Origin: Sulfitobacter sp. SK011
GTDB taxonomy: Bacteria; Pseudomonadota; Alphaproteobacteria; Rhodobacterales; Rhodobacteraceae
Assembly (NCBI RefSeq): GCF_003352065.1
Contig: NZ_CP025803.1
Coordinates: 1,715,574 to 1,779,573 of the forward strand
Length of the DNA: 64,000 nt
Direction: 5' to 3'
Part shown: positions 1 to 64,000 of the stretch, in pieces
Numbering within the stretch: the first letter of the stretch is position 1
How the letters are laid out: every line of letters begins with the position of its first letter
The notes under the pieces: generated by a model
Seen by the model: the letters and a program-made list of their open reading frames with translations, nothing else
Databases searched by the model: none
What the model was told of the DNA's origin: nothing
Translations under genes and position numbers: made by a program

Positions 1-658
1 TTAAGTCGGTATCCGTCAGAGCAACCTGAATTTTCAATCGATTACCGGCGCGTCTGAAAGTGCCGTGAACCAAATACCTTGCGCTCAGAAGTGTTCCAAT
101 CTCTTGCGCACTCATTTCGGGTGCATTTACACGCGCCGTCGACTGTCGAGCGATCACTGGAAAATATCTCCATGCAGACAAGGCTGCGACCAATTCGTCT
201 GTGATGGCAGTTTCAAGTTGGCTGGACCGACCCTCACCTGAAGTATCTTCGAATTTAAGAACTGCAACTGCCGGTCTGGTGAAAGCATCGGTTTGCTCGG
301 CTGCGTTGGAAACAGCTTCATCCGGAAGGGTTGCTGATGTAACAGAGTTGCTTACTTCTACTTCGCCAACAAACCGCAATCCCCGCCGTTGGACGGTCTT
401 GATGAACTTCTGCGTGGACCCATCATCACCAATCGCCTTTCGCGCATCGCGAACACAACCGGACAATGCCGCATCCGAAACAATCCGATCTCCCCAGAGT
501 TCCGCAAAAATTTCATCCTTGCTCACCAGACGATTGTTGACACTGACAAGGAGTTTAAGAAGATCGAATACTTGGGGTTCAATGCGCACGGGTTGTCCTG
601 CACATCTGAGTTCAGCACGCTCTGCGTCCAGTTCAAATTCATCAAATGCGTAGTTCAT
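1..658 (-). CDS. Winged-helix transcriptional regulator, partial (C-terminus cut by window edge)
   Basis: Reading leftward from an ATG at 658, the frame stays open for about 219 codons to the window edge. The first ~100 residues are an OmpR/CadC-type winged-helix DNA-binding domain; the FDLLKLLV, SKDEIFAELWG and IKTVQRRGLRFVGEV segments are typical. From about residue 130 a TolB/FlgO-like segment begins (PAVAVLKFEDTS, TDELVAAL, YLVHGTFRR). Such proteins often continue into TPR repeats, which would lie outside the window. It is transcribed divergently from the methyltransferase-OsmC-globin-cyclase operon starting at 865 and is the obvious candidate regulator of it; that link is inferred from position only. 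Confidence 0.85.
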   Translation of the reverse strand, partial: MNYAFDEFELDAERAELRCAGQPVRIEPQVFDLLKLLVSVNNRLVSKDEIFAELWGDRIVSDAALSGCVRDARKAIGDDGSTQKFIKTVQRRGLRFVGEVEVSNSVTSATLPDEAVSNAAEQTDAFTRPAVAVLKFEDTSGEGRSSQLETAITDELVAALSAWRYFPVIARQSTARVNAPEMSAQEIGTLLSARYLVHGTFRRAGNRLKIQVALTDTDL

Positions 659-864
659 GTCGGCTCCCATCTGGCACGACAATACGCCCGTTTCCTAATT
701 TCGCCAAGGAAATGAAGATCGCGCTTTTCCTTTGAAATCCGTCATCATGGGCGGAAATTCAGAAAAACCCAGAGATTCACCACAAGATACTCAGGCCTCC
801 CCCAAGTTTGCGGATCCGCTCCGAGTTAGCACTTCTCCATAGCAACAACCCTTTGGAGATGACC

Positions 865-1749
865 ATGAACCAGCAAACAAATTTCCCAGCCACACCAGAA
901 ACCTCACCATTGGTGACGTTCTGGAACGAGGTGCTTGCACCGAAATTTACCATGTACCGGCACATTCTAGTGGACGGTCTGTCGCGTCACAGCGCCGCAA
1001 TCTTGCCAACCCTTCAAATCGCGCCCGGGGATCGCATCCTTGATGTTGGCTGTGGATTTGGGGACACCGTTATTGCTTTGGGCAACCGCGTTGGGTCAAC
1101 GGGTTCCGTAATGGGCGTGGATTGCTGCGAGGCCTTCATTACCCAAGCTTGGGACCACGCCGAAAAGAACTGGGCAGAGAACGTACGGTTTGCCGTAGGC
1201 GATGTTGAACGCGGCGTGGATGGCGCACCATATGATTTTGTGTTCGCCCGCTTTGGCACTATGTTCTTTGCCAATCCCGTCGCTGGCTTGCGTGCCATGC
1301 GGGTTGCGCTGAAGCCCGGTGGCAAGATGGCGCATATTGTCTGGCGTGATCGCAAATATAATCCGTGGTTGAACGCAGCCAAAGATATTGTGCAGCAGTT
1401 TTTGCCAAAACCGGGCGAAGATGCGCTGACCTGTGGCCCCGGCCCATTCTCAATGTCTGATGAACGCAATACGCGCGCCAAGATGGAAGCGGCTGGCTTT
1501 ACCGACATTCGATTCAAGCGCATCGACGCGAAAGTGATGGTGGGGCGCAACGTTCAAGAAGCGATTGCGTTTCAACTTGCCCTCGGCCCCGCCGGAGAGA
1601 CCTTCCGCGAAGCCGGCGACCTTGGCGAAGAGAAACGCGAAGAAATCGAAGCCGCATTGGCAGAGATGTTTTCCCATGCCGAAACAACAGCAGATGGCCT
1701 GTGGATGGACAGCTCTTCCTGGCTGATTACCGCACGCAATCCCGCCTGA
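865..1749 (+). CDS. Class I SAM-dependent methyltransferase
   Basis: About 294 residues with a Rossmann-type methyltransferase core. Motif I is ILDVGCGFGDT, followed by the acidic loop GSVMGVDCCE and the motif-IV-like FVFARFGTMFF, which fits a UbiE/Coq5-like small-molecule methyltransferase. The start at 865 is preferred because TGGAG lies 6 bases upstream; in-frame starts at 859 and TTG 808 also exist. It is the first gene of a same-strand run ending with the cyclase at 5733. The substrate cannot be read from the sequence. Confidence 0.85.
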   Translation: MNQQTNFPATPETSPLVTFWNEVLAPKFTMYRHILVDGLSRHSAAILPTLQIAPGDRILDVGCGFGDTVIALGNRVGSTGSVMGVDCCEAFITQAWDHAEKNWAENVRFAVGDVERGVDGAPYDFVFARFGTMFFANPVAGLRAMRVALKPGGKMAHIVWRDRKYNPWLNAAKDIVQQFLPKPGEDALTCGPGPFSMSDERNTRAKMEAAGFTDIRFKRIDAKVMVGRNVQEAIAFQLALGPAGETFREAGDLGEEKREEIEAALAEMFSHAETTADGLWMDSSSWLITARNPA

Positions 1750-1808
1750 TCCGAGCAACCCAACGCTACGACCAATAACTTTAACAAACACCCTGAAATG
1801 GACTACCA

Positions 1809-2372
1809 ATGACACAAGTACAAGAAGTAACCGCCAACAACGGCGTGAACACCGAAGCCTTGATCGGCGCGCGCGGCGCATTTACCCAAACGCCTGAGGC
1901 TGCAGCCTTCACGTTCCGCAGCACCTGCGACTGGATCGAAGGCACCTACAGTAGCAATACGATCAACGGATACTTCGGGCTCGGTGAAGAGCAGACGCGC
2001 AAGCAGATGTTCACCATCGAATCCGATCATCCTGAGGTGTTTGCGGCTGCAGATCGCGCTGCAACGCCAACAGAGATCGTGCTGAGCGCTCTGGCAAGCT
2101 GCCTGACCGGCGGCGTGGCCTCCGTCGCGCAGCATCGCGGCATCCAGCTGCATTCAGTGCGGGCCATTGTCGAAGGCGACGTTGATGTGCGGGGCATACT
2201 TGGCATGGACGGTGATATTCGCAACGGCTTCTCGGACGTGCGCGTCTCGTTCGAGGTTGATGCAGATGCCAGCGCGGAGGACATCAGTGCGTTGGTCGCA
2301 CAATCACAAAAACGCTCTGCACTGTTCGACATCCTGACGAACCCCACCAACGTCACTGTCAGCGTTGCCTGA
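1809..2372 (+). CDS. OsmC-family protein, first of two in the operon
   Basis: A 187-residue protein with the OsmC/Ohr fold. The central helix ATPTEIVLSALASCLTGG carries the first conserved cysteine (Cys98). At the position of the usual second cysteine the sequence reads KRSALFDIL, so the dithiol pair of true organic-hydroperoxide reductases is incomplete. Members of this branch are usually annotated only as OsmC-family proteins, and peroxide or reactive-sulfur handling is possible but unproven. It lies 60 bases after the methyltransferase and ahead of the flavin monooxygenase. Confidence 0.88.
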   Translation: MTQVQEVTANNGVNTEALIGARGAFTQTPEAAAFTFRSTCDWIEGTYSSNTINGYFGLGEEQTRKQMFTIESDHPEVFAAADRAATPTEIVLSALASCLTGGVASVAQHRGIQLHSVRAIVEGDVDVRGILGMDGDIRNGFSDVRVSFEVDADASAEDISALVAQSQKRSALFDILTNPTNVTVSVA

Positions 2373-2378
2373 CCTGTA

Positions 2379-2408
2379 GGGCCCCGCGTGAAAGACATTC
2401 GGGGTCCC
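2379..2408 (+). other. Intercistronic hairpin between osmC-like gene and monooxygenase
   Basis: GGGCCCCG at the left pairs with CGGGGTCCC at the right, apart from one mismatch, with a loop of about 14 bases. No T-run follows, so this looks like an mRNA-stabilising or processing hairpin rather than a terminator. Confidence 0.4.
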
Positions 2409-2443
2409 ACTTGGATTTCTTGTGATACCGTGAGGATTTTTAG

Positions 2444-3679
2444 ATGCGACACATAGATACCCTTGTCATCGGTGCCGGTCAGGCCGGCCTCGCGATGAGC
2501 CATTGCCTGAGCCAGCGCGGTGTTGCGCATGTTGTTCTCGAACGTGGCGAGGTCGCTAATTCATGGGCGACCGAACGCTGGGACAGTCTGCGCCTGCTGA
2601 CCCCGAACTGGCAAAGTCGCCTTCCGGGCTATGCCTACGAGGGCGATGATCCTGACGGATTCATGTCGATGACTGATGTGGTTTCCTATCTCAGGGGCTA
2701 CGCCGCACAGGGTACAATGCCGATTGAAAGCCGCACGCGGGTTTTGTCTGTCATTGCCGAGGGCCAAGGCTACCGCGTGTCAACGAACCGTGGCGACTGG
2801 CTGTGCCGGAATGTCGTCATGGCAAATGGTGCCTGCGCTGTTGCGTCAACCCCCAAGATGGCGGCTGCGCTGCCTGCCGATCTTGCCCAAGTTACCCTGC
2901 TGGCCTACCGCGCGCCGCGGCAACTGCGCAAAGGTGGTGTTCTGGTCGTAGGAGCATCCGCCAGTGGCGTGCAGATTGCGTCGGAACTGGCCCAAGCGGG
3001 GCATGTCGTGACTATTTCTGCGGGCCATCACATTCGCATGCCACGCAACTACCGCGGGCGCGACATCCAATGGTGGATGGACCGCAGCGGCGTGCAGGAT
3101 CAAGGCATAGGCGATGTCGACAACATTACCCGCGCCCGCAGTGTGCCATCCCTGCAACTTGTCGGGGATGCGAACATTCCGTTGATGGATTTCAACCACC
3201 TGCAGGGGCTTGGGTGCACAATTGCGGGCAGGTTGGCTGCTGTCAGGGACGGCGTCGCCCTGTTCTCTGGTGGGTTGGCCAACGCCTGCGCCCTTTCGGA
3301 CCTCAAGATGCGGCGTTTGCTGCGCAGCTTTGATGCCTTTGCGCAAGAAACAGGTGTTGCGGGTTTGTCTCCTCCTGAACACATCTGCGCAACCGCTCTG
3401 CCTCAGCGACCCGACCTGAGCCTTGATTTGACCAGTGGAGCAATTCGCACGGTTGTCTGGGCAACCGGGTTTCGGCCCGATTTTAGCTGGCTGAAGATGC
3501 CTGTTTTCGACCGCAAAGGGCAGCTTTTGCACGATGAGGGCCGCGTCGCCGACGGGCTTTATGTCCTTGGCCAGCCCTTCCTGCGCAAACGTAAATCCGC
3601 GCTGATTGACGGTGTCGGGGACGACGCGATCATCCTGTCGGACCAGATTGCCCGACGTAGTCACCAAATGGTGGCTTAA
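2444..3679 (+). CDS. FAD-dependent monooxygenase, CzcO/FMO-like
   Basis: A 411-residue flavoprotein. The N-terminal FAD-binding loop reads VIGAGQAGLAMSHCL, a second dinucleotide-binding loop lies near residue 165 (LVVGASASGVQIASELAQAG), and the ATGFRPD motif of flavin-containing monooxygenases is near residue 340. The layout matches CzcO/FMO-family NAD(P)H-dependent monooxygenases that oxidise S- or N-containing compounds. It sits between two OsmC genes and upstream of a truncated globin, which suggests a role in thiol, sulfide or redox chemistry. Its substrate is unknown. Confidence 0.87.
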   Translation: MRHIDTLVIGAGQAGLAMSHCLSQRGVAHVVLERGEVANSWATERWDSLRLLTPNWQSRLPGYAYEGDDPDGFMSMTDVVSYLRGYAAQGTMPIESRTRVLSVIAEGQGYRVSTNRGDWLCRNVVMANGACAVASTPKMAAALPADLAQVTLLAYRAPRQLRKGGVLVVGASASGVQIASELAQAGHVVTISAGHHIRMPRNYRGRDIQWWMDRSGVQDQGIGDVDNITRARSVPSLQLVGDANIPLMDFNHLQGLGCTIAGRLAAVRDGVALFSGGLANACALSDLKMRRLLRSFDAFAQETGVAGLSPPEHICATALPQRPDLSLDLTSGAIRTVVWATGFRPDFSWLKMPVFDRKGQLLHDEGRVADGLYVLGQPFLRKRKSALIDGVGDDAIILSDQIARRSHQMVA

Positions 3680-3697
3680 CCAGAAAGGACCAACAAG

Positions 3698-4261
3698 ATG
3701 AACATTCAAACCCCCTCCAAGGCGATACCTCAAGCTACGGATTCGGAGATCCGCATTGCCCAGAACAAAGTGATCGACCGCCTGAGTGCAAATCCGGCGG
3801 TGGCGGTTACCACAAACGCACTGACAGCCCATGTCGGAGACGGTCTGACCTGCGCTGTCCAGCAAGGTAAATTCAGGACAGTGATGGATCTGGGACCAGC
3901 AATGGGCGGTGCTGCACGCGGACCCGGACCCGGTTTTATCGCCAAGGCGGGTATCGCTGGCTGCATCGCTATTGGCGTCAAAATGGCGGCAGCCCGCGAA
4001 GGGATCGAAATCCAAAGCGCTGATCTGCGTCTTGAGACGGTATCGGACGACCTTGCCATCTTTGGGCTGGGTGACAACCGCGCTGCACCTCGTGAAACGC
4101 GGATCAGCCTGGATGTACGATCAGGCGCACCCGATTTGGTCATTGAGGCTTTGGTCGCGAACGTCCTTGAATGCAGCCCTTGGTTTCTCGCCCTGCGCGA
4201 TCCGCAGAACGTCACAGTCACGACCACCGTCAACAATCTGAACAGGAGCGGTTCATCATGA
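3698..4261 (+). CDS. OsmC-family protein, second copy
   Basis: A 187-residue OsmC-like protein clearly different from the copy at 1809. The conserved central helix is KAGIAGCIAIGVKMAA, with one cysteine, and a second cysteine occurs in LECSPWF, so both positions expected of an Ohr/OsmC dithiol centre are filled. It starts 18 bases after the monooxygenase with AGAAAGGA upstream, and its stop overlaps the globin start (ATGA). Having one OsmC with and one without the second cysteine suggests the two proteins have different jobs. Confidence 0.85.
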   Translation: MNIQTPSKAIPQATDSEIRIAQNKVIDRLSANPAVAVTTNALTAHVGDGLTCAVQQGKFRTVMDLGPAMGGAARGPGPGFIAKAGIAGCIAIGVKMAAAREGIEIQSADLRLETVSDDLAIFGLGDNRAAPRETRISLDVRSGAPDLVIEALVANVLECSPWFLALRDPQNVTVTTTVNNLNRSGSS

Positions 4262-4638
4262 ATGCGATTGCCCAACCATCCCGCAATTTGTCGATCTTTG
4301 ACAAATATGGCGGCATCCGGATCCTGCGTCACGTGATCATGGATTACTATGATCGCGTGCTCGACAGCGATGTGATCGGCCATTTCTTTGAAGACACGGA
4401 TATGGTCAAGCTGATCGATCACCAGACAAAGTTCTTCACGATGGTGCTCGGAGGTCCTGCGCATTTCTCTGATGCGCGTCTTGCCAGCGCGCACAAACAT
4501 ATGCGCCTGAGCCACGTGGAATTCGACGAGGCAGTTTTGCTTCTAAATGAAACGCTTGCCGATGCGCATTTTGCGCAGGATGACCAGAATACTGTCATCG
4601 CTGCCATAGAGGCGCGTCGCAGAATACTTGTCGCGTGA
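4258..4638 (+). CDS. Group I truncated haemoglobin (trHbN-like)
   Basis: 126 residues, the normal length for a truncated haemoglobin. The family pattern is visible: a Tyr-Tyr pair at residues 30-31 in VIMDYYDRVL (helix B distal tyrosine), the G-G turn in VLGGPAHF, and the likely proximal haem ligand His79 in SAHKHMRLS. Family members bind O2 or NO and often detoxify NO or act in sensing. The ATG at 4258 overlaps the preceding stop by four bases, so the two are translationally coupled. The adenylate cyclase follows 9 bases downstream. Confidence 0.9.
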   Translation: MNAIAQPSRNLSIFDKYGGIRILRHVIMDYYDRVLDSDVIGHFFEDTDMVKLIDHQTKFFTMVLGGPAHFSDARLASAHKHMRLSHVEFDEAVLLLNETLADAHFAQDDQNTVIAAIEARRRILVA

Positions 4639-4647
4639 GGGCTTGAT

Positions 4648-5733
4648 ATGTTGATCAATACAATTTGCACCGGTTTGCTGGATTCGATGGCAATGGGCGT
4701 CTGTGTAGCGGAGGCAGATACCGGGAGCGTTCTGTTTTGCAACGACCTGTTTTCGACGTGGTTTGCCGATGTGCGCGTCGAGGCAATATTGCATGAAACT
4801 CTGCCGGACATGACATCCGATGAGTTGGCGGGGATGATCAATGGGACGAGCATCGAAGTGAAGGCCAAAGTAAAACGGCGCAGTTTGATCATCGAGATGA
4901 AAGCCCGCAAAATCGCTCTCGATGGCAAGGAAGTTTTGGTTCTCGAAGGCCAGAACGTTTCTCGGCTACATGAAAGTGAGGCCATGATCGACAGCTACGC
5001 CGCGATTGTGGAACGTCGGACACGCGATCTGGAACGCGAAAAGGTGCGGGTCGAAAAGCTGTTGCTGAATATCATGCCCCGGTCAGTATATGAGGAATAC
5101 ATGTCGTTTGGATCAGTCGCGCCGCGCCTCTTTGATCCGGTCAGCGTGCTGATGCTCGACTTTGTGGGTTTTACAGAGATGTCTGTTTCTGCCGACCCCA
5201 ATGTCACCGTGGCTGAGCTGAACGATATCTTTACAGCATTTGACCGGATTGGTGAACTTTACGGCTGCGAGCGGATCAAGACGATTGGTGATTGCTATCT
5301 TGCGGTCACAGGGTTGCCACACGCGACCCCAGAGCATGCAGTAGCCGCCGCAAAATGTGCCTCGAAGATGGTCCGCTACCTTGAGCGACGCAATACAACC
5401 CACGAGCATCAGTGGCGGGCACGTATCGGTGTTGCTTCGGGAAAAGTCGTGGGGTCCGTCGTTGGTGTTCAGAAGTACATCTATGACGTCTTTGGGCCAG
5501 CAGTGAATCTCGCAGCACGCTTGCAGGCCCATTCAGCGCCGATGGAGATCACCGTCTGCCAGAACGCTTCGCAGGAGTTGCAGGACAGTTTTGATTTCAA
5601 TCGTCAAAGAACCGAAACGCTGAGGGGGTTCGGAGAAATCGAGGTGGCGTCGATCATCAGGCGGCGTCGGGAAGGAAGCACTGAAGTGAAAGGCAACCCT
5701 GGCGGTACCGTAGAAATAGCAGCGACTATTTGA
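4648..5733 (+). CDS. Class III adenylate cyclase with N-terminal PAS-like region
   Basis: 361 residues, no membrane segment. Residues 1-110 look PAS-like, residues 111-145 form a coiled-coil linker ending in LLLNIMPRSV, as in haem-NO-associated cyclases, and the catalytic domain spans about 165-335. The metal-binding Asp171 (LMLDFVGFT) and Asp215 (TIGDCY), transition-state Asn287 and Arg291 (NLAARL), and purine-selecting Lys211 and Asp280 are present. Lys plus Asp predicts ATP rather than GTP as substrate. It lies directly downstream of the truncated globin, so cAMP output may follow haem-ligand or redox state; that is inference. Confidence 0.92.
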   Translation: MLINTICTGLLDSMAMGVCVAEADTGSVLFCNDLFSTWFADVRVEAILHETLPDMTSDELAGMINGTSIEVKAKVKRRSLIIEMKARKIALDGKEVLVLEGQNVSRLHESEAMIDSYAAIVERRTRDLEREKVRVEKLLLNIMPRSVYEEYMSFGSVAPRLFDPVSVLMLDFVGFTEMSVSADPNVTVAELNDIFTAFDRIGELYGCERIKTIGDCYLAVTGLPHATPEHAVAAAKCASKMVRYLERRNTTHEHQWRARIGVASGKVVGSVVGVQKYIYDVFGPAVNLAARLQAHSAPMEITVCQNASQELQDSFDFNRQRTETLRGFGEIEVASIIRRRREGSTEVKGNPGGTVEIAATI

Positions 5734-6100
5734 GGGAAAATCATCGCCACGCAGTACAGCAGCGATGTTTCGTTTGGCGAAACTTTCGAAGTAGGCCGAT
5801 TCCATTTGTCAAGCTGATCCGCCGAAGCAGCGAATATTTAAATACTATGGTTTCATAGGCTCAAAATCATGGCAAGATACCATAAACGCTATGTGCGAGA
5901 CATGCGGCCAAATGCGGGAATACTTGCTAAAACTGGCCATTGCCGCGCGCGTAGCGAAATGGCACTTTTCTTGCTAACTGTGAATTCGACCATGAGACGG
6001 CGAAAGCTCGGGTTGAAATCCACCGAGGATGGTAACTTTGAATGGCGGCTTTTACGACGCTGGCTGCATCGTAGCAATAAATCTTGATGCAACTGCAGGG

Positions 6101-6178
6101 AAATGCTGCGTGAGCAATAGCCGCACGTGCATCAGGCAGCTTTGTCCGCACAGCAAACCTCTATGCAAACCGCAGCGA
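6101..6178 (+). repeat. Dispersed repeat, copy 1
   Basis: Two anchor sequences match the copy at 60775-60847: AAATGCTGCGTGAGC (6101-6115, 14 of 15 bases shared) and ATGCAAACCGCAGCGA (6163-6178, 15 of 16 shared). They lie 62 bases apart here and 57 in the other copy. Both copies lie in non-coding DNA near insertion-sequence-like remains. Confidence 0.55.
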
Positions 6179-6200
6179 AAGTCCGGTTCCCGCCGATTTT

Positions 6201-6405
6201 GTTGAAAAACTCCGAATTTCAGATGTCGTAATTTTTCGGAAGCAACCCGTTAATCCGAAAAGTCAGAAGAGGTTAGCCATGAGACGCAGTGAGCTGTCAC
6301 ATGAGCGGCAGAAGGCCAATTTGGCCGAACCGCTCGCGTAACAAATTCGGTCGCGGCCTACGGGCAAAAATTTTACTGATTTTGCCGAAAACTGAGTTTT
6401 TCAAC
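6201..6405. mobile_element. MITE-like element or IS remnant with 12-bp terminal inverted repeats
   Basis: GTTGAAAAACTC at 6201-6212 is the perfect reverse complement of GAGTTTTTCAAC at 6394-6405. The interior is only 181 bases. It contains a 20-codon open frame (6279-6341) beginning MRRSELS, reminiscent of the start of IS5-type transposases, but nothing that could be active. The simplest reading is an internally deleted insertion sequence. No target-site duplication was identified. Confidence 0.45.
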
Positions 6406-6450
6406 AGTATCCGCCTTAAACCACCAAAGCCACACCGGATTGACCCCTGC

Positions 6451-7791
6451 CTACCCCCCCATCAACGCCACATCCCATTCATACGCCGTCAGCCGCTCAA
6501 ACCCGTCTTCGGTGATCAGCACCTGATCCTCCAGTTTGATCGAAAAATCACCGCCCTCGGGGGAGACAAGTGCTTCGACGCAGAGCACCATTCCCGCCTC
6601 CAGCGGGTAGTCAAAGGCACCCGGCACGGCGTTGTCAGGATAGGCGACGAGGGGCCATTCGTCACACAGGCCCACCCCATGCATCAGGCAGCCGTATTTC
6701 TGTTTCTGGAACTGTGCATCCAGCACATGGGTGTTCGCGCTAAGCTCCGGGATCATCACGCCGGGTTTAAGCATTTGCATATTCTGCTCAATATGTTCGA
6801 CGCCGTGCCTCATGGCATAGATCATATCGGGGCGCGGTTTTTCGTCGCCGATCCACCAGGTGCGGCTGATGTCGACACAGATGCCATAGCTGCCGACAAG
6901 ATCGGTATCAAAGGCGATGATCTCGTTCGCTTGCGTGATCCGGGGGCCGCATTCCTGAAACCACGGGTTGGTGCGCGGACCTGAGGTCAGCAGGCGGGTT
7001 TCGATCCATTCGCCGCCGCGTTTGATGTTTTCGGCGTGCATCACGGCCCAGATGTCATCCTCGCAGGTCACGCCGTCGCCGACGTGGGTGCGGGCAAAAT
7101 CCTCCATCTTTTTGACCGCCACCTCACAGGCGTTTGACGCACAGCGCATGGCGAGGATTTCGTCGGGGCCTTTGATCGAGCGGCTTTTTTCGGTGACTTC
7201 CTCGCCGTCCATAACCTCGAACCCCTGCGCCTCCAATGCGCGCAGGCCGTGCAGCATGATCTTGTCGACGGCGATGCGTTTGTTGCCGCCTGCATGGGCC
7301 TCGATCAGGGCGCGGACTTCGTTGCTGAACACGTCGGCTGCCACATCCACCTTGTCGCCGCGGTCGAAGTAGAAAAGATCCGCGCCAGAGCGTTGTTCGC
7401 GCACCAAGGGGTTGAATTCGCTGAGGAACATGCCGTTTTTATAGTCCCAGATCACCATGTATCCATCGGCGCAGACCAGCACGGCGCGGAACGGATTGTG
7501 GGTGTTCCAAAGCTGCATGTTGGTGCTGTCGGTGGCGTAGCGGATGTTGAGCGGGTCAAACATCAGCAGGCCGCCATAGCCGCGATCCGTGATGTTCCTG
7601 GTCAGGCGGTCAAGGCGATACTGGCGCATGCCCGCAAGATTGGGCAGGGTCAGCCCGGCGGCCTTCCATTCGGCAAAGGCCAATTGGGTTGGGCCGATTT
7701 CAACGCGGTCATTGTCGTTTGTGCTGCCATCGGGCAAATGGGTGCCATAGGTCGGGTCAATTTTGCGGGTGGCACTGTAATGGTGGTTCAT
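6451..7791 (-). CDS. dddP: DMSP lyase DddP
   Basis: 446 residues of the M24 metallopeptidase-like fold, closely resembling Roseobacter DddP, which cleaves dimethylsulfoniopropionate to DMS and acrylate in the cytoplasm. The residues known as metal ligands and catalytic residues in DddP are at the published positions: Asp295 and Asp297 (FDTDLVG), Asp307 (CVDISRTWW), His371 (MHGVGLCDEWP), Glu406 (CVEALVS) and Glu421 (KLEDQVL). The ATG at 7791 is preceded by GAGG and matches the usual MN.HYS N-terminus; the longer frame to 7872 is rejected. It is divergent from the DUF3445 gene at 7908. Confidence 0.96.
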   Translation of the reverse strand: MNHHYSATRKIDPTYGTHLPDGSTNDNDRVEIGPTQLAFAEWKAAGLTLPNLAGMRQYRLDRLTRNITDRGYGGLLMFDPLNIRYATDSTNMQLWNTHNPFRAVLVCADGYMVIWDYKNGMFLSEFNPLVREQRSGADLFYFDRGDKVDVAADVFSNEVRALIEAHAGGNKRIAVDKIMLHGLRALEAQGFEVMDGEEVTEKSRSIKGPDEILAMRCASNACEVAVKKMEDFARTHVGDGVTCEDDIWAVMHAENIKRGGEWIETRLLTSGPRTNPWFQECGPRITQANEIIAFDTDLVGSYGICVDISRTWWIGDEKPRPDMIYAMRHGVEHIEQNMQMLKPGVMIPELSANTHVLDAQFQKQKYGCLMHGVGLCDEWPLVAYPDNAVPGAFDYPLEAGMVLCVEALVSPEGGDFSIKLEDQVLITEDGFERLTAYEWDVALMGG

Positions 7792-7907
7792 GGGAGCCTC
7801 ACTGGATGATCGCTTGTCCCAGCATGGCGCGGTTTGAATTGGAGTATTTGGCAAAACCCGACGCTTTTGCATGTCGTTTTTGCGAGGCTGTTGCTAGGAG
7901 TTGAGGG

Positions 7908-8615
7908 ATGATGATTTTGCAAGATACGCTGCCGGAAGCGCAAAGAGGCGCGGCAGAGTTGCCCGGCGTTGGTCCCTGTGCGGCAGATGACTGGCTGCGG
8001 GTGGATGAGGTCTATGCTGCGCAGATGGCGTATCGGGCGGAGTTGATCGCCGATCGTCCTGAGGCGGTTTTGTGGTGTGATCCGCCTGCGGTGGAGGCAG
8101 CGTGCGAAGTGCTGTCAGAGGCGTTGTTGCTGTTGCCGGGGCTGGGGTTTGAGGTTGGCGAAGAGCAGGTGACGACCCCAGATGGACGGCGCGTCGCATT
8201 GGATTGGTCGGCACCGCTTTGGACGCTGGGGCATCTGGTGCAGGAAGATATTTGTGTCCTGCAAAAGCACGGCGAAGAACATGTGCTGACCGGTGCGGTG
8301 CTGTGTTTCCCGGCCAATTGGCGATTGGCGGACAAAGCCGGGCGGCCCTTGGTCGGTATTCACGACACGGTGGTTGAATATGACGACAACATCGCGCGGC
8401 GGGTCCAGCGGTTGTTTGATGGGGTGCGGGTGGGGCGGCCGCTGTGGCGGTTCAACAGATTATCCTATGCAGAGCCGGACCTGCATCAGCCACGTCGGAT
8501 TGCCGATGATCGGCCACGGGTTTTTCAGCGCTCTGAACGGCAATGTATTTTGCGGTTGCCCAAGAGTGACGCGGTGATTTTCACCATTCACACCTGGGTG
8601 GTGCGGGGTGCCTAG
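7908..8615 (+). CDS. DUF3445 protein, haem-dependent oxidative N-demethylase-like
   Basis: 235 residues of the DUF3445 family, whose characterised relatives are the haem-binding subunit of oxidative N-demethylases (HODM) that demethylate secondary amines such as dimethylamine. Family hallmarks are the WLRVDEVYAAQMAYR segment near residue 30, CFPANWRLADKAGRP near 150, GIHDTVVEY, and the C-terminal VFQRSERQCILRLP. The other HODM subunits are not adjacent, so either it works with proteins encoded elsewhere or it has another role. It starts 117 bases from dddP on the opposite strand and overlaps the end of the DUF2269 gene tail to tail. Confidence 0.8.
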   Translation: MMILQDTLPEAQRGAAELPGVGPCAADDWLRVDEVYAAQMAYRAELIADRPEAVLWCDPPAVEAACEVLSEALLLLPGLGFEVGEEQVTTPDGRRVALDWSAPLWTLGHLVQEDICVLQKHGEEHVLTGAVLCFPANWRLADKAGRPLVGIHDTVVEYDDNIARRVQRLFDGVRVGRPLWRFNRLSYAEPDLHQPRRIADDRPRVFQRSERQCILRLPKSDAVIFTIHTWVVRGA

Positions 8616-9079
8616 AACGTAGGTTTGGTGATCATCAGCCAGAGGATGGCCAGCACCGCGGCAAAGGCGGGAAAACCGCAGGCGAACCAGATGCGATAGA
8701 GACGATGAAAGCGCGGGGGCAGGGGTGCGCCCTGGGCCGCAGCGGTTTGGGCCAGATCACGCAATTGTTTCTGTATCCAGATCACAGGCAGCCAAAAGAC
8801 CCCGACAAAGACATAAAGCAGCAGTGCCCAGGCCAACCAACCCGAGGTCAGCGGCCATCCGGCAGCTTGTGCAAGGAAATACCCGGTGATCGGTTGGGCG
8901 ACAGCGGCGGTTGCGGTGAAGAGCCAATCGGCCACCACCACAATCCCTGCGACATGGGCAATCAACGCCGGGTTTTGGCTGCGCTGGCTTGAAAACATGA
9001 AAAACGCGATGCCCGCGCCGGTGCCCAGCAACACGGCAGCACCAATCACATGGGCAAAGAGCAACAGATCGTGGATCAT
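8612..9079 (-). CDS. DUF2269-family integral membrane protein
   Basis: 155 residues with four hydrophobic helices and an N-terminus (DLLLFAHVIGAAVLLGTGAGIAFFMF) typical of the DUF2269 membrane family, whose function is not established. Its start overlaps the stop of the upstream SDR-DoxX gene (ATGA), so it is the last member of a three-gene operon running 10835 to 8612. Confidence 0.8.
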   Translation of the reverse strand: MIHDLLLFAHVIGAAVLLGTGAGIAFFMFSSQRSQNPALIAHVAGIVVVADWLFTATAAVAQPITGYFLAQAAGWPLTSGWLAWALLLYVFVGVFWLPVIWIQKQLRDLAQTAAAQGAPLPPRFHRLYRIWFACGFPAFAAVLAILWLMITKPTF

Positions 9080-10410
9080 CGGTCGTCCATCAGCGCCATG
9101 ACCATGCCGGCCAGCACAATGCCCGGCAGGACTTTGACAAAGGGGCCAAGCGGATCGACCCAGATGTCGGGTGTCAACAGGGTGCCAGCGGCCAGATAGC
9201 CAAGCGAAACGGCGATCATCGCCCCACAGGCGCGGCGCGCGTAGCGGCGAAACAGAATGGCGGTGCCAAGGGCCACATCAATCACGCCGCCGCCGATGAC
9301 CGCAAAAGATGCGACACCGGCGTCGATGCCGCGCGACGTGAGAACCTCGATGGCGGGCCCTGTGCGGGCAAGACCAATGAGTCCGGACAACATCCAGAAC
9401 AGGGACAATGTGGCAATTGCCACAGGCAGCAGCAGAAAAAGCCGTGAAAACCAACGGTCTTGCAGGGTTGCGGGCATGTCGCGCAGGGTTTGATCCAAGG
9501 ACCGGCAGGCAGCCCCACCGGCGGCGTGCCAGGCAGCAGGATCGCCTTTTATCCCGTCTGCCAGGACGTTAAGTGCGGTTGAGCGAAAAGGGGAACGCCA
9601 GCCGAGCCAGCCCAATCCGTCGGCGATTTTTCCTGTGAGGGTCAGCAGGGGCTGCGGCACGGTGATGGTGAACCGCCATGGGGCAAACCCCAGCCAGCCG
9701 CGTATCTTATTGGTGAGGCTGGCAAAGGTGTGCACATCTGCTGATGTCACATCCGCAAGCGTGCCAGGTGGAATATCGCCGCGCGCGGCCTGCACAACGG
9801 CTGCGGCCAGATCATCAAGGGCGATGGTTTGAACCGGGGTGTCAGGCAACACCTGAAAACCAATGAGCGGCATCGCAGCGGCAGCGCGCAGCAACGCCGT
9901 GCCGCCATAAGCGGCGCGGCCCAGCACAAGTGTCGGGCGCAGAATGATCCAGTCAAGCGTGCTGTTCATTAGGTTCGCGTCGCCACGGGCCTTGGTGGAC
10001 ATAAAGGCCGTTGGGGCATCCAGCGCCACACCTACAGCCGAAATTTGAATGAAACGCGTTTTCTGATCGCCAAGCCCGTCGATGAGCGCCTTGATCGCAC
10101 CCTCGTGGATCGCCGTAAGATCATCCCGCGCGCCATCCTGCAACGCGCCCGACGCATTCACCACCACATCGATGCCCGCCAGATCGTGCGCCCAATCGGC
10201 AGCGGTCGTCCTGGCGATATCGCGGATCAGCCAATCGCCATTAGGGTCGACGCGCCGCGCCGCATCTGCGTCGCGCCCCACGCCAGTCACCGTAAACCCG
10301 GCGGATTTCAATGCGCGCAGACAGGCCGCGCCAATCAGACCATACCCGCCAAGGACAACTGCCCTTGGCGGAGGTTTGACCGATGTCCCTGCCTGCTCAT
10401 CGTTGTTCAT
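9076..10410 (-). CDS. NAD(P)-binding SDR domain fused to DoxX-like membrane domain
   Basis: 444 residues in two parts. Residues ~17-290 are an extended (atypical) SDR domain with the loop VLGGYGLIGAACL and VVNASGALQDG, similar to NDUFA9-like or nucleoside-sugar epimerase-like proteins. Residues ~320-440 hold about four transmembrane helices of the DoxX-like type. The fusion would tether a nucleotide-dependent oxidoreductase to the inner membrane. It overlaps the genes on both sides by four bases. Substrate unknown. Confidence 0.82.
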   Translation of the reverse strand: MNNDEQAGTSVKPPPRAVVLGGYGLIGAACLRALKSAGFTVTGVGRDADAARRVDPNGDWLIRDIARTTAADWAHDLAGIDVVVNASGALQDGARDDLTAIHEGAIKALIDGLGDQKTRFIQISAVGVALDAPTAFMSTKARGDANLMNSTLDWIILRPTLVLGRAAYGGTALLRAAAAMPLIGFQVLPDTPVQTIALDDLAAAVVQAARGDIPPGTLADVTSADVHTFASLTNKIRGWLGFAPWRFTITVPQPLLTLTGKIADGLGWLGWRSPFRSTALNVLADGIKGDPAAWHAAGGAACRSLDQTLRDMPATLQDRWFSRLFLLLPVAIATLSLFWMLSGLIGLARTGPAIEVLTSRGIDAGVASFAVIGGGVIDVALGTAILFRRYARRACGAMIAVSLGYLAAGTLLTPDIWVDPLGPFVKVLPGIVLAGMVMALMDDR

Positions 10411-10835
10411 GGCATATCCAGCACCATGTGAGGCTGGCCGTCTGAGGTCTTTTGTGGCGAGACCCCACCGGGGTTCACCGTCGTGTTCACCTGTCGGCGG
10501 AACGAGCTGAAATGCGTGGAGGTGACAACGTCAATCGCCGTGTCAAAGCGCAAGGTAAGCGCCCAGAAGCCGTTTGCCGATATGCGTGCGGCTTTGACCT
10601 GACCGGTGAACGGATGGCCCAGATATCGGCCAGACACGGTTTGGCCGGGGGTGAAACTCGCGTGATCGTTGCGGGCCTGTGCGGCGATGGTGTTCCAGTC
10701 GCGCGCGCCCCATTGGTGGGCGATGGTTTCCAGCGCTTCGGCATGGCTCATGATCTGACCACGCGCGGCCATGTCACCACGCAGGCGTTTTGCCTGTGAT
10801 TTCAAGATGTCACGGGGTGGGACGGGATAATTCAT
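10407..10835 (-). CDS. Glyoxalase-superfamily-related small protein
   Basis: 142 residues. The N-terminal ~50 residues (SQAKRLRGDMAARG, HAEALETIAHQWGARDWNTIAAQ) are a pattern common in alphaproteobacterial proteins labelled glyoxalase superfamily; the rest is beta-rich. The start at 10835 is chosen because AGGAGTG precedes it, rather than the longer frame to 10889. It is the promoter-proximal gene of the operon with the SDR-DoxX and DUF2269 genes. No catalytic residues can be assigned with confidence. Confidence 0.7.
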   Translation of the reverse strand: MNYPVPPRDILKSQAKRLRGDMAARGQIMSHAEALETIAHQWGARDWNTIAAQARNDHASFTPGQTVSGRYLGHPFTGQVKAARISANGFWALTLRFDTAIDVVTSTHFSSFRRQVNTTVNPGGVSPQKTSDGQPHMVLDMP

Positions 10836-11092
10836 TTCAAACACTCCTATTCTCGCAAAGGCGTGAAGGGGGTCCGCGTTGCCCAACAATCTGCGAGAGA
10901 TTGGTGTGTTGTTCGTTTCAGGGCTTCACCGAATTGCGGACGGCAGGGGCCTGACCCTTGCGCCATGACATAGGAGCAGCAAAGGGCACGTGCAAGACGC
11001 GATGTGCGGTGCGCAGGGCAGCTGTGGCTTTTGAGTATTTTTGGCGAAAAGAAGCAGGGTGGGTGCGCCCGAGATCAGCCGCATCCAAGAGG

Positions 11093-11902
11093 TTAACTGT
11101 CGATGCGTGCAGCGGCGAGCGCAATCGCCTTTTGATAGACGGTCGCGGCGTTCCATTGGTTCAGGACACGGAAGTTCGTCTGGCCCTCCTGGTATCCGGC
11201 CCCCGGTTTCCAGCCCTTTTGACGCAGGTAATTGGCGGTGGATGCCAATGCATCCGCTTCGTTGTAGAGATCCACACGACCATCGCCGTTTGCATCGACA
11301 CCGTAACGTAATGCATTGCCGGGCAGGAATTGGGTATGTCCCAACTCACCATGTTTCGCCCCTTTGGTATTGGCGGTGATGGTCCCGCGATCGACAAGCA
11401 TCAGGGCACCAATCGCATGGGGTGTGAACAAGGACGACCGCCGACAGTCATACGCCAGCGTCAGGATGGCGGGCACGACGGCACTGTTGCCCATGTTCCT
11501 GCCAAAGCCTGTTTCCATGCCATGGATGGCAAGCAGCACGCCCGCAGGCACCCCATAGCGGTTTTCAAGGGACTGGTAGAACCCAGCGTTGCGCGCCTTG
11601 CGTTTGCGCGCCGATGCGGCAAATCCATCAAGCGAGCCGAGCCGGATGCGGATGAAATCATTCAGCGCATAACGCACGCCTTTCTGATTGCGATCAGCCG
11701 CGATGGTGCTGCTTGCATAGGATGCCGACGCCAGCGCATCAAGACCGCGCTGTTTGACACCTGCCGCTTTTGCCTCAGCCGCAAAGGCAGCTTTCCAGGC
11801 GTTGAACCCGCCACCGCTGTTGCCACATGGGGCCGCATAGGCAGGCACGGCAAGGGCGGCCGTCAGGGATAATGAAATGATGAAAGATTTAATTTGGCGC
11901 AT
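11093..11902 (-). CDS. Periplasmic lytic murein transglycosylase, MltB-like
   Basis: 269 residues with a classic Sec signal peptide (residues 1-23, cleavage after AYA). The mature protein has the MltB fold: catalytic Glu130 in IHGMETGFGRN, then ALMLVDRG, HGELGHTQFLPGNALRYGVDANGDGRVDLYN and TANYLRQKGWKPG. This family cleaves peptidoglycan to 1,6-anhydro-muropeptides. There is no lipobox, so it should be soluble in the periplasm. It appears to be monocistronic. Confidence 0.9.
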   Translation of the reverse strand: MRQIKSFIISLSLTAALAVPAYAAPCGNSGGGFNAWKAAFAAEAKAAGVKQRGLDALASASYASSTIAADRNQKGVRYALNDFIRIRLGSLDGFAASARKRKARNAGFYQSLENRYGVPAGVLLAIHGMETGFGRNMGNSAVVPAILTLAYDCRRSSLFTPHAIGALMLVDRGTITANTKGAKHGELGHTQFLPGNALRYGVDANGDGRVDLYNEADALASTANYLRQKGWKPGAGYQEGQTNFRVLNQWNAATVYQKAIALAAARIDS

Positions 11903-12027
11903 CTAAAACCTCACAAAGGACGGGACAAAATTTCCCGAACCTTAGCGCGAATTCTGCAAGGTGCAAAGACTAGACAGATGTGAGGGGTGACGTGATAGCG
12001 CAGGATTTTCGTGCAGGCGGGGCGCGG

Positions 12028-12255
12028 TTAGCCTGCGAAGGCGAGGACCCACTGATATTCGGGTGTTGTTGCGGCCCAGGCGTAAGCTGCGCCGCCCGTC
12101 AGGATGGTAACGCCAACAAAAAATGGAAACGTAAAGATGGAGCTTTTCGAACGGGCGCGTCCACCGGATTTCTTGGCTGTACCTGCAAAAGTAGCTTCCT
12201 GCGCCTTGTTGATGCGCGCGATGCGTTGTTCGAAAGTAGTTGTAGACACGGCCAT
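12028..12255 (-). CDS. Small membrane protein, function unknown
   Basis: 75 residues: a basic, polar N-terminal half followed by a hydrophobic segment at about residues 41-62 (FTFPFFVGVTILTGGAAYAWAA), then a short tail. It looks like a conserved small membrane protein rather than a chance frame because of its composition and its isolated position with room for a promoter. Function not recognised. Confidence 0.6.
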   Translation of the reverse strand: MAVSTTTFEQRIARINKAQEATFAGTAKKSGGRARSKSSIFTFPFFVGVTILTGGAAYAWAATTPEYQWVLAFAG

Positions 12256-12356
12256 CGTTAATTTCCACCTACTGGAGTACTGGGGCCAATCTCACCAATA
12301 ATAGGGGCCAAAATTGGGCGCGGGTGGGGCATTTTGGATCACCCTGATATTTAACG

Positions 12357-12384
12357 AAAAAGGGCACCCCCGAAAGGATGCCCT
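12357..12384 (-). terminator. Rho-independent terminator of glnA
   Basis: On the minus strand AGGGCATCC pairs with the GGGTGCCCT side around a TTTCG-containing loop and is followed by a short T-run. It lies 38 bases beyond the glnA stop, in the correct orientation. Confidence 0.75.
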
Positions 12385-12421
12385 GTGATGACCAGCGGTC
12401 GTTTCTGACCCGAATTTTTGA

Positions 12422-13828
12422 TCAGCAGCTGTAGTACATGCCAAACTCGACGGGGTGCGGCGTGTGCTCGTACTTGTGAACTTCTTCCATCTTCAGCGCG
12501 ATATAGCCTTCGATCTGATCCTTGGTGAATACGTCGCCTGCAAGCAGGTAATCCATATCCGTTTGCAATTCCTCCATTGCTTCGCGCAGGGAACCGCAGA
12601 CCGTCGGGATCCCGGCCAGTTCTTCGGCGGGCAGATCATAGAGGTTCTTGTCCATGGCTTCGCCGGGATCAATCTTGTTCTTGATGCCGTCAAGGCCTGC
12701 CATCAGCAGGGCAGAGAAGCACAGGTATGGGTTTGCCGCCGGATCCGGGAACCGGGCCTCGACGCGCTTGGCCTTGGGGCTTTCTGTCCACGGAATACGC
12801 ACACAGCCCGAGCGGTTGCGTGCGGAATAGGCGCGCAGCACGGGGGCCTCAAAGCCTGGAATCAGGCGTTTGTAGCTGTTGGTGGTCGGGTTGGTGAAGG
12901 CGTTCAGCGATTTGGCGTGCGTCAGGATGCCACCGATGAACCACAATGCCTCTTGGCTAAGGTCGGCGTATTTATCGCCTGCAAACAACGGCTTGCCGTC
13001 TTTCCAGATCGACATGTTCACGTGCATGCCTGACCCGTTGTCGCCATAGATCGGCTTAGGCATGAATGTCGCGGACTTGCCGTACGCATGTGCGACGTTG
13101 TGGATCACGTATTTGTACTTCTGAATTTCATCAGCCTGCGTGGTCAGCGTGCCAAAGATCAAACCAAGCTCGTGCTGGCACGACGCAACCTCGTGGTGAT
13201 GCTTGTCGACCTTCATGCCAAGACGTTTCATCGTGGACAGCATTTCGGCGCGCAGGTCCTGAGCTTCGTCCACCGGGTTGACCGGGAAATAGCCGCCCTT
13301 GAGGCCGGGGCGGTGGCCCATGTTGCCCATTTCGTAGTCTGTGTCGGTGTTCCAGGATGCATCGGATGCATCAACTTCGTAGGATACCTTATTGATTGAA
13401 TTTGAAAATTTTACATCATCAAAGAGGAAAAATTCGGCCTCAGGACCGAAATAGGCGGCATCACCGATGCCAGAGGATTTCAGATAGGCCTCTGCTTTTT
13501 CGGCCGTGCCGCGGGGGTCACGCTCGTAGGATTCGCCGGTGTCAGGTTCAACAATCGAACAATGCACACAGATGGTTTTTTCGGCATAGAACGGATCGAC
13601 ATAGGCACTTTCCACATCGGGCATCAGCTTCATGTCTGAGGCTTCAATGCTTTTCCATCCGGCGATGGAAGAGCCGTCAAACATGAACCCCTCTTCAAGG
13701 AAATCTTCGTCTACCAGATCATTCACCACGGTCACATGCTGCAGCTTGCCGCGTGTGTCAGTGAAACGGATATCGACATATTCGATGTCCTCGTCTTTGA
13801 TCTTTTTCAGGAACGCTTTGTTGTCCAT
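12422..13828 (-). CDS. glnA: Glutamine synthetase type I
   Basis: 468 residues, the standard length of dodecameric GSI-beta, which makes glutamine from glutamate, ammonia and ATP. Visible features are the N-terminal beta-grasp domain, [38 protein letters not shown], and [10 protein letters not shown]. The Tyr in [10 protein letters not shown] is the expected adenylylation site for GlnE control. It follows glnB by 44 bases, the normal glnBA arrangement in this group, and ends at a clear terminator. Confidence 0.97.
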
Positions 13829-13872
13829 GAGTTTTGTCCTCTGCTTGGAATGTCGTGGTGATGTGGTGATGA

Positions 13873-14271
<399 letters not shown>

Positions 14272-14379
14272 CTATGGATCGGGCTAGTCTGGGGTCGGAA
14301 GACGGTGCAATTTATTCTAGCGCGCCTTAAAATTCATCGAACCGCCTAATAATTACGCACAATTGAATCGAGAGTTGAG

Positions 14380-16038
14380 ATGACCGAACTGCTGACCGCC
14401 GCCCAGATGCGCCAGATCGAACAGACCGCAATTGCATCGGGTGCCGTAACCGGGCTGGAGCTGATGGAGCGGGCAGGGCGCGGCGTGGTCGAGGCGGTGT
14501 TTGAGGAATGGCCGGAACTGGCCGCGACCTCGCACCGGGCTGTGGTGCTGTGCGGGCCGGGGAATAACGGTGGTGACGGGTTCGTGGTGGCGCGGTTGTT
14601 GAAGGAGTGGGGTTGGGAGGTTGAGGTGTTTCTATACGGGGATGCGGAAAAGCTGCCGCAGGATGCTGAAACCAACCTCAAGCGATGGGCGGAATTGGGT
14701 GAAGTCCGCCTGTTGCATGCGGAAAATGTGTTCAAGGTGGCCCGACCGGATATTGTCGTGGACGCGGTGTTTGGCATCGGTTTGACGCGCGCCTTGCCGG
14801 ACGAGGTCGCACAGGTCTTGAACCAAGGGGGCAGGGCAGGATGGGCCAAGAGCCACCGGATCAAAACAGTTGCAGTCGATTGCCCTTCGGGCCTCAATCT
14901 TGATACAGGTTTTATTCCATTCAACGGCTCTCCCGATGATCCCGATTTTGACGCCTGGCCCAAAACGCTGAACTCTGCCGATCTGACGGTCACCTTTCAC
15001 AGCCCGAAACCGGGCCATTATCTGTCCCTCGGTCCTACACTATGCGGCGCATTGCGCCTCGTGGACATCGGGCTTTACGGCGAAGCGCAAGAGCGGGTCA
15101 GCATCGGCACGCCGCCAGATACTGAACGCGCGCGTCTGGTTGAGCCGGTCTTTCTGGGCAGGCCGTTGCCACAACGGATGTGGCCAAACGACCAAATGGG
15201 GCGATCTGGACCGGCGACCCATAAATATGACCGCGGTCATATCATGGTCTTTGCGGGGGGCGTCGGTCGGGGTGGGGCAGGACGGATGGCAGCGCGCGCG
15301 GCATTGCGCGTCGGTGCCGGGTTGGTGACCGTCCTGTGCCCGCCCGCCGCCTTGCAAGAAAACGCCTGCCATCTGAACGCCATCATGCTGCGTGCGCTGC
15401 GTGATCCTGCGGCGCTGGGCGAGGTTGCCGACGACAGGGTGACTGGTTTTTGCCTTGGCCCGGGACTTGGCGTGTCCGAAAACACGCGCGCAATGGTGGG
15501 TGCCGTTCTGGCCCGCCGCGCCACGGCGCGCGACTGGCGCGATCCGGTGGTCGTTCTGGACGCCGACGCGCTCAGCAGCTTTGCCGATTGTCCCGATACC
15601 TTGTTTGAACAGACCTACGGGCGCACGGTCCTGACACCACATTTAGGTGAATTTGACCGATTATTTCCCGATCTCGCGCAGGCGCTGCGCCAAGGCGCAT
15701 CAAAGATCGACGTAACGCGGCAGGCAGCCGAACGCGCAGGTTGCGTTGTTTTGCTGAAAGGAGCCGACACCGTCATCGCCGAACCGGGCGGCGGGGCAGC
15801 GGTGCACGCGGCGGCGTACGATCGCGCCGCCCCGTGGCTTGCCACGGCCGGAGCGGGTGATGTTCTGGCCGGCATGATCGCGGGGCTGGCGGGTGCGCCC
15901 CTTGCGTCAGAAGTGTTTTCCATGGCCGAGGTCGCCGCATGGCTGCACGTCGAATGCGCCCGCAGCTTTGGTCCCGGCCTGATTGCCGAGGATCTGCCCG
16001 AAGAATTGCCGAAAGTGTTCCGGCATCTGAGTGTATAG
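14380..16038 (+). CDS. nnrD: Bifunctional NAD(P)H-hydrate epimerase / ADP-dependent dehydratase
   Basis: 552 residues. The N-terminal YjeF_N epimerase domain (about 1-220) begins LLTAAQMRQIEQ and contains CGPGNNGGDGFVVAR. The C-terminal ribokinase-like dehydratase domain (about 240-552) contains KGADTVIAEPGG and the nucleotide-binding GAGDVLAGMIAGLAG. Together they repair damaged NAD(P)H hydrates. It is divergent from glnBA. A single fused protein is common in bacteria, and both halves look complete. Confidence 0.95.
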   Translation: MTELLTAAQMRQIEQTAIASGAVTGLELMERAGRGVVEAVFEEWPELAATSHRAVVLCGPGNNGGDGFVVARLLKEWGWEVEVFLYGDAEKLPQDAETNLKRWAELGEVRLLHAENVFKVARPDIVVDAVFGIGLTRALPDEVAQVLNQGGRAGWAKSHRIKTVAVDCPSGLNLDTGFIPFNGSPDDPDFDAWPKTLNSADLTVTFHSPKPGHYLSLGPTLCGALRLVDIGLYGEAQERVSIGTPPDTERARLVEPVFLGRPLPQRMWPNDQMGRSGPATHKYDRGHIMVFAGGVGRGGAGRMAARAALRVGAGLVTVLCPPAALQENACHLNAIMLRALRDPAALGEVADDRVTGFCLGPGLGVSENTRAMVGAVLARRATARDWRDPVVVLDADALSSFADCPDTLFEQTYGRTVLTPHLGEFDRLFPDLAQALRQGASKIDVTRQAAERAGCVVLLKGADTVIAEPGGGAAVHAAAYDRAAPWLATAGAGDVLAGMIAGLAGAPLASEVFSMAEVAAWLHVECARSFGPGLIAEDLPEELPKVFRHLSV

Positions 16039-16165
16039 CTGGTGTCGTAACATCCCCTAGGTCATCCGCAACACATGAAGTTTACCTTTCAATGTCCTGA
16101 TTTTTTACCCTCGCCAAGCCCGCGCGTGTTTGATACGAGGACCGTCAATCGCCTAGGCGATGCGT

Positions 16166-16249
16166 GCGGGTGTGGCGGAATTGGTAGACGCACCAGATTT
16201 AGGTTCTGGCGCCTATGGCGTGGGGGTTCGAGTCCCTTCACCCGCACCA
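16166..16249 (+). tRNA. tRNA-Leu (anticodon UAG), CCA encoded
   Basis: The acceptor arm GCGGGTG pairs with CACCCGC, then discriminator A and an encoded CCA. The anticodon stem CCAGA/TCTGG encloses the loop TTTAGGT, giving anticodon TAG (16200-16202). A long variable arm and the GGTTCGAGTCC T-arm are present, as expected for class II tRNA-Leu. A T-run follows directly and may terminate transcription. Confidence 0.96.
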
Positions 16250-16419
16250 CTTTTTTTGCCTGCCACCTTCGGCCACTTGAGGCCTGGTTGGTTCGAGGTT
16301 TCTCCTCTCACCTGCAACACTATTTCGGAATGCCATATTTAGGCTGTTGTCGACGGCTGATTAAGCAGGAGGCCTAACCGGCATTCCACAAAATTTGCCA
16401 AACCCCATGTGAGCATCAC

Positions 16420-16578
16420 TTAAGAAAGCGCTGAAAAACTAACGAAAATGATGCAGGCACCGGCCAGAACCCGATAGGCCACACTTCGCCGTCTGGCTCT
16501 GCGCTCGGCGGCTTCATGTTCTGATAATTTTTCTAGAAGTTGAAAAACTCCTGGCTCTCTGAAAATTTGCCTTGGCAT
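16420..16578 (-). CDS. Possible small single-helix membrane protein
   Basis: A 52-codon frame too short for routine detection. It has an amphipathic, arginine-rich N-terminal part (SEHEAAERRARRRSVAYRVL) and a C-terminal hydrophobic helix (about residues 37-51). No strong ribosome-binding site is seen. It resembles in layout the small protein at 17787-17963, and each lies downstream of one copy of the paired small-RNA locus, which is the main reason for listing it. Confidence 0.3.
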   Translation of the reverse strand: MPRQIFREPGVFQLLEKLSEHEAAERRARRRSVAYRVLAGACIIFVSFSALS

Positions 16579-16614
16579 GACTGGTTCACACTTCACTCGT
16601 TACACGATTGGGCG

Positions 16615-16646
16615 AAAAAAGGCCGCGCTGGTTTCCCGGCGCGGCC
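16615..16646 (-). terminator. Strong Rho-independent terminator of small-RNA locus A
   Basis: On the minus strand GGCCGCGC pairs perfectly with GCGCGGCC (16621-16628 and 16639-16646) around a 10-base loop, immediately followed by six T. No protein-coding gene ends just upstream of it on that strand, so it most likely terminates a non-coding transcript. Confidence 0.75.
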
Positions 16647-16785
16647 TGTACTCGTTAAGAATGCTTTCGCGTCATTGTCCCACGGGGATGAAACGACAAT
16701 GACGCGGGGCCAGAAATTAACCGAAGATCGTGGCCATAACCGTTTACCTTCTATGGTTGAATATGCACTTCAGCCTGAGTCGTTC
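16615..16785 (-). ncRNA. Candidate small RNA, copy A of a two-copy family
   Basis: The minus strand carries, in order, a conserved block ending AAATTCAACCAATT, a variable part, an 11-bp perfect hairpin (arms 16669-16679 and 16695-16705) with loop core CATCCCCGT, the conserved TTAACGAGTAC, and a strong terminator. Copy B at 18008-18150 has the same order and the same 45-base spacing between its upstream blocks. The 5' end is estimated from the conserved promoter-like region. No known family is recognised. Confidence 0.5.
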
Positions 16786-17093
16786 CAATTGGTTGAATTT
16801 AAAAAATTTGAGGATGCAAATTCACTATTAACGGGTGATTTGTTTACAGTCACAACCGCTGACAGTTTGCACGGATGCCTTTGATTGTTGCGCCGGTGGA
16901 GACAAACTAGGGTAGAGGGCAGGCCGATCCAATTCCAAGGTCTGCCGGCACGGCGAAACAGGGCGCTCAGCCTCATTTGAGTATATGATGCTTGCGGTTG
17001 GGGTCCGACCCAACGTCCGTCAGGTCATCACAGGAAGGTTGGCGATTCGTGGGGGGACGCTGGCAAGACGGGGATGCTGGTGGTCAGCTCTGA

Positions 17094-17630
17094 TCACTCA
17101 GGTGACACGTCAAACCACAGACCTTCAATATTGACACAGGCAGGTTCGCCGCAATGGAACAGATAATAGGTGAACCCATTCTGCGGCTTTCTGGCGATAT
17201 AGCCCCGCCCGACAAGTGATTCAGCATAAGCTGTGGATGTGCCGCTTGTGTGTCGGGGCAGCTTAAGGGTCTGCACTGGCGACACCAAGACATCACTGAT
17301 CGGAAGCTGCCGATCAAGTGATGCCCTCGGGATCACAATCGGGTTTGATTTTGGATGCAGGGACAGGAACTTGGCATCAAGCTGGATTTTGTCAATCCAC
17401 TGTACTTTCAGGTACTTACCAGACTGCGTTCTCACAGGGTCGCGAAGACGCAGCGCTTCGATCGGTAGGTTTCCGAAAGAGGTTGCTACCCGTGCTTTTC
17501 CGCCAAAGCCCGGCAATGTCCAGGATCGGGTGTCCGGCGCAGGGCGTTGGGGTCTCGGTGCAACGACGTCCGGACCTAATTTCAAGCGTATGTTTTCGAG
17601 CAACTGCTCGTCATCAAAGGGCTGCAACAT
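17094..17630 (-). CDS. Degenerate Hint-domain protein
   Basis: 178 residues. Residues ~40-150 follow the pattern of the Hint domain common in Rhodobacterales secreted proteins: TSFGNLPIEALRLRDPVRT, then VQWIDKIQLDAKFLSLHPKSNPIVI, RQLPISDVLVSPVQTLKL and a C-terminal NIEGLWFDV. The usual catalytic Cys/Ser and GT at the domain start are replaced by GKARVAT, and VSPQH reads VSPVQ, so autoprocessing is probably lost. There is no signal peptide and no attached secreted domain. It lies between the two copies of the small-RNA locus. Confidence 0.65.
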   Translation of the reverse strand: MLQPFDDEQLLENIRLKLGPDVVAPRPQRPAPDTRSWTLPGFGGKARVATSFGNLPIEALRLRDPVRTQSGKYLKVQWIDKIQLDAKFLSLHPKSNPIVIPRASLDRQLPISDVLVSPVQTLKLPRHTSGTSTAYAESLVGRGYIARKPQNGFTYYLFHCGEPACVNIEGLWFDVSPE

Positions 17631-17786
17631 GGCTACTCACAAATCACAAACTAAAATACTGTATTTGTGGCCCGCCGGTGCCCTCCAACACCGACAGGCC
17701 AAGCAAGGGCCAGGAGAACATTGCCCTGCTGTTTTGGTCACCGCAATTTACGTTCATGCGGTGGAAATAAGGTTGGCGCTAAGGCA

Positions 17787-17963
17787 TCAGCCAAAAAACT
17801 GGAGCGTGATCAGCGAAATACAGACGCCCATAAACACAGCATAGAGATAGGATTGTACCCGTTCGATCCGCTCGGCATTCAGCGTTTCGGCCGGTGCGTT
17901 GGGCGGACGTGCATCAGATGAGTGCCGATAATTGGCAGATCCGTGTGTCTGTGTCTTGTGCAT
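17787..17963 (-). CDS. Small tail-anchored-type membrane protein
   Basis: 58 residues starting at the ATG preceded by TTGGAG (6-base spacing). The N-terminal ~35 residues are polar; ERIERVQSYLYAVFMGVC leads into a C-terminal hydrophobic helix ending LITLQFFG. It follows copy B of the paired small-RNA locus by about 45 bases, so that locus may be its leader. Function unknown. Confidence 0.6.
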   Translation of the reverse strand: MHKTQTHGSANYRHSSDARPPNAPAETLNAERIERVQSYLYAVFMGVCISLITLQFFG

Positions 17964-18007
17964 ATTGTTCTCCAATAACTCAAACCAGATTGCAACTTAT
18001 GGTGTTA

Positions 18008-18150
18008 AAGTGACCGTGCGGTGCAGGCCGCACGGTCAGTACTCATTAATAATCGTCCCTGCTGCCTGACGGGATGGAGACGGGCTGCAGCATAAAATCA
18101 GCTTGGTTTAAATCTCGTTCCTCTTTCTAGCCCAACGGGAGTGAGTTCTG
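18008..18150 (-). ncRNA. Candidate small RNA or leader, copy B of a two-copy family
   Basis: Shares with copy A, on the minus strand, the blocks AATCACCCG and AAATTCAACCAATT at identical 45-base spacing, a hairpin loop core CATCCCGT, and TTAATGAGTAC just before a GC-rich hairpin (arms 18011-18021 and 18028-18038, 11 bp). Here only three T follow the hairpin, and a small gene starts 44 bases on, so read-through into that gene is plausible. Boundaries are approximate. Confidence 0.45.
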
Positions 18151-18389
18151 GAATTGGTTGAATTTATTTTTTTTGCACACGCAAATACACCAATACCGGG
18201 TGATTAATTTACCCTCATTACGGGAAACTATGGGGTGAATATGTACCCATTGTTCACAGGAAGTCCGCAATACGGCCAAATTCCGGTTATCCCGCAGGTT
18301 GTTTGCCGATTTCCATGGGTGCAGATTTGTCGGATCATGTTTGCTCTGAAAAAATGATGAGAAATTTAGCGGACCCTGAGCGGGGAGCC

Positions 18390-18644
18390 TCAGGTGGCCG
18401 GGCCGGCAATCTTTTCGAGCAAACTCAGCGTTATGAAAACGATGAATGCCCAGATCACCAGCTCAAACGCAGCAAGATTGGTGCCGCTCAGCCAGACCTG
18501 CAAAAGCCCCCCTTGCGGGCGCAGGCCAAGTTCGGCCATTGCCCCGTTGCGCGCCCAAAGTTCAAGCGGCCAAAACCGTGAGATATAAAGCAGCGCCAGT
18601 GCCGCGACAAAGACCAACAGGATATTTAAAAAGCGGGCTATCAT
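18390..18644 (-). CDS. Small membrane protein of the Rieske operon
   Basis: 84 residues with two hydrophobic segments (about 3-24 and 56-78) separated by a short polar stretch. It is the last of four overlapping genes that start at 20819. ATG at 18644 shares a base with the preceding stop; a GTG one codon earlier is an alternative. It is probably a membrane accessory of the neighbouring Rieske/ferric-reductase-like protein. Not recognised. Confidence 0.6.
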   Translation of the reverse strand: MIARFLNILLVFVAALALLYISRFWPLELWARNGAMAELGLRPQGGLLQVWLSGTNLAAFELVIWAFIVFITLSLLEKIAGPAT

Positions 18645-19390
18645 CACAGCACTTTTATGGTTGTGTCATCGACCAGAAACAGCAGCAGATCGCCACGGCG
18701 CACAACCTGACCTTCGACAGAGATGTAAACACCGACGTAATCCAGCATCAAAGGGCTCACCGCGCCACCGCCGCTGTCACCGATCATCAGGAATTCAGTG
18801 CCCTCCACCGGCTGCGAGGACACGAAGACGGGTGGAACACCGCCCAGCAGACACAGATTGGCGCAGGCTTTATGTGCCAGGCCCCGACCCGGACGCATTG
18901 CCCCGGCAAGGCATTTGCCATCACAGATCTCACCTGTCAGCCGCCAGACGCCCAAATCTTGCGAGGGTACGGGTGCCGGATCTTGGTCGCCCGCTTTGAC
19001 GCTGCGGACCTGAAGCATATCGATTGATCCACGCTCCAGAACGATACCTGTCACCACAGCCGATTGCCCTTCGTGCGGCGCGGTGCGGCGCTGGGCACCG
19101 CGTTTTGCGGCACCTGCCAGCATCAGTGTGTGGCCCGCTTTGATACGGTCGTTGCCTTGCGTGACATATAGTGTGGGGTAGGGCGCGTTTTGCACAATGC
19201 CAGTCACCGTCTGCGCGCCATAGTCAAATCGGAACGCCCCCGAACCGGGGTCATCCTGTGTCGCCCCCACAACCAGACCCATCGCCCCCATCAGCACAAC
19301 AAAGAGCGCCATGACACCGATCAGGAACCCCTTAAGAGCCGTCGGGACAGGCAGGTACCCAATGAAAAATGGCTTTTTGGGGAGCTTCAT
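18644..19390 (-). CDS. Membrane-anchored protein of unknown function, Rieske operon
   Basis: 248 residues: a cytoplasmic N-terminus, one strong transmembrane helix at about 19-43, then a periplasmic beta-rich domain. A cysteine cluster (GEICDGKCLAG, HKACANLCLLGG) around residues 155-185 could bind metal or form disulfides. It overlaps the Rieske gene by four bases (ATGA). No family recognised; a partner of the Rieske protein is the best guess. Confidence 0.6.
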   Translation of the reverse strand: MKLPKKPFFIGYLPVPTALKGFLIGVMALFVVLMGAMGLVVGATQDDPGSGAFRFDYGAQTVTGIVQNAPYPTLYVTQGNDRIKAGHTLMLAGAAKRGAQRRTAPHEGQSAVVTGIVLERGSIDMLQVRSVKAGDQDPAPVPSQDLGVWRLTGEICDGKCLAGAMRPGRGLAHKACANLCLLGGVPPVFVSSQPVEGTEFLMIGDSGGGAVSPLMLDYVGVYISVEGQVVRRGDLLLFLVDDTTIKVL

Positions 19391-20445
19391 GTCGTGTCTC
19401 CCGACAGCGCATAGGGTTCGACAAAGGTGCCGGGCGGGTTGGCGTCGGGATCAACCTGCACCTGCCCGTTGACCACGCGCACCCGGTAGGTTGGTACTTT
19501 TTCAGTAAAAGGGGCGGGCGACCTGCCGTTGGTGACATCGTATTGAAACCCGTGCCATGGGCAGGTCACAAGGCAATTGATGATCTTGCCTTCGCCCAGC
19601 GGGCCATTCTGGTGCGCGCAGGCGTTCGAAATGGCGGAAAGGGTGTCGTGATTGCGGAAAACCGCCACTCTTTCACCATTCGAAAGACGTGCAACGCGGG
19701 CATGGTTTTGGGCGATGTCGCCCAATGCACAGATGGTTTCCCACGAAGCCTCTGCGGCGGTTGCCACCGGGTCCAGCCGTGTGCGTTCGGCCCAGGCGGC
19801 GGCAAGATGCAGCAGGGTCGTAACAGCGACACATATCACCACGATAATTCCGAAAACCGGATTGGTCTGATCTTGCAGGACCCCGAAGGCGATATGCGCC
19901 ATCACGGACGCATAGGCCGGATAGATCAGGTAATGCAGCGATTTCCAGACCCGTGGGGTCAGGAATTTCATCCAGAAATCATGGCTGGTCGCCGCCAGTA
20001 TCATCAGGCAGAGCAGGGAAAAGATCCCGAATGCCTCGAACGGGAAGCCAAGCAGTCGTCCATATCCGGTGTTCGATGCCAGAAGGGCCAGATATTTGTC
20101 CATCGGCCCGCCAACAAAGTACCAGTTGAGGATAAAGCCGGCATGGGTGATCGCGACGAAAACCGTCAGAACGCCAAAATGGCGGCGGTTGTAGAGCAGG
20201 GGCAAGAACCGCGTGTCGAGCCGTGCAAGTGGCCCGATCGTCAGGATCGCTGTCATCATGAAAAACGCACAGGCCCCAAAGGCGCGGGCGTTGTGAATCT
20301 GTCCCGTGATGGCGCGCTCATGGTCCAGAATACCGGGGGTCAGGTTCACAAAGATCCACAGGAACGCCATGATCCCGACAATCAGGATCGCATCATAGAT
20401 GTATTTGTTCCGGTTCCATTGAACGGGGACGTATTTGACGCTCAC
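19387..20445 (-). CDS. Ferric-reductase-like membrane domain fused to Rieske [2Fe-2S] domain
   Basis: About 352 residues from a GTG overlapping the upstream stop (GTGA). Residues 1-225 hold roughly six transmembrane helices with histidines spaced as in the ferric-reductase/MsrQ-like haem domain. Residues ~235-345 are a Rieske domain with the cluster motifs CAHQNGPLG and CPWHGFQYD. The arrangement suggests electron transfer between membrane haem and the Rieske centre, at the cytoplasmic or periplasmic face depending on topology. The electron donor and acceptor are unknown. Confidence 0.85.
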   Translation of the reverse strand: MSVKYVPVQWNRNKYIYDAILIVGIMAFLWIFVNLTPGILDHERAITGQIHNARAFGACAFFMMTAILTIGPLARLDTRFLPLLYNRRHFGVLTVFVAITHAGFILNWYFVGGPMDKYLALLASNTGYGRLLGFPFEAFGIFSLLCLMILAATSHDFWMKFLTPRVWKSLHYLIYPAYASVMAHIAFGVLQDQTNPVFGIIVVICVAVTTLLHLAAAWAERTRLDPVATAAEASWETICALGDIAQNHARVARLSNGERVAVFRNHDTLSAISNACAHQNGPLGEGKIINCLVTCPWHGFQYDVTNGRSPAPFTEKVPTYRVRVVNGQVQVDPDANPPGTFVEPYALSGDTT

Positions 20446-20819
20446 TGGGTGACCTCCGCGGCGGGGGTAAGGCGGACTGCGGGCACATCCGCGGGCCATG
20501 TCTGGCGCAGTGCATAGGCGCTGCCAAGCGTCAGGGTCACAACGACGGCCATCACAGCCACCACAACCGCGTGCGCCTGACGCGGTGGTTTATGGCGCAG
20601 ATGCCAATTGTCGCTCCCATGTGCCAATTCCCACCAGCGCCACAACACAAGCGGCCAGATCAGGATCACGCCCGGCACGATCAGTGGTCTGAACGTCAGT
20701 GCGCCACGTGCATCTTCGTCAATGATATCCATCCCGAAAAGCACAAAAGCGATGGCAACAGCCGCGCCCAACACCAGCCAGCCCTGTGCAAAGCCTATCA
20801 AAAACACTGACGCGGTCAT
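20442..20819 (-). CDS. Membrane protein, first gene of the Rieske operon
   Basis: 125 residues starting at the ATG preceded by GAGGGGAAT. Three hydrophobic helices are visible (about 5-28, 42-60, 83-103). The second and third are separated by a polar stretch containing DNWHLRHKPPRQ. Its end overlaps the Rieske/ferric-reductase-like gene. Probably an auxiliary membrane subunit; no family recognised. Confidence 0.65.
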   Translation of the reverse strand: MTASVFLIGFAQGWLVLGAAVAIAFVLFGMDIIDEDARGALTFRPLIVPGVILIWPLVLWRWWELAHGSDNWHLRHKPPRQAHAVVVAVMAVVVTLTLGSAYALRQTWPADVPAVRLTPAAEVTQ

Positions 20820-20925
20820 ATTCCCCTCCAACGACGACGTGGATCGGCATTTCAATCAAATACAACGCTATTGTGCGTCATAGAACAAGAAGGAAGTGAG
20901 CAAAAACAATAGGGTTGACGACCCG

Positions 20926-21855
20926 CTAGGCCAGCACGATCAACCAGAACCAGACGGTCAGGATTGAACTGGCCGTCGCGATCAGCACCGATGTTGCCGC
21001 CACCCGGCGCGCGCGGCCATACATATTGGCAAAAATATAGGCGTTGAACCCCGGTGCCATTGCCGCCGTCAGCACCCCGGACCGAAACGCATCCTGGGGC
21101 AGATCAAGGGTGGTGCCAAAGGTCCAGACAAGTGCCGGATGCACCAACAGCGCGATGATGCAGACCATCGCAATGGCTTTAATATCGCCCTCAGGCTTGT
21201 ACTGGATCAGCACGCCACCAAGCGCAAAAAGTGCCGCAGGCAAGGCGGCCCGCACGATCAGCGACAGCGCATCATCAACAACACCGGGAATGGGCAGGCC
21301 TGTCAGATTGACGGCAAAGCCCAGCAGGATGCCGATCACCAGCGCATTGCGAAACATCGCGCGGCTGACATTGCGCACCAGCGACAGGCCGGTTTGGCCC
21401 CGGTTGCGCACAAATTCCATCACCGTAATGCCCAGACCATAGCAAAACGGCGCGTGAAACGCGACGATGGCAAAGTTGCCCGCCATCGCATCCGGCCCAT
21501 AGGCGCGTTCAGTGATCGGCAGACCCAACAGGATCGAGTTGGAAAAGAGACAGCAAAAACCGATGGCCACGCAGTCTTCCCAATCGCGCTTAAAAAGCAG
21601 CCGTGCGCCAAAGATACCAAGCGCGAAACACAAAGCGGCACCTGTGTAGAAACTAAACATCAGGCGCGGATCGAATGACGCAGACAGATCCAGCCGGGCG
21701 ATGGCTTGAAACAGCAGGCAGGGGATGGCGAAATTCTGGGTGAACTTCATCACCCCGTCGATGCCCGTTATCGGGAACAGACCCCGCCAGACCGCGACAT
21801 AGCCAAAGCCAATGACCAAAAAGACCGGCAGGATGACATCAAGGAGCGTTTGCAA
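20926..21855 (-). CDS. AEC-family transporter (auxin efflux carrier-like permease)
   Basis: 309 residues, normal for bacterial AEC permeases, with about ten transmembrane helices in two halves. The N-terminus (LLDVILPVFLVIGFGYVAVWRGLF) and the central NSILLGLPITERAYG motif are typical. Bacterial members export or import small organic acids such as malate or malonate. It stands alone between the Rieske operon and the MBL-tatD-holB genes. The substrate cannot be inferred. Confidence 0.88.
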   Translation of the reverse strand: MQTLLDVILPVFLVIGFGYVAVWRGLFPITGIDGVMKFTQNFAIPCLLFQAIARLDLSASFDPRLMFSFYTGAALCFALGIFGARLLFKRDWEDCVAIGFCCLFSNSILLGLPITERAYGPDAMAGNFAIVAFHAPFCYGLGITVMEFVRNRGQTGLSLVRNVSRAMFRNALVIGILLGFAVNLTGLPIPGVVDDALSLIVRAALPAALFALGGVLIQYKPEGDIKAIAMVCIIALLVHPALVWTFGTTLDLPQDAFRSGVLTAAMAPGFNAYIFANMYGRARRVAATSVLIATASSILTVWFWLIVLA

Positions 21856-21909
21856 ATCGGGACCTGTGGTTGGGGTGAAAGGGCAGGCGTACAGAGGCGC
21901 GCGCGGCGG

Positions 21910-22731
21910 TTATCCGGCCGATTGAAACGTCACGGGAAGCGGGAAAGTCAGCGTCATCCCGTCATAAGCGGGTTCGATATGGTCGGGTGTCTCAGCGACA
22001 AGGGTCGCATAGTCCAGATCATTGTGCATGTTGGTCAGCACCGCCTTGCGGGGTGCCACCTTTTCGATCCACTCAAGTGTCTGGGCCAAATGGCTGTGGG
22101 TCGGATGCGGATCCCGGCGCAGGGCGTCCACAATCCAACAGGTCAGATTGTCGAGATGCGGCCAGACATCATCCGGAATAGACGCCACATCAGGCAGATA
22201 CGCGACGTCGTTCATCCGAAATCCCAGCGCGTCCATGCCCCCATGTTTCACCAAGAACGGGGTAAAGGTGAGGGTGCCGCCGGGTCCGTCAATCGACACA
22301 TCCCCGGTGATGTCATTCATGTCCAGAATGGGCGGGTACATTGACCCTTTTGGGGTCACAAAAGCATAGCCGAACCGCGCAAAAAGGGCGGCGCGGGTTG
22401 GGGCGTCGGCCCAGACCGGCAGGCGCGCGCGCATATTGATGACAATCATCCGCAGATCATCCAGCCCATGCACATGGTCCGCATGCGCGTGGGTATAGAT
22501 CACCGCATCAAGCCGCCCAACACCTGCATCAAGCAGTTGGTTGCGCATGTCGGGCGAAGTGTCAATCAACACGGTGGTGGTGCCTTCCGGCGTGACCCGC
22601 TCAACCAGCAGCGAACAGCGACCACGGCGGTTTTTGGGCTCGGTCGGGTCGCAAGCCCCCCAATGACCGCCCAGCCGCGGCACCCCACCCGAAGACCCGC
22701 AGCCCAATATGGTGACACGCATCTCTGCCAT
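21910..22731 (-). CDS. MBL-fold metallohydrolase, PhnP-like
   Basis: 273 residues with the metallo-beta-lactamase zinc motif THAHADHVHGLDD and ILGCGSSGGVPRLGG at the N-terminus, as in PhnP-type cyclic phosphodiesterases. In alphaproteobacteria this gene commonly follows tatD, as it does here with an ATGA overlap. The physiological substrate is uncertain; cyclic phosphodiesterase activity is the family-based guess. Confidence 0.88.
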   Translation of the reverse strand: MAEMRVTILGCGSSGGVPRLGGHWGACDPTEPKNRRGRCSLLVERVTPEGTTTVLIDTSPDMRNQLLDAGVGRLDAVIYTHAHADHVHGLDDLRMIVINMRARLPVWADAPTRAALFARFGYAFVTPKGSMYPPILDMNDITGDVSIDGPGGTLTFTPFLVKHGGMDALGFRMNDVAYLPDVASIPDDVWPHLDNLTCWIVDALRRDPHPTHSHLAQTLEWIEKVAPRKAVLTNMHNDLDYATLVAETPDHIEPAYDGMTLTFPLPVTFQSAG

Positions 22732-23537
22732 CAGGCTGCGGCCCTGTAGTGCGCGACCTTGGTAAACAGGCGATCAAAGTTTTCCTGCGTTTGGGCCGCA
22801 AAATCGGCGTAGTCCATGCCAAATGTCTCGGCCGCCTTGCGCGCGGTATGTGCCGTGTAACCGGGCTCATTCCGTTTGCCCCGGTGCGGGGGTGGCGCAA
22901 GGTAGGGCGCATCGGTTTCAACCAGTATCCGATCAAGCGGTGCGGCGGCAAAGATGTCACGCAAGTCGCCGGATTTCGGAAATGCCGTAATGCCGGACAT
23001 CGACAGGTAGAACCCAAGATCAAGGGCGGTCTGTGCCAATGCAGAGGAGGAGGAAAAACAATGCATCACGCAGGCAAACGCGCCGTTTGCATGTTCCTCG
23101 GTCAGGATGCGCGCCATGTCATCGTCCGCCGCGCGGGCATGGATGATCAGCGGCAGCGCCGTCTGCCGGGCAGCATCAATGTGGATGCGCAGGGAGTGTT
23201 GCTGAACATCAGCAGATTCGGCGGTGTAGTAATAATCAAGTCCGGTCTCGCCAATCCCGACCATTTTTGGATGGCGGGCAAGCGCGATCAATTCATCGGT
23301 GCGGGCCAGTGGCTCTGACGCGGCGGACATCGGATGGGTGCCTGCAGCATAGAAAACCGGCGCGTGCGCCTCTGCAATGGCGCGGACAGCGGGTTCGTTC
23401 TTGAGCTTTGTGCAGATCGTGACCATGCGGGTCACACCGACGGCGGCGGCGCGGTCGATGATGTCGGGCAACTGACCTTCGAAATCGGGGAAATCGAGGT
23501 GGCAATGGCTGTCTGTGATCTGTGGTGGGTTGGTCAT
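22731..23537 (-). CDS. TatD-family metal-dependent deoxyribonuclease
   Basis: 268 residues of a TIM-barrel amidohydrolase. Metal-binding features are DSHCHLDF near the N-terminus, GIGETGLDYYY, IHARAADDD, CVMHCFSSS, and ETDAPYLAPPPHRGKRNEP near the end. TatD enzymes act as 3'-5' exonucleases in DNA repair or turnover. It lies between holB and the MBL hydrolase, the usual neighbourhood. No metG gene is present between holB and tatD here. Confidence 0.93.
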   Translation of the reverse strand: MTNPPQITDSHCHLDFPDFEGQLPDIIDRAAAVGVTRMVTICTKLKNEPAVRAIAEAHAPVFYAAGTHPMSAASEPLARTDELIALARHPKMVGIGETGLDYYYTAESADVQQHSLRIHIDAARQTALPLIIHARAADDDMARILTEEHANGAFACVMHCFSSSSALAQTALDLGFYLSMSGITAFPKSGDLRDIFAAAPLDRILVETDAPYLAPPPHRGKRNEPGYTAHTARKAAETFGMDYADFAAQTQENFDRLFTKVAHYRAAA

Positions 23538-23556
23538 GCCTGTCCCGGTATCTGCG

Positions 23557-24672
23557 CTAGCGGGGCGCGGTGTCGCCCATCTTGAACAGGGTATCTAGGA
23601 CCAGTGCGGCAGGGTCAAGGTTGACCGCCATGCCATGTTGCGCACGTGCGGATATCTCTTGCGCCACTTCCGCCCATGCACGGCCCTGCGCCGGAGTTGG
23701 TGACAGACGGTGCAACAATTGCGCTTCGCCCGGTGCGGCCTCGACTGCGGGTGGTGTGCCGGTGGCCCCGGTGCGCGCAAGCCGCGCCAGCAACAGATCA
23801 ATGAGGGTAAAGAGCAACGCCAGCTTTTCCTCAGCACCGCGCTGGGCGGCGGCTTCGGCCAGCTTGATGGCGCGGGCGCGGTCCATGCGGGGCAGGGACG
23901 CCATCAGCGCCACCAGTTCAGCATAGATTTTCAGCCCCCCCATCAGCAACAGGCGCAACGCACCGCCCACCGATCCGCCGGAAAGCTCCGCCAGCGCGCC
24001 CGGATCGCCCTCGATCGCGACACCGGAGGCGGCCAGCGCATCGGCCATCTGATCAGCATCCAATGTGCCCATGCGCAGAACCCGGCAGCGCGACCGGATC
24101 GTCGGCAAAAGGCCCGAGGGCTGATGGCTGAGCAACAAAAGCGTGGCCCGCGCAGGCGGTTCTTCGAGCATCTTCAAGAGCGCATTGGCCGCGTTCACGT
24201 TCATCTCGTCGGCATCATCAATGATCACCACGCGGCGACCACCATCGGCTGCGGACATCTGGAAAAACCCGTTCAGCGCCCGAATGTCATCCACCACGAT
24301 CTGCTTGCGCATGCGCTTGGTGTCAGGGTTGATGCTGCGCGTGACCGCCTTGAGGCCACCTTCACCACCCGATGCAATACGCCGGGCAACCGGGTGATCG
24401 GGGGCAATGTCCAGCGTGCCGGGTGTGGGGGCCGCAAACATGCCGCCCTCATCGGGGTCCGGCGTTGCCAGCAGGAACCGTGCAATGCGCCACGCGAGCG
24501 TCGCTTTGCCCACGCCGCGCGGCCCGGTTAGCATCCATGCATGATGCAGCTTGCCCGCATTGAACGCCGCCAGAAACGCAGCCTCGGCCGCCTCCTGCCC
24601 AATCAGGCGCTCGGTTTCGCGCGGGTGCAGGGCACCGTCGACGCGGTCAGGTTGGGGGGCATCATCGCTCAT
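23557..24672 (-). CDS. holB: DNA polymerase III subunit delta prime
   Basis: 371 residues. The AAA+ clamp-loader fold is visible: GPRGVGKATLAWRIA (P-loop), VVIIDDADEMNVNAANALLKMLEEPP (Walker B region), LLLSHQPSGLLPTIRSRCRVL (sensor 1/SRC). Delta prime helps load the beta clamp onto DNA. The zinc-binding cysteines of the E. coli protein are not obvious. It lies 19 bases ahead of tatD; tmk, usually adjacent, is separated from it by the extensin-like gene. Confidence 0.94.
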   Translation of the reverse strand: MSDDAPQPDRVDGALHPRETERLIGQEAAEAAFLAAFNAGKLHHAWMLTGPRGVGKATLAWRIARFLLATPDPDEGGMFAAPTPGTLDIAPDHPVARRIASGGEGGLKAVTRSINPDTKRMRKQIVVDDIRALNGFFQMSAADGGRRVVIIDDADEMNVNAANALLKMLEEPPARATLLLLSHQPSGLLPTIRSRCRVLRMGTLDADQMADALAASGVAIEGDPGALAELSGGSVGGALRLLLMGGLKIYAELVALMASLPRMDRARAIKLAEAAAQRGAEEKLALLFTLIDLLLARLARTGATGTPPAVEAAPGEAQLLHRLSPTPAQGRAWAEVAQEISARAQHGMAVNLDPAALVLDTLFKMGDTAPR

Positions 24673-24855
24673 GATATGCGGTGTACCATGTTTGGGCAGA
24701 GAGGGAAGATGGAGAGAGGTGAGATTGCGGGTTCGATGGCTGTGGGGATGGCAGGTTTGAGCCCAGAACTGGCATTCATTTGAGCAAGGTCTCTGCCAAG
24801 GAGGTCGAGGATACAGGAAATGCTGGCATACTGGTGCCGGAACAGGGCGAGGTCG

Positions 24856-25629
24856 CTAACGGCAATAAGATCCGCTGCGCCGACGCGCCGTATCAAAATG
24901 GAAATGATCTTTGTGATAGCGGTCGGCGTCGGGGCCAAGCACCGTGCCGAATAAACCGCAGGCCCCTGTGTGCAGCTCACGCATAACTGCGTTTGTCTCT
25001 TTGTTCGCCCAGCCGTCGCGCACGGTAATCACGGTGCCATCCATCAGTATGAAGGACGAGATATCAACCGCGCGACCCTTGGCATGTTCGGAAAGACGCC
25101 CGCGGGACCGATTGTTCTGTTTCCTGCAGGCATAATGGCCGGACAGACGCAATCCCTTCAGACCACCTCCCTGATCCGCAAAGGCCGGTTTTGCCGTGTT
25201 CTCCAGCCAGGTCTTCAGTGTAATGGCCGTCCTGCAATCCATCGTCGCCAACTGGCTGAGCAAGACATCAGACACAGCTCTGATGCGTACAGGCTCGGCA
25301 ATGCCGCATCCCCGTAACTTCCCCGAAAAGGGCTTGCGGTTTTCACCGATAATGGTCCAGTCGCTACACACAGCGCCGCGTTCAAACATCTTTTCTCGCC
25401 CGATTTCGATCTGGCGAGACCTGCAAGGGCGCAGCCGTGGTCTTGGAGAGATCGTCAAGTCTCGTTTCGGGATGGCAGCGGCGGCTTCTTGCCCGGAGAT
25501 TATCGCCAGATCTGCTGGCAGTTCATACGCCACAAGACCTTGTGATTGCGCCTGCGCAGCTTCTTCGCAATCCGGCGCGGCGCTCGCCATACTTGCGCAT
25601 AAAATAAACAGAGAAACCAATACGCGCAT
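24856..25629 (-). CDS. Extensin-like C-terminal family protein, secreted
   Basis: 257 residues with a signal peptide (cleavage near ASAAP). The C-terminal domain is of the bacterial extensin-like family: LSGHYACRKQNN, RLSEHAKGRAVDISSFILMDG and DRYHKDHFHFDTA, with His and Asp residues spaced as in D,D-peptidase-like zinc folds. A cell-wall role is likely but unproven. The start at 25629 has GAGG upstream. It interrupts the usual tmk-holB pair and is monocistronic. Confidence 0.82.
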   Translation of the reverse strand: MRVLVSLFILCASMASAAPDCEEAAQAQSQGLVAYELPADLAIISGQEAAAAIPKRDLTISPRPRLRPCRSRQIEIGREKMFERGAVCSDWTIIGENRKPFSGKLRGCGIAEPVRIRAVSDVLLSQLATMDCRTAITLKTWLENTAKPAFADQGGGLKGLRLSGHYACRKQNNRSRGRLSEHAKGRAVDISSFILMDGTVITVRDGWANKETNAVMRELHTGACGLFGTVLGPDADRYHKDHFHFDTARRRSGSYCR

Positions 25630-26006
25630 AAAATACCTCGTTCCCATTCAGGGCGGGCCGATTGCCTTTTTGTCTCTTTCTACAGGTCTTTGGTACAGCA
25701 CCCTATCATGCCTTGCGAAGCAGCAATAGCGGTCAATAATATCTGTCTTTGTAATCTACTATTGTAAGCCTTTGGAACAATACGACTTCACACCTTCAAC
25801 ACCCCCGGCATTCGCTACTCAGAGGCCAATGGAAAACATGCGAGACACAATAATGCGTCTTTAGCACCGTTGCTCAGGGTGTTACGGAATTATCTAGAAA
25901 TAGTCCCACTGCAGCGAACAGCTGGATTGTCCCGCATTGTGGGTCTTGGCAATCTTAATTTGCCGCGATGCAGTCGTTTCAAAGGCGCACTCCACAAGGG
26001 CCCCGC
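25630..26006. other. 377-base gap with no recognised feature
   Basis: Between the extensin-like gene and tmk there is no open frame with coding character, no tRNA-like fold and no strong terminator. It presumably holds the promoter of the extensin-like gene. Confidence 0.5.
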
Positions 26007-26633
26007 TCAGCCCAAGGCTTGGACCACATCCGCCGCTACGTCCTCAACACTCCGTCCGCCGTCAATGACCACAAACCGATCTGTGAATTCTTCGGCCAGC
26101 GCCAGAAAACCGGCGCGCATCTTGGCCTGCAATGCCTCGCCAAATCCCTCAAACCGTTCTTCTGCCGTCTGCCGTGACAACGCACGTGACAGCCCCTTTT
26201 TGGGGTTCATGTCGATCAGGATCGTCAGGTCGGGTTCAACCCCGATCATCAGGTCATGCAGGGTGTCCACCGTCTGGCGCAGATTGCCGCGGGACAATCC
26301 CTGATACATGCGTGTGGAATCGGCAAAGCGGTCGCAGATCACCACTTTGCCTGCCGCCAAAGCCGGGCGAATGGTGCGTTCCAGATGATCGCGGCGTGCG
26401 GCCGTGAACAGCAGGATTTCGGTCTCTGCCGACCAACGGTTCGGGTCGCCTTGCAAGACCAACGCACGGATTTCTTCGGCACCCGGCGAACCACCCGGTT
26501 CGCGCGTCAGCACGACCTCACGCCCCTGGGCACGCAGATGGTCAGCCAACAGGTGCGCCTGGGTGGACTTGCCCGACCCGTCGATGCCTTCAAAACTGAT
26601 AAACATGCCCTTTAGAGCGTCATTGGCGGTCAC
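26007..26633 (-). CDS. tmk: Thymidylate kinase
   Basis: 208 residues. The P-loop is FEGIDGSGKSTQ, the dTMP-binding segment is TREPGGSPGAEEIR, and DRFADSTRMYQG is present. The enzyme phosphorylates dTMP to dTDP. The GTG start at 26633 overlaps the stop of the carboxypeptidase gene (GTGA); an internal ATG at MFISFEG is an alternative. Confidence 0.95.
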   Translation of the reverse strand: MTANDALKGMFISFEGIDGSGKSTQAHLLADHLRAQGREVVLTREPGGSPGAEEIRALVLQGDPNRWSAETEILLFTAARRDHLERTIRPALAAGKVVICDRFADSTRMYQGLSRGNLRQTVDTLHDLMIGVEPDLTILIDMNPKKGLSRALSRQTAEERFEGFGEALQAKMRAGFLALAEEFTDRFVVIDGGRSVEDVAADVVQALG

Positions 26634-27799
26634 GACGCGTCCTGCGGCCCCGCGTTGAGGCGCGCCAAAAGATGGCGTGCGGCGGCGGTCATCTTGACCA
26701 TAAATCCACCGGGGCCGACCGCCTCTGAGGCAACCAGCGGGACCCGGACTTCAGACAGACCTTCACGGGTCAGAACCAGTTCAGCCAATTCATCGCCCTT
26801 GGAAATGGGCGCACGAAAGGGACCTTTGTAGATCACCTCGGCCTGCATTTCCTGCCCCCCTGCGACCGGCGCGAGGACCGACAATTCTTCCTTCAGTTCC
26901 AGACCGACCGTCTGGGCCATGCCCATCGACACCGGGGCCTCGGCCAATTGCGTGCCGGCTTTGCCCAGTGACCGCTGCGAGAATTGCCGGAACGCCCAAT
27001 TGACGATGGATTCAGATTCCTGCGCACGGGCGGCAACGCTGTCGAGGCCGGACAGGACAAAGATCACCCGCCGGTCACCTTGCTTGGCAGAGCCGACAAG
27101 GCCATAACCCGCCTCGCTTGTGTGGCCGGTCTTTAATCCATCTGCGCCAATACCCAGCGTTAACAGCGGATTACGGTTTGACTTGTTGCTGGGGACCCGG
27201 TTGTCGAATTCAAATTCGGTCTCAGCGAACAGCGGATAGAATTGCGGAAAGTCAGTGATGATGCGGTTCGCCAGCAGCGCCAGATCGCGCACTGACATCA
27301 GGTGCCCCGCTTGTGGCCACCCGTTTGAATTGGCGAATGTCGAACTGGTCATGCCGAGTTGCTGTGCGCGTTGGGTCATCAGACGGGCAAAGCCGTATTC
27401 GGTCCCGTCAGGCGACAGCGCTTCGGCGATCACGGCACAGGCATCATTGCCAGACAATACGATGATCCCCCGCAAAAGATCCTCGACCTTGACGCGCTCT
27501 CCGGACCTTAAGAACATCGACGAACCGCCATAGGACATGGCGTGTTGAGAGACCGGCAATTCCTCAACCAGATTAAGACCGCCATCTTCCTTGCCCCGTT
27601 CGATCGCCTCAAACGCCATGTAAAGCGTCATCAGTTTTGACATGGACGCGGGCGGCAGAGGCGTGTCGGCATTCTTGGCCAACAAGACAGTTCCGGTTGT
27701 TTGATCAAGAACGTAAGCCGCAGTGGCGCGGGTCTCAAACGCGAGGGCGGGCAGGCTGAACAGGATCAGCGCCAGACAGGCAGAAATATGGCGGATCAT
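26630..27799 (-). CDS. D-alanyl-D-alanine carboxypeptidase (S11 family)
   Basis: 389 residues with a signal peptide (cleavage near ALAF). The three penicillin-binding motifs are present: SMSK (SxxK), SGND (SxN) and KTGHT (KTG). A C-terminal beta domain and an amphipathic end (KMTAAARHLLARLNA) suggest membrane association as in PBP5/6. It trims peptidoglycan stem pentapeptides. The order SPOR, carboxypeptidase, tmk is common in Rhodobacterales. Confidence 0.93.
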   Translation of the reverse strand: MIRHISACLALILFSLPALAFETRATAAYVLDQTTGTVLLAKNADTPLPPASMSKLMTLYMAFEAIERGKEDGGLNLVEELPVSQHAMSYGGSSMFLRSGERVKVEDLLRGIIVLSGNDACAVIAEALSPDGTEYGFARLMTQRAQQLGMTSSTFANSNGWPQAGHLMSVRDLALLANRIITDFPQFYPLFAETEFEFDNRVPSNKSNRNPLLTLGIGADGLKTGHTSEAGYGLVGSAKQGDRRVIFVLSGLDSVAARAQESESIVNWAFRQFSQRSLGKAGTQLAEAPVSMGMAQTVGLELKEELSVLAPVAGGQEMQAEVIYKGPFRAPISKGDELAELVLTREGLSEVRVPLVASEAVGPGGFMVKMTAAARHLLARLNAGPQDAS

Positions 27800-27824
27800 T
27801 GGGTCAAGATGCTCCTAAATCAGG

Positions 27825-28718
27825 TCAATTTGCAACGGCGTAGGCATCAGAGAAGCCTTCAGCCTTGATCGCTTTGATCAGGTTATCAAGTTCAGAGGCG
27901 CTTGTCGCCGGGCCAACCAGGACACGCCAAAACGCCTTGCCGTTGATCTCACTGCGCCTGACGGATGGCACCATACCTGCGCCGCGCATTTGTTTGGCAG
28001 TGCGTTCGGCGTTGGTTTCAACGCTGAAAATACCCAGCTGGACATAGGGTTTTGACAGATTGGAGGCGGGCGCGCGCGGTGCAGGGGCGGCTGGCTGTGC
28101 TGCTTCTGCCGCGGCGGCCACGGGGGTGGGGTCGGCCTCTTCAATCGCGGCACCTGCGGATGCAATTGGATCAAGCGCTGTTTCTGTGATCTCGGCAGGG
28201 CCGGCAACGGTGCCCTCAACAGCAGTGTCTTCCGGGGCGGGCGCGTCTGCCTCTTCACGGCGCAGGGCGGTGACGTTCAGCGGTGCCGGAGCGCCGGCCA
28301 GAACGTCGAGCGCCGCAGCCGCATCAGACGAAATCTGAAGCTTGGGGCCCGGCAGGTCACGTTCCCGGCGGAAAAGCGCGCCAATCACGAACTTGCCATT
28401 CGCCTCGTTGCGGATGATCACCCGCTCTGGATCGGTGACATCGGGATGCGCAACCCAGACACCGCCAAGGGAGGGGCGGCCATCCCACAAGCCTTGATCG
28501 GTGACCGAAAACACGTCGGGCGCTTCCACGTCACGCTCAACCAGCGTGGTGGATTTGGCGGTGGCGGCTGTGCTGGATTTGGCACCGGCTTTGGGCAAGG
28601 GCATGGCAAACTTGCCGTTTTCATCACATCCCGCCAGAAGGCTCAGCGAAAGTGCAGCACCTGTTAGCATTGTCACTGCCCGGTGCGGAATGCGCATGGG
28701 GTTTGTTGGCCTGCTCAT
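27825..28718 (-). CDS. SPOR-domain lipoprotein
   Basis: About 297 residues from the ATG at 28718, which has AAGGA upstream; the longer frame is rejected. The lipobox is LSLLAGC near residue 32. A long Ala/Pro-rich linker leads to a C-terminal SPOR domain (YVQLGIFSVETNAERTAKQMR to SDAYAVAN) that binds denuded peptidoglycan at the division site. It lies 25 bases upstream of the carboxypeptidase, so the two probably act together in envelope remodelling. Confidence 0.88.
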   Translation of the reverse strand: MSRPTNPMRIPHRAVTMLTGAALSLSLLAGCDENGKFAMPLPKAGAKSSTAATAKSTTLVERDVEAPDVFSVTDQGLWDGRPSLGGVWVAHPDVTDPERVIIRNEANGKFVIGALFRRERDLPGPKLQISSDAAAALDVLAGAPAPLNVTALRREEADAPAPEDTAVEGTVAGPAEITETALDPIASAGAAIEEADPTPVAAAAEAAQPAAPAPRAPASNLSKPYVQLGIFSVETNAERTAKQMRGAGMVPSVRRSEINGKAFWRVLVGPATSASELDNLIKAIKAEGFSDAYAVAN

Positions 28719-28790
28719 GTTTGTCGTCCTTGCCTGCGTGCCCAGAGTGAAAGGGCCTGTTTTACCGGTTGTTCCGGCACGTCTGAACAT

Positions 28791-28812
28791 CCCCTTCAAG
28801 AGGGGCTTTTTT
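28791..28812 (+). terminator. Rho-independent terminator with no obvious gene
   Basis: CCCCT pairs with AGGGG across TCAAG and is followed by CTTTTTT on the plus strand. The only gene nearby, the SPOR lipoprotein, runs the other way, so any transcript ending here would be antisense to its 5' end or a short non-coding RNA. Confidence 0.45.
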
Positions 28813-28963
28813 GCACTCTAACCTGCATGGCCGCACCTGAAAAGGCCGACCTTGGCGGATCGGCAGATTTCCCCTCGGAGCGGCTGATATGAAATAAAAT
28901 TTTGGCTGAATGCATTTGCCCATTTGCCGAATCAACTTTGGCGCTTTAGGAGGGGCGGGCTGC

Positions 28964-29053
28964 GGAGGCTTGGCAGAGTGGTCGAATGCACCGGTCTTGA
29001 AAACCGACGAGGGTGAAAGTCCTCCCAGGGTTCGAATCCCTGAGCCTCCGCCA
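28964..29053 (+). tRNA. tRNA-Ser (anticodon UGA), CCA encoded
   Basis: The acceptor GGAGGCT pairs with AGCCTCC, followed by discriminator G and CCA. The anticodon loop CTTGAAA gives TGA. A long variable arm and the GGTTCGAATCC T-arm are present, as in class II tRNA-Ser. Decayed gene fragments begin about 100 bases downstream. Confidence 0.96.
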
Positions 29054-29159
29054 CTACGCCTGACATATTCCAATATACAACGCACTTGGATGGTGTCAGC
29101 GCGGTGGCGTCCTGCATCGTAACCAACACCACCAAGGCTGATGCGCATTCTGACCTGCG

Positions 29160-29629
29160 AACTTTTTCTCAGCCGTTGGCACTGTGTTTATTGCTGGCGA
29201 TGGGGCCGGGATCGGTGCCGGAAAGGCCGCCGCCATTTTGGGCGGGATTGCAGCACGTGAGGTCGTCCATGATCTGGGCCCGATAACACAATATGGCGGC
29301 GACGCTGAGGCCAGACCGCTCCAAAGACAATTGGGAACGGAACGCGCAGCACGCCCTTTCATCGACCGGGCCATGCCCCTTTTTCGGCCGCTTTAGTATC
29401 GCAGGACGAGATGATCATCTTTCGGTTCGAAGAAGTCGCAGCGGGCGACATCCGGCGTATAGCAGGTTTGGGATGTTACGGCCCAAACGATTCCGACACA
29501 TTGGGCCACGTCGGTATGGCCCTCTGTCAGGGCCGGTATTGTGGATTGTCAGCGACGCAAATCCTGTCCGACACAAACAAGATTTCGCCAGATGAAACAC
29601 GATACGATCCAATACGTCTGCCACTATAG
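29160..29629 (+). pseudogene. Remnant of HcnB/opine-oxidase-type FAD oxidoreductase
   Basis: Only the C-terminal third of this ~460-residue family is recognisable, in two reading frames. The first piece (VFIAGDGAGIGAGKAAAILG, then AREVVHDLG) matches the FAD-binding region. The second, from 29411, matches the BFD-like [2Fe-2S] domain (EEVAAGDIRRIAGLGCYGPN, CQGRYCGLSATQIL). The first two cluster cysteines, normally CRCEEV, read FRFEEV. The frame change, missing N-terminus and lost ligands show a dead gene. Confidence 0.7.
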
Positions 29630-29688
29630 CCTGTCACATTCAGCGAAATCGTTGCCCTGACATAGGATGAAGAAAGTGAGGAAACGCC

Positions 29689-29928
29689 ATGATCGATCGG
29701 ATGCAAACAGGCCCCCCGCATGAGCAAGATTGGCAAGCAAAATGGTGCTGCGTATCTATGTGGACAGGTTGGGGATGGCGACACTGTCACAGAGCAAACC
29801 AATGAGTGTCTGACCCGTGTTGGCACCTTTCTGGCGCAAGCTGGATCGCCGCCGGACCGGGCTGGCTCTTCAAAAATGCGAAAGCGCTGCGGCCACCCGT
29901 TGAACGCTGAAGTTACAATACCTGGAAG
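29689..29928 (+). pseudogene. Decayed ridA (RidA/YjgF family)
   Basis: A good ribosome-binding site (GAGGAAACGCC) precedes MIDRMQTGPP, where an apparent extra C in a C-run (29711-29716) breaks the frame. The next frame gives MSKIGKQNGAAYLCGQVG and TVTEQTNECLTRVGTFLAQAG, unmistakably RidA. About 40 residues are then missing, and a short C-terminal trace remains near 29885-29925. RidA removes reactive imines and enamines. Its loss next to a lost flavoprotein suggests decay of an amino-acid oxidation operon. Confidence 0.7.
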
Positions 29929-29938
29929 GGCACCGCCG

Positions 29939-30811
29939 TCAGGTGAATTTTCGGAAAAGCTTGGTCTGGTCGAACATATCCTCCAACGCTTCCATTCGGG
30001 TCCGGGTGTCAGACCAGCACAGGTCCTGCACGGCAGAGATCATCGTTTCGATCAGCAGCATCGGCATGACGGCGGAATCCCAGGCCGACGGCACGACGAT
30101 GCGGCTGCTGAAACAGATGTCAGACAGCGCATGGATCGGAGAGCGCCACTGGTCCGTAAAAAGGATGATCTTGGCACCCTTTGCATGCGCCATTTCCGCA
30201 AGTTTCAGGGTGTTGTTTTCGTACCGCCGCACGTCGAAAATCACCACCACATCGCCTTCCTCAAGGTCCAAAAGGTAATGCGGCCAGGTGTTGGAGGTCG
30301 ATTGAACGTGGATGACGCCGGGGCGGATCACCTGCATGTGCAGATAGAGATATTCAGCAATCGTGTGGGATATCCGCCCGCCTACGATATAGACCGTGCG
30401 GTCGGTTTCGGAGATCAGCGCGCAGGCGTCGTCAAACGCCGCCGGTTCGATCTGTGCCAACGAATGGCGAATGTTGTCGATGACCGCATCGGTGATCCGG
30501 TTCAGCACATGGCCCGATGGGGCGCCTTCTGTCCATGTGTCGTGTTTGGCAATCGGGTTTCTGGCCTTGGCACGCAACTCTTCACGTAACGCGGCCTGAA
30601 AATCGGGATACCCCTTGAAGCCCAGCTTTTGCACCATGCGCAGCACTGTCGGGCCAGACACGTCGGCGTCCTTGGCCAGCGCGGACAACGGCCCAAGCCC
30701 GCTGGCGGGGTAGTTTTCCAGGATCGAATGCGCAAGTTGCCGCTCTGCTCGGGTCAGATTGTCCAAGCCGCTCTGAATGCGGTCCGCGATGGTAAATTCT
30801 GATCCGGGCAA
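29939..30811 (-). CDS. MurR/RpiR-family transcriptional regulator
   Basis: 290 residues from a TTG at 30811. The N-terminal HTH domain (about 8-85) contains LTRAERQLAHSILENYP and DVSGPTVLRMVQKLGFKGYPDFQAALR. The SIS effector domain is at about 125-265 (VYIVGGRISHTIAEYLY, VVIFDVRRYENNT). SIS domains bind phosphosugars or related ligands, though amino-acid-linked members are known. It is divergent from the amidohydrolase-TRAP-ligase operon at 30935 and probably controls it. Confidence 0.88.
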   Translation of the reverse strand: MPGSEFTIADRIQSGLDNLTRAERQLAHSILENYPASGLGPLSALAKDADVSGPTVLRMVQKLGFKGYPDFQAALREELRAKARNPIAKHDTWTEGAPSGHVLNRITDAVIDNIRHSLAQIEPAAFDDACALISETDRTVYIVGGRISHTIAEYLYLHMQVIRPGVIHVQSTSNTWPHYLLDLEEGDVVVIFDVRRYENNTLKLAEMAHAKGAKIILFTDQWRSPIHALSDICFSSRIVVPSAWDSAVMPMLLIETMISAVQDLCWSDTRTRMEALEDMFDQTKLFRKFT

Positions 30812-30830
30812 GGGGGGAATCGCCTCATTT

Positions 30831-30840
30831 GATAGCTATC
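30831..30840. promoter_or_regulatory. Candidate operator between rpiR-like gene and TRAP operon
   Basis: GATAGCTATC is a perfect 10-base palindrome in the 123-base divergent intergenic region. It lies 20 bases upstream of the regulator start and about 95 upstream of the amidohydrolase. A TTGACA that could be a -35 box for the rightward operon is at 30884-30889. Assignment to the RpiR protein is positional inference. Confidence 0.3.
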
Positions 30841-30934
30841 GTTACAGAAGTATAGCAGATGAATAATATATTACAGAAAATTGTTGACAGAATCTGCGCA
30901 CCGCCTGAGTGTTATCGAAATTGGGGGATTATTG

Positions 30935-31696
30935 GTGCCGCAGATTTCGACATCCGAACAGCCTGTTGTTGTAACGTCCGCACGGGGACCGTCGGACGTT
31001 GTGCTGGTCTGCGAACACGCTTCGGCTTTTATTCCGCCCGCATTGAATGACCTCGGATTGTCCGAACGGGACCGGCAAAGCCATGCGGTCTGGGATCCCG
31101 GCGCATTGGCCGTGGCAGAAGAGATGGCCCGGATCATGGATGCCACGCTGGTGGCGGGCGGGGTGTCGCGGCTGGTTTATGATTGCAACCGCCCGCCGGA
31201 CGCGCCGGATGCGATGCCGGACCGCAGCGAACGGATAGAAGTTCCCGGCAACCGGGGGCTGGACGCTGCCGCGCGAGACAGGCGTGTGGCGACGTATTAC
31301 CTGCCTTTTCGGCGTGCTTTGGCCGATGCGATTGCCGCCTGTGCCAAACCCGTGATCGTGACCGTGCACAGCTTTACCCCCAATTATCACGGTCAGCCCC
31401 GTCAGGTTGAAATCGGTATTCTGCACGACAGCGATGCGCGATTGGCCGATGCAATGCTGTCGATTGCGCCGCAGCACACGCAGATGAACACCCAACGCAA
31501 CGCGCCTTATGGCCCGGTCGATGGCGTGACACATACGTTGAAAGAACATGCGCTGCCGGGGGGGCATCTGAACGTGATGATCGAACTGCGCAATGACCTG
31601 ATTGCCACAGAAATGCAGCAACAACAGATGGCCGGTTTGCTGTCTCGCTGGATCAGTGCCGCCCTTGAAAATCTGGGTCAGGATTTGCATGCATAG
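30935..31696 (+). CDS. N-formylglutamate amidohydrolase-family hydrolase
   Basis: About 253 residues from the GTG at 30935, which has GGGGGA 6 bases upstream; a TTG at 30881 has no ribosome-binding site. Family features are DVVLVCEHASAFIPP, RLVYDCNRPPDAPDAMPD, VTVHSFTPNYHGQPR and HALPGGHLNVMIELRNDLI. The known reaction is hydrolysis of N-formylglutamate to formate and glutamate. Here no hut genes are present; the neighbours are a glutamine-synthetase-like ligase and dehydrogenases, so it may hydrolyse another N-substituted glutamate. It overlaps the TRAP small subunit. Confidence 0.85.
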   Translation: MPQISTSEQPVVVTSARGPSDVVLVCEHASAFIPPALNDLGLSERDRQSHAVWDPGALAVAEEMARIMDATLVAGGVSRLVYDCNRPPDAPDAMPDRSERIEVPGNRGLDAAARDRRVATYYLPFRRALADAIAACAKPVIVTVHSFTPNYHGQPRQVEIGILHDSDARLADAMLSIAPQHTQMNTQRNAPYGPVDGVTHTLKEHALPGGHLNVMIELRNDLIATEMQQQQMAGLLSRWISAALENLGQDLHA

Positions 31697-32258
31697 TCTG
31701 GCGCGCGGGTTCATTCGGGCGGTCGATGCCCTTAACTTCCGGCTTGGTCGGATTGTGATGTATGGCATCTTTGTTCTGATGGCGATCCTGCTGTGGTCCT
31801 CTGTCAGCAAGACGTTTTTTCTGCCGTCGCTTTGGACGCTGGAGTTGGCTCAGTTCGCGATGGTGGCCTACTACATCCTTGGGGGACCGTACTCGATCCA
31901 GCTGGGCTCAAACGTGCGGATGGATCTGTTGTATGGGGATTGGTCGCCGCGCAAAAAAGCATGGGCCGACCTGATCACCGTATTGTTCCTGATTTTCTAT
32001 CTTGGCGTCATGATTTACGGCGCAGTCGGATCAACGGCCTATTCGCTGGGGTATTGGGGGACAGAGCCGTTTTCGTTCTTTGGCGGGCTGATCACCGGAA
32101 CCGAAGAAATCGGGCGCATGGAAACCTCGCCGTCGGTCTGGCGGCCATGGATGTGGCCGATCAAGACAGTCATGGTCATTGGTCTGTTCCTGATGCTGTT
32201 GCAGTGCATTTCCGAACTGCTCAAGGATGTGCTCCGGCTTCAGGGTGAGGTGGTCTGA
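31689..32258 (+). CDS. TRAP transporter small permease (DctQ)
   Basis: 189 residues with four transmembrane helices, first at about 22-42. The start at 31689 overlaps the upstream stop by eight bases, and its stop shares a base with the DctM start. DctQ forms the inner-membrane complex with DctM and works with the periplasmic binding protein at 33635, driven by a sodium gradient. Confidence 0.87.
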   Translation: MHSLARGFIRAVDALNFRLGRIVMYGIFVLMAILLWSSVSKTFFLPSLWTLELAQFAMVAYYILGGPYSIQLGSNVRMDLLYGDWSPRKKAWADLITVLFLIFYLGVMIYGAVGSTAYSLGYWGTEPFSFFGGLITGTEEIGRMETSPSVWRPWMWPIKTVMVIGLFLMLLQCISELLKDVLRLQGEVV

Positions 32259-33586
32259 TGTCCTACGAAGTGATTGCCACGCTGATGTTCGCCACGATGA
32301 TGCTGATGCTGCTGACCGGGCAGCGGGTGTTCGGGGCCATCGGATTTGTCGCCGTGGTTGCGGCGCTGTTGTTGTGGGGCGACAAGGGCGGCTACGACAT
32401 CGGGTTTTCCGCCGCCATGAAACTGATGAAGTGGTATCCGCTGCTGACGCTGCCGATGTTCATCTTTATGGGCTACGTGCTGTCTGAATCGCGCATCGCT
32501 GATGATCTGTACAAGATGTTTCACGTCTGGATGGGCGGGCTGCGCGGCGGGCTGGCGATCGGCACCATCGGGTTGATGGTCCTCATCTCGGCGATGAACG
32601 GGCTGAGCGTTGCGGGCATGGCCATTGGGTCCACCATCGCGCTGCCGGAATTGTTGAAACGGGGCTATGACAAACGCATGGTCACCGGCGTCATTCAGGC
32701 CGGTTCCAGCCTTGGCATTCTGGTGCCGCCATCCGTTGTGTTGGTGCTTTATGCGATGATCGCACGTCAGCCGGTTGGACAATTGTGGCTGGCAGGTATT
32801 TTGCCCGGATTGATGATGGCCGCACTGTTCATTGCCTATATTGTGATCCGCTGTTGGAAGAACCCGGTGCTGGGTCCGGTGCTTGACGCGTCAGAGCGTG
32901 ATATTCCGCGTGCTGAAAAGCTGCGTCTGCTCAGGGCCGGCATCCTGCCGCTGGTGATTTTCGCCTCGATGATGGTGCCATTCGTCAACGGCTGGACCAG
33001 TCTTGTGGAAAGCTCGGCCATTGGGGCAGGGGCCGCATTCTTTGCAGCGGTGCTCAAGGGGCGCATGACCCGCGAGGTGTTTGAAAATTCGGTGCGCAAT
33101 ACCCTTGGCATCACCTGCATGTTCATGTGGATCATCCTTGCGGCACTGGCCTTTGGCGCGGTGTTTGACGGCTTGGGTGCGGTCAAGGCAATCGAGGGGC
33201 TGTTCACCGATCAACTGCACCTGTCGCCCTGGACGATTTTGATTTTGATGCAATTGTCCTTTATCCTGATGGGCACGTTTCTGGACGACACGGCGATGCT
33301 GGTCATTGTTGCGCCGCTTTATGTGCCGCTGGTGGGCGAATTGGGGTTTGACCTGATCTGGTACGGTATCCTCTACACCATCACCACGCAGATCGCCTAT
33401 ATGACCCCTCCATTCGGCTATAACCTGTTCTTGATGCGTGCGATGGCCCCGCCCGAGATCACGCTGCGCGATATCTATGCGTCGATCACCCCGTTTGTCT
33501 TGGTGATGGTCGGTGCGCTGGCGCTGGTGATGCTGTTTCCGGGACTGGCGCTGTGGCTGCCTGATTATGTGTACAACCAACCATAA
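32258..33586 (+). CDS. TRAP transporter large permease (DctM)
   Basis: 442 residues with about 12 membrane segments. Typical motifs are the N-terminal LMLLTGQRVFGAIGFVAV, LGILVPPSVVLVLYAMIA, DDTAMLVIVAPLYVPL and YMTPPFGYNLFLMRAM. It is the transport channel of this TRAP system. Confidence 0.94.
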   Translation: MSYEVIATLMFATMMLMLLTGQRVFGAIGFVAVVAALLLWGDKGGYDIGFSAAMKLMKWYPLLTLPMFIFMGYVLSESRIADDLYKMFHVWMGGLRGGLAIGTIGLMVLISAMNGLSVAGMAIGSTIALPELLKRGYDKRMVTGVIQAGSSLGILVPPSVVLVLYAMIARQPVGQLWLAGILPGLMMAALFIAYIVIRCWKNPVLGPVLDASERDIPRAEKLRLLRAGILPLVIFASMMVPFVNGWTSLVESSAIGAGAAFFAAVLKGRMTREVFENSVRNTLGITCMFMWIILAALAFGAVFDGLGAVKAIEGLFTDQLHLSPWTILILMQLSFILMGTFLDDTAMLVIVAPLYVPLVGELGFDLIWYGILYTITTQIAYMTPPFGYNLFLMRAMAPPEITLRDIYASITPFVLVMVGALALVMLFPGLALWLPDYVYNQP

Positions 33587-33590
33587 AAGA

Positions 33591-33607
33591 GCCCCTGCAA
33601 AGGGGGC
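33591..33607 (+). other. Intercistronic hairpin before TRAP binding-protein gene
   Basis: GCCCCT pairs with AGGGGGC across a four-base loop directly after the dctM stop. No T-run follows. Such hairpins often stabilise or partly insulate the highly expressed binding-protein gene downstream. Confidence 0.4.
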
Positions 33608-33634
33608 CTGTCATTTCAACAAAGGAGTAAGATC

Positions 33635-34672
33635 ATGACGACACGCAGACATTTCCTGAAGGGCGCAGCAATTGCCGCCCCGGCCGCCCTTGCCGCGCCC
33701 AGCATTGTGCGGGCGCAAACCGCGATCAAGTGGCGGATGCAGACCTATGCGGGGTCTGCATTGGGTGAACAGGTGACGAAGCCTTGCGTCGATTACATCA
33801 ATGCCGCCGCAAACGGCGAGATGGAGATCGAACTGTTCTATGCCGATCAGATTGTGCCGACGGGCGAGTTGTTTCAGGCCATGCAGCGCGGCACCATCGA
33901 CGCAGTGCATTCCGATGACGATTCAATGGCCTCGCCCACGCCGCTACAGCAATTCGGCGGCTATTTCCCGTTTGCGACCAAGCATATTCTGGATGTGCCG
34001 GCCCTGTTCAACCAATATGGGCTCGCCGATATCTGGCGCGAAGAATACGCCAAGGTCGGGGTGGCATGGCTGTCGGCAGCGGGTCAGGACCCCTGCAACT
34101 TCAACACCACCAAAGAGATCAAATCAGTCGCCGATCTGGATGGGCTCAAGCTCTATACTTTCCCCACAGCCGGGCGGTTTCTGTCCAAATTTGGTGTCGT
34201 TCCGGTGAACATCCCCTACGAGGATGCCGAGGTCGCGGTCCAGACCGGGGAATTGGACGGTATGGCATGGTCCGGCATTACCGAAGACTACACTGTCGGT
34301 TGGGCCGGGGTGACGGATTACTTCCTGACCAACAACATCTCGGGTGCATGGATCGGGTCGTTCTTTGTCAATCAGCAAAAGTGGGCCGATCTGCCTGATC
34401 ACCTCAAACAACTGGTGATGGCAGGGATTGAGGCAGGTCACACCTATCGCAACCAGTGGTATTGGGGTGGCGAGGCACGGCTGCGCGCGACGGGCGACAA
34501 GCTTGAGCTGCGCACCATTCCAGCTGAGGAATGGAACGAGGTCGAAAACGCGGCCAAGGAATTCTGGACGGAGATCGCCGAAGAGGGTGAAATCCATTCA
34601 AAGATCGTCCAGATTTTCCGCGACTACAATGAGGTCATCAACAAGGCCGGACCGCCCTACACCAACGGTTGA
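33635..34672 (+). CDS. TRAP substrate-binding protein (DctP/TakP type), Tat-exported
   Basis: 345 residues. The N-terminus MTTRRHFLKGAAIAAPAA, with cleavage near VRAQ, is a twin-arginine signal. The mature protein has the DctP-family fold, including the motif region TAGRFLSKFGVVPVNIPYEDAEVAVQTGELDG that includes the ligand-binding area. An AAGGAG precedes the start. Being followed directly by the ligase suggests the ligand is the substrate of the pathway encoded downstream. Confidence 0.92.
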   Translation: MTTRRHFLKGAAIAAPAALAAPSIVRAQTAIKWRMQTYAGSALGEQVTKPCVDYINAAANGEMEIELFYADQIVPTGELFQAMQRGTIDAVHSDDDSMASPTPLQQFGGYFPFATKHILDVPALFNQYGLADIWREEYAKVGVAWLSAAGQDPCNFNTTKEIKSVADLDGLKLYTFPTAGRFLSKFGVVPVNIPYEDAEVAVQTGELDGMAWSGITEDYTVGWAGVTDYFLTNNISGAWIGSFFVNQQKWADLPDHLKQLVMAGIEAGHTYRNQWYWGGEARLRATGDKLELRTIPAEEWNEVENAAKEFWTEIAEEGEIHSKIVQIFRDYNEVINKAGPPYTNG

Positions 34673-34736
34673 AACATCAACATTCGGGGGGCGGCGCGTG
34701 GCGTTGCCCCCTCACCACAATTGACTGGAGCCACCA

Positions 34737-36101
34737 ATGCCCGCACCGATGAGTTTCAAAGAGCTGAAGGCCGCCGTAAAAGACGGGGGCATCGACACGG
34801 TGCTGGTCTGTCTGGTGGATATGCAGGGGCGCCTGATGGGCAAACGGTTTCACGCGGTGAACTTCGTGGAAACCTCTTTTGAGGAAACCCATTGCTGCAA
34901 TTACCTGCTGGCCACCGACCTTGAGATGGCCACGCCCGAGGGATTTGCCGCGACAAGCTGGCGCGCGGGCTACGGCGACTATGTGATGAAGCCCGATCTG
35001 GACACGATCCGCCTGGTGCCATGGCTCGAAGGCACCGCAATGGTGCTTTGTGATGTGCTGGATCATCACCATCACAAGCCCGTCCCACATTCCCCACGTG
35101 CGATACTGAAAAAACAGATTGAGCGGCTCAGCGCGCTAGGCTTTGACGCGATGATGGCGACAGAATTGGAGTTTTTCCTTTTCGCCGACAGCCTCGACAC
35201 AATTCGCGAAGGCGGGTTTCGCGACCTCAAGCCGATCAGCGGCTACAATGAGGATTATCATATCTTCCAGACCACCAAGGAAGAGCATGTGATGCGCCCG
35301 ATCCGTAATCATCTCTATGCAGCAGGTCTGCCCATCGAAAACTCAAAGGGCGAAGCAGAGACCGGGCAGGAAGAGCTGAACATCCGCTATTCTGCGGCAC
35401 TTGATTGCGCCGATTACCACACCATCGCCAAGCACGCGGTCAAGGAAATCGCCTGGCAGCAGGGGCACGCCGCGACCTTTCTGCCCAAATGGCATCATGA
35501 CCGGGTCGGCAGTTCATCGCATGTCCATCAATCGCTGTGGCAAGAGGGCAAAGCGATGTTCGTCGACAAGACAGACGAGCTTGGCATGTCTGATCTGATG
35601 AAACACTACATGGCCGGGCTGATCGCCTATGCGCCGGATTACACCTATTTTCTGGCCCCCTATGTCAACAGCTACAAGCGCTTTGCCAAGGGAACTTTTG
35701 CACCGACCAAAACGGTCTGGTCCGTGGACAACCGCACCGCGGGTTTCAGGCTGTGTGGGGCAGGAACCAAAGGCGTTCGGGTCGAATGCCGCATTGGTGG
35801 CTCAGACCTAAATCCCTATCTGGCGCAGGCGGCCATGCTGGCGGCGGGGATCAAGGGCATCGAGGAAAAGATGCCGTTGGCGGCCCCGACGCGCGGTGAT
35901 GTCTATGAAGATGCCAAGGCTGGTGATATCCCGCAATCGCTGCGGGCCGCGCATGAGAATCTCAAAGGGTCCTCTTTTCTGCGGGCGGCAATGGGGGACG
36001 ACGTGGTCGACCACTATGCCCGGGCTGCGGAATGGGAGTTAGAGGAATTTGACCGCGTGGTCACAGATTGGGAAATCGCGCGCGGATTTGAAAGGGCATA
36101 A
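34737..36101 (+). CDS. Glutamine-synthetase-like gamma-glutamyl ligase
   Basis: 454 residues of the GS superfamily, PuuA/GlnT-like rather than GlnA (the true GlnA is at 12422). Catalytic elements are TELEFFLF, AETGQEELNIRYS, GSSSHVHQSLW and the Arg-rich VECRIGGSDLNPYLA. Relatives attach glutamate through its gamma-carboxyl to amines such as putrescine, isopropylamine or ethanolamine. The next two genes, aldehyde and alcohol dehydrogenases spaced 3 bases apart, would oxidise the ligated side chain. The amine is unknown. Confidence 0.85.
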   Translation: MPAPMSFKELKAAVKDGGIDTVLVCLVDMQGRLMGKRFHAVNFVETSFEETHCCNYLLATDLEMATPEGFAATSWRAGYGDYVMKPDLDTIRLVPWLEGTAMVLCDVLDHHHHKPVPHSPRAILKKQIERLSALGFDAMMATELEFFLFADSLDTIREGGFRDLKPISGYNEDYHIFQTTKEEHVMRPIRNHLYAAGLPIENSKGEAETGQEELNIRYSAALDCADYHTIAKHAVKEIAWQQGHAATFLPKWHHDRVGSSSHVHQSLWQEGKAMFVDKTDELGMSDLMKHYMAGLIAYAPDYTYFLAPYVNSYKRFAKGTFAPTKTVWSVDNRTAGFRLCGAGTKGVRVECRIGGSDLNPYLAQAAMLAAGIKGIEEKMPLAAPTRGDVYEDAKAGDIPQSLRAAHENLKGSSFLRAAMGDDVVDHYARAAEWELEEFDRVVTDWEIARGFERA

Positions 36102-36104
36102 GAC

Positions 36105-37478
36105 ATGGCAACGACAAAATGTATCTCTCCGATCGACGGATCGCTTTATGCCGAGCGCGAATGCCTGAGCATGGACGCCGCACGTGACGCCGTTGCGCGG
36201 GCACGCAGGGCGCAAGCCGCCTGGGCCGCCCGACCGTTGCAGGAACGCATCGATCTGGTGATGGGCGCGATGGCCGAGATTGAGCGTACCCAGGAACGTA
36301 TGGTGACGGAACTGGCCCATCAGATGGGACGCCCGGTCCGGTATGGGGGCGAATTGGGCGGCCTGAAGGAACGCGCCAGTTACATGTCTAAGATTGCCCA
36401 AGACGCGCTTGCGCCAACGAGCGTTGAGGACAGCGATGCGTTTCGCCGCAAGATCACCCGTGAACCGCACGGAATTGTCTTTGTGGTGGCCCCGTGGAAC
36501 TACCCCTATATGACCGCCAACAATACCATCGCGCCGGCGCTGATTGCGGGCAATGTGGTGATCCTGAAACATGCGGCGCAAACCATCCTTGTCGGTGAAC
36601 ATCTGGCCGATGCCTACCATGCGGCTGGCGTGCCGGACGATGTGTTCCAGAATATTGTGCTGGATCATGACACCACATCCGCGCTGATCGCTGAGAATGC
36701 ATTCGACTTCATCAACTTCACCGGGTCCGTGGGCGGCGGTCAGGCGATGGAACGCGCCGCAGCCGGCACGTTTACGGGTGTCGCGACGGAACTGGGCGGC
36801 AAGGATCCCGGCTATGTCCGGCATGACGCCAATCTGGACGCCGCCGTGGATACGTTGATGGACGGGGCGATGTTCAACGCCGGGCAATGTTGTTGTGGAA
36901 TTGAACGGATTTACGTGCATGAAACGCTTTATGATGCTTTCGTGGAAAAGGCCGTGGCTTGGGTGAACCAGCTCAAATTGGGCAATCCGCTGGACGAGGC
37001 GACGACGCTGGGACCGATGGCAAATGTGCGCTTTGCCAGTGAAGTGCGCGCGCAGATTGACGAAGCATTGGCGGATGGTGCCACCGCGCATATCGAAAAG
37101 ATGCCTGCCGATGACGGCGGGGCCTATCTCACGCCACAGATCCTGACCAATGTCACCCATGACATGCGGGTGATGCGTGATGAAAGTTTCGGACCCGTTG
37201 TGGGGATCATGCCGGTCAAGGACGACGAAGAAGCCATCGCACTGATGAATGACTGTCAGTTTGGTCTGACATCGGCGATTTTCACGGCTGATGCAGAGGC
37301 CGCGGACGCCATAGGCGCGCGGCTGGAAACCGGGACAGTGTTTATGAACCGGGCCGATTACCTTGATCCCGCGCTGTGCTGGACCGGGTGCAAAAATACC
37401 GGGCGCGGTGCCGGACTTTCCAAACTGGGCTTCGATGCCTTGACCCGTCCAAAATCATATCACTTCAAGAAAGCCTGA
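36105..37478 (+). CDS. NAD(P)-dependent aldehyde dehydrogenase
   Basis: 457 residues of the ALDH superfamily. Key elements are VVAPWNYPYMTANNTIAPAL, INFTGSVGGGQAME, the general base Glu in TELGGKDPGYV and the nucleophile in NAGQCCCGIER, where three cysteines sit side by side. ESFGPVVGIMPV is near the C-terminus. It follows the ligase by 3 bases and precedes the iron-type alcohol dehydrogenase by 3, a tightly coupled operon. A gamma-glutamyl-amino-aldehyde is a reasonable candidate substrate. Confidence 0.92.
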   Translation: MATTKCISPIDGSLYAERECLSMDAARDAVARARRAQAAWAARPLQERIDLVMGAMAEIERTQERMVTELAHQMGRPVRYGGELGGLKERASYMSKIAQDALAPTSVEDSDAFRRKITREPHGIVFVVAPWNYPYMTANNTIAPALIAGNVVILKHAAQTILVGEHLADAYHAAGVPDDVFQNIVLDHDTTSALIAENAFDFINFTGSVGGGQAMERAAAGTFTGVATELGGKDPGYVRHDANLDAAVDTLMDGAMFNAGQCCCGIERIYVHETLYDAFVEKAVAWVNQLKLGNPLDEATTLGPMANVRFASEVRAQIDEALADGATAHIEKMPADDGGAYLTPQILTNVTHDMRVMRDESFGPVVGIMPVKDDEEAIALMNDCQFGLTSAIFTADAEAADAIGARLETGTVFMNRADYLDPALCWTGCKNTGRGAGLSKLGFDALTRPKSYHFKKA

Positions 37479-37481
37479 GAC

Positions 37482-38627
37482 ATGACCCTGAAAGCCAACT
37501 GGTCTTATCCTACTGCGATGCGTTTCGGTGCCGGAAGGATATCCGAGATTGCCGAGGCCTGCGCGGTCGCTGGCATCAAAAAACCGCTGCTGGTCACGGA
37601 CAAGGGGCTGGCGGGTCTGCCGATCACCCAAGGCACGCTTGATCTGATGGAAGCCGCCGGGTTGGGCCGTGCGATGTTTTCGCAGGTTGACCCAAACCCG
37701 ACCGAACAAAACGTCGCAGCAGGTGTCACCGCCTACAGCGATGGCGGCCATGACGGTGTCATCGCTTTTGGCGGGGGATCGGGCCTTGATCTAGGCAAGG
37801 TTGTGGCTTTCATGGCCGGTCAAACCCGGCCGCTGTGGGATTTTGAGGATATCGGCGATTGGTGGACGCGGGCGGATGCGGACGCCATCGCACCCATCGT
37901 TGCGGTCCCGACCACCGCCGGGACAGGATCAGAGGTGGGGCGGGCGTCGGTCATCACCAATTCCGAAACCCATGAGAAAAAGATCATCTTCCATCCGAAA
38001 ATCCTACCCGCCGTGGTCATCTGTGACCCGGAACTGACCGTCGGCATGCCGCCCGTCATTACCGCAGGCACCGGCATGGATGCGTTTGCCCATTGCCTTG
38101 AGGCGTTCTGTTCGCCGCATTACCATCCGATGTCGCAGGGCATTGCGCTGGAAGGCATGCGTCTGGTCAAGGAAAACCTGCCGCGCGCCTATGCGAATGG
38201 CTCGGATATTGAGGCACGCGGGCACATGATGTCTGCCGCTGCGATGGGGGCCACTGCATTTCAAAAAGGTCTGGGGGCCATTCATGCCCTGAGCCACCCG
38301 ATCGGCGCGGTGCACCACACCCACCATGGCACCACCAATGCGGTTGTCATGTTGCCGGTGTTGGATTTCAACCGCCCCGCAGTTGAGGACCGTCTCGGTA
38401 TGGCGGGCAATTATCTGGGAATATCGGGCGGATTTGATGGCTTTAAAACCTATGTGCGTGAGTTGACGCAAAGCCTGTCGATCCCGGCAAACCTGACCGA
38501 TCTCGGCGTCACCGACCCGGACATTGATGCGCTGGTGGCATCTGCATTGCGTGATCCGAGCGTCGGGGGCAACCCTGTGGAAATGACCGCCTCCAACACC
38601 AAGGCGCTCTTGCTGGCCTGTTTCTAA
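37482..38627 (+). CDS. Iron-containing (group III) alcohol dehydrogenase
   Basis: 381 residues. The NAD-binding GGGSGLDLGKVVAFM and VPTTAGTGSEVGRASVI motifs and metal-ligand region (ITAGTGMDAFAHCLEAFCSP, HALSHPIGAVHHTHHG) are complete. The enzyme interconverts alcohols and aldehydes, fitting the aldehyde dehydrogenase just upstream. Its end overlaps the convergent permease gene by four bases. Confidence 0.93.
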   Translation: MTLKANWSYPTAMRFGAGRISEIAEACAVAGIKKPLLVTDKGLAGLPITQGTLDLMEAAGLGRAMFSQVDPNPTEQNVAAGVTAYSDGGHDGVIAFGGGSGLDLGKVVAFMAGQTRPLWDFEDIGDWWTRADADAIAPIVAVPTTAGTGSEVGRASVITNSETHEKKIIFHPKILPAVVICDPELTVGMPPVITAGTGMDAFAHCLEAFCSPHYHPMSQGIALEGMRLVKENLPRAYANGSDIEARGHMMSAAAMGATAFQKGLGAIHALSHPIGAVHHTHHGTTNAVVMLPVLDFNRPAVEDRLGMAGNYLGISGGFDGFKTYVRELTQSLSIPANLTDLGVTDPDIDALVASALRDPSVGGNPVEMTASNTKALLLACF

Positions 38628-39478
38628 TCCTGCCGTTTTTGCAGCAGCAGCGAGGCAAGCCCAAGCAGGGCTGACACCACAATCAACAGCAACGACACCG
38701 CGTTGAGCACCGGTGTCGAACCCAGCTTGAGCCGGTCAAACATGGTGATGGTCAGCGGCGCGTCCGACCCGACCAGCATCAGCGTGGTGTTGAAGTTCTC
38801 AAAACTCATCAGCACCGCAACCACGCCCGCCGCAGCCATTGCTGGAAATAGAAAGGGCAGGGTGACGGCCCGCACGGCACCCCACCGGGTCGCACCCAGG
38901 TTCAGCGCCGCCTCTTCGAGGCTGGGGTCAAACTTTTGCAGCCGGGCCGAGATGACCAGCGTCGCAAATGTGGTGATGAACGAAAACTGTCCCAGAATGA
39001 CCAGGATCAATCCGGGGCGCAGCCCGTCAAACCACATGCCTGTTGCGTCTTCGAGAAAGTTTGCAACAGAGGATGAAAAAACCAGGATGGAAATCCCTAA
39101 GATGATGCCGGGAATGATCAGCGGCAACAGCATCAGGATGTAGAGGAACCCTTTGCCGCGAAATTCGTACCGCACAAACAGGAATGCGTTGCAGGTTCCC
39201 ACCACAACCGCCAGCAGCGAGACCCAGAACGCCACCACACCCGAGGTGATCAGCGACCGCAAGATCGGGCGTTCATGGAAGACCCCGATATAGGGCGCGT
39301 CGGTGCCAAAGAACCATGCCCAGGTGAACCCTTCCCAAGGCAACGACGGAAAGACGCTGTCGTTGAAGGCAAAGACACAGACCGTCGCAAGGGGCAGCGC
39401 GAGATAGATGAAAAACAGCGTGACATAGGCCCGGTAGGTCCATTTGAACGCGCCACTTTGGGGGATGCCGGTGATCAT
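38624..39478 (-). CDS. Spermidine/putrescine-type ABC transporter permease, PotC/PotI-like
   Basis: 284 residues with six transmembrane helices. The EAA loop reads LEEAALNLGATRWGAVRAVTLPFLFPA. It overlaps the other permease by four bases (ATGA) and is the last gene of the four-gene importer operon reading leftward from 42580. Confidence 0.9.
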   Translation of the reverse strand: MITGIPQSGAFKWTYRAYVTLFFIYLALPLATVCVFAFNDSVFPSLPWEGFTWAWFFGTDAPYIGVFHERPILRSLITSGVVAFWVSLLAVVVGTCNAFLFVRYEFRGKGFLYILMLLPLIIPGIILGISILVFSSSVANFLEDATGMWFDGLRPGLILVILGQFSFITTFATLVISARLQKFDPSLEEAALNLGATRWGAVRAVTLPFLFPAMAAAGVVAVLMSFENFNTTLMLVGSDAPLTITMFDRLKLGSTPVLNAVSLLLIVVSALLGLASLLLQKRQD

Positions 39479-40341
39479 GTCTGAGCCATCGTTTTACCCA
39501 GCGATTGCCCGGACAGTTTGAGACCAACAAAGACGATCAGCGACGACAATCCAAGCAACAGGAACCCAAATGCCGATCCAAGTTCCCAGTTGAACCGCGT
39601 GATGAACTGGCTGTAGATCAGGCCAGTGAACCACAGGCTGTCCTTGCCCCCAAGCAGGATCGGCGTCAGGTAATTGCCAAGGCTCAGCATGAACACCACG
39701 ATACAGCCCGATACGATGCCGGGCATGGCGTGGGGGATCACGATTTCGCGAAGGATGGCAAAACCGCTGGCCCCCAGATCATAGCCTGCCTCGATCAGAC
39801 TGTCATCGAGGCTGTCCAATGTGGTGACCAGCGGCACGACCATGAACAGCATCGAGGTATAGACCAGCCCCGTCATGATGGCCGCATCGTTGTAAAGCAT
39901 CTCAACCGGGCCGGAAACGAGACCGAGATACTGCAAGGCATTTGAGAAGACGCCCGTTTCACGCAGCAGGATCATCCAGCCAAACGTGCGCACCAATTCG
40001 CTGACCCAGAACGGGATCAGACACATCAAAAACAGGGTTGTCTTGGTGCGTCCGCGCGTCAGCTTGGCGATGTAATAGGCAATGGGAAACCCGATCAACA
40101 GGGTCAGCATTGTCGATGCAATCGACATATAGGCGGTGCGCGCAAATGTGTTCCAATAAAGCGGCTCGTTAAAGAACACCCCATAATTGGCAAGGCTCGT
40201 TTCGTATTCGCGCACGCCCACCTTTTCGCGCAGGCTTACCAAAAACATACCGATATGCGGCAGGACAATCAGTGTGACCAGCCAGATCAGCAGAGGTGCC
40301 ATCAGCAACCAGAATGCCAGTTTTGAGCGATCAGTGCCCAT
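39475..40341 (-). CDS. Spermidine/putrescine-type ABC transporter permease, PotB/PotH-like
   Basis: 288 residues from the ATG at 40341, which overlaps the stop of the ATPase gene (ATGA); the longer frame is rejected. Six transmembrane helices and an EAA loop (LIEAGYDLGASGFAILREIVIPHAMPG) are present. It pairs with the permease at 38624 to form the channel. Confidence 0.9.
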   Translation of the reverse strand: MGTDRSKLAFWLLMAPLLIWLVTLIVLPHIGMFLVSLREKVGVREYETSLANYGVFFNEPLYWNTFARTAYMSIASTMLTLLIGFPIAYYIAKLTRGRTKTTLFLMCLIPFWVSELVRTFGWMILLRETGVFSNALQYLGLVSGPVEMLYNDAAIMTGLVYTSMLFMVVPLVTTLDSLDDSLIEAGYDLGASGFAILREIVIPHAMPGIVSGCIVVFMLSLGNYLTPILLGGKDSLWFTGLIYSQFITRFNWELGSAFGFLLLGLSSLIVFVGLKLSGQSLGKTMAQT

Positions 40342-41450
40342 CACGTTCCCCTTTTGGCGGGATAGACCCGGGTCTGCTGTGGTTCCCATCCAAAATGGAC
40401 CACATCACCCCGTGACAAGTCGCGGAATTCACCGGTTTGCGGCAGGGCCACTGACATCTCTGCACCTGTGGCCTGATCGCGCAGGATCAACTGACTGTTG
40501 GCCCCGTTGAACAGAACGCTTTCAACCGTGCCTTGCCCGGCGTTGCCCATCCCGCCCATGTCAGACGCCTTGCGCGACAGACGCACGGCTTCGGGGCGCA
40601 CAAAAACCTCAACCTTTTCGCCCCGCGACAGACCCCCACTTGCGTCGATCCCGCGCAAGATCTGGCCCTGGTTCGTCGCCATCTGCAAGCCATCACCGTC
40701 GCGCTGATCCACAGTGGCGGTAAAACGGTTCGCTTCGCCCACAAAACCAGCAACAAATGCGGTGGACGGTTCGTAATAAAGTTCCTTTGCGGTGCCCGTC
40801 TGTTCGAACACGCCGTGGTTCATCACCGCGATCTGGTCGCTCATCACCAATGCTTCTGACTGGTCATGGGTGATGTAGACAAAGGTGGTATTGAACTCGG
40901 ACTGCAGCTGTTTCAGTTCAATCTTCATGTGCTCGCGCAGCTTGAGATCCAGCGCGCCCAGAGGTTCGTCCAACAGCAGCACGTCCGGCTCAAGCACCAT
41001 GCAGCGTGCGATGGCCACCCGTTGTTTCTGGCCACCGGATAGCGAACTGACGGGGCGATCCGCGACGCCGCCAAGGCCCACACGGTCCAGCACGCGCTCA
41101 ACCTGTTTCTTGATGTCCGTTTTGTTCACGCCGCGCTGGCGCAGGCCGAAACCAACATTGGCCCCGATGTTCATCATGGGAAAAAGCGCCAGATGCTGAA
41201 ACACCATCGACACGGGGCGTTTGTTGGGGGGCACATCCAGCACAGATTTGCCCTTGATCAACAGATCACCGCTGGTTGGTTTCTGAAACCCGGCAATCAT
41301 TCTGAGCAGCGTCGTCTTGCCACATCCCGACGGTCCCAGAATGGAAAAGAACGTGCCCTGCGGCACGCTGAAACTGACATCTTTCACCGCTTTGAAGTCA
41401 TCGAAGTTTTTTGAGATAGCGCGGCATTCGAGATCGGGAATTTCTGACAT
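40341..41450 (-). CDS. Spermidine/putrescine-type ABC transporter ATPase, PotA/PotG-like
   Basis: 369 residues. Walker A is GPSGCGKTTLLRMIAG, the signature is SSLSGGQKQRVAIARC, Walker B is DVLLLDEPLGALD, and the switch His lies in VYITHDQSEAL. A C-terminal TOBE-type domain covers about 270-365. It powers import with the two permeases downstream and the binding protein upstream. Confidence 0.94.
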   Translation of the reverse strand: MSEIPDLECRAISKNFDDFKAVKDVSFSVPQGTFFSILGPSGCGKTTLLRMIAGFQKPTSGDLLIKGKSVLDVPPNKRPVSMVFQHLALFPMMNIGANVGFGLRQRGVNKTDIKKQVERVLDRVGLGGVADRPVSSLSGGQKQRVAIARCMVLEPDVLLLDEPLGALDLKLREHMKIELKQLQSEFNTTFVYITHDQSEALVMSDQIAVMNHGVFEQTGTAKELYYEPSTAFVAGFVGEANRFTATVDQRDGDGLQMATNQGQILRGIDASGGLSRGEKVEVFVRPEAVRLSRKASDMGGMGNAGQGTVESVLFNGANSQLILRDQATGAEMSVALPQTGEFRDLSRGDVVHFGWEPQQTRVYPAKRGT

Positions 41451-41518
41451 GTAGTGCAGGCCCTGAATAAAATCGGGAAGCGCGATATCCGCGCTTCCCC
41501 ATCGTGACGTTCACGTCT

Positions 41519-42580
41519 TTAGTTGGCGGCGTTGATCCGGTCGAGTGCAGCACCTTCCAGCGCCTCAAGGCCTGCAGGCACAGACGGATACCACTTGATG
41601 TTGTCGATCGCAGCTTGTGGAAAGCTGGCCTGATACTTGGCTTTCAACGCATCATCCACACCGGCGTCCCCACCTTGCGACGCGGTAAAGTTGCCAGCCG
41701 CGGCTGTGATCATCGCGGCAACCTCGGGCTGCATCACAAAGTTGATCCAGGCATAGGCTGCGTCATCGGCGCGACCGCGCGCGGGCAGGGCAAAGGTATC
41801 GATCCAACCCAATGCCCCGGACGCAGGCGCGACAAACGTGATGTCGGCATTGTCATCGTTCAGCTGCCAGCCGCCTGTGTCCCACGCCATTGAGGCCACA
41901 ACCTCGCCTGAGCGCAGCAGGTTCTTAAGCTCGTCACCACCATCCCAGTAGGTTTTGACGTTGGGCTTGCAGTCAATCAGCTTGGCCTCGACCTGATCCA
42001 GGATTTCCTTGTAGGCCGCTTCATCACCGTAGGCGGCAAATGGGTCCAGCCCCATTGAATAGGCGAAGCCGATCAGCGTTGGACGCTTGAGGCGGTAAGA
42101 CACCTTGCCGCTGACAGATGCATTGCACAGGTCGGTGTAGTCCTTGACGTCACCGGCCATCGCAGTGTTCACAACCAGACCACTGGTGCCCCAGACATGC
42201 GGCAGGCCGTATACCTCACCATCGACGGTGGTATTGCCCTTTGTCGCTTCCAGCATGGATGGGATGAAAAGACCGGTCTCGATTTTGGACATATCAATGG
42301 GCTTGTAGATGCCGAATTCTGCCTGCGGGCCCGCGATCCGGTCCTGGCTGGGTTGGGCAAGGTCAAACCCGCCGCCGTTGGTCGCGCGCAGCTTGGCGAT
42401 CATTTCTTCATTGTTGGATTTGGTCACTTCGACCGTGTGGCCGGTTTGTTCCTCGAATTTGGCAATCACGTCATCCGGTGCGTAGCCGCCCCATGTCAGC
42501 AGCCGCAATGTGTCCGCGTTCACCGCACCCGACGACAAGGCCAGAGCAGCGACGGTTGATAGGATCAGTGTCGATTTCAT
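41519..42580 (-). CDS. Polyamine-type ABC transporter substrate-binding protein, PotD/PotF-like
   Basis: About 353 residues from the ATG at 42580 (GGAG six bases upstream), with a Sec signal peptide (cleavage near VNA). LRLLTWGGYAPDDVIAKFEEQTGHTVEVTKSNN is typical of the PotD/PotF family. PotD-family proteins bind polyamines but also other cationic or amino compounds. The importer converges on the gamma-glutamyl-ligase operon and may feed it. First gene of its operon. Confidence 0.9.
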   Translation of the reverse strand: MKSTLILSTVAALALSSGAVNADTLRLLTWGGYAPDDVIAKFEEQTGHTVEVTKSNNEEMIAKLRATNGGGFDLAQPSQDRIAGPQAEFGIYKPIDMSKIETGLFIPSMLEATKGNTTVDGEVYGLPHVWGTSGLVVNTAMAGDVKDYTDLCNASVSGKVSYRLKRPTLIGFAYSMGLDPFAAYGDEAAYKEILDQVEAKLIDCKPNVKTYWDGGDELKNLLRSGEVVASMAWDTGGWQLNDDNADITFVAPASGALGWIDTFALPARGRADDAAYAWINFVMQPEVAAMITAAAGNFTASQGGDAGVDDALKAKYQASFPQAAIDNIKWYPSVPAGLEALEGAALDRINAAN

Positions 42581-42663
42581 CATGTTCTCCATTATTTTTC
42601 TTAGCCCGAATGAACGGATCTTACCCCGTCTTTCCGGGTCCCCTGTCTTTAGTGGTCCCATAT

Positions 42664-42690
42664 GACACGGACGTGACAGCAATCCGTGTC
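42664..42690. promoter_or_regulatory. Inverted repeat upstream of the Pot-type operon
   Basis: GACACGGA and TCCGTGTC form a perfect 8-bp inverted repeat with an 11-base spacer, centred about 97 bases before the binding-protein start. It may be an operator for the leftward importer operon. The rest of the 366-base gap from 42581 to 42946 shows nothing recognisable. Confidence 0.3.
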
Positions 42691-42946
42691 TGGGTTTCCT
42701 TGCACGATTAGTACATCTATTTTCTTCTTAAACAATGGCTTTCGGTGCGGTTATGCGGGTCAATCTCAGCACCTGAGAAATGGCACTTCACAATACGCAT
42801 GGTGTTGGGGAGCCAGCATTTGAATTCGGAATTTCCACACCGTCAACGCGCCTTGAATGGCGGCCTGCTGCCGTATCTGACATGGCATCGGTAGCCGCTT
42901 GCCAATTTGTGTTGGAGAATGCCAGTGCCGCGCTTACAGAGGAGGG

Positions 42947-44107
42947 ATGGAAGATACCCCTTCAAGCACCGAGTTCTACGCATCTGTCATTCCGCAGGAT
43001 GATTTTGCGATCTTTGCGGACGGACAGGCCTATACCGCCTTTCCGGATGATTGGTGGGTGGGCACCTCGGACATTGTGGGCTCGACACAGGCGGTTGCCG
43101 AGGGGCGCTACAAGACCGTGAACATGGTCGGCGCGGCAGTGATTTCGGCACAGATGAATGCCCATGGCGGTGCAGATTTCCCGTTCATCTTTGGTGGTGA
43201 CGGTGCCGGGTTTGCGGTTCCGGCAGCGTGGAAGGACCGTGCAGAGGACGCGCTGGCGGCCGTTCGGGTTTGGGCGCGCGAGGAGTTCGATATTGGTCTA
43301 CGGGTTGGCATGGTCCGGGTGTCGGACATTCGCGCCGCAGGGCTGGATATCACTGTTGCGCGGTTTCAGGCGGCCAAAGGCGTGGATTATGCCATGTTTT
43401 CCGGCGGGGGGCTCAGCTGGGCTGAAGAGCGGATGAAGACCAGCGCCCATGGTTTGCCCGAGGCCCCTAAAGGCACCAAGCCAGATCTGACTGGCCTGAG
43501 TTGCCGGTGGAGCCATATGCCCAGCCAGCATGGGTCGATATTGTCCGTCGTCATCGCGCCGCGCGTTGACGTGACCACCCCCGAATTTGCGCGGCTGGCG
43601 CGCAGTGCGATTGAGCTGGCCCACGGACTTGCGCGCGCTGGCCATCCAGCCCAGCAAGCAGGCCCCGGCGTAGACTGGCCACCCGCGGGTGCCACCCTTG
43701 AGGCACATGCGCAACGCGGTAACGGATCGCTTGGCACCGCACGGCGCAAGGCGCTGTTTGAAAGTTTCATGGCATGGGTTCTGATCAAGACCGGCCTCAA
43801 GGTCGGGGGATTTGACGCGCGCAGATACCGGCGGGTGGTGGGCCAAAACGCTGATTTTCGCAAGTTTGAAGACGGGTTAAAGATGACATTGGACTGCGAC
43901 GCAGCGACCGAGAAGCGGTTGCGCGCGTTACTTGAAAAGGCGGAAGCGGACGGGATCATCCGGTTTGGCCTTCACGCGCAATCCGAGGCGATGATGACCT
44001 GCATCGTGCCCTCCATCCTCAGGGACGATCATATCCATTTCATTGATGGTGCCGCTGGCGGATATACGGTGGCCGCGCAGGCCATCAAAACCGAAAAGGC
44101 GCGCTGA
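42947..44107 (+). CDS. DUF3095 protein, nucleotide-cyclase-like
   Basis: 386 residues of DUF3095, a family of unknown function sometimes labelled adenylate cyclase. The N-terminal half has TSDIVGSTQAVAEGRYK and FPFIFGGDGAGFAVP, whose two acidic positions are spaced like the metal-binding aspartates of class III cyclases. The rest (HGLPEAPKGTKPDLTGLSCRW, then a C-terminal GLHAQSEAMMTCIVPS) is particular to this family. No cyclase activity has been shown here. The start at 42947 has GAGGAGG directly upstream. Monocistronic. Confidence 0.75.
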   Translation: MEDTPSSTEFYASVIPQDDFAIFADGQAYTAFPDDWWVGTSDIVGSTQAVAEGRYKTVNMVGAAVISAQMNAHGGADFPFIFGGDGAGFAVPAAWKDRAEDALAAVRVWAREEFDIGLRVGMVRVSDIRAAGLDITVARFQAAKGVDYAMFSGGGLSWAEERMKTSAHGLPEAPKGTKPDLTGLSCRWSHMPSQHGSILSVVIAPRVDVTTPEFARLARSAIELAHGLARAGHPAQQAGPGVDWPPAGATLEAHAQRGNGSLGTARRKALFESFMAWVLIKTGLKVGGFDARRYRRVVGQNADFRKFEDGLKMTLDCDAATEKRLRALLEKAEADGIIRFGLHAQSEAMMTCIVPSILRDDHIHFIDGAAGGYTVAAQAIKTEKAR

Positions 44108-44307
44108 AGGCGGGAACGTTGCCCCTGCCATATGGCGCAGCATTCAATCCTGACCTCCAACACAAAAGCGTCCAAGCGTTGTACCCGTTTGCTTGTTATT
44201 TGTGGCGCACGCGGTAGGCTGGTTTTGCTCGATAATCTGATTTTCAGATCAAAACGACGGAGGAGCCAACCTTCGAAAATTCAAACGTTTCACGCGAGGG
44301 CACAAAA

Positions 44308-45738
44308 ATGAACACCGATATTCCACCGGGGGCACGCGCCCCTTATCTTTGGGAGGCGATCATCTCGCTTTTCTCACTGGTCGTCGGGATCAGTATCTCG
44401 ATCGTGGCTTATGGCCTTGATCCCCAGGTTCCGATGCTTCTGGGCGTTGTCGTCTCAAGCATCGTCGCATTGCGGTGCGGATTTAGCTGGCAGAACATCC
44501 AGGACGGCATGGTGCGCGGGATCACCAATGCCCTGCCTGCAATGATCATTCTGCTTGTTGTCGGCATCCTGATTGGGATCTGGATATTGGCGGGTGTCGT
44601 GCCGACGCTGATCTATTACGGCCTGACCTTTATGTCTCCTGCGATCTTTTTGCCCGCGACGCTGATCATCTGTGCGATCACCTCTCTTGCCACGGGCACA
44701 AGCTGGGGCACGTCAGGTACCATCGGTGTTGCCCTGATGGGGATCGGTGCCGGCCTTGGGTTTCCATTGCCACTGGTGGCCGGCGCAGTTCTTTCGGGGG
44801 CCTATTTCGGCGACAAGATGTCACCGTTGTCGGACACTACCAATCTGGCCCCGGCCATGGCAGGCACTGATCTGTTCACCCACATCAAACACATGTCCTA
44901 TACGACGGGTGTGACAATCTCGCTGACCTTGATCATCGAGATCGTGCTTGGCCTGCGCTACAGCAGTCAGGGCGGCGACCTCGGTCAGATCGACACGATG
45001 CTGGCCACATTGCAAAGCACGTTCACGATCAATCCTGTTCTGGTCCTGCCGCCGCTTGTGGTGCTGTTTGTCTCGTACAAAAAGATGCCGGCAATCCCCG
45101 GCATCACGCTTGGTGTCCTGGCAGGGGCGATATGTGCGGTTGGTCTGCAAGGTGCCGGATATGAGGCGCTCGCGAACGCGGCCTTTGGTGGCTACACGTC
45201 AGAAACCGGCGTGGCCGAGGTTGACGAACTTCTGAGCCGTGGCGGACTGGAATCCATGTTCTTCACCATCAGTCTTATTATCGTCGCGATGATGTTTGGC
45301 GGCGTGATGGAACGGACCGGTCAGCTTAAGGTCATCGCAAATTCGATACTCGAATACGCGAAATCGACCGGCTCTATGATCTTGTCGACGGTCCTTACCT
45401 GCATCGCGGCCAACCTGATCCTGTGCGATCAGTACATGGCGATTGTCATGGGCGCTCGGACCTTTGCGCCAGCCTTCCGGGACCGTGGACTGGCCCCAGA
45501 AAACCTGTCGCGTGCGGTCGAGGATTCAGCGACAGTCACGGCCAATCTGGTGCCGTGGAATTCGGGCGGGGCGTTTCAGGCGGCGACGCTTGGGGTCGCG
45601 ACGCTTGCGTATCTGCCGTTCAACTTCTTTTGCTGGATGTCGCCGATTGTGACGATCATCTTTGGCTACATGGGGTGGACCATCTACAAGATCGACCCAG
45701 CAAAGGCACAAGAACCGATTGCTGAGCCGGCAGAATAA
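44308..45738 (+). CDS. NhaC-family Na+/H+ antiporter
   Basis: 476 residues with about 12 membrane helices. Diagnostic segments are TSLATGTSWGTSGTIGVALMGIG, GAVLSGAYFGDKMSPLSDTTNLAPAMAGTDLFTHI and LVPWNSGGAFQAATLGV. It exports sodium in exchange for protons or, in related members, exchanges organic acids. This suits a marine bacterium that drives TRAP transport with sodium. Monocistronic and convergent with the kinase gene. Confidence 0.9.
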   Translation: MNTDIPPGARAPYLWEAIISLFSLVVGISISIVAYGLDPQVPMLLGVVVSSIVALRCGFSWQNIQDGMVRGITNALPAMIILLVVGILIGIWILAGVVPTLIYYGLTFMSPAIFLPATLIICAITSLATGTSWGTSGTIGVALMGIGAGLGFPLPLVAGAVLSGAYFGDKMSPLSDTTNLAPAMAGTDLFTHIKHMSYTTGVTISLTLIIEIVLGLRYSSQGGDLGQIDTMLATLQSTFTINPVLVLPPLVVLFVSYKKMPAIPGITLGVLAGAICAVGLQGAGYEALANAAFGGYTSETGVAEVDELLSRGGLESMFFTISLIIVAMMFGGVMERTGQLKVIANSILEYAKSTGSMILSTVLTCIAANLILCDQYMAIVMGARTFAPAFRDRGLAPENLSRAVEDSATVTANLVPWNSGGAFQAATLGVATLAYLPFNFFCWMSPIVTIIFGYMGWTIYKIDPAKAQEPIAEPAE

Positions 45739-45744
45739 AACTGC

Positions 45745-45780
45745 AAAAAACGGGCTGGGCGTCAAAACACGTCCAGCCCG
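45745..45780 (-). terminator. Rho-independent terminator of the kinase gene
   Basis: CGGGCTGG and CCAGCCCG pair perfectly (45751-45758 and 45773-45780) and on the minus strand are followed by six T. It lies 68 bases beyond the kinase stop and just past the end of the convergent NhaC gene. Confidence 0.65.
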
Positions 45781-45847
45781 GCAAGATGCACTTAGCTGGC
45801 CCGCAACAGCCTTTCACAGGTGCGCAGGGCGCAACAGTTATTCTCAG

Positions 45848-46477
45848 CTATTGGGTAAAGACAAGATCCGCCTTGGCGCTGTGTTCGATCACCGTGCGGG
45901 CGTTTTGCATGTCGTTTTGTTCTGCCCTTTTGGCAGCATCTGCAGGTGACAGACCGTGATCAAGCCAGCGGGTCATCAGCCGTTTCTTCAACTCTTCGGC
46001 GGGCACATCGAGATAAACCGACATGTCCCACAATCCCAAAAGGTCCCGCCATCCGGGGGTCTGCATCAGCAAATAATTCCCTTCGACCACAATGGTATCG
46101 ATGTCGCCTGATACGACGCCCGACGCCCCAATGGAAATATCGCGGGCGCGGTCAAAGGTCGGATAGTAAACCGTGTCCTCCTGCGCGCAGCGGCTGATCA
46201 GGGATGCGAACCCAGCGCTGTCAAATGTATGTGGCGCGCCTTTCCGGTCCAACGTTCCGTTTGCCTGCAAAATGGCATTATCTAGGTGGAAGCCGTCCAT
46301 CGGTACCACACAGGTGGACACGCCCATGCCAAGCAGAGCATCACAAAGTGCCGCCGCAAGGGTGGATTTTCCGCTTGCCGGTGCGCCGCAAACCGCAATG
46401 AGCCGCCGTTTCTGTTGTCTGGGGGCATCAGAGACAGCCGCAACAAGGGCATCAAATGAGGTTATCCGGTCTGCCAT
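45848..46477 (-). CDS. P-loop kinase, uridine kinase/FrcK-like
   Basis: 209 residues. The P-loop is AVCGAPASGKSTLAAAL, followed by VPMDGFHLDN and VVEGNYLLMQTPGWRDL, the pattern of the uridine kinase, pantothenate kinase-like and FrcK group. The substrate is not determinable: family members phosphorylate nucleosides, sugars or pantothenate. It lies 22 bases beyond the LacI regulator gene on the same strand and may be co-transcribed. Confidence 0.85.
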   Translation of the reverse strand: MADRITSFDALVAAVSDAPRQQKRRLIAVCGAPASGKSTLAAALCDALLGMGVSTCVVPMDGFHLDNAILQANGTLDRKGAPHTFDSAGFASLISRCAQEDTVYYPTFDRARDISIGASGVVSGDIDTIVVEGNYLLMQTPGWRDLLGLWDMSVYLDVPAEELKKRLMTRWLDHGLSPADAAKRAEQNDMQNARTVIEHSAKADLVFTQ

Positions 46478-46499
46478 GTGTTTCCTTCCATCTGCGCCG

Positions 46500-47531
46500 C
46501 TAAGTCATCTTGTCGGGAGCAGGGCCAAGCGACGCGCGCATGCGCACTTCTGAGGCAAGCTCTTGGGTCTGGGTCGGGCCGTTGCCATTCAGCATGTCAA
46601 CCAGCGTCCGCGCCGCACATTTGCCCATCTCACGATGGGGAACATGGACAGTAGTCAATGCAGGATAGGCCACTTGTGCCAGTTCGATATCGTCAAAGCC
46701 AATGATCGAAACGTCGTTGGGCACCTCAAGACCCATCGTTCGCGCCGCGCGCAATGCGCCCACGGCAAGCACGTCGTTGCCGCAGAAAACAGCCGTGGCC
46801 CGCGCAGGCAGTTGCATCAGCTTTTCAAATGCGGTTGCACCGTTTTCAATGCCGTATGGGGTCATGATAATTTCAAGGTCTTTGGCATTCAGGCCCTTTT
46901 CAGTCATTGCCTCTTTGATGCCTTCCAATCGTTCTCTGGCCCGGTCATTCTGAGACACCTCAGCCGAGATCAGCGCCAGATCGCGGTGGCCCATGTCAAT
47001 AACGATCCGGGCCATATTGCGCATCGCTGCGCGGTTATCAAAGCCAACAGAAGGGCGCGCCTGTGTGCGGTCAAAGGCCCATGTCACCAAAACCGGCACC
47101 CGTTGCTTTTCCAGAAACTCATAAATTTCCGGCCGCCTGTCATGGCCGATCAGCAGCAGCGCGTCGGCACCGCGCGCGACCAGTGACCTGATCTGCTCTT
47201 CTTCGATGTCTGGCTTGTAGGATGAACTTGCCACCAACAAAGTATACCCGTGCACACGCAGCTCTTCCTGAAACGCCTGTAGGCCGCGCGCAAAAATCGC
47301 GTTTTCCATGGTCGGGATGATCGCCCCGATGGTGTTGGTGCGCCGCTGCGCCATCACCCGCGCGCCAAAGTTTGGCGAATACCCCAATGCAATGACCGCT
47401 TCCATCACCTTGTCACGGGTCCGTTCCGTCACCTGATCGGGAAAATTCAGGCAGCGCGAAACCGTTGCCGTCGAAACCCCGGATCTGGCGGCAACATCGT
47501 ATAGGGTAGGGGCTGGCGTTGTCGCCTTCAT
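46500..47531 (-). CDS. LacI-family transcriptional regulator, likely of the DHPS operon
   Basis: 343 residues from the ATG at 47531 (AGGAC upstream). The HTH is LYDVAARSGVSTATVSRCLN with the hinge helix NFGARVMAQRR, followed by a periplasmic-binding-protein-like sensor domain (TIGAIIPTMENAIFARGLQAF). It is divergent from the TRAP-DHPS operon, and two LacI-type palindromes lie in the gap. It probably represses that operon until DHPS or a metabolite binds; effector identity is inferred from context only. Confidence 0.9.
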   Translation of the reverse strand: MKATTPAPTLYDVAARSGVSTATVSRCLNFPDQVTERTRDKVMEAVIALGYSPNFGARVMAQRRTNTIGAIIPTMENAIFARGLQAFQEELRVHGYTLLVASSSYKPDIEEEQIRSLVARGADALLLIGHDRRPEIYEFLEKQRVPVLVTWAFDRTQARPSVGFDNRAAMRNMARIVIDMGHRDLALISAEVSQNDRARERLEGIKEAMTEKGLNAKDLEIIMTPYGIENGATAFEKLMQLPARATAVFCGNDVLAVGALRAARTMGLEVPNDVSIIGFDDIELAQVAYPALTTVHVPHREMGKCAARTLVDMLNGNGPTQTQELASEVRMRASLGPAPDKMT

Positions 47532-47607
47532 GGGCGGTCCTGTCATGGCATCAACTTTTTTACATCAACATTAACAAGTGCCTAAGTCTATCCTGAATAC
47601 AAAGAAA

Positions 47608-47621
47608 TGTAAGTGCTTGCA
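47608..47621. promoter_or_regulatory. LacI-type operator, site 1
   Basis: TGTAAGTGCTTGCA is a near-perfect palindrome (12 of 14 positions symmetric) matching the LacI-family consensus with central CG or TG. Its centre is 23 bases from that of site 2, about two helical turns, so cooperative binding on the same face is possible. Confidence 0.65.
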
Positions 47622-47629
47622 TTTTCCTT

Positions 47630-47645
47630 ATGTAAGCGCTTACAT
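47630..47645. promoter_or_regulatory. LacI-type operator, site 2
   Basis: ATGTAAGCGCTTACAT is a perfect 16-base palindrome of the LacI/PurR/CcpA type. It lies 43 bases before the first gene of the rightward operon and about 100 bases from the divergent lacI-like gene, well placed to control both. Confidence 0.75.
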
Positions 47646-47687
47646 TAGAGCATCAGAATCGGCTTGGCCTCTGGGAGGAGACGCGAC

Positions 47688-47906
47688 ATGCCGCTCATTG
47701 GAGCATTAATCCTATTTGCAGTTTTCGCGGTGAATGTCGCGCTGGGATCATCGGGTGCACCGACGTTCCTGAATGATATTGGCGAGTTTTTGGTTCTGGC
47801 TGTCACGGCAATCCTTTTTGTCGTGGGCATCTTAAAAAAGGAAGCTGATGCAAAAAGCGCAGCCTCACATCAAGGTCCATCGGGAGGACATTCAATTGAC
47901 GACTGA
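47688..47906 (+). CDS. Small two-helix membrane protein, first gene of DHPS operon
   Basis: 72 residues from the ATG preceded by GGGAGGAG. Two hydrophobic helices (about 2-20 and 31-50) are followed by a basic then acidic tail (KKEADAKSAASHQGPSGG). It is the promoter-proximal gene, and its end overlaps the start of the TRAP binding-protein gene. No family is recognised. A role in transporter assembly or regulation is only a guess from position. Confidence 0.65.
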   Translation: MPLIGALILFAVFAVNVALGSSGAPTFLNDIGEFLVLAVTAILFVVGILKKEADAKSAASHQGPSGGHSIDD

Positions 47907-49044
47907 AAACACAGAAATGAAATTGGCCACGCGCCGCAACTTCTTGAAATTGGCAGGCGCTGGCAGTTTTACCGCCGCATTGGTTGCCGGTGCCGCTGGC
48001 ACATTGTGGTCGACAGAGGCCGCGGCCCAGACCGCAAATGAAGAGCGCGACCGTGAAAAGGCTGCCGAGCATGTCATGACAATTGCCACGGCCTATGTGC
48101 TGGGTGCAACGCGCAGCTATCCGATCATGCAACTGGACCTCAAAGAGAACATCCAGAATGCGACGAACGGCAAGGTCTATGTCAAATTGGCCCCCGGCGG
48201 TCAGTTGGGTGCGGGCGGCGCATTGGTCCAGAAAGTCCAGGGCGGCACCATTCAGGCAGCGCAGCATTCGCTGTCAAACTTTGCGCCTTTTGCCTCGGTG
48301 GTCGATCTGATCAACATGCCGTATCTTTGTGGGTCCAACCAGCGCTTCACCAATCTGGTGACGTCCGACACGTGGAAAACCGAAGTTCACCCCAAGGTTG
48401 AGGCCGCAGGCTTCAAGCCGCTTTTCTACGTCAACATCGACCCACGCGTCGTTGCTGTGCGAAAAGGTGGGGCAGGGGCGGTGTTGTCACCAAGCGATCT
48501 GGCTGGCGTGAAGTTCCGCGTGCCGGGCTCGGCGATGCTGCAGCAATATTACCGCATGGTCGGTGCAAACCCAACGCCGGTTGCATGGGGTGAAACACCA
48601 TCTGCGATCAAACAAGGTGTGGCTGATGCGCTTGATCCATCTGTTGGCGCGCTTTATGTCTTTGGCTTCAAGGACATCCTGAGCCATGTGACGTTCACAC
48701 AGGCGGTGCCGGACAGCCAAGTCTATTCCTGTAACCTTGAGTGGTTCAATTCGATGCCTGCTGATGTTCAGGACGGGATCGTATTTGCATCTGAAATTAC
48801 CGCTCAGATGAACCTCGCCAAGGTGCCGTCAGCACGCAACTATGCGATGGCCGAATTGCGCAAGTCTGGTGTTGAGTTCCACTCGCTGTCTGATGATCAG
48901 CTGGCCGAATGGAAAGACGCAGGCGGGTTCCAGCGTTCCGAATGGGATGAGTTCAAGCTTGAGCTTGCAGGGTCCATGGACACCTTTGCCAAGCTGGAAG
49001 AAGCGGCTGGCACAATGGGCCGCTATTACGTCCACGACGCGTAA
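47896..49044 (+). CDS. TRAP substrate-binding protein, probable DHPS binding, Tat-exported
   Basis: About 382 residues from a TTG with GGGAGG 8 bases upstream; ATG 47917 lacks such a site but is possible. The signal has the twin-arginine motif ATRRNFLKLAGAG, with cleavage near AAAQ. The mature part is of the DctP family (GKVYVKLAPGGQLGAGGALVQKVQGG, GVKFRVPGSAMLQQYYRMVGANPTPVAWGE). Its operon position ahead of hpsNOP and comDE points to DHPS as ligand, as with the HpsKLM TRAP system of Roseobacters. Confidence 0.87.
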   Translation: MTTENTEMKLATRRNFLKLAGAGSFTAALVAGAAGTLWSTEAAAQTANEERDREKAAEHVMTIATAYVLGATRSYPIMQLDLKENIQNATNGKVYVKLAPGGQLGAGGALVQKVQGGTIQAAQHSLSNFAPFASVVDLINMPYLCGSNQRFTNLVTSDTWKTEVHPKVEAAGFKPLFYVNIDPRVVAVRKGGAGAVLSPSDLAGVKFRVPGSAMLQQYYRMVGANPTPVAWGETPSAIKQGVADALDPSVGALYVFGFKDILSHVTFTQAVPDSQVYSCNLEWFNSMPADVQDGIVFASEITAQMNLAKVPSARNYAMAELRKSGVEFHSLSDDQLAEWKDAGGFQRSEWDEFKLELAGSMDTFAKLEEAAGTMGRYYVHDA

Positions 49045-49052
49045 AACACCAT

Positions 49053-49078
49053 GGCGGGTGCCCTTTCGGGGACCCGCC
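49053..49078 (+). other. GC-rich intercistronic hairpin after TRAP binding-protein gene
   Basis: GGCGGGT pairs perfectly with ACCCGCC around a 12-base loop eight bases after the stop. No T-run follows, so it probably protects the upstream message and lets the binding protein be made in excess over the permeases. Confidence 0.45.
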
Positions 49079-49157
49079 GACCTTGTCGAGTTTCTTATTG
49101 GTTGATCGTTCCCCGTGCGAGGCCCCCCGGTGCCTTGCCCCTCAAAAGGTGATCCCA

Positions 49158-49670
49158 TTGTCGTTCTTGGAAAGATTGAATCGTGACGCTGAACGCTGGG
49201 CGTTGCTGGCATTTTACGTGATGCTGGTGGTGACCATGGCTGTCGAAGTTTTACGCCGTGAAATTTTCTCGTATTCGTCCATCTGGGGTGAAGAGGTGGT
49301 GCGCTATTCGTTCATCTATCTCGCATGGATCGGGGCCGCGGCCGCGATCAAGCAACGGGCGCATATTCGCATCGACGTGGTGCTGCATTACCTTGGGCCA
49401 AGAACAAAGGCGTTGTTCTATATCTTTGGCGATCTGGTGATGTTTGGTGTGGCCCTTGTCGCACTCTACTGGTCATTCGAAACGGTGCTGGTCTCGGCCA
49501 AATTCGGATCGGTCAGCCATGGTTTGCGCATTTCGATGGTCTGGTTCCTGATGGCTGTGCCGGTGGGGTTTGGCCTGATGGTGCTGCGACTGGTGCAATC
49601 TTTTCTGCGCGATCTGCGCAGCCTTCGTGACGGCACACCCGTCTACGAAGGTGACAAAATGTTTGATTGA
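49158..49670 (+). CDS. TRAP transporter small permease (DctQ), DHPS operon
   Basis: About 170 residues with four transmembrane helices. SSIWGEEVVRYSFIYLAWIGAAAAIKQRAHIRIDVV is the classic DctQ motif. The start is uncertain: TTG 49158 with AAGGTG upstream is preferred, and GTG 49149 is close. It precedes the large permease by 11 bases. Confidence 0.85.
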   Translation: MSFLERLNRDAERWALLAFYVMLVVTMAVEVLRREIFSYSSIWGEEVVRYSFIYLAWIGAAAAIKQRAHIRIDVVLHYLGPRTKALFYIFGDLVMFGVALVALYWSFETVLVSAKFGSVSHGLRISMVWFLMAVPVGFGLMVLRLVQSFLRDLRSLRDGTPVYEGDKMFD

Positions 49671-49681
49671 GGAATACCGAC

Positions 49682-51010
49682 ATGCTTTGGAACACACTCA
49701 ATCAAACCGTTGAACTTGGCTGGGATTTCTACCTGCCTGTCATTCTTTTCGTAGCCCTGTGCGCCATGGCGGTGCCGGTCTGGGCCTCGATCGGCGTTGC
49801 TGCAATTACCATGTTGCTGATGTCAGGCGACCTGCCACTGGCGCTTGTCGGCGAAAGCCTGTTTGACGGCATCGACGCCTTTGCGCTCACTGCGGTGCCG
49901 CTCTTTATTCTGACCGGCGACGTGCTGGTGCGCACCGGGCTTTCGCGCAAGTTTCTTGATGTCGCCGAGGCGCTGACCCAGTTCGCCAAAGGTGGTTTTG
50001 GGTCTGCTACCGTTTTGGTCTGCGGCATGTTTGCGGCCATCTCCGGTTCAGACGCCGCAGGGGCGGCAGCGGTGGGCCGAATGACAATCGACCGGCTGGT
50101 GGAATCCGGTTACCCCCGTCCATATGCCTGTGCATTGGTGGCGGCGGGTGCCTGTACCGGAATTCTGATCCCGCCCTCCATCGCCTATATCATCATCGGC
50201 CTTGTGCTGGGCATATCGGCCTCGACCCTGTTCCTCGCGGCGCTTATTCCCGGGATTGCGATCCTTGTGTCGATCCTGGTGACCAACATCGTGGTGAACC
50301 GGATCTATGGCTATGAGGGCGGCGGCAACATCTCATTGTCCGAGTATGTGTCGCAATTGGGAACCGCGCTCAAGACCGGCTGGTACGCCTTTATCGTACC
50401 GGGCATTATTTTCTACGGCATCTTCTCTGGCCGCCTCACACCCACCGAAGCAGGGGCCACCGCCGTGATCGTGACGATCATCATCGGCTTTATCCTTGGC
50501 ACGTTGAAGCTCAGCGATTTCCCGGCGATGCTGGTCAGTTCTGCCAAGGTCAACGGGGTCATCCTGCCCATCATCGCGTTTTCATTACCGCTGGCACAGG
50601 CCTTGGCAATCATGGGCGTGCCGCAGGGTTTCGTCGCGTCGATCACGTCTTTGACTGATGATCCGACACTGTTGATCCTGTTGATGATCGGCATCTTGAT
50701 TGCGGCCGGGTGCGTGATGGAAACCACGCCCAACATCGTGATCCTCGCGCCGATCCTCAAGCCGCTTGCCGACAACATCGGCATGAACGAAATTCAGTTC
50801 TGCATCATGATGATCACCGCACTTGGTGTGGGCTTTATCACCCCGCCGCTTGGCCTGAACCTGTTCGTGGTATCAAGCATTACGGGTGAATCGATCCTCA
50901 AGATCGCGGGTCGCGCTGTTCCGTTCGTTTTCTTCATGCTGATCGTCGTTTTGATGATCGCCTATATCCCTGCGATTTCGACATCGCTGCTTCCTGACAC
51001 ATTCAAATAG
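49682..51010 (+). CDS. TRAP transporter large permease (DctM), DHPS operon
   Basis: 442 residues with about 12 membrane segments. Motifs include FALTAVPLFILTGDVLVRTGLSRKF, CTGILIPPSIAYIIIGLVLG and FITPPLGLNLFVVSSITG. The ATG at 49682 has GAGGAA upstream. Together with the small permease and binding protein it forms a complete sodium-coupled importer, 10 bases before hpsN. Confidence 0.94.
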   Translation: MLWNTLNQTVELGWDFYLPVILFVALCAMAVPVWASIGVAAITMLLMSGDLPLALVGESLFDGIDAFALTAVPLFILTGDVLVRTGLSRKFLDVAEALTQFAKGGFGSATVLVCGMFAAISGSDAAGAAAVGRMTIDRLVESGYPRPYACALVAAGACTGILIPPSIAYIIIGLVLGISASTLFLAALIPGIAILVSILVTNIVVNRIYGYEGGGNISLSEYVSQLGTALKTGWYAFIVPGIIFYGIFSGRLTPTEAGATAVIVTIIIGFILGTLKLSDFPAMLVSSAKVNGVILPIIAFSLPLAQALAIMGVPQGFVASITSLTDDPTLLILLMIGILIAAGCVMETTPNIVILAPILKPLADNIGMNEIQFCIMMITALGVGFITPPLGLNLFVVSSITGESILKIAGRAVPFVFFMLIVVLMIAYIPAISTSLLPDTFK

Positions 51011-51020
51011 GACTGACCCA

Positions 51021-52328
51021 ATGGCTCGTGAATATCTCAAAAAAGCTACGTTGACTTCAAAGTCGGATGCCTCCGACGTCCATGAAACTGTCGTCAAGAT
51101 CCTGTCTGATATTGAGGCAGGCGGCGACGACGCGGCGCGCGAATATGCCCGCAAGTTCGACAAATATGACGGCAACATCATCCTGACCGCCGAAGAGATC
51201 GAGGCGGCCACCGCACTGGTTCCTCAAAAGCTCAAGGATGATATCAAGTTCGCCCACGACAACGTGCGCCGTTTTGCCGAGGCGCAAAAGGCGACCGTCA
51301 GCGATGTAGAGGTTGAAATTCAGCCCGGACTGATCGCAGGGCAAAAGGCCATTCCAGTGGATGCGGCTGGCTGTTATGTGCCCGGTGGACGCTATAGCCA
51401 TATCGCCAGCGCGATCATGACCGTGACCACCGCCAAGGTTGCAGGGTGCCAGCACATCACCGCGACATCGCCGCCGCGCCCCGGTGTGGGTGTGGCCCCG
51501 GCAATCATCTATGCCGCGCATATTTGCGGTGCGGACAAGATCATGGCGCTGGGCGGTGTTCAGGGTGTCGCGGCGATGACCTATGGTCTGTTTGGCCTGC
51601 CCAAAGCCAATATTCTTGTTGGCCCCGGCAACCAGTTTGTGGCCGAAGCCAAGCGTATTCTCTTTGGCCGTGTCGGCATCGACATGATCGCGGGTCCAAC
51701 CGACAGTCTGGTGCTTGCCGATGCCACGGCTGATCCGATGATTGCAGCCGTTGATCTGGTGTCACAGGCCGAGCATGGGTATAATTCGCCGGTCTGGCTG
51801 GTCACCGACAGCCGCGAGATTGCCGAAGAAGTCATGCGTCTGGTCCCGACCTTGATCGAGGACCTGCCGCAGGTGAACCGCGACAACGCCTTTGCCGCAT
51901 GGCGCGATTATGCCGAGGTGATCTTGTGTGCCGACCGCGAGGAAATGGCCGCGACCTCGGACGATTACGCTCCCGAACACCTGACCGTGCAGGCAGAAGA
52001 CCTGGATTGGTGGCTGAACCGGCTGAGCTGCTATGGCTCCTTGTTTCTGGGTGAAGAAACCACCGTTTCTTATGGCGACAAGGCCAGCGGCACCAACCAC
52101 GTTCTGCCAACCTCTGGTGCGGCGGGCTATACCGGTGGTCTGTCTGTGCACAAGTACATGAAGATCGTCACATGGCAGCGCTCGACCCGCGACGGATCAA
52201 AGCGCGTGGCGCAGGCGACAGCGCGGATTTCAAGGCTGGAGGGCATGGAAGGCCACGCACGCGCGGCTGATGTGCGGCTGGCCAAATACTTCCCCGATGA
52301 AACCTTTGATTTGACCGCAGATGGCTGA
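51021..52328 (+). CDS. hpsN: Sulfopropanediol 3-dehydrogenase HpsN (histidinol-dehydrogenase family)
   Basis: 435 residues of the HisD superfamily. Zinc-ligand equivalents are Gln249 and His252 (SQAEHG), Asp353 (YGDKASGTNHVLPT) and His412 (EGHARAAD); Glu319-His320 (YAPEHL) is the catalytic pair. HpsN oxidises (R)-DHPS in two NAD-dependent steps to (R)-3-sulfolactate. The absence of other his genes, and the hpsO, hpsP and comDE neighbours, separate it from biosynthetic HisD. It overlaps hpsO by eight bases. Confidence 0.93.
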   Translation: MAREYLKKATLTSKSDASDVHETVVKILSDIEAGGDDAAREYARKFDKYDGNIILTAEEIEAATALVPQKLKDDIKFAHDNVRRFAEAQKATVSDVEVEIQPGLIAGQKAIPVDAAGCYVPGGRYSHIASAIMTVTTAKVAGCQHITATSPPRPGVGVAPAIIYAAHICGADKIMALGGVQGVAAMTYGLFGLPKANILVGPGNQFVAEAKRILFGRVGIDMIAGPTDSLVLADATADPMIAAVDLVSQAEHGYNSPVWLVTDSREIAEEVMRLVPTLIEDLPQVNRDNAFAAWRDYAEVILCADREEMAATSDDYAPEHLTVQAEDLDWWLNRLSCYGSLFLGEETTVSYGDKASGTNHVLPTSGAAGYTGGLSVHKYMKIVTWQRSTRDGSKRVAQATARISRLEGMEGHARAADVRLAKYFPDETFDLTADG

Positions 52329-53076
52329 ACATTTGCTTGATCTGACAGGTAAAGTTGCCTGCGTGACCGGGGCCAGTGCTGGCCTTGGTCAACGCGCGGC
52401 TGTTGCTTTGGCTGCGGCTGGCGCGCAGGTCGTCGGCGTCGCGCGCCGGACCGAGGCGCTTGCGGCCTGGGCTGATGCCACCGGGGGGCGCGCGGCAAAC
52501 GTTGCCGCAGACCTGTCACAGCGTGACCAGATCGCCCAGATCGCGGCCGAGATTTCCACGCCTTTTGGCGCGCCGGACATCATCGTGCATGCCGCCGGGA
52601 TCAACACCCGCGAAACCGCAGATGACGTGACCCCCGAAGGCTGGGACGTCACCATGAACCTCAATCTCGCGGCCCCGTTTTTCCTGACCCAAGCTCTGGT
52701 GCCAGCGATGAAGGCCAAAGGCTGGGGCAGGGTGGTGAATTTCGCCTCACTGCAAACCACCCGTGCTTTTCCCGGTGGGATCGCATATGGTGCGTCCAAG
52801 GCTGGCATCGGGCAATTGACCCGCGCCATGGCCGAGGCGTGGTCGAAACACGGCATCAATGCCAATGCTATCGGGCCAGGGTTTTTTCCGACCGAATTGA
52901 CGGGTCCGGTCTTTGCCGATCCTGAACGCGCCGCGCGCAATGCCGCGCAAACCTGCATCGGGCGCAACGGCGAATTGCACGATATTGACGGCCCGCTGCT
53001 GTTTCTGTGCTCTGATGCCAGCGCGTATGTGACAGGGCAGATCCTGATGGTTGACGGGGGATTTACCGCAAAATGA
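52321..53076 (+). CDS. hpsO: DHPS 2-dehydrogenase HpsO (SDR family)
   Basis: 251 residues, a classical short-chain dehydrogenase. The cofactor loop is TGASAGLGQ, then HAAGIN, and the catalytic residues are Ser143, Tyr156 and Lys160 (YGASK). In the DHPS pathway HpsO and HpsP act at C2 and together interconvert the enantiomers so that HpsN can use both. It overlaps hpsN and hpsP at its two ends. Assignment rests on family and operon position. Confidence 0.87.
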   Translation: MAEHLLDLTGKVACVTGASAGLGQRAAVALAAAGAQVVGVARRTEALAAWADATGGRAANVAADLSQRDQIAQIAAEISTPFGAPDIIVHAAGINTRETADDVTPEGWDVTMNLNLAAPFFLTQALVPAMKAKGWGRVVNFASLQTTRAFPGGIAYGASKAGIGQLTRAMAEAWSKHGINANAIGPGFFPTELTGPVFADPERAARNAAQTCIGRNGELHDIDGPLLFLCSDASAYVTGQILMVDGGFTAK

Positions 53077-54062
53077 AAGCGCTTATTTACGACGGTCCCG
53101 AACAGCTTGGCTTGCGGGATGCGCCCGAACCGGTGCCGGACAAGGGTCAGCAATTGATCAAGATCCTGGCCGTTGGCATTTGTGGCTCTGACATGCATGC
53201 CTATCTGGGTCATGACAACCGTCGCCCTGCGCCATTGATCCTGGGTCATGAGGCCGCAGGCGTCATTGTGGGCGGGGCGCGGGACGGCGAGCGCGTGACG
53301 GTCAACCCCCTTGTGACATGCGGCACCTGCAAGGCCTGCACATCTGGCAAGGACAACCTGTGCCCAGAGCGCATGATCATTTCAATGCCACCACGCGAGG
53401 GTGCTTTTGCCCAATTTGTCGCCATGCGCGACGAAAATCTGGTGACCGTGCCGGATCATGTCAGCTTTGATCAGGCCTGCCTTGCCGAACCGATCGCCTG
53501 CGGCTGGCACACGGTGCGTTTGGCACGCGAGACACTGCAAGAGCCCGCAACAACAGCACTGGTGATTGGCGGCGGTGCCATTGGTCTGGGGGCGGCACTG
53601 TCGCTCAAGGCGCAAGGGGTGGCCGAGGTGACAATCGTTGAACCCAACGCATTGCGCCGCGCCACGCTGAACGATGCCTGTGGGCAAAACGCAATTTCAC
53701 CAGACGATCTGGACGCGGCTGCGATGTTTGATCTGGTGATCGACGGCGTTGGCTATGCCGCCACGCGCAAGACCGCATCGGCGCACGCCCGTCCCGGCGG
53801 CGTGATTGGTCACATCGGTCTGGGCGAGGACGCAGGCGGGCTTGATATCCGCCGCATGACATTGCAGGAAATCACCTTTATCGGCACCTATACCTACACC
53901 GCCCAGGATTTCCGCGACACGGCGCGGGCCATTTTTGACGGCAGGCTTGGGCCGCTCAACTGGACCGAGGCGCGGCCATTATCCGACGGCCCTGCCGCCT
54001 TTGCCGATATCCGCGCCGGGGCCACCTCGGCCCCCAAGATCGTTCTACATCCACATCCATAA
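53073..54062 (+). CDS. hpsP: DHPS 2-dehydrogenase HpsP (zinc-dependent MDR family)
   Basis: 329 residues, medium-chain zinc dehydrogenase. Catalytic zinc ligands are Cys37 (GICGSDMHAYLGH) and His59-Glu60 (LGHEAAG). Structural zinc cysteines are Cys83, 86, 89 and 97 (CGTCKACTSGKDNLC). The cofactor loop is VIGGGAIGLGAAL. It overlaps hpsO by four bases (ATGA) and completes the enantiomer-converting pair. Confidence 0.88.
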   Translation: MKALIYDGPEQLGLRDAPEPVPDKGQQLIKILAVGICGSDMHAYLGHDNRRPAPLILGHEAAGVIVGGARDGERVTVNPLVTCGTCKACTSGKDNLCPERMIISMPPREGAFAQFVAMRDENLVTVPDHVSFDQACLAEPIACGWHTVRLARETLQEPATTALVIGGGAIGLGAALSLKAQGVAEVTIVEPNALRRATLNDACGQNAISPDDLDAAAMFDLVIDGVGYAATRKTASAHARPGGVIGHIGLGEDAGGLDIRRMTLQEITFIGTYTYTAQDFRDTARAIFDGRLGPLNWTEARPLSDGPAAFADIRAGATSAPKIVLHPHP

Positions 54063-54107
54063 CCCATCCGCGCCACGAAAATGCGCGCCCAAAGGAGAGA
54101 CAACAAC

Positions 54108-54614
54108 GTGTCCATTAGCAAAAAGATCGTTGATGATTTCGTCGCCAACGACGTGTCGTTCATCACGACAGTGCCATGCAAGCAATTGGCCGGCGTGATC
54201 GACGAGGTCGAGGCCCGCCCGGAAATCCATCACGTCCCCTCAAACAAGGAAGACGAAGGCATGGGCCTGTGCGCCGGTGCCTTTATGGGCGGTAAACGCC
54301 CGGCCATCATCATGCAGAACACGGCAATTGGTGTGACTTTGAACACCCTTGCCACGCTCACGCAGTTCTACCGCATGCCGCTGCCGATGCTGATCAGCTA
54401 CCGGGGTGAATTGCGCGAACCTGTGGCCTGTCAGGTCGAGATGGCCGTGCACACCAAGGCGCTGTTGGCCCAGTTCCTCATCCCGACCTATCACTTCCAC
54501 AAAGAGTCTGACGCGTCCGAACTGGATGCGATCCTGAAATACACATTCATGTGCAACAAACCTGTTGCGATCCTGACGGACGCATCTTTCTGGGGAGGCT
54601 ACGGCGACCAATGA
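54108..54614 (+). CDS. comD: Sulfopyruvate decarboxylase alpha subunit
   Basis: 168 residues from a GTG with AAAGGAGAG upstream. It is the TPP pyrimidine-domain subunit: NDVSFITTVPCKQL, the catalytic Glu in HHVPSNKEDEGMGLCAGAFMGG, then MQNTAIGVTLNTLATLTQFYRMPLPMLISYRGE. With ComE it decarboxylates 3-sulfopyruvate to sulfoacetaldehyde. Phosphonopyruvate decarboxylase is related, but the DHPS genes and absence of phosphonate genes favour sulfopyruvate. It overlaps comE (ATGA). Confidence 0.92.
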   Translation: MSISKKIVDDFVANDVSFITTVPCKQLAGVIDEVEARPEIHHVPSNKEDEGMGLCAGAFMGGKRPAIIMQNTAIGVTLNTLATLTQFYRMPLPMLISYRGELREPVACQVEMAVHTKALLAQFLIPTYHFHKESDASELDAILKYTFMCNKPVAILTDASFWGGYGDQ

Positions 54615-55165
54615 TACGTTCTGAAATCCTGCGCGAAATCGCGCCCATCCTTCGTGACCAATTGGTCGTCTGTAACATCGGTCTGCCCAGCCAGGAGCTG
54701 CATATGATCGACGACAACGAGAAAAACTTTTACATGCTGGGCACCATGGGGCTGTCGTCCTCCATCGGTTTTGGTCTGGCGATGGCACAGCCCAAGACCG
54801 TGATCTCCATCGACGGGGACGGGTCGGTTCTGACCAACTTTGGCACCTTGCCGACGATTGCCAACAACGTCACCGATAACTTCATTCTGCTTATCATCGA
54901 TAACGGGTCTTATGGCTCAACCGGGGATCAGCCGACCTATGCGGGCAAGAAAACCAAGCTTGAAAAAGTGGCCGAGGCCTGTGGCTGCGAGAACGTCGTC
55001 GTCTGTCAGGACGTGGACACCGGCAAGGTTTTGCAGGCGGCCATCGACAGCAAAAAGATGACCATCATCGTGTCCAAATGTGACAGCGGCAACATTAAGC
55101 TGCCGGTGATCACCATGGATCCTGTCGTGATCCGCGACCGGTTCATGAAAGCTGTGGCAAGCTGA
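54611..55165 (+). CDS. comE: Sulfopyruvate decarboxylase beta subunit
   Basis: 184 residues, the TPP-diphosphate-binding subunit. The TPP motif runs from GDGSVLTNFGTLPT (GDG at 69-71) to the DN pair at 97-98. MGLSSSIGFGLAMAQP precedes it. Its product, sulfoacetaldehyde, is normally consumed by Xsc, which is not in this window. It is followed one base later by the FMN dehydrogenase. Confidence 0.93.
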   Translation: MIRSEILREIAPILRDQLVVCNIGLPSQELHMIDDNEKNFYMLGTMGLSSSIGFGLAMAQPKTVISIDGDGSVLTNFGTLPTIANNVTDNFILLIIDNGSYGSTGDQPTYAGKKTKLEKVAEACGCENVVVCQDVDTGKVLQAAIDSKKMTIIVSKCDSGNIKLPVITMDPVVIRDRFMKAVAS

Positions 55166-55166
55166 T

Positions 55167-56285
55167 ATGGCGTCAAACATCCATTCAAGCGCGGATGCCC
55201 GGCGCATTGCGCGCCGCCGTCTGCCTTGGATGGTGTTTGACTATATCGACGGTGCCGCGGGGGCAGAAACCGGGGCCGTGCGGAACCGCGCGGCCTTTGA
55301 CGCGCTGGAGTTTCGCCCGCGTATACTGCGCGATGTCAGCAAGCGGTCGCTGTTTGTGCCACTTTTTGGGGGGACGGCGGGCGCGCCGTTTGGCATCAGC
55401 CCGATGGGCATGTGCAACCTTGCAGGCCCCGGCGCAGATATGATGCTGGCGCGGCTTGCGGCGCGTGAAAAAGTACCGCTGGGCGTGTCCACCGTTGCCT
55501 CAACCGCGATGGAACCGCTGATCGAGACGGCCGAGGGCAACGCGTGGTTTCAGCTTTATTTCAGCGGCGATGGCACCGGAACCTTCAAACTGGTCGAACG
55601 TGCCAAGGCTGCAGGCTACGAGACAATCATCCTGACTGTTGACGTGCCGGAAGTGGGCCGCAGACCGCGCGAACTGCGTCATGGATTTACCATGCCGTTC
55701 AAGATTGGCCCCAAACAATTTGTCGATTTTGCGCTGCACCCACGCTGGTCGCTCACGGCCCTATTCAAAGGCCGACCCCAGATGGCGAACTTTGACATGC
55801 CGGGTTTCGAATTTGACCGCAAGGAAAGCCGATCCAAAGCAGACCGGGACACGCTTGCCCGTCTGCGCGACATGTGGCCCGGCAAGCTGGTGGTCAAAGG
55901 GGTGCTGGACGCCGAGGATGCCATTGCAATGCGCGATGCAGGCGTTGATGCGGTGCAGGTCTCAAGCCATGGTGCGCGGCAATTGGAAAGTGCACCATCA
56001 CCCATCCTTATGCTGCGCGAAATACGCAATGCCGTTGGCCCTGATTTCCCGCTGTTCTTCGACACTGGATTGCGATCAGGCGAGGATGTGATCAAAGCCT
56101 ATGCTTTGGGCGCGAATTTCACCTTCCTTGGCCGCATCATGCAATTTGCCATTGCTGCGGGCGGTGAAGAGGGGTTGCACCGTCTTTGGGATGTGTTGCG
56201 CGATGAAAGCAGCATCACACTGGCGCAAATCGGTACGACGTCTTTGCTGCCTGACGCCATCAAGGGCGCTTTGCGAGACACATAA
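55167..56285 (+). CDS. FMN-dependent alpha-hydroxy-acid dehydrogenase, candidate sulfolactate dehydrogenase
   Basis: 372 residues of the lactate dehydrogenase (LldD)/glycolate oxidase family. The catalytic His268 and substrate-binding Arg271 lie in VSSHGARQLESAPSP, Lys244 in VVKGVLDAEDA, and FMN-phosphate contacts in FDTGLRSGEDVIKAYALGA. The family consensus SNHGGRQLD is altered to SSHGARQLE. As the last gene of the DHPS operon, one base after comE, it is well placed to oxidise sulfolactate to sulfopyruvate, the step between HpsN and ComDE, for which no slcD-labelled or comC gene is otherwise present. Confidence 0.85.
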   Translation: MASNIHSSADARRIARRRLPWMVFDYIDGAAGAETGAVRNRAAFDALEFRPRILRDVSKRSLFVPLFGGTAGAPFGISPMGMCNLAGPGADMMLARLAAREKVPLGVSTVASTAMEPLIETAEGNAWFQLYFSGDGTGTFKLVERAKAAGYETIILTVDVPEVGRRPRELRHGFTMPFKIGPKQFVDFALHPRWSLTALFKGRPQMANFDMPGFEFDRKESRSKADRDTLARLRDMWPGKLVVKGVLDAEDAIAMRDAGVDAVQVSSHGARQLESAPSPILMLREIRNAVGPDFPLFFDTGLRSGEDVIKAYALGANFTFLGRIMQFAIAAGGEEGLHRLWDVLRDESSITLAQIGTTSLLPDAIKGALRDT

Positions 56286-56287
56286 GG

Positions 56288-56467
56288 TTAGGCTTTGCCG
56301 TCATCGGCTTTTTCATCATCTGGCACCGCATCGTCGTCCAGCAATATCCGCCACGCGGCCCCGTCCATGTCGTCATATTGATCGGCCCGCAGGCTCCATA
56401 AAAAGGCGATCAAACCCAATGCGCCAAGGCAAAGCGATACCGGGATCAGGATGACAAGGATGTTCAC
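56288..56467 (-). CDS. ccoS: cbb3-type cytochrome oxidase assembly protein CcoS
   Basis: 59 residues from a GTG overlapping the ccoI stop (GTGA). An N-terminal hydrophobic helix is followed by FLWSLRADQYDDMDGAAWRIL, the CcoS signature, and an acidic tail. CcoS is needed for cofactor insertion into cbb3 oxidase. It ends 2 bases from the convergent DHPS operon. Confidence 0.92.
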   Translation of the reverse strand: MNILVILIPVSLCLGALGLIAFLWSLRADQYDDMDGAAWRILLDDDAVPDDEKADDGKA

Positions 56468-58653
56468 TTTCGTCCGCCCCATGTCAGGCGCATTGCGTTG
56501 AGCAATACTGTGATCGATGAGGTCGACATTGCGATCGCCGCCAGCAACGGGGTCACAAAGCCAGCCATCGCAAAGGGGATGACCAACGCGTTATACCCCG
56601 CGGCAATCGCGAAATTCTCAAGGATGCGGGACTTGGCCTGCTTGGCGGTGGTGATCAGTTCAGGCAACGCAGCCAGACTTTGACCCAACATCACCACATC
56701 CGACGCTGCGCGTGCCGCATCCACGGCGGAGGCGGGCGAGAGTGACGCATGCGCCGCTGCCAATGCACCGGTATCGTTCAAACCATCACCGACCATCAAC
56801 ACATAACGCCCCTCAGCCGCTAGTCTGTTCAGGTAGGCGACTTTGTCCTCGGGGCGCTGATCGGCGTGCCAATTGTCGATATTCAGGGCGTGCGCGAGGG
56901 TGCGCGTCGCCGCATCGTTATCCCCTGAGATCAGATGCACCTGAAGGCCGTCATCGACAAGTTTCCTGATCGCCTCATCAGCCCCTTCGCGCAGGCGCGC
57001 AACAAGCGGCAAGAACACCGGCGCGCTGTCGCCAATCCGCAGCCATGCACCATGCAGATCGTTTGGCGTAGCCCCGACAAATGTGGCAGAGCCAAGCGCC
57101 ACAGTCTGCCCTTGCCACTGGCCTGTCACCCCATTGGCTGGCTTTTCGTTGATCTGTGAAACGGCTGCCGGGGCATCCTCGGCCAGCCCAAGGGCAATCG
57201 CGCGCGACACCGGATGGCTGGAGTTCTGGGCCAAGGCCAAAGCGACGGCACGCTCATCGTCGCTGAACCCGCTCAACGCGGCAATTTGCAGTTGTCCTTC
57301 GGTCAGGGTCCCGGTCTTGTCAAAGACCACTGTATCGGTCTTGGACATCCGTTCCAGCGCGGTGCCGTCCTTGACCAACAGGCCACGTCGAAACAACCGC
57401 CCCGCCGCCGCTGTCGACACCGCTGGTACGGCCAGACCAAGCGCGCAGGGGCAGGTGATGATCAACACTGCAATGGCGATGTTGAGTGCCAGCCGCGCGT
57501 CAGCGGCCAAAGCGAACCATCCGATAAATGTTACAAGCGCCAGCAGATGCACCAACGGGGCGTAGATCGCTGCCGCCCGGTCCGCCAGCGCGGTATAGCG
57601 GTTGCGCGCCGATTCAGCTGCGTCAATCATCGTCACCATGCGCCGCAACGTGGTATCGTCGCCCACGGCAGTGGCACGCAAGGTCAGCGGGCCGGTCAGG
57701 TTCACCTCACCCGCGCTCAACTGGGTCCCGGCACTGGCTGCGATGGGCAGGCTTTCACCGGTCAGCAGGGCGCGGTCGATGTCGCTGGCCCCGTCAATCA
57801 CGATCCCGTCGACGGGAATACGACCGCCGGGCAGAACAATGATCTTATCCCCAATCACTGCCTCTGACAGATTGATGACTTCACGCCCTGCGTCGGTCAG
57901 GCGGGTGACGCGGGGAACTTCCAATGCGGCCAGTTCTGCGGCGGCAGACCGGGCCGACGTGCGGCAACGGTGATCCAGATAACGGCCCACAAGCAGGAAA
58001 AACGTCAGCGACAGAGCCGCGTCAAAATAGGCATCCGCCCCGCCTGCGGCAGTCTCGTAAAGTGACATCGCCGTGGCAAGGATCAGCGCCAGCGAAATCG
58101 GCACGTCCATGTTCAACCGACCCACGCGCAGGGCCTGCCAGCCATTGCTGAAAAACGGCTGTGCTGCATATCCGATGGCGGGCAGGGTAATCGCGGCAGA
58201 CAGCCAATGAAACAACGTGCGCGTGGCCTCTCCGGCACCGGACCATACGGCGACGGACATCAGCATCACGTTCATCATCGCAAACCCCGCGATGGCGATC
58301 CGCAACAACAATGCCCGTCCTTGGGTGTCATTGGCTGTGCCAAGCGCGCCGCTGTCCAGCAGATTGGCCTGCACCCCCAAAGTTGCCAGATGGTCGATAA
58401 GCGCTTCGGGCAACGTCCCCGGTGTCACAGTGAGTGTCGCTTGCTTTCGGTTCAGGTTCACGCGCGCGCGCCGCACGTCCTCCCGCGCCAGCAGGCCCCG
58501 TTCAACCGTGGCAATGCAGCCAGCGCAATGGATGGCCGGCAGTGATAGGTGAAGCGTCTCACCCCCCGCCGCACCCTGTTCGCGCGTGCGTGCGGCCGGT
58601 GTGGCAACACAGGCCGGACAGGCAACAATCGAGGGGCGTTCCGCAAGTGCCAT
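56464..58653 (-). CDS. ccoI: Copper-transporting P1B-type ATPase CcoI
   Basis: 729 residues. The N-terminus has ACPAC and the heavy-metal domain LPAIHCAGCIATVERG, eight transmembrane helices include the metal site TCPCALGLAVP, and the phosphorylation loop is DKTGTLTEG, with GDGLNDTGAL near the end. It supplies copper to the CuB site of the cbb3 oxidase. Overlaps ccoH and ccoS. Confidence 0.95.
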   Translation of the reverse strand: MALAERPSIVACPACVATPAARTREQGAAGGETLHLSLPAIHCAGCIATVERGLLAREDVRRARVNLNRKQATLTVTPGTLPEALIDHLATLGVQANLLDSGALGTANDTQGRALLLRIAIAGFAMMNVMLMSVAVWSGAGEATRTLFHWLSAAITLPAIGYAAQPFFSNGWQALRVGRLNMDVPISLALILATAMSLYETAAGGADAYFDAALSLTFFLLVGRYLDHRCRTSARSAAAELAALEVPRVTRLTDAGREVINLSEAVIGDKIIVLPGGRIPVDGIVIDGASDIDRALLTGESLPIAASAGTQLSAGEVNLTGPLTLRATAVGDDTTLRRMVTMIDAAESARNRYTALADRAAAIYAPLVHLLALVTFIGWFALAADARLALNIAIAVLIITCPCALGLAVPAVSTAAAGRLFRRGLLVKDGTALERMSKTDTVVFDKTGTLTEGQLQIAALSGFSDDERAVALALAQNSSHPVSRAIALGLAEDAPAAVSQINEKPANGVTGQWQGQTVALGSATFVGATPNDLHGAWLRIGDSAPVFLPLVARLREGADEAIRKLVDDGLQVHLISGDNDAATRTLAHALNIDNWHADQRPEDKVAYLNRLAAEGRYVLMVGDGLNDTGALAAAHASLSPASAVDAARAASDVVMLGQSLAALPELITTAKQAKSRILENFAIAAGYNALVIPFAMAGFVTPLLAAIAMSTSSITVLLNAMRLTWGGRK

Positions 58654-59111
58654 CAGGGTGCCTTGATCTGCATCGGAATGCGCCGTCGAAACGGGGTGCC
58701 GTCCTCAGCCTCAAGGTTCAGCCACAAGGTCCAATAGCCCGGTGACACGCTGACGGGGGCGGTCAGATCGGCACCTGTCCACGAAAACGCCGGATTGACA
58801 TCATCGGCGACATGGGTTGCACGACCAAGTGTTGCGCTTACCACAGTGGGCTGCACCGGCGTACCGGCAGCATCGGTTATGATCAGGTGCAGCATGCCGC
58901 CTTTGACCTTTGCCCCAACGTCCCAGCCCAACCCATCCTGAGCGGTCCGGTCGGCGTCAAATTCCTGGCTGGAGACATAGGAGTTCTTGGTCACCAGCCC
59001 CGGAAAGGTTGTAACGGCCTGAAAGGCGAGCGTCAGGTTCACGCCGATAATGACGGTAAAGGCCCCAACAAACATCGCAAATACGTGCCATCCTGTCAGT
59101 GTCCGTTTCAT
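58653..59111 (-). CDS. ccoH: cbb3 oxidase assembly protein CcoH (FixH)
   Basis: 152 residues from the ATG overlapping the ccoG stop (ATGA); the longer frame is rejected. One N-terminal membrane helix (about 8-30, MFVGAFTVIIGVNLTLAFQAV) is followed by a periplasmic domain starting NSYVSSQEFD with GWDVGAKV, as in FixH. It takes part in cbb3 oxidase assembly and stability. Confidence 0.92.
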   Translation of the reverse strand: MKRTLTGWHVFAMFVGAFTVIIGVNLTLAFQAVTTFPGLVTKNSYVSSQEFDADRTAQDGLGWDVGAKVKGGMLHLIITDAAGTPVQPTVVSATLGRATHVADDVNPAFSWTGADLTAPVSVSPGYWTLWLNLEAEDGTPFRRRIPMQIKAP

Positions 59112-60604
59112 TCGCCGCCCTTTCCGTTGAATACCGTGCCAACACTGGCGCGAATGTCCGCGTCGACGTCTTCGACCCAAAGCCGCAGATCGGTCCGGTC
59201 CGCCAGTGCTGCGGGGGCATCGCGGCTGGCCGTGACATAGACTCGCTGCAGGAATGTTGTGTCAGCGGGCACTGTGACGTCCAAACCGGTCTCTCCCTGC
59301 AGCGCGATGTCCAAAGTCTCATCCGAGGTCAGTGATAAACGCAACGCCCGATCTTCACCAGATTTGTTGCGCAGGCGCACGTCATAGATATTGCGGATCG
59401 CCCCGTCGCTTTGCATCACAAACGTCGGGTTGCGCACCGGGGACACGGTCAGTTCGATATCCGAGCGCACAAAAAGCGCAAAGAGCAGGCCAAGGCCAAC
59501 TGCCGACCACAACACCGTGTAAAGGATGGTGCGCGCTTTCAGGACATGTTGCCACCAGGGGCGGGGTTTCCAGGTGTCATCGGCTGGTGAAAGATCAGGG
59601 GGCGGGACATCCTCAAGGGCAAGATAGTCGATCAGACCGCGTGGCTTGCCAATCTTGTCCATCACGTCATCACAGGCATCAATGCACAGCGCACAGGTGA
59701 TACATTCGAGCTGCTGCCCATCGCGAATGTCGATGCCCATCGGGCAGACGTTCACGCAGGCCATGCAATCAATGCAATCGCCTTGTTGCGGGGCTTCTTC
59801 TGCAACGGTTTCTTCGGCATAGGCGGTTGCGGTGCGGGTGGCGGCGGCGGCACGCGCGCCTTTGCGATGTTTGCCACGTGGCTCGCCGCGCCAGTCGCGG
59901 TAACCGACAGTAAGCGTGCCTTCGTCCATCATCGCGGCCTGAATGCGCGGCCAGGGGCACATGTAGATGCAAATCTGTTCGCGCATGAACCCGCCAAAGA
60001 TAAAGGTCGTCGCAGTAAGGATCGCGATTGAGAAATAGGCCACCGCAGGCGCGTCAAGCGTCACCAGATTGCGGGCCAGGCTGGGGGCGTCGGTGAAATA
60101 GAAAACCCAGGCACCGCCTGTGGCGATTGAGATCATCAACCAGACAATCCATTTGCTGACCCGCAGCCGCCATTTTCGAAAATCCCACTTGGCCTTAAAC
60201 AGCCGCAACCGCGCGTTGCGGTCGCCCTCAATCCAGCGTTCGACCAGGATGAACAAATCGGTCCAGACCGTCTGCGGGCAGGCGTAGCCACACCACACGC
60301 GGCCCAGAGCCGAGGTAAACAGGAACAACCCAAGCCCTGCCATGATCAGCAACCCGGCCACGAAATAAAATTCGTGGGGCCATATCTCGACCCAGAAAAA
60401 GAAAAATCGCCGGCTTGCCAGATCGGCCAGCACGGCCTGATCGGGCAGGTTCGGTCCCCGATCCCAGCGCAGCCAGGGCAGCAGGTAATAGATGCCCAGC
60501 GTCACCCCCATGATCCACCATTTCAGGGAGCGGAAAAATCCTGTGACACGGCGCGGAAAGATCGGCTCGCGCGGGGCGTAAAGGGGAGGAGGCGCATCGG
60601 CCAT
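59108..60604 (-). CDS. ccoG: cbb3 oxidase assembly protein CcoG (4Fe-4S, membrane)
   Basis: 498 residues with about five membrane helices, WCGYACPQTVWTDLF, and the ferredoxin-like clusters CIDCMACVNVCPMGI and CITCALCIDACDDVM. CcoG (RdxA/FixG) reduces copper for delivery to the oxidase. It is the first gene of ccoGHIS, with an FNR box 67 bases upstream. ccoNOQP, normally directly upstream, are not there. Confidence 0.95.
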   Translation of the reverse strand: MADAPPPLYAPREPIFPRRVTGFFRSLKWWIMGVTLGIYYLLPWLRWDRGPNLPDQAVLADLASRRFFFFWVEIWPHEFYFVAGLLIMAGLGLFLFTSALGRVWCGYACPQTVWTDLFILVERWIEGDRNARLRLFKAKWDFRKWRLRVSKWIVWLMISIATGGAWVFYFTDAPSLARNLVTLDAPAVAYFSIAILTATTFIFGGFMREQICIYMCPWPRIQAAMMDEGTLTVGYRDWRGEPRGKHRKGARAAAATRTATAYAEETVAEEAPQQGDCIDCMACVNVCPMGIDIRDGQQLECITCALCIDACDDVMDKIGKPRGLIDYLALEDVPPPDLSPADDTWKPRPWWQHVLKARTILYTVLWSAVGLGLLFALFVRSDIELTVSPVRNPTFVMQSDGAIRNIYDVRLRNKSGEDRALRLSLTSDETLDIALQGETGLDVTVPADTTFLQRVYVTASRDAPAALADRTDLRLWVEDVDADIRASVGTVFNGKGGE

Positions 60605-60670
60605 AGGAATCGGTCCATCTAGCTGGGTCTGTTCGCACGGGTGTTATGAAGGATGGGGGCAGGGGCCGCT

Positions 60671-60684
60671 TTGATCTGGGTCAA
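60671..60684. promoter_or_regulatory. FNR/FnrL box upstream of ccoG
   Basis: TTGATCTGGGTCAA matches the TTGAT-N4-ATCAA consensus at nine of ten positions. It lies 67 bases before the ccoG ATG, consistent with oxygen-limited activation of ccoGHIS by FnrL. Confidence 0.75.
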
Positions 60685-60744
60685 GAAATTTAAGGGGTAC
60701 GTTGGGCGGTAAAGGTCGGGTTGGAGCCCAACCTGTGAATTCAC

Positions 60745-60776
60745 TTTTCGTGCTGCGTGCGCTTGCAGCACGAAAA
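60745..60776. repeat. 12-bp perfect palindromic hairpin
   Basis: TTTTCGTGCTGC (60745-60756) and GCAGCACGAAAA (60765-60776) pair perfectly around an eight-base loop. Its right arm runs into the dispersed repeat at 60775. No T-run follows on either strand, so it is not a standard terminator. Confidence 0.5.
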
Positions 60777-60847
60777 ATGCTGCATGAGCGTAAACTCCGT
60801 TGCCGCCACGCAGCGTGAAAAGCGGTCATTCATGCAGACCGCAGCGA
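60775..60847 (+). repeat. Dispersed repeat, copy 2
   Basis: Matches copy 1 (6101-6178) at both ends: AAATGCTGCATGAGC (60775-60789) and ATGCAGACCGCAGCGA (60832-60847). It lies between ccoG and an insertion-sequence remnant. The middle part is only loosely similar between copies. Confidence 0.55.
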
Positions 60848-61026
60848 GGATCTGCGGGCGAACTCAGAGTGCGGACTTAGTTGCCGTTCGCTAATTTCAT
60901 ACCGGTTGATAGTTTCGACGCGTCGCAACATGAAGCGCGGCGAGATAGCGGGCAAACACTAGGCCGCTCAGAGTACCGCTGACGCCATCAAGGCCGAGCT
61001 GGACGCCATAGACCGCGCTCTGGTCC

Positions 61027-61150
61027 TACCACCAGCGATACCACGAGAGCATCAACAAAGTCACACCCGCTGACGCCTTTTTCGGTCGGGATAAAGCCAT
61101 TCTACAGCAACGAGAAAGGATCAAACGAAAGACGCCCGAAGCGCGCCGCT
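61027..61150 (+). pseudogene. C-terminal remnant of an IS3-family transposase
   Basis: An uninterrupted ~40-codon frame without a start encodes YHQRYHESINKVTPADAFFG, then RDKAILQQRERIKRKTPEARRL, the hallmark end of IS3-family OrfB integrases just after the last catalytic glutamate region. The rest of the transposase is gone. The surrounding 60605-61177 holds no other gene. The remnant marks an old insertion next to ccoG. Confidence 0.75.
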
Positions 61151-61177
61151 TGCATGTTGGAAAAGGCCGATCTTTCG

Positions 61178-61492
61178 CTATGAAATGTGTGCAAGCGTAC
61201 CCAGCATGAAGTCGCGGCTATAGTTGAGGTGCCGAACGCGGGCATCATCTTCTGATCTGTGCATTACGGTTTCGTAGTCTGCAAAGCAGATCAACTGGGC
61301 ATCATTTTGGATCAGTTGGAAGTTTCGATTGTTAAGAAAGGCCATCTGAAACGAGACCGCTGCGCTCTCATTTGGAAAGTTGAGTACAGTTGTGTTTCCA
61401 CCGGCGTTGTTAAGTAACCCATAGCAAGCCACCTTCTGTTGTTCGAAGATGAAGCTGGCGAACTCAATGGTGCTTTCTTGGTAGCTCTTCAT
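61178..61492 (-). CDS. Hypothetical protein
   Basis: 104 residues from the ATG at 61492 (GGGAG upstream). It is a small soluble protein of mixed composition, with no signal peptide or membrane segment. The segment FPNESAAVSFQMAFLNN and the polar C-terminus do not match any family I recognise. It is convergent with the IS remnant and stands alone, with lower GC than the neighbouring operons, which may indicate acquired DNA. Confidence 0.55.
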   Translation of the reverse strand: MKSYQESTIEFASFIFEQQKVACYGLLNNAGGNTTVLNFPNESAAVSFQMAFLNNRNFQLIQNDAQLICFADYETVMHRSEDDARVRHLNYSRDFMLGTLAHIS

Positions 61493-61761
61493 AGCAACTC
61501 CCATCATCAGCAGAGGACTAACCTAGTCCACTGCGATTTTGCGCAGTCTTGGACTGAGTCTGAAAGAGAAAATAGGAGGGCTTTCTGCGCCGCAGCAATG
61601 GTGCTTAAGAATTAGGCACTTTCAGTAGCACATGGGCTCTTTGCGGCCATAAGCTGCGCGGACGACCAGTCTAGGATAAACCGACTTTCGCTTCATGATG
61701 GCTAATCAGGTAAGATGCGGGGCAATGGATGATTTCGCTGCAGCTCCCCAGAACGGCTGCT

Positions 61762-62313
61762 TCATTCAAATAGCCTGTGAGCGTAGCCCCTGGTTTCTCC
61801 GACGACCTCTTTCATTACAGACTCGAGTGTTGGCCAATAGGGATGGAGGACAGCATCAACCGCATCGTGATTGCTGCGCAACAAAGTGTGGTGCTTTGTC
61901 GCAAGGTGCCTCATGCGGCTGTTTTCTTTCAGGCACATCATCTGAATGGTCCTGACACCACGGTTCTGGGCCATTGCGAACATACGTTCAAACAACGCAT
62001 CTCCTATCCCAATATTCTGCCAGTCAGGTTCAACAGAAAATGCAGCTTCTTTCGTTGTAGGCCAGGAATGAAAATCGCCGCGCAGTTCGACAATTCCCCG
62101 CAACTGACCGTCGACAGAAGCGCCACAGACCATGCTGTCACCACGAAAGATGTTCTTTGCATATTCTAGGATGCGATAGTCACTGATCGCACCACAAAAC
62201 CGCGCGCGGCGGGATAGGATATCGAGACGTAGAAAGTGATCCCGAATTTTGTCTTGGTTGGCCGCATAGAGACGACTGACCAGAATCTCCTGAGGATGTC
62301 TGTTGAGACGCAT
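61762..62313 (-). CDS. GNAT-family N-acetyltransferase
   Basis: 183 residues from the ATG at 62313, preceded by GGAGG; the frame open to 62460 runs through a non-coding RNA and is rejected. The acetyl-CoA-binding region is SVEPDWQNIGIGDALFERMFAMAQNRG, and LRGIVELRGDF precedes it. The substrate is unknown. It follows a DUF1127/CcsR-like RNA locus and may be part of the same stress-controlled transcript. Confidence 0.82.
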   Translation of the reverse strand: MRLNRHPQEILVSRLYAANQDKIRDHFLRLDILSRRARFCGAISDYRILEYAKNIFRGDSMVCGASVDGQLRGIVELRGDFHSWPTTKEAAFSVEPDWQNIGIGDALFERMFAMAQNRGVRTIQMMCLKENSRMRHLATKHHTLLRSNHDAVDAVLHPYWPTLESVMKEVVGETRGYAHRLFE

Positions 62314-62344
62314 TGCTTGAGCCTCCTGTCTGCCCAAAAATTTG

Positions 62345-62460
62345 GGCCAGCATCTTCGGGAGGAGGTGAAGATGCTGGCCCTGCGCATTGGCGTTCCCTG
62401 TTGGTTTTGTTGCCGCCGCCGCTCGTGCTGGCTTACTCTGGGAGGAGCGAGAACCAGCAC
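62345..62460 (-). ncRNA. CcsR-like ('cuckoo') small RNA with two CUCCUCCC loops
   Basis: On the minus strand two hairpins each expose an anti-Shine-Dalgarno CTCCTCCC loop. The first (62425-62460) has stem GTGCTGG/CCAGCAC. The second has a perfect 13-bp stem (62345-62357 with 62368-62380) and loop ACCTCCTCCC, followed within a few bases by five T. This structure directly downstream of DUF1127 genes is the arrangement of the CcsR RNAs of Rhodobacter sphaeroides, which act in oxidative-stress responses. Ends are approximate. Confidence 0.75.
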
Positions 62461-62495
62461 TTTTCGTGTATTCCTCAGACCGATCGGCCTGTCCT

Positions 62496-62753
62496 CTATT
62501 CCTCAGCCATCAATGTTTCTGCATACTTGGGTATGTCGGAGCGCTGGATGCCGATCTGGGCAAGCTGATGGTCGCTCATGTTCGAGAGCGTCGACAGCAT
62601 CCGGGCCATTTGAAGGGTTCTCATTGCGGAGTGCGCTTTAGCCATAAACCGCACCAGTATAGAGACAAAGCCATGCGCCATCTTTGACAAAGAGGTCAAA
62701 GCGGTGGCTGCGTGACCGGTGTCAGGTCCGGCCGTATGTGAATTAAAGGCCAT
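62496..62753 (-). CDS. DUF1127 small protein
   Basis: 85 residues. The C-terminal DUF1127 motif is LSNMSDHQLAQIGIQRSDIPKYAETL. It starts inside the end of the preceding DUF1127 gene (11-base overlap, GGAGG upstream). DUF1127 proteins upstream of CcsR RNAs can bind RNA and affect maturation of those RNAs (CcaF1 in R. sphaeroides), which fits the RNA 36 bases downstream. Confidence 0.85.
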   Translation of the reverse strand: MAFNSHTAGPDTGHAATALTSLSKMAHGFVSILVRFMAKAHSAMRTLQMARMLSTLSNMSDHQLAQIGIQRSDIPKYAETLMAEE

Positions 62754-62967
62754 ATGCTGCCTCCAAAGCCAATCGCTTGATGTTGCTGCGTGGAATGCCC
62801 AGATCTCTCAGATCACGGTCCGTGAGCGCCGCGAGTTCGAAAAACGTGGTGCGATAAACCCTACGCTTGGCCAGCGCCTGTCGGATCTGATCACGCTTTT
62901 GATGAAAGATTGAGCGGCCAGCATCCAAAACGACATCTAGCCCAGAATTTGATCGTGTAACTGCCAT
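62743..62967 (-). CDS. DUF1127 small protein, upstream copy
   Basis: 74 residues with DUF1127 motif TTFFELAALTDRDLRDLGIPRSNIKRLALEAAYG. GAGG precedes the ATG. It is the first gene of a DUF1127-DUF1127-CcsR-like RNA unit and is divergent from the LysR gene at 63099. Confidence 0.85.
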   Translation of the reverse strand: MAVTRSNSGLDVVLDAGRSIFHQKRDQIRQALAKRRVYRTTFFELAALTDRDLRDLGIPRSNIKRLALEAAYGL

Positions 62968-63098
62968 GTGATTACCTCGTCTATTGCTGCGATGCAGTAT
63001 TTATGCTGCACTGCAGAGATACGAGTATTTGGTAGCGCTCACAATTGGGCGATTTGGCAAAGGGCCTGTTCCGGATTGGCACAGGGAAGTGATGTAAA

Positions 63099-64000
63099 AT
63101 GGATATTTCTGCGCAGATGTTGACCTTTGCGACTGTTGTCGAACGCGGCAGCATTTCGGCTGCGGCACGCAACATCGGACAGACGCCCTCTGCGGTCAGC
63201 AAACAAATTGGTCTGCTTGAGGATCAGGTTCACTACCGTTTGCTTAATCGGACCAGAACGGGCGTGACACCGACACAGGAAGGTCAGGAATTCTACGAAA
63301 AGTGCAAAGCCATGGCGGAAAAGTACAAAGAGGCCGAAGCGCTAATCCTGAACTTGGACGGTATCCCGCGTGGGATGCTCAAAATCGCATCCAGCGTTGC
63401 GTTTGGTAAGTCTCAGTTGATCCCTGTTTTGCCTGCATTTCTAGAGGAAAATCCCGACGTTCAAGTCTCATTGGAGCTTACAGATCGCGTTGTCGATTTG
63501 CAGAGCGAGGGCTTTGACGCCGCCATATGTTTCGCCGAACAGCGCAAAATTCCTGACATCATGGTCCGTCGCATCATGCAGAGCCGTCGGGTTTTGTGTG
63601 CGTCACCTGCCTATCTGGAACGGTGCGGAACCCCCCAAAGTTTCGAAGAACTGAGAGAGCATAATTGCCTTAGGATTGCTGGAAATAGCGAGCGGAACTC
63701 CTGGGACAACCCCGAGCCATTCAATGACCAAGGCTTCGAAGCAAAGGGACGTTTTGAGGGAAACAGCACTGACGTTATCTATCGCGCAGCGCTTGCTGGG
63801 ATCGGTATTGCACGGCTGCCCTGTTACATGGCGGATCAAAAGTTCCAGTCGGGTGAGTTGGTCCATGTTCTGACGGAATTCACACCGCCGAGTACAGACA
63901 TTGCCATCATGTTTGCCGACAAGCGCAACCTCGCTCCTAAAACACGTGCGTTCATTGATTTCCTTTTGCGTCAATTCCGGGACGTCCCTAATTTTCAAAT
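63099..64000 (+). CDS. LysR-family transcriptional regulator, partial at window edge
   Basis: The frame is open for 300 codons to the right edge; a complete LysR is usually 290-310 residues, so little is missing. The HTH is FATVVERGSISAAARNIGQTPSAVSKQIGLLE, then a linker and an effector domain (MLKIASSVAFGKSQLIPVLPAFLEENPDVQVSLEL, AALAGIGIARLPCYMA). AGGGAAG lies 10 bases upstream of the ATG. Its target genes are not evident; the divergent DUF1127/CcsR unit is a possibility. Confidence 0.92.
   Translation, partial: MDISAQMLTFATVVERGSISAAARNIGQTPSAVSKQIGLLEDQVHYRLLNRTRTGVTPTQEGQEFYEKCKAMAEKYKEAEALILNLDGIPRGMLKIASSVAFGKSQLIPVLPAFLEENPDVQVSLELTDRVVDLQSEGFDAAICFAEQRKIPDIMVRRIMQSRRVLCASPAYLERCGTPQSFEELREHNCLRIAGNSERNSWDNPEPFNDQGFEAKGRFEGNSTDVIYRAALAGIGIARLPCYMADQKFQSGELVHVLTEFTPPSTDIAIMFADKRNLAPKTRAFIDFLLRQFRDVPNFQ

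Follow-up and report, generated by a model that had tools for sequence, protein, structure and literature searches.

A group-I truncated globin gene and the PAS-helix-class III adenylate cyclase gene directly downstream of it in Sulfitobacter sp. SK011 form a near-obligate pair, and we propose that the globin is probably a separate haem sensor subunit that controls cAMP production by the neighbouring cyclase. The pair adjoins a second conserved module, one of putative thiol or organosulfur function. We favour this reading of sequences and predicted structures because each gene of the pair leads to the other in genome searches, the E10 and F8 histidines of the globin are conserved, the catalytic residues of the cyclase are present, and the predicted fold resembles that of soluble guanylate cyclase (sGC) minus its H-NOX domain.

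Organization of the locus

The stretch of DNA analysed (hereafter the window) is 64,000 nucleotides long. Open reading frames and Pfam matches confirm the six genes originally described, all of which lie on the plus strand between positions 865 and 5733. The first encodes a SAM-dependent methyltransferase of the UbiE/ArsM-like superfamily (865-1749; PF13847, 5.5e-15) and is followed after 59 nucleotides by a gene for an OsmC-like protein, OsmC1 (1809-2372; PF02566, 1.7e-16). A gap of 71 nucleotides (2373-2443) separates OsmC1 from a flavin-dependent monooxygenase-like protein, FMO (2444-3679; Pyr_redox_3, 9.8e-27), and another of 18 nucleotides separates FMO from a divergent OsmC-like protein, OsmC2 (3698-4261; PF02566, 9.7e-7). 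The globin gene (4258-4638; 126 amino acids; Bac_globin PF01152, 3.9e-15) begins with an ATG at 4258 that overlaps the OsmC2 stop codon by 4 nucleotides, and the cyclase gene (4648-5733; 361 amino acids; Guanylate_cyc PF00211, 1.5e-39) follows after 9 nucleotides.

The gap upstream of FMO carries a weak G+C-rich hairpin of 8 base pairs (2379-2407) that is possibly an attenuator or processing site, although its stability is not significant (z = -1.55 over 91 nucleotides, with 16 of 200 shuffled sequences equally good). Promoter and terminator predictions inside the operon are uninformative, as evident by counts that match those for shuffled sequence (3 versus 3.2 and 6 versus 6.9, respectively).

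A divergent gene on the minus strand opens at position 682 and runs off the window (2-682); its product in the genome is 532 amino acids long. This protein had been described as a winged-helix/TolB-like regulator. The winged helix is borne out (Trans_reg_C, 3.1e-14), whereas the TolB-like part is not: the C-terminal half is weakly TPR-like and yields only sub-threshold matches to TPR and CsgG. Regulators 54-62% identical to it are encoded divergently beside the globin-cyclase genes of six relatives (L100, L101, L103, L106, L039 and L040/L240), which makes it plausible that this protein regulates the locus.

The globin and cyclase genes are near-obligate neighbours

Conclusions on gene neighbourhoods rest on tblastn and HMM matches, as rough gene calls placed genes on the wrong strand in G+C-rich loci. 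Among 248 genomes of the same family, 18 carry strong globin matches (E < 1e-25), and the cyclase is located directly downstream of all 19 such matches; it adjoins none of the eight weak matches in these genomes. A full-length cyclase is present at 76 of 80 named globin loci, a sample biased by its scan pattern towards the DHQTKF motif, with at least eight of the loci coming from genomes that the family set also includes. In a class-level sample, 14 of 16 strong globin loci carry the cyclase, with the window's own locus not counted. By comparison, none of 39 control group-I globins (<82 bits) has such a cyclase within approximately 1.5 kb where the contig allows, although these controls are not independent because 21 of them come from one family (f188). 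The class-sample and control counts cover matches with fetched loci, leaving out one intermediate match (G339:C41, 97.4 bits).

The reciprocal search gives the same picture. Beginning with the cyclase, a globin is found directly upstream at 23 of 24 loci, four of which are from genomes already seen, and the remaining locus is cut at its edge. The globin stop and cyclase start overlap by 4 nucleotides at 62 of 112 loci, a count in which start codons were chosen by rule and some genomes appear twice; the window has its 9-nucleotide gap in place of an overlap. The globin-cyclase pairing singled out in the preliminary description is seen from both genes and exceeds chance. The correlation between globin and cyclase distances (0.83) is uncontrolled and was given no weight. 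No natural globin-cyclase fusion is evident, from lengths and Pfam columns, among the 120 listed of 3148 cyclase relatives.

Exceptions do exist. The 15-16 kb stretches fetched around two class-level globins with the E10 histidine (L193 and L196) contain no cyclase of this kind, three named Ruegeria loci (L104, L128 and L162) lack it, and a further locus (L158) retains only a cyclase remnant. Therefore, the globin can persist where the cyclase has been lost, and it may have a function of its own, such as detoxifying NO or peroxide. One partial globin with a control-level score (L209) has the cyclase nonetheless.

Haem-pocket residues of the globin

The globin scores 56.5 bits against PF01152 (cut-off 21), has the features of a group-I (N) truncated haemoglobin, and finds its best solved relatives among group-1 truncated haemoglobins. 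Its haem pocket is expected to include Tyr31 (B10), Leu52 (E7), His55 (E10), Gln56 (E11) and His79 (F8). The F8 histidine is invariant among 51 aligned globins and, like Gln E11 and, where aligned, Tyr B10, is common to paired and control proteins. In contrast, the E10 histidine is present in 37 of 37 paired globins and in 0 of 39 controls, and the E-helix motif that contains it (D54-H55-Q56-T57-K58) is absent from all 39 controls. This histidine tracks the globin clade and not strictly the pairing with a cyclase. Through one relative (L164), it aligns with the histidine at residue 46 of a cyanoglobin (1s69).

Most discussion of group-I truncated globins treats them as enzymes acting on NO or O2. 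One alternative is that the globin serves in detoxification, as an NO dioxygenase or peroxidase similar to HbN of M. tuberculosis, and that the cyclase is co-transcribed with it but answers to its own PAS-bound signal, such that the two proteins share a stress and form no complex. Consistent with this possibility, Tyr B10, Leu E7 and Gln E11 align with the corresponding residues of HbN (1idr), and the five cyclase-less globins noted above exist without this partner. However, such an explanation sits poorly with the reciprocal, near-obligate adjacency and the frequent 4-nucleotide overlap, with an E-helix motif that no control globin carries, and with the failure of any of the 39 controls to adjoin such a cyclase. 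On balance, we consider it unlikely.

According to one report (PMC11904497), the E10 residue of group-I truncated globins may ligate iron, as the distal ligand does in cyanobacterial GlbN and algal THB1, and decoordination of the distal histidine of GlbN is coupled to a conformational change. The window's globin is distinct from the truncated haemoglobin already reported from a roseobacter, glbO of Roseobacter denitrificans, which its description (PMC4319818) places in group II and near nitrogen/ammonium genes.

The predicted cyclase fold resembles soluble guanylate cyclase without H-NOX

Class III adenylate cyclases are recognized by two metal-binding aspartates, a Lys/Asp pair that contacts adenine, and an Asn/Arg pair that stabilizes the transition state. 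All six residues are present in the window's protein (Asp171, Lys211, Asp215, Asp280, Asn287 and Arg291), which therefore has the residue pattern of this class. Of 99 unique relatives, 80 retain the full sextet and 19 have it altered, a count that leaves out two proteins with gapped columns (L191 and L209) and the window copies (L056 and L182), for which the near-identical L038 stands in. Guanylate cyclases carry Glu/Cys as the purine-recognizing pair, and guanylate specificity is ruled out by Lys211 and Asp280; the protein is predicted to make cAMP. The genome encodes 13 cNMP-binding proteins.

A predicted structure of the full-length protein (pLDDT 89, pTM 0.60) places a PAS domain at residues 1-103, a helix at 105-142 and the class III cyclase domain at approximately 157-341. 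The top Foldseek match by E-value is a human sGC chain (8hbf_A; 355 columns, TM 0.46), and VIA-align pairs residues 1-341 of the model with residues 274-662 of that chain. When VIA-align results are ranked by Z, isolated cyclase domains come first and sGC chains are placed 28th and lower. Because these rows are mostly cyclase domains, the PAS region was also modelled alone (pLDDT 88), and its structural matches are PAS domains. The nearest solved sequences to the cyclase domain are adenylate cyclases. HNOB and HNOBA are domains reportedly treated by Iyer et al. in 2003. An HNOBA match falls below the Pfam cut-off, and no Pfam match to H-NOX (HNOB) was found in the 361 amino acids.

In one branch of the family the cyclase seems to have degenerated. 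The sextet is altered at all 9 unique loci where a PAS histidine kinase is encoded directly downstream, compared with 10 of the other 90 loci; because this association is confined to one clade and represents a single event, we make no statistical claim for it. These sequences raise the possibility that in this clade the cyclase-like protein serves as a scaffold, handing on the signal of the globin to the adjoining kinase, with cAMP as the output elsewhere, the window included. The consistent alteration of the sextet beside the kinase favours such a role, whereas its restriction to one change on the tree, and thus one independent pair, leads us to lean somewhat against it.

Six genes, two modules

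The preliminary description treated the six genes as one system. Their exact order was seen in only two near-identical genomes, that of the window and G141, so the order does not extend beyond close relatives, and one ancient operon is rejected as a fixed unit. Both constituent gene pairs are conserved more widely, and the locus is best described as two conserved modules side by side, each also found apart.

The pairing of OsmC and FMO, which had likewise been singled out, exceeds chance: OsmC1 or a relative lies directly upstream of FMO at 15 of 15 loci (L057-L071), and OsmC2 lies downstream at 10 of these. Relatives of the methyltransferase (57-76%) adjoin OsmC1-FMO in other genomes, and it is a usual member of the module. 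FMO cannot be named after either of the nearest NCBIfam models, as it scores below both the MSMEG_0569 flavin oxidoreductase (TIGR04046; 325.4 bits, cut-off 498.35) and ArsO flavin monooxygenase (NF040505; 132.5 bits, cut-off 425) thresholds. Both OsmC proteins belong to the PF02566 fold family (60.9 bits for OsmC1 and 29.6 for OsmC2, cut-off 27.5). OsmC/Ohr hydroperoxide peroxidases use two catalytic cysteines. OsmC1 differs from these enzymes, as evident by six aligned OsmC1 sequences in which the first cysteine is conserved and the second-position cysteine is absent. OsmC2 has the first cysteine in three of three sequences and a second near the expected place in the window's copy alone (one of three). 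For the module, which comprises the methyltransferase, OsmC1, FMO and OsmC2, a role in the handling of small thiol or organosulfur compounds is likely.

The two modules do meet elsewhere. In another genome (G137) all six genes are clustered in a different order, with the globin at L053 and the others at L053/L098, and five of the six are clustered at L041/L112. Of 81 unique globin-cyclase loci, 12, from several lineages, have both FMO and an OsmC gene no more than 8 kb away, with the window not counted (18 of 99 loci were dropped for short flanks). Since the two pairs recur side by side, differently arranged, in other lineages, they are plausibly linked in function. The stronger claim, in which the six genes constitute a dedicated sulfur- or NO-responsive system whose OsmC-FMO enzymes either respond to the globin-cyclase sensor or supply its signal, gains from this clustering and from the overlap of OsmC2 with the globin gene. 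However, globin-cyclase genes are missing from 8 of 15 OsmC-FMO loci and from 7 of the 10 with OsmC1-FMO-OsmC2, no such FMO is found within 8 kb at 69 of the 81 pair loci, and the exact order is restricted to two near-identical genomes. This claim consequently seems improbable to us.

At the other extreme, pair and module might merely travel together in unstable genome regions. The distribution of the pair is patchy, because no cyclase match was obtained in eleven further genomes of the genus to which the window belongs, and this would fit chance clustering. Nevertheless, the pair persists in unrelated contexts, including beside rplM-rpsI, kinase-regulator pairs, and a winged-helix regulator like that of the window, which makes this explanation very improbable.

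A possible mechanism

If the globin is the sensor subunit of the cyclase, then the haem iron in the resting state would have two histidine ligands, His55 (E10) and His79 (F8). A diatomic ligand (NO or O2) or oxidation could displace His55; our guess for the ligand is NO, acting through the Tyr B10/Gln E11 pocket. Displacement would shift the E helix that carries the D54-K58 motif and alter the seating of the globin on the PAS domain or helix of the cyclase dimer, thereby switching cAMP synthesis; some of the 13 cNMP-binding proteins would then mediate the effect of cAMP. The coupling of O2, NO or reactive sulfur to cAMP that was suggested earlier is likewise an inference. The OsmC-FMO module would be a recurrent and not a constant partner, as would the CysK-glutaredoxin fusion, PLP decarboxylase, UbiH-like monooxygenase or MetA-like acyltransferase found in relatives.

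Relation to known systems and implications

The closest architectural parallel is sGC, the animal NO receptor, with which the predicted structure shares the order PAS, coiled helix and class III cyclase, and in which a haem sensor likewise lies upstream of PAS. However, H-NOX was not found in the window's cyclase, the candidate sensor being a separate truncated globin, the purine-recognizing pair is the ATP-type Lys211/Asp280, and the cyclase domain is nearer in sequence to adenylate cyclases. Stand-alone H-NOX proteins act on the product of an adjacent kinase or diguanylate cyclase gene, and a separate haem protein regulating an adjoining enzyme in trans is also what we propose here, although the fold is that of a globin instead of H-NOX and the partner is a class III cyclase.

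Bacterial globin-coupled sensors, which likewise join a globin for gas sensing to a signalling output, each consist of one polypeptide that contains a sensor globin. In contrast, the window has a stand-alone PF01152 globin, encoded in a separate frame from the cyclase across the 9-nucleotide gap, and is not a fusion. The globin-coupled HemAC-Lm of Leishmania is also a single chain, whereas the bacterial system described here has two genes, one for a group-I truncated globin and one for a PAS cyclase. The report on HemAC-Lm describes it as a haem-containing soluble adenylate cyclase that responds to O2 (PMC4534343). No description of the globin-cyclase pair was found in the literature searched, a scope that excluded most subscription papers, nor in the accessible portions of PMC4319818, PMC11904497, PMC4720485, PMC4534343, PMC1592074 and PMC12755159.

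We further entertain, at just short of an even chance, a broader proposal: that globins of the His-E10 clade are detachable haem sensor subunits of a two-gene soluble adenylate cyclase, in which a globin acting in trans replaces H-NOX to give a bacterial counterpart of sGC, and that in one branch an enzymatically dead cyclase relays the globin signal to a histidine kinase. The latter would be a possible natural swap of output from cyclase to kinase. The conserved OsmC-FMO module is a further uncharacterised unit, and its connection with thiol chemistry can be tested. If the sensor function is correct, the pair would join fused sensor globins and H-NOX as an additional means by which haem is coupled to a cyclic nucleotide, and an entire clade of globins, with its near-obligate cyclase partner and exclusive E-helix motif, would gain a signalling role.

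The six-gene locus and its host genome

The first 5.8 kb of the window carry six genes that point the same way, just as the preliminary description had them, with a winged-helix regulator divergent from them. The order is methyltransferase, OsmC1 (the first of two different OsmC-like proteins), flavin monooxygenase-like protein (FMO), OsmC2, truncated globin and cyclase. The end of OsmC2 runs 4 nt into the start of the globin gene, and 9 nt separate the globin stop from the cyclase start. Searches of the host genome return 23 class III cyclase, 13 cNMP-binding and 2 Bac_globin matches. Just downstream of the operon lie an M24-type peptidase/creatinase-like gene (6451-7872, minus strand) and a haem-dependent oxidative N-demethylase alpha-like gene (7908-8615, plus strand).

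The globin and cyclase genes form a conserved pair

The prospect that globin and cyclase genes co-occur across genomes was borne out from both sides. Among 248 genomes of the same family, the globin query gives 27 matches in 25 genomes (E <= 1e-3), and a cyclase relative lies directly downstream of every one of the 19 strong matches (E < 1e-25; 18 genomes, among them that of the window) and of none of the 8 weak ones. A reverse search with a cyclase profile in 244 genomes of the order yields 24 matches in 22 genomes (E <= 1e-60; 4 of the 22 already met in earlier searches), with a globin immediately upstream in 23; the remaining match, at locus L263, is a fragment, truncated where its short locus ends. 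This profile has no match in eleven other genomes of the window's genus.

A full-length cyclase is present at 76 of the best 80 of 281 confirmed globin relatives from a scan of named genomes, the scan pattern being biased toward the motif DHQTKF that it included and at least 8 of the 80 loci belonging to genomes of the 248-genome set. Among these 80, the globin is retained with only a cyclase remnant in L158 and with no cyclase in L104, L128 and L162. The loci come mostly from Ruegeria, Leisingera, Roseibium, Stappia and other Alphaproteobacteria, plus two Granulosicoccaceae MAGs. Class-wide (385 genomes), the cyclase accompanies 14 of the 16 strongest globin loci, not counting the window's own or one intermediate match of 97.4 bits that has no locus; L193 and L196 have no cyclase, nor does one occur within their 15-16 kb stretches. 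L209 has a partial, lower-scoring globin, yet the cyclase is present. The phylum-wide search (398 genomes) adds only one new strong globin locus, L210, again with a cyclase. From the class- and phylum-wide searches we also took 39 group-I globins of lower score (66.7-81.8 bits; 21 from one family, f188) as controls, and no such cyclase lies within roughly 1.5 kb of any of them, as far as the contigs extend.

The two genes overlap by 4 nt in 62 of 112 loci and are spaced between -11 and +33 nt in 107, in a set that holds some genomes twice and has start codons chosen by rule. In L042, L047, L052 and L054 the pair comes shortly after the ribosomal genes rplM-rpsI, with a kinase and another frame intervening in L054. 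Two records with alphaproteobacterial-type locus content carry Bacillota and Chloroflexota titles (L144, Oceanobacillus sp. HTM 045; L131, an Anaerolineae MAG) and are likely misnamed or mis-binned. Among the genomes with phylum-level matches, which are mainly of f188 (e.g. contigs G791:C6, G750:C230 and G688:C15), many have two tandem group-I globins about 0.5 kb apart.

The paired globins have a distinctive haem pocket

A homology-selected alignment of 37 paired-clade globins (18 family loci, the window, 16 class loci, L209 and L210) has His at E10, Gln at E11 and His at F8 in all members, and Tyr at B10 in 36 with one gap. All 39 controls share B10 Tyr, E11 Gln and F8 His, and none has His at E10, which is Lys in 31, Met in 6, Arg in 1 and Ser in 1. 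The paired clade is distinguished by E-helix residues D54, H55, T57 and K58, and by D109 and V125. Window His55 corresponds to residue 46 of cyanoglobin 1s69 when aligned via the relative L164. Judging from PMC11904497 and PMC4720485 on the E10 residue, the latter with a remark on His or Lys at this position, the globin haem may have bis-His ligation.

The cyclase and its degenerate relatives

The window cyclase retains an intact catalytic sextet (Asp171, Lys211, Asp215, Asp280, Asn287 and Arg291). Its AlphaFold2 model (pLDDT 89.2, pTM 0.60, 55 sequences) consists of a PAS-like domain, a 38-residue helix and a cyclase domain. Foldseek places human soluble guanylate cyclase (sGC) 8hbf_A first by E-value (355 columns, TM 0.46). 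VIA-align pairs model residues 1-341 with 274-662 of this chain at an rmsd of 12.2 and with a different domain orientation; ranked by Z, isolated cyclase domains come on top and sGC chains appear from rank 28. Among solved chains, adenylate cyclases are the closest in sequence. The PAS domain modelled alone (pLDDT 88) matches PAS domains including those of NR(II), PpsR, LOV proteins, FixL and EcDos.

Among 99 unique cyclases, the window's own copies excluded, the sextet is changed in 19. The change affects all nine unique loci where a PAS histidine kinase gene follows immediately (L048, L049, L051, L055, L110, L116, L121, L129 and L147), versus 10 of the 90 others. These nine form one clade in a tree of globin plus PAS/helix (SH-aLRT 96), and we therefore attribute them to one event. 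A kinase relative also occurs upstream on the opposite strand, within 6.5 kb, at 23 loci (duplicates included), often followed by an OmpR-type regulator gene.

OsmC-FMO genes and other neighbors

The FMO query matches 97 of the 248 family genomes (E <= 1e-60). Co-occurrence of OsmC and FMO, likewise anticipated, holds at the loci inspected: an OsmC1 relative is upstream of the FMO at all 15 of L057-L071, which are 15 of the 16 best matches, and OsmC2 is downstream at 10. At the sixteenth, L088, OsmC1 is present and OsmC2 was not detected. The methyltransferase lies upstream in 8 of the 10 OsmC1-FMO-OsmC2 loci, and globin-cyclase is close by in three (the window, the near-identical genome G141, and G137, which has all six genes in a different order). 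The globin-cyclase pair is present at 7 of the 15 loci and absent at 8. Conversely, FMO and OsmC both fall within 8 kb of 12 of 81 unique globin-cyclase loci with long flanks (eight Rhodobacterales-type, three Rhizobiaceae, one Granulosicoccaceae MAG). L041/L112, from one genome, combines five of the six genes with a UbiH-like monooxygenase.

Other partners at these loci, namely a CysK-glutaredoxin fusion, a PLP decarboxylase, a MetA-like acyltransferase, an alpha/beta hydrolase and a second methyltransferase, tentatively suggest thiol/organosulfur chemistry. The cysteine synthase-glutaredoxin fusion, Pfam-checked in L055 (2830-4299) and of similar length in L049 (13315-14790), L090, L092, L116 and L163, lies beside OsmC-FMO and/or globin-cyclase. 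A PLP decarboxylase relative accompanies it in L090 and L092 and stands beside a shorter CysK relative in L129; these neighbors could reflect cysteate/taurine-type chemistry. In L148, L155 and L165 a MetA-like homoserine acyltransferase relative is directly upstream of the globin, in the first two after the FMO.

A winged-helix protein 54-62% identical to the window regulator is divergent beside globin-cyclase in six relatives. In five of them (L100, L101, L103, L106 and L240) another methyltransferase lies between the two; in L039, the sixth, a methyltransferase-like frame takes that place. The local theme is therefore regulator / methyltransferase-globin-cyclase. The window is this theme with a different methyltransferase and with the OsmC-FMO-OsmC genes added.

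Significance of the globin-cyclase pair

Among the open-access papers searched, we found no description of a truncated globin-cyclase pair. The combination of a haem sensor with a cyclase is already a known kind of arrangement, of which this pair would be a variant. The pair is real and conserved. Control of the cyclase by the globin is putative, as are its ligand and output, and the two proteins likely function as a unit.
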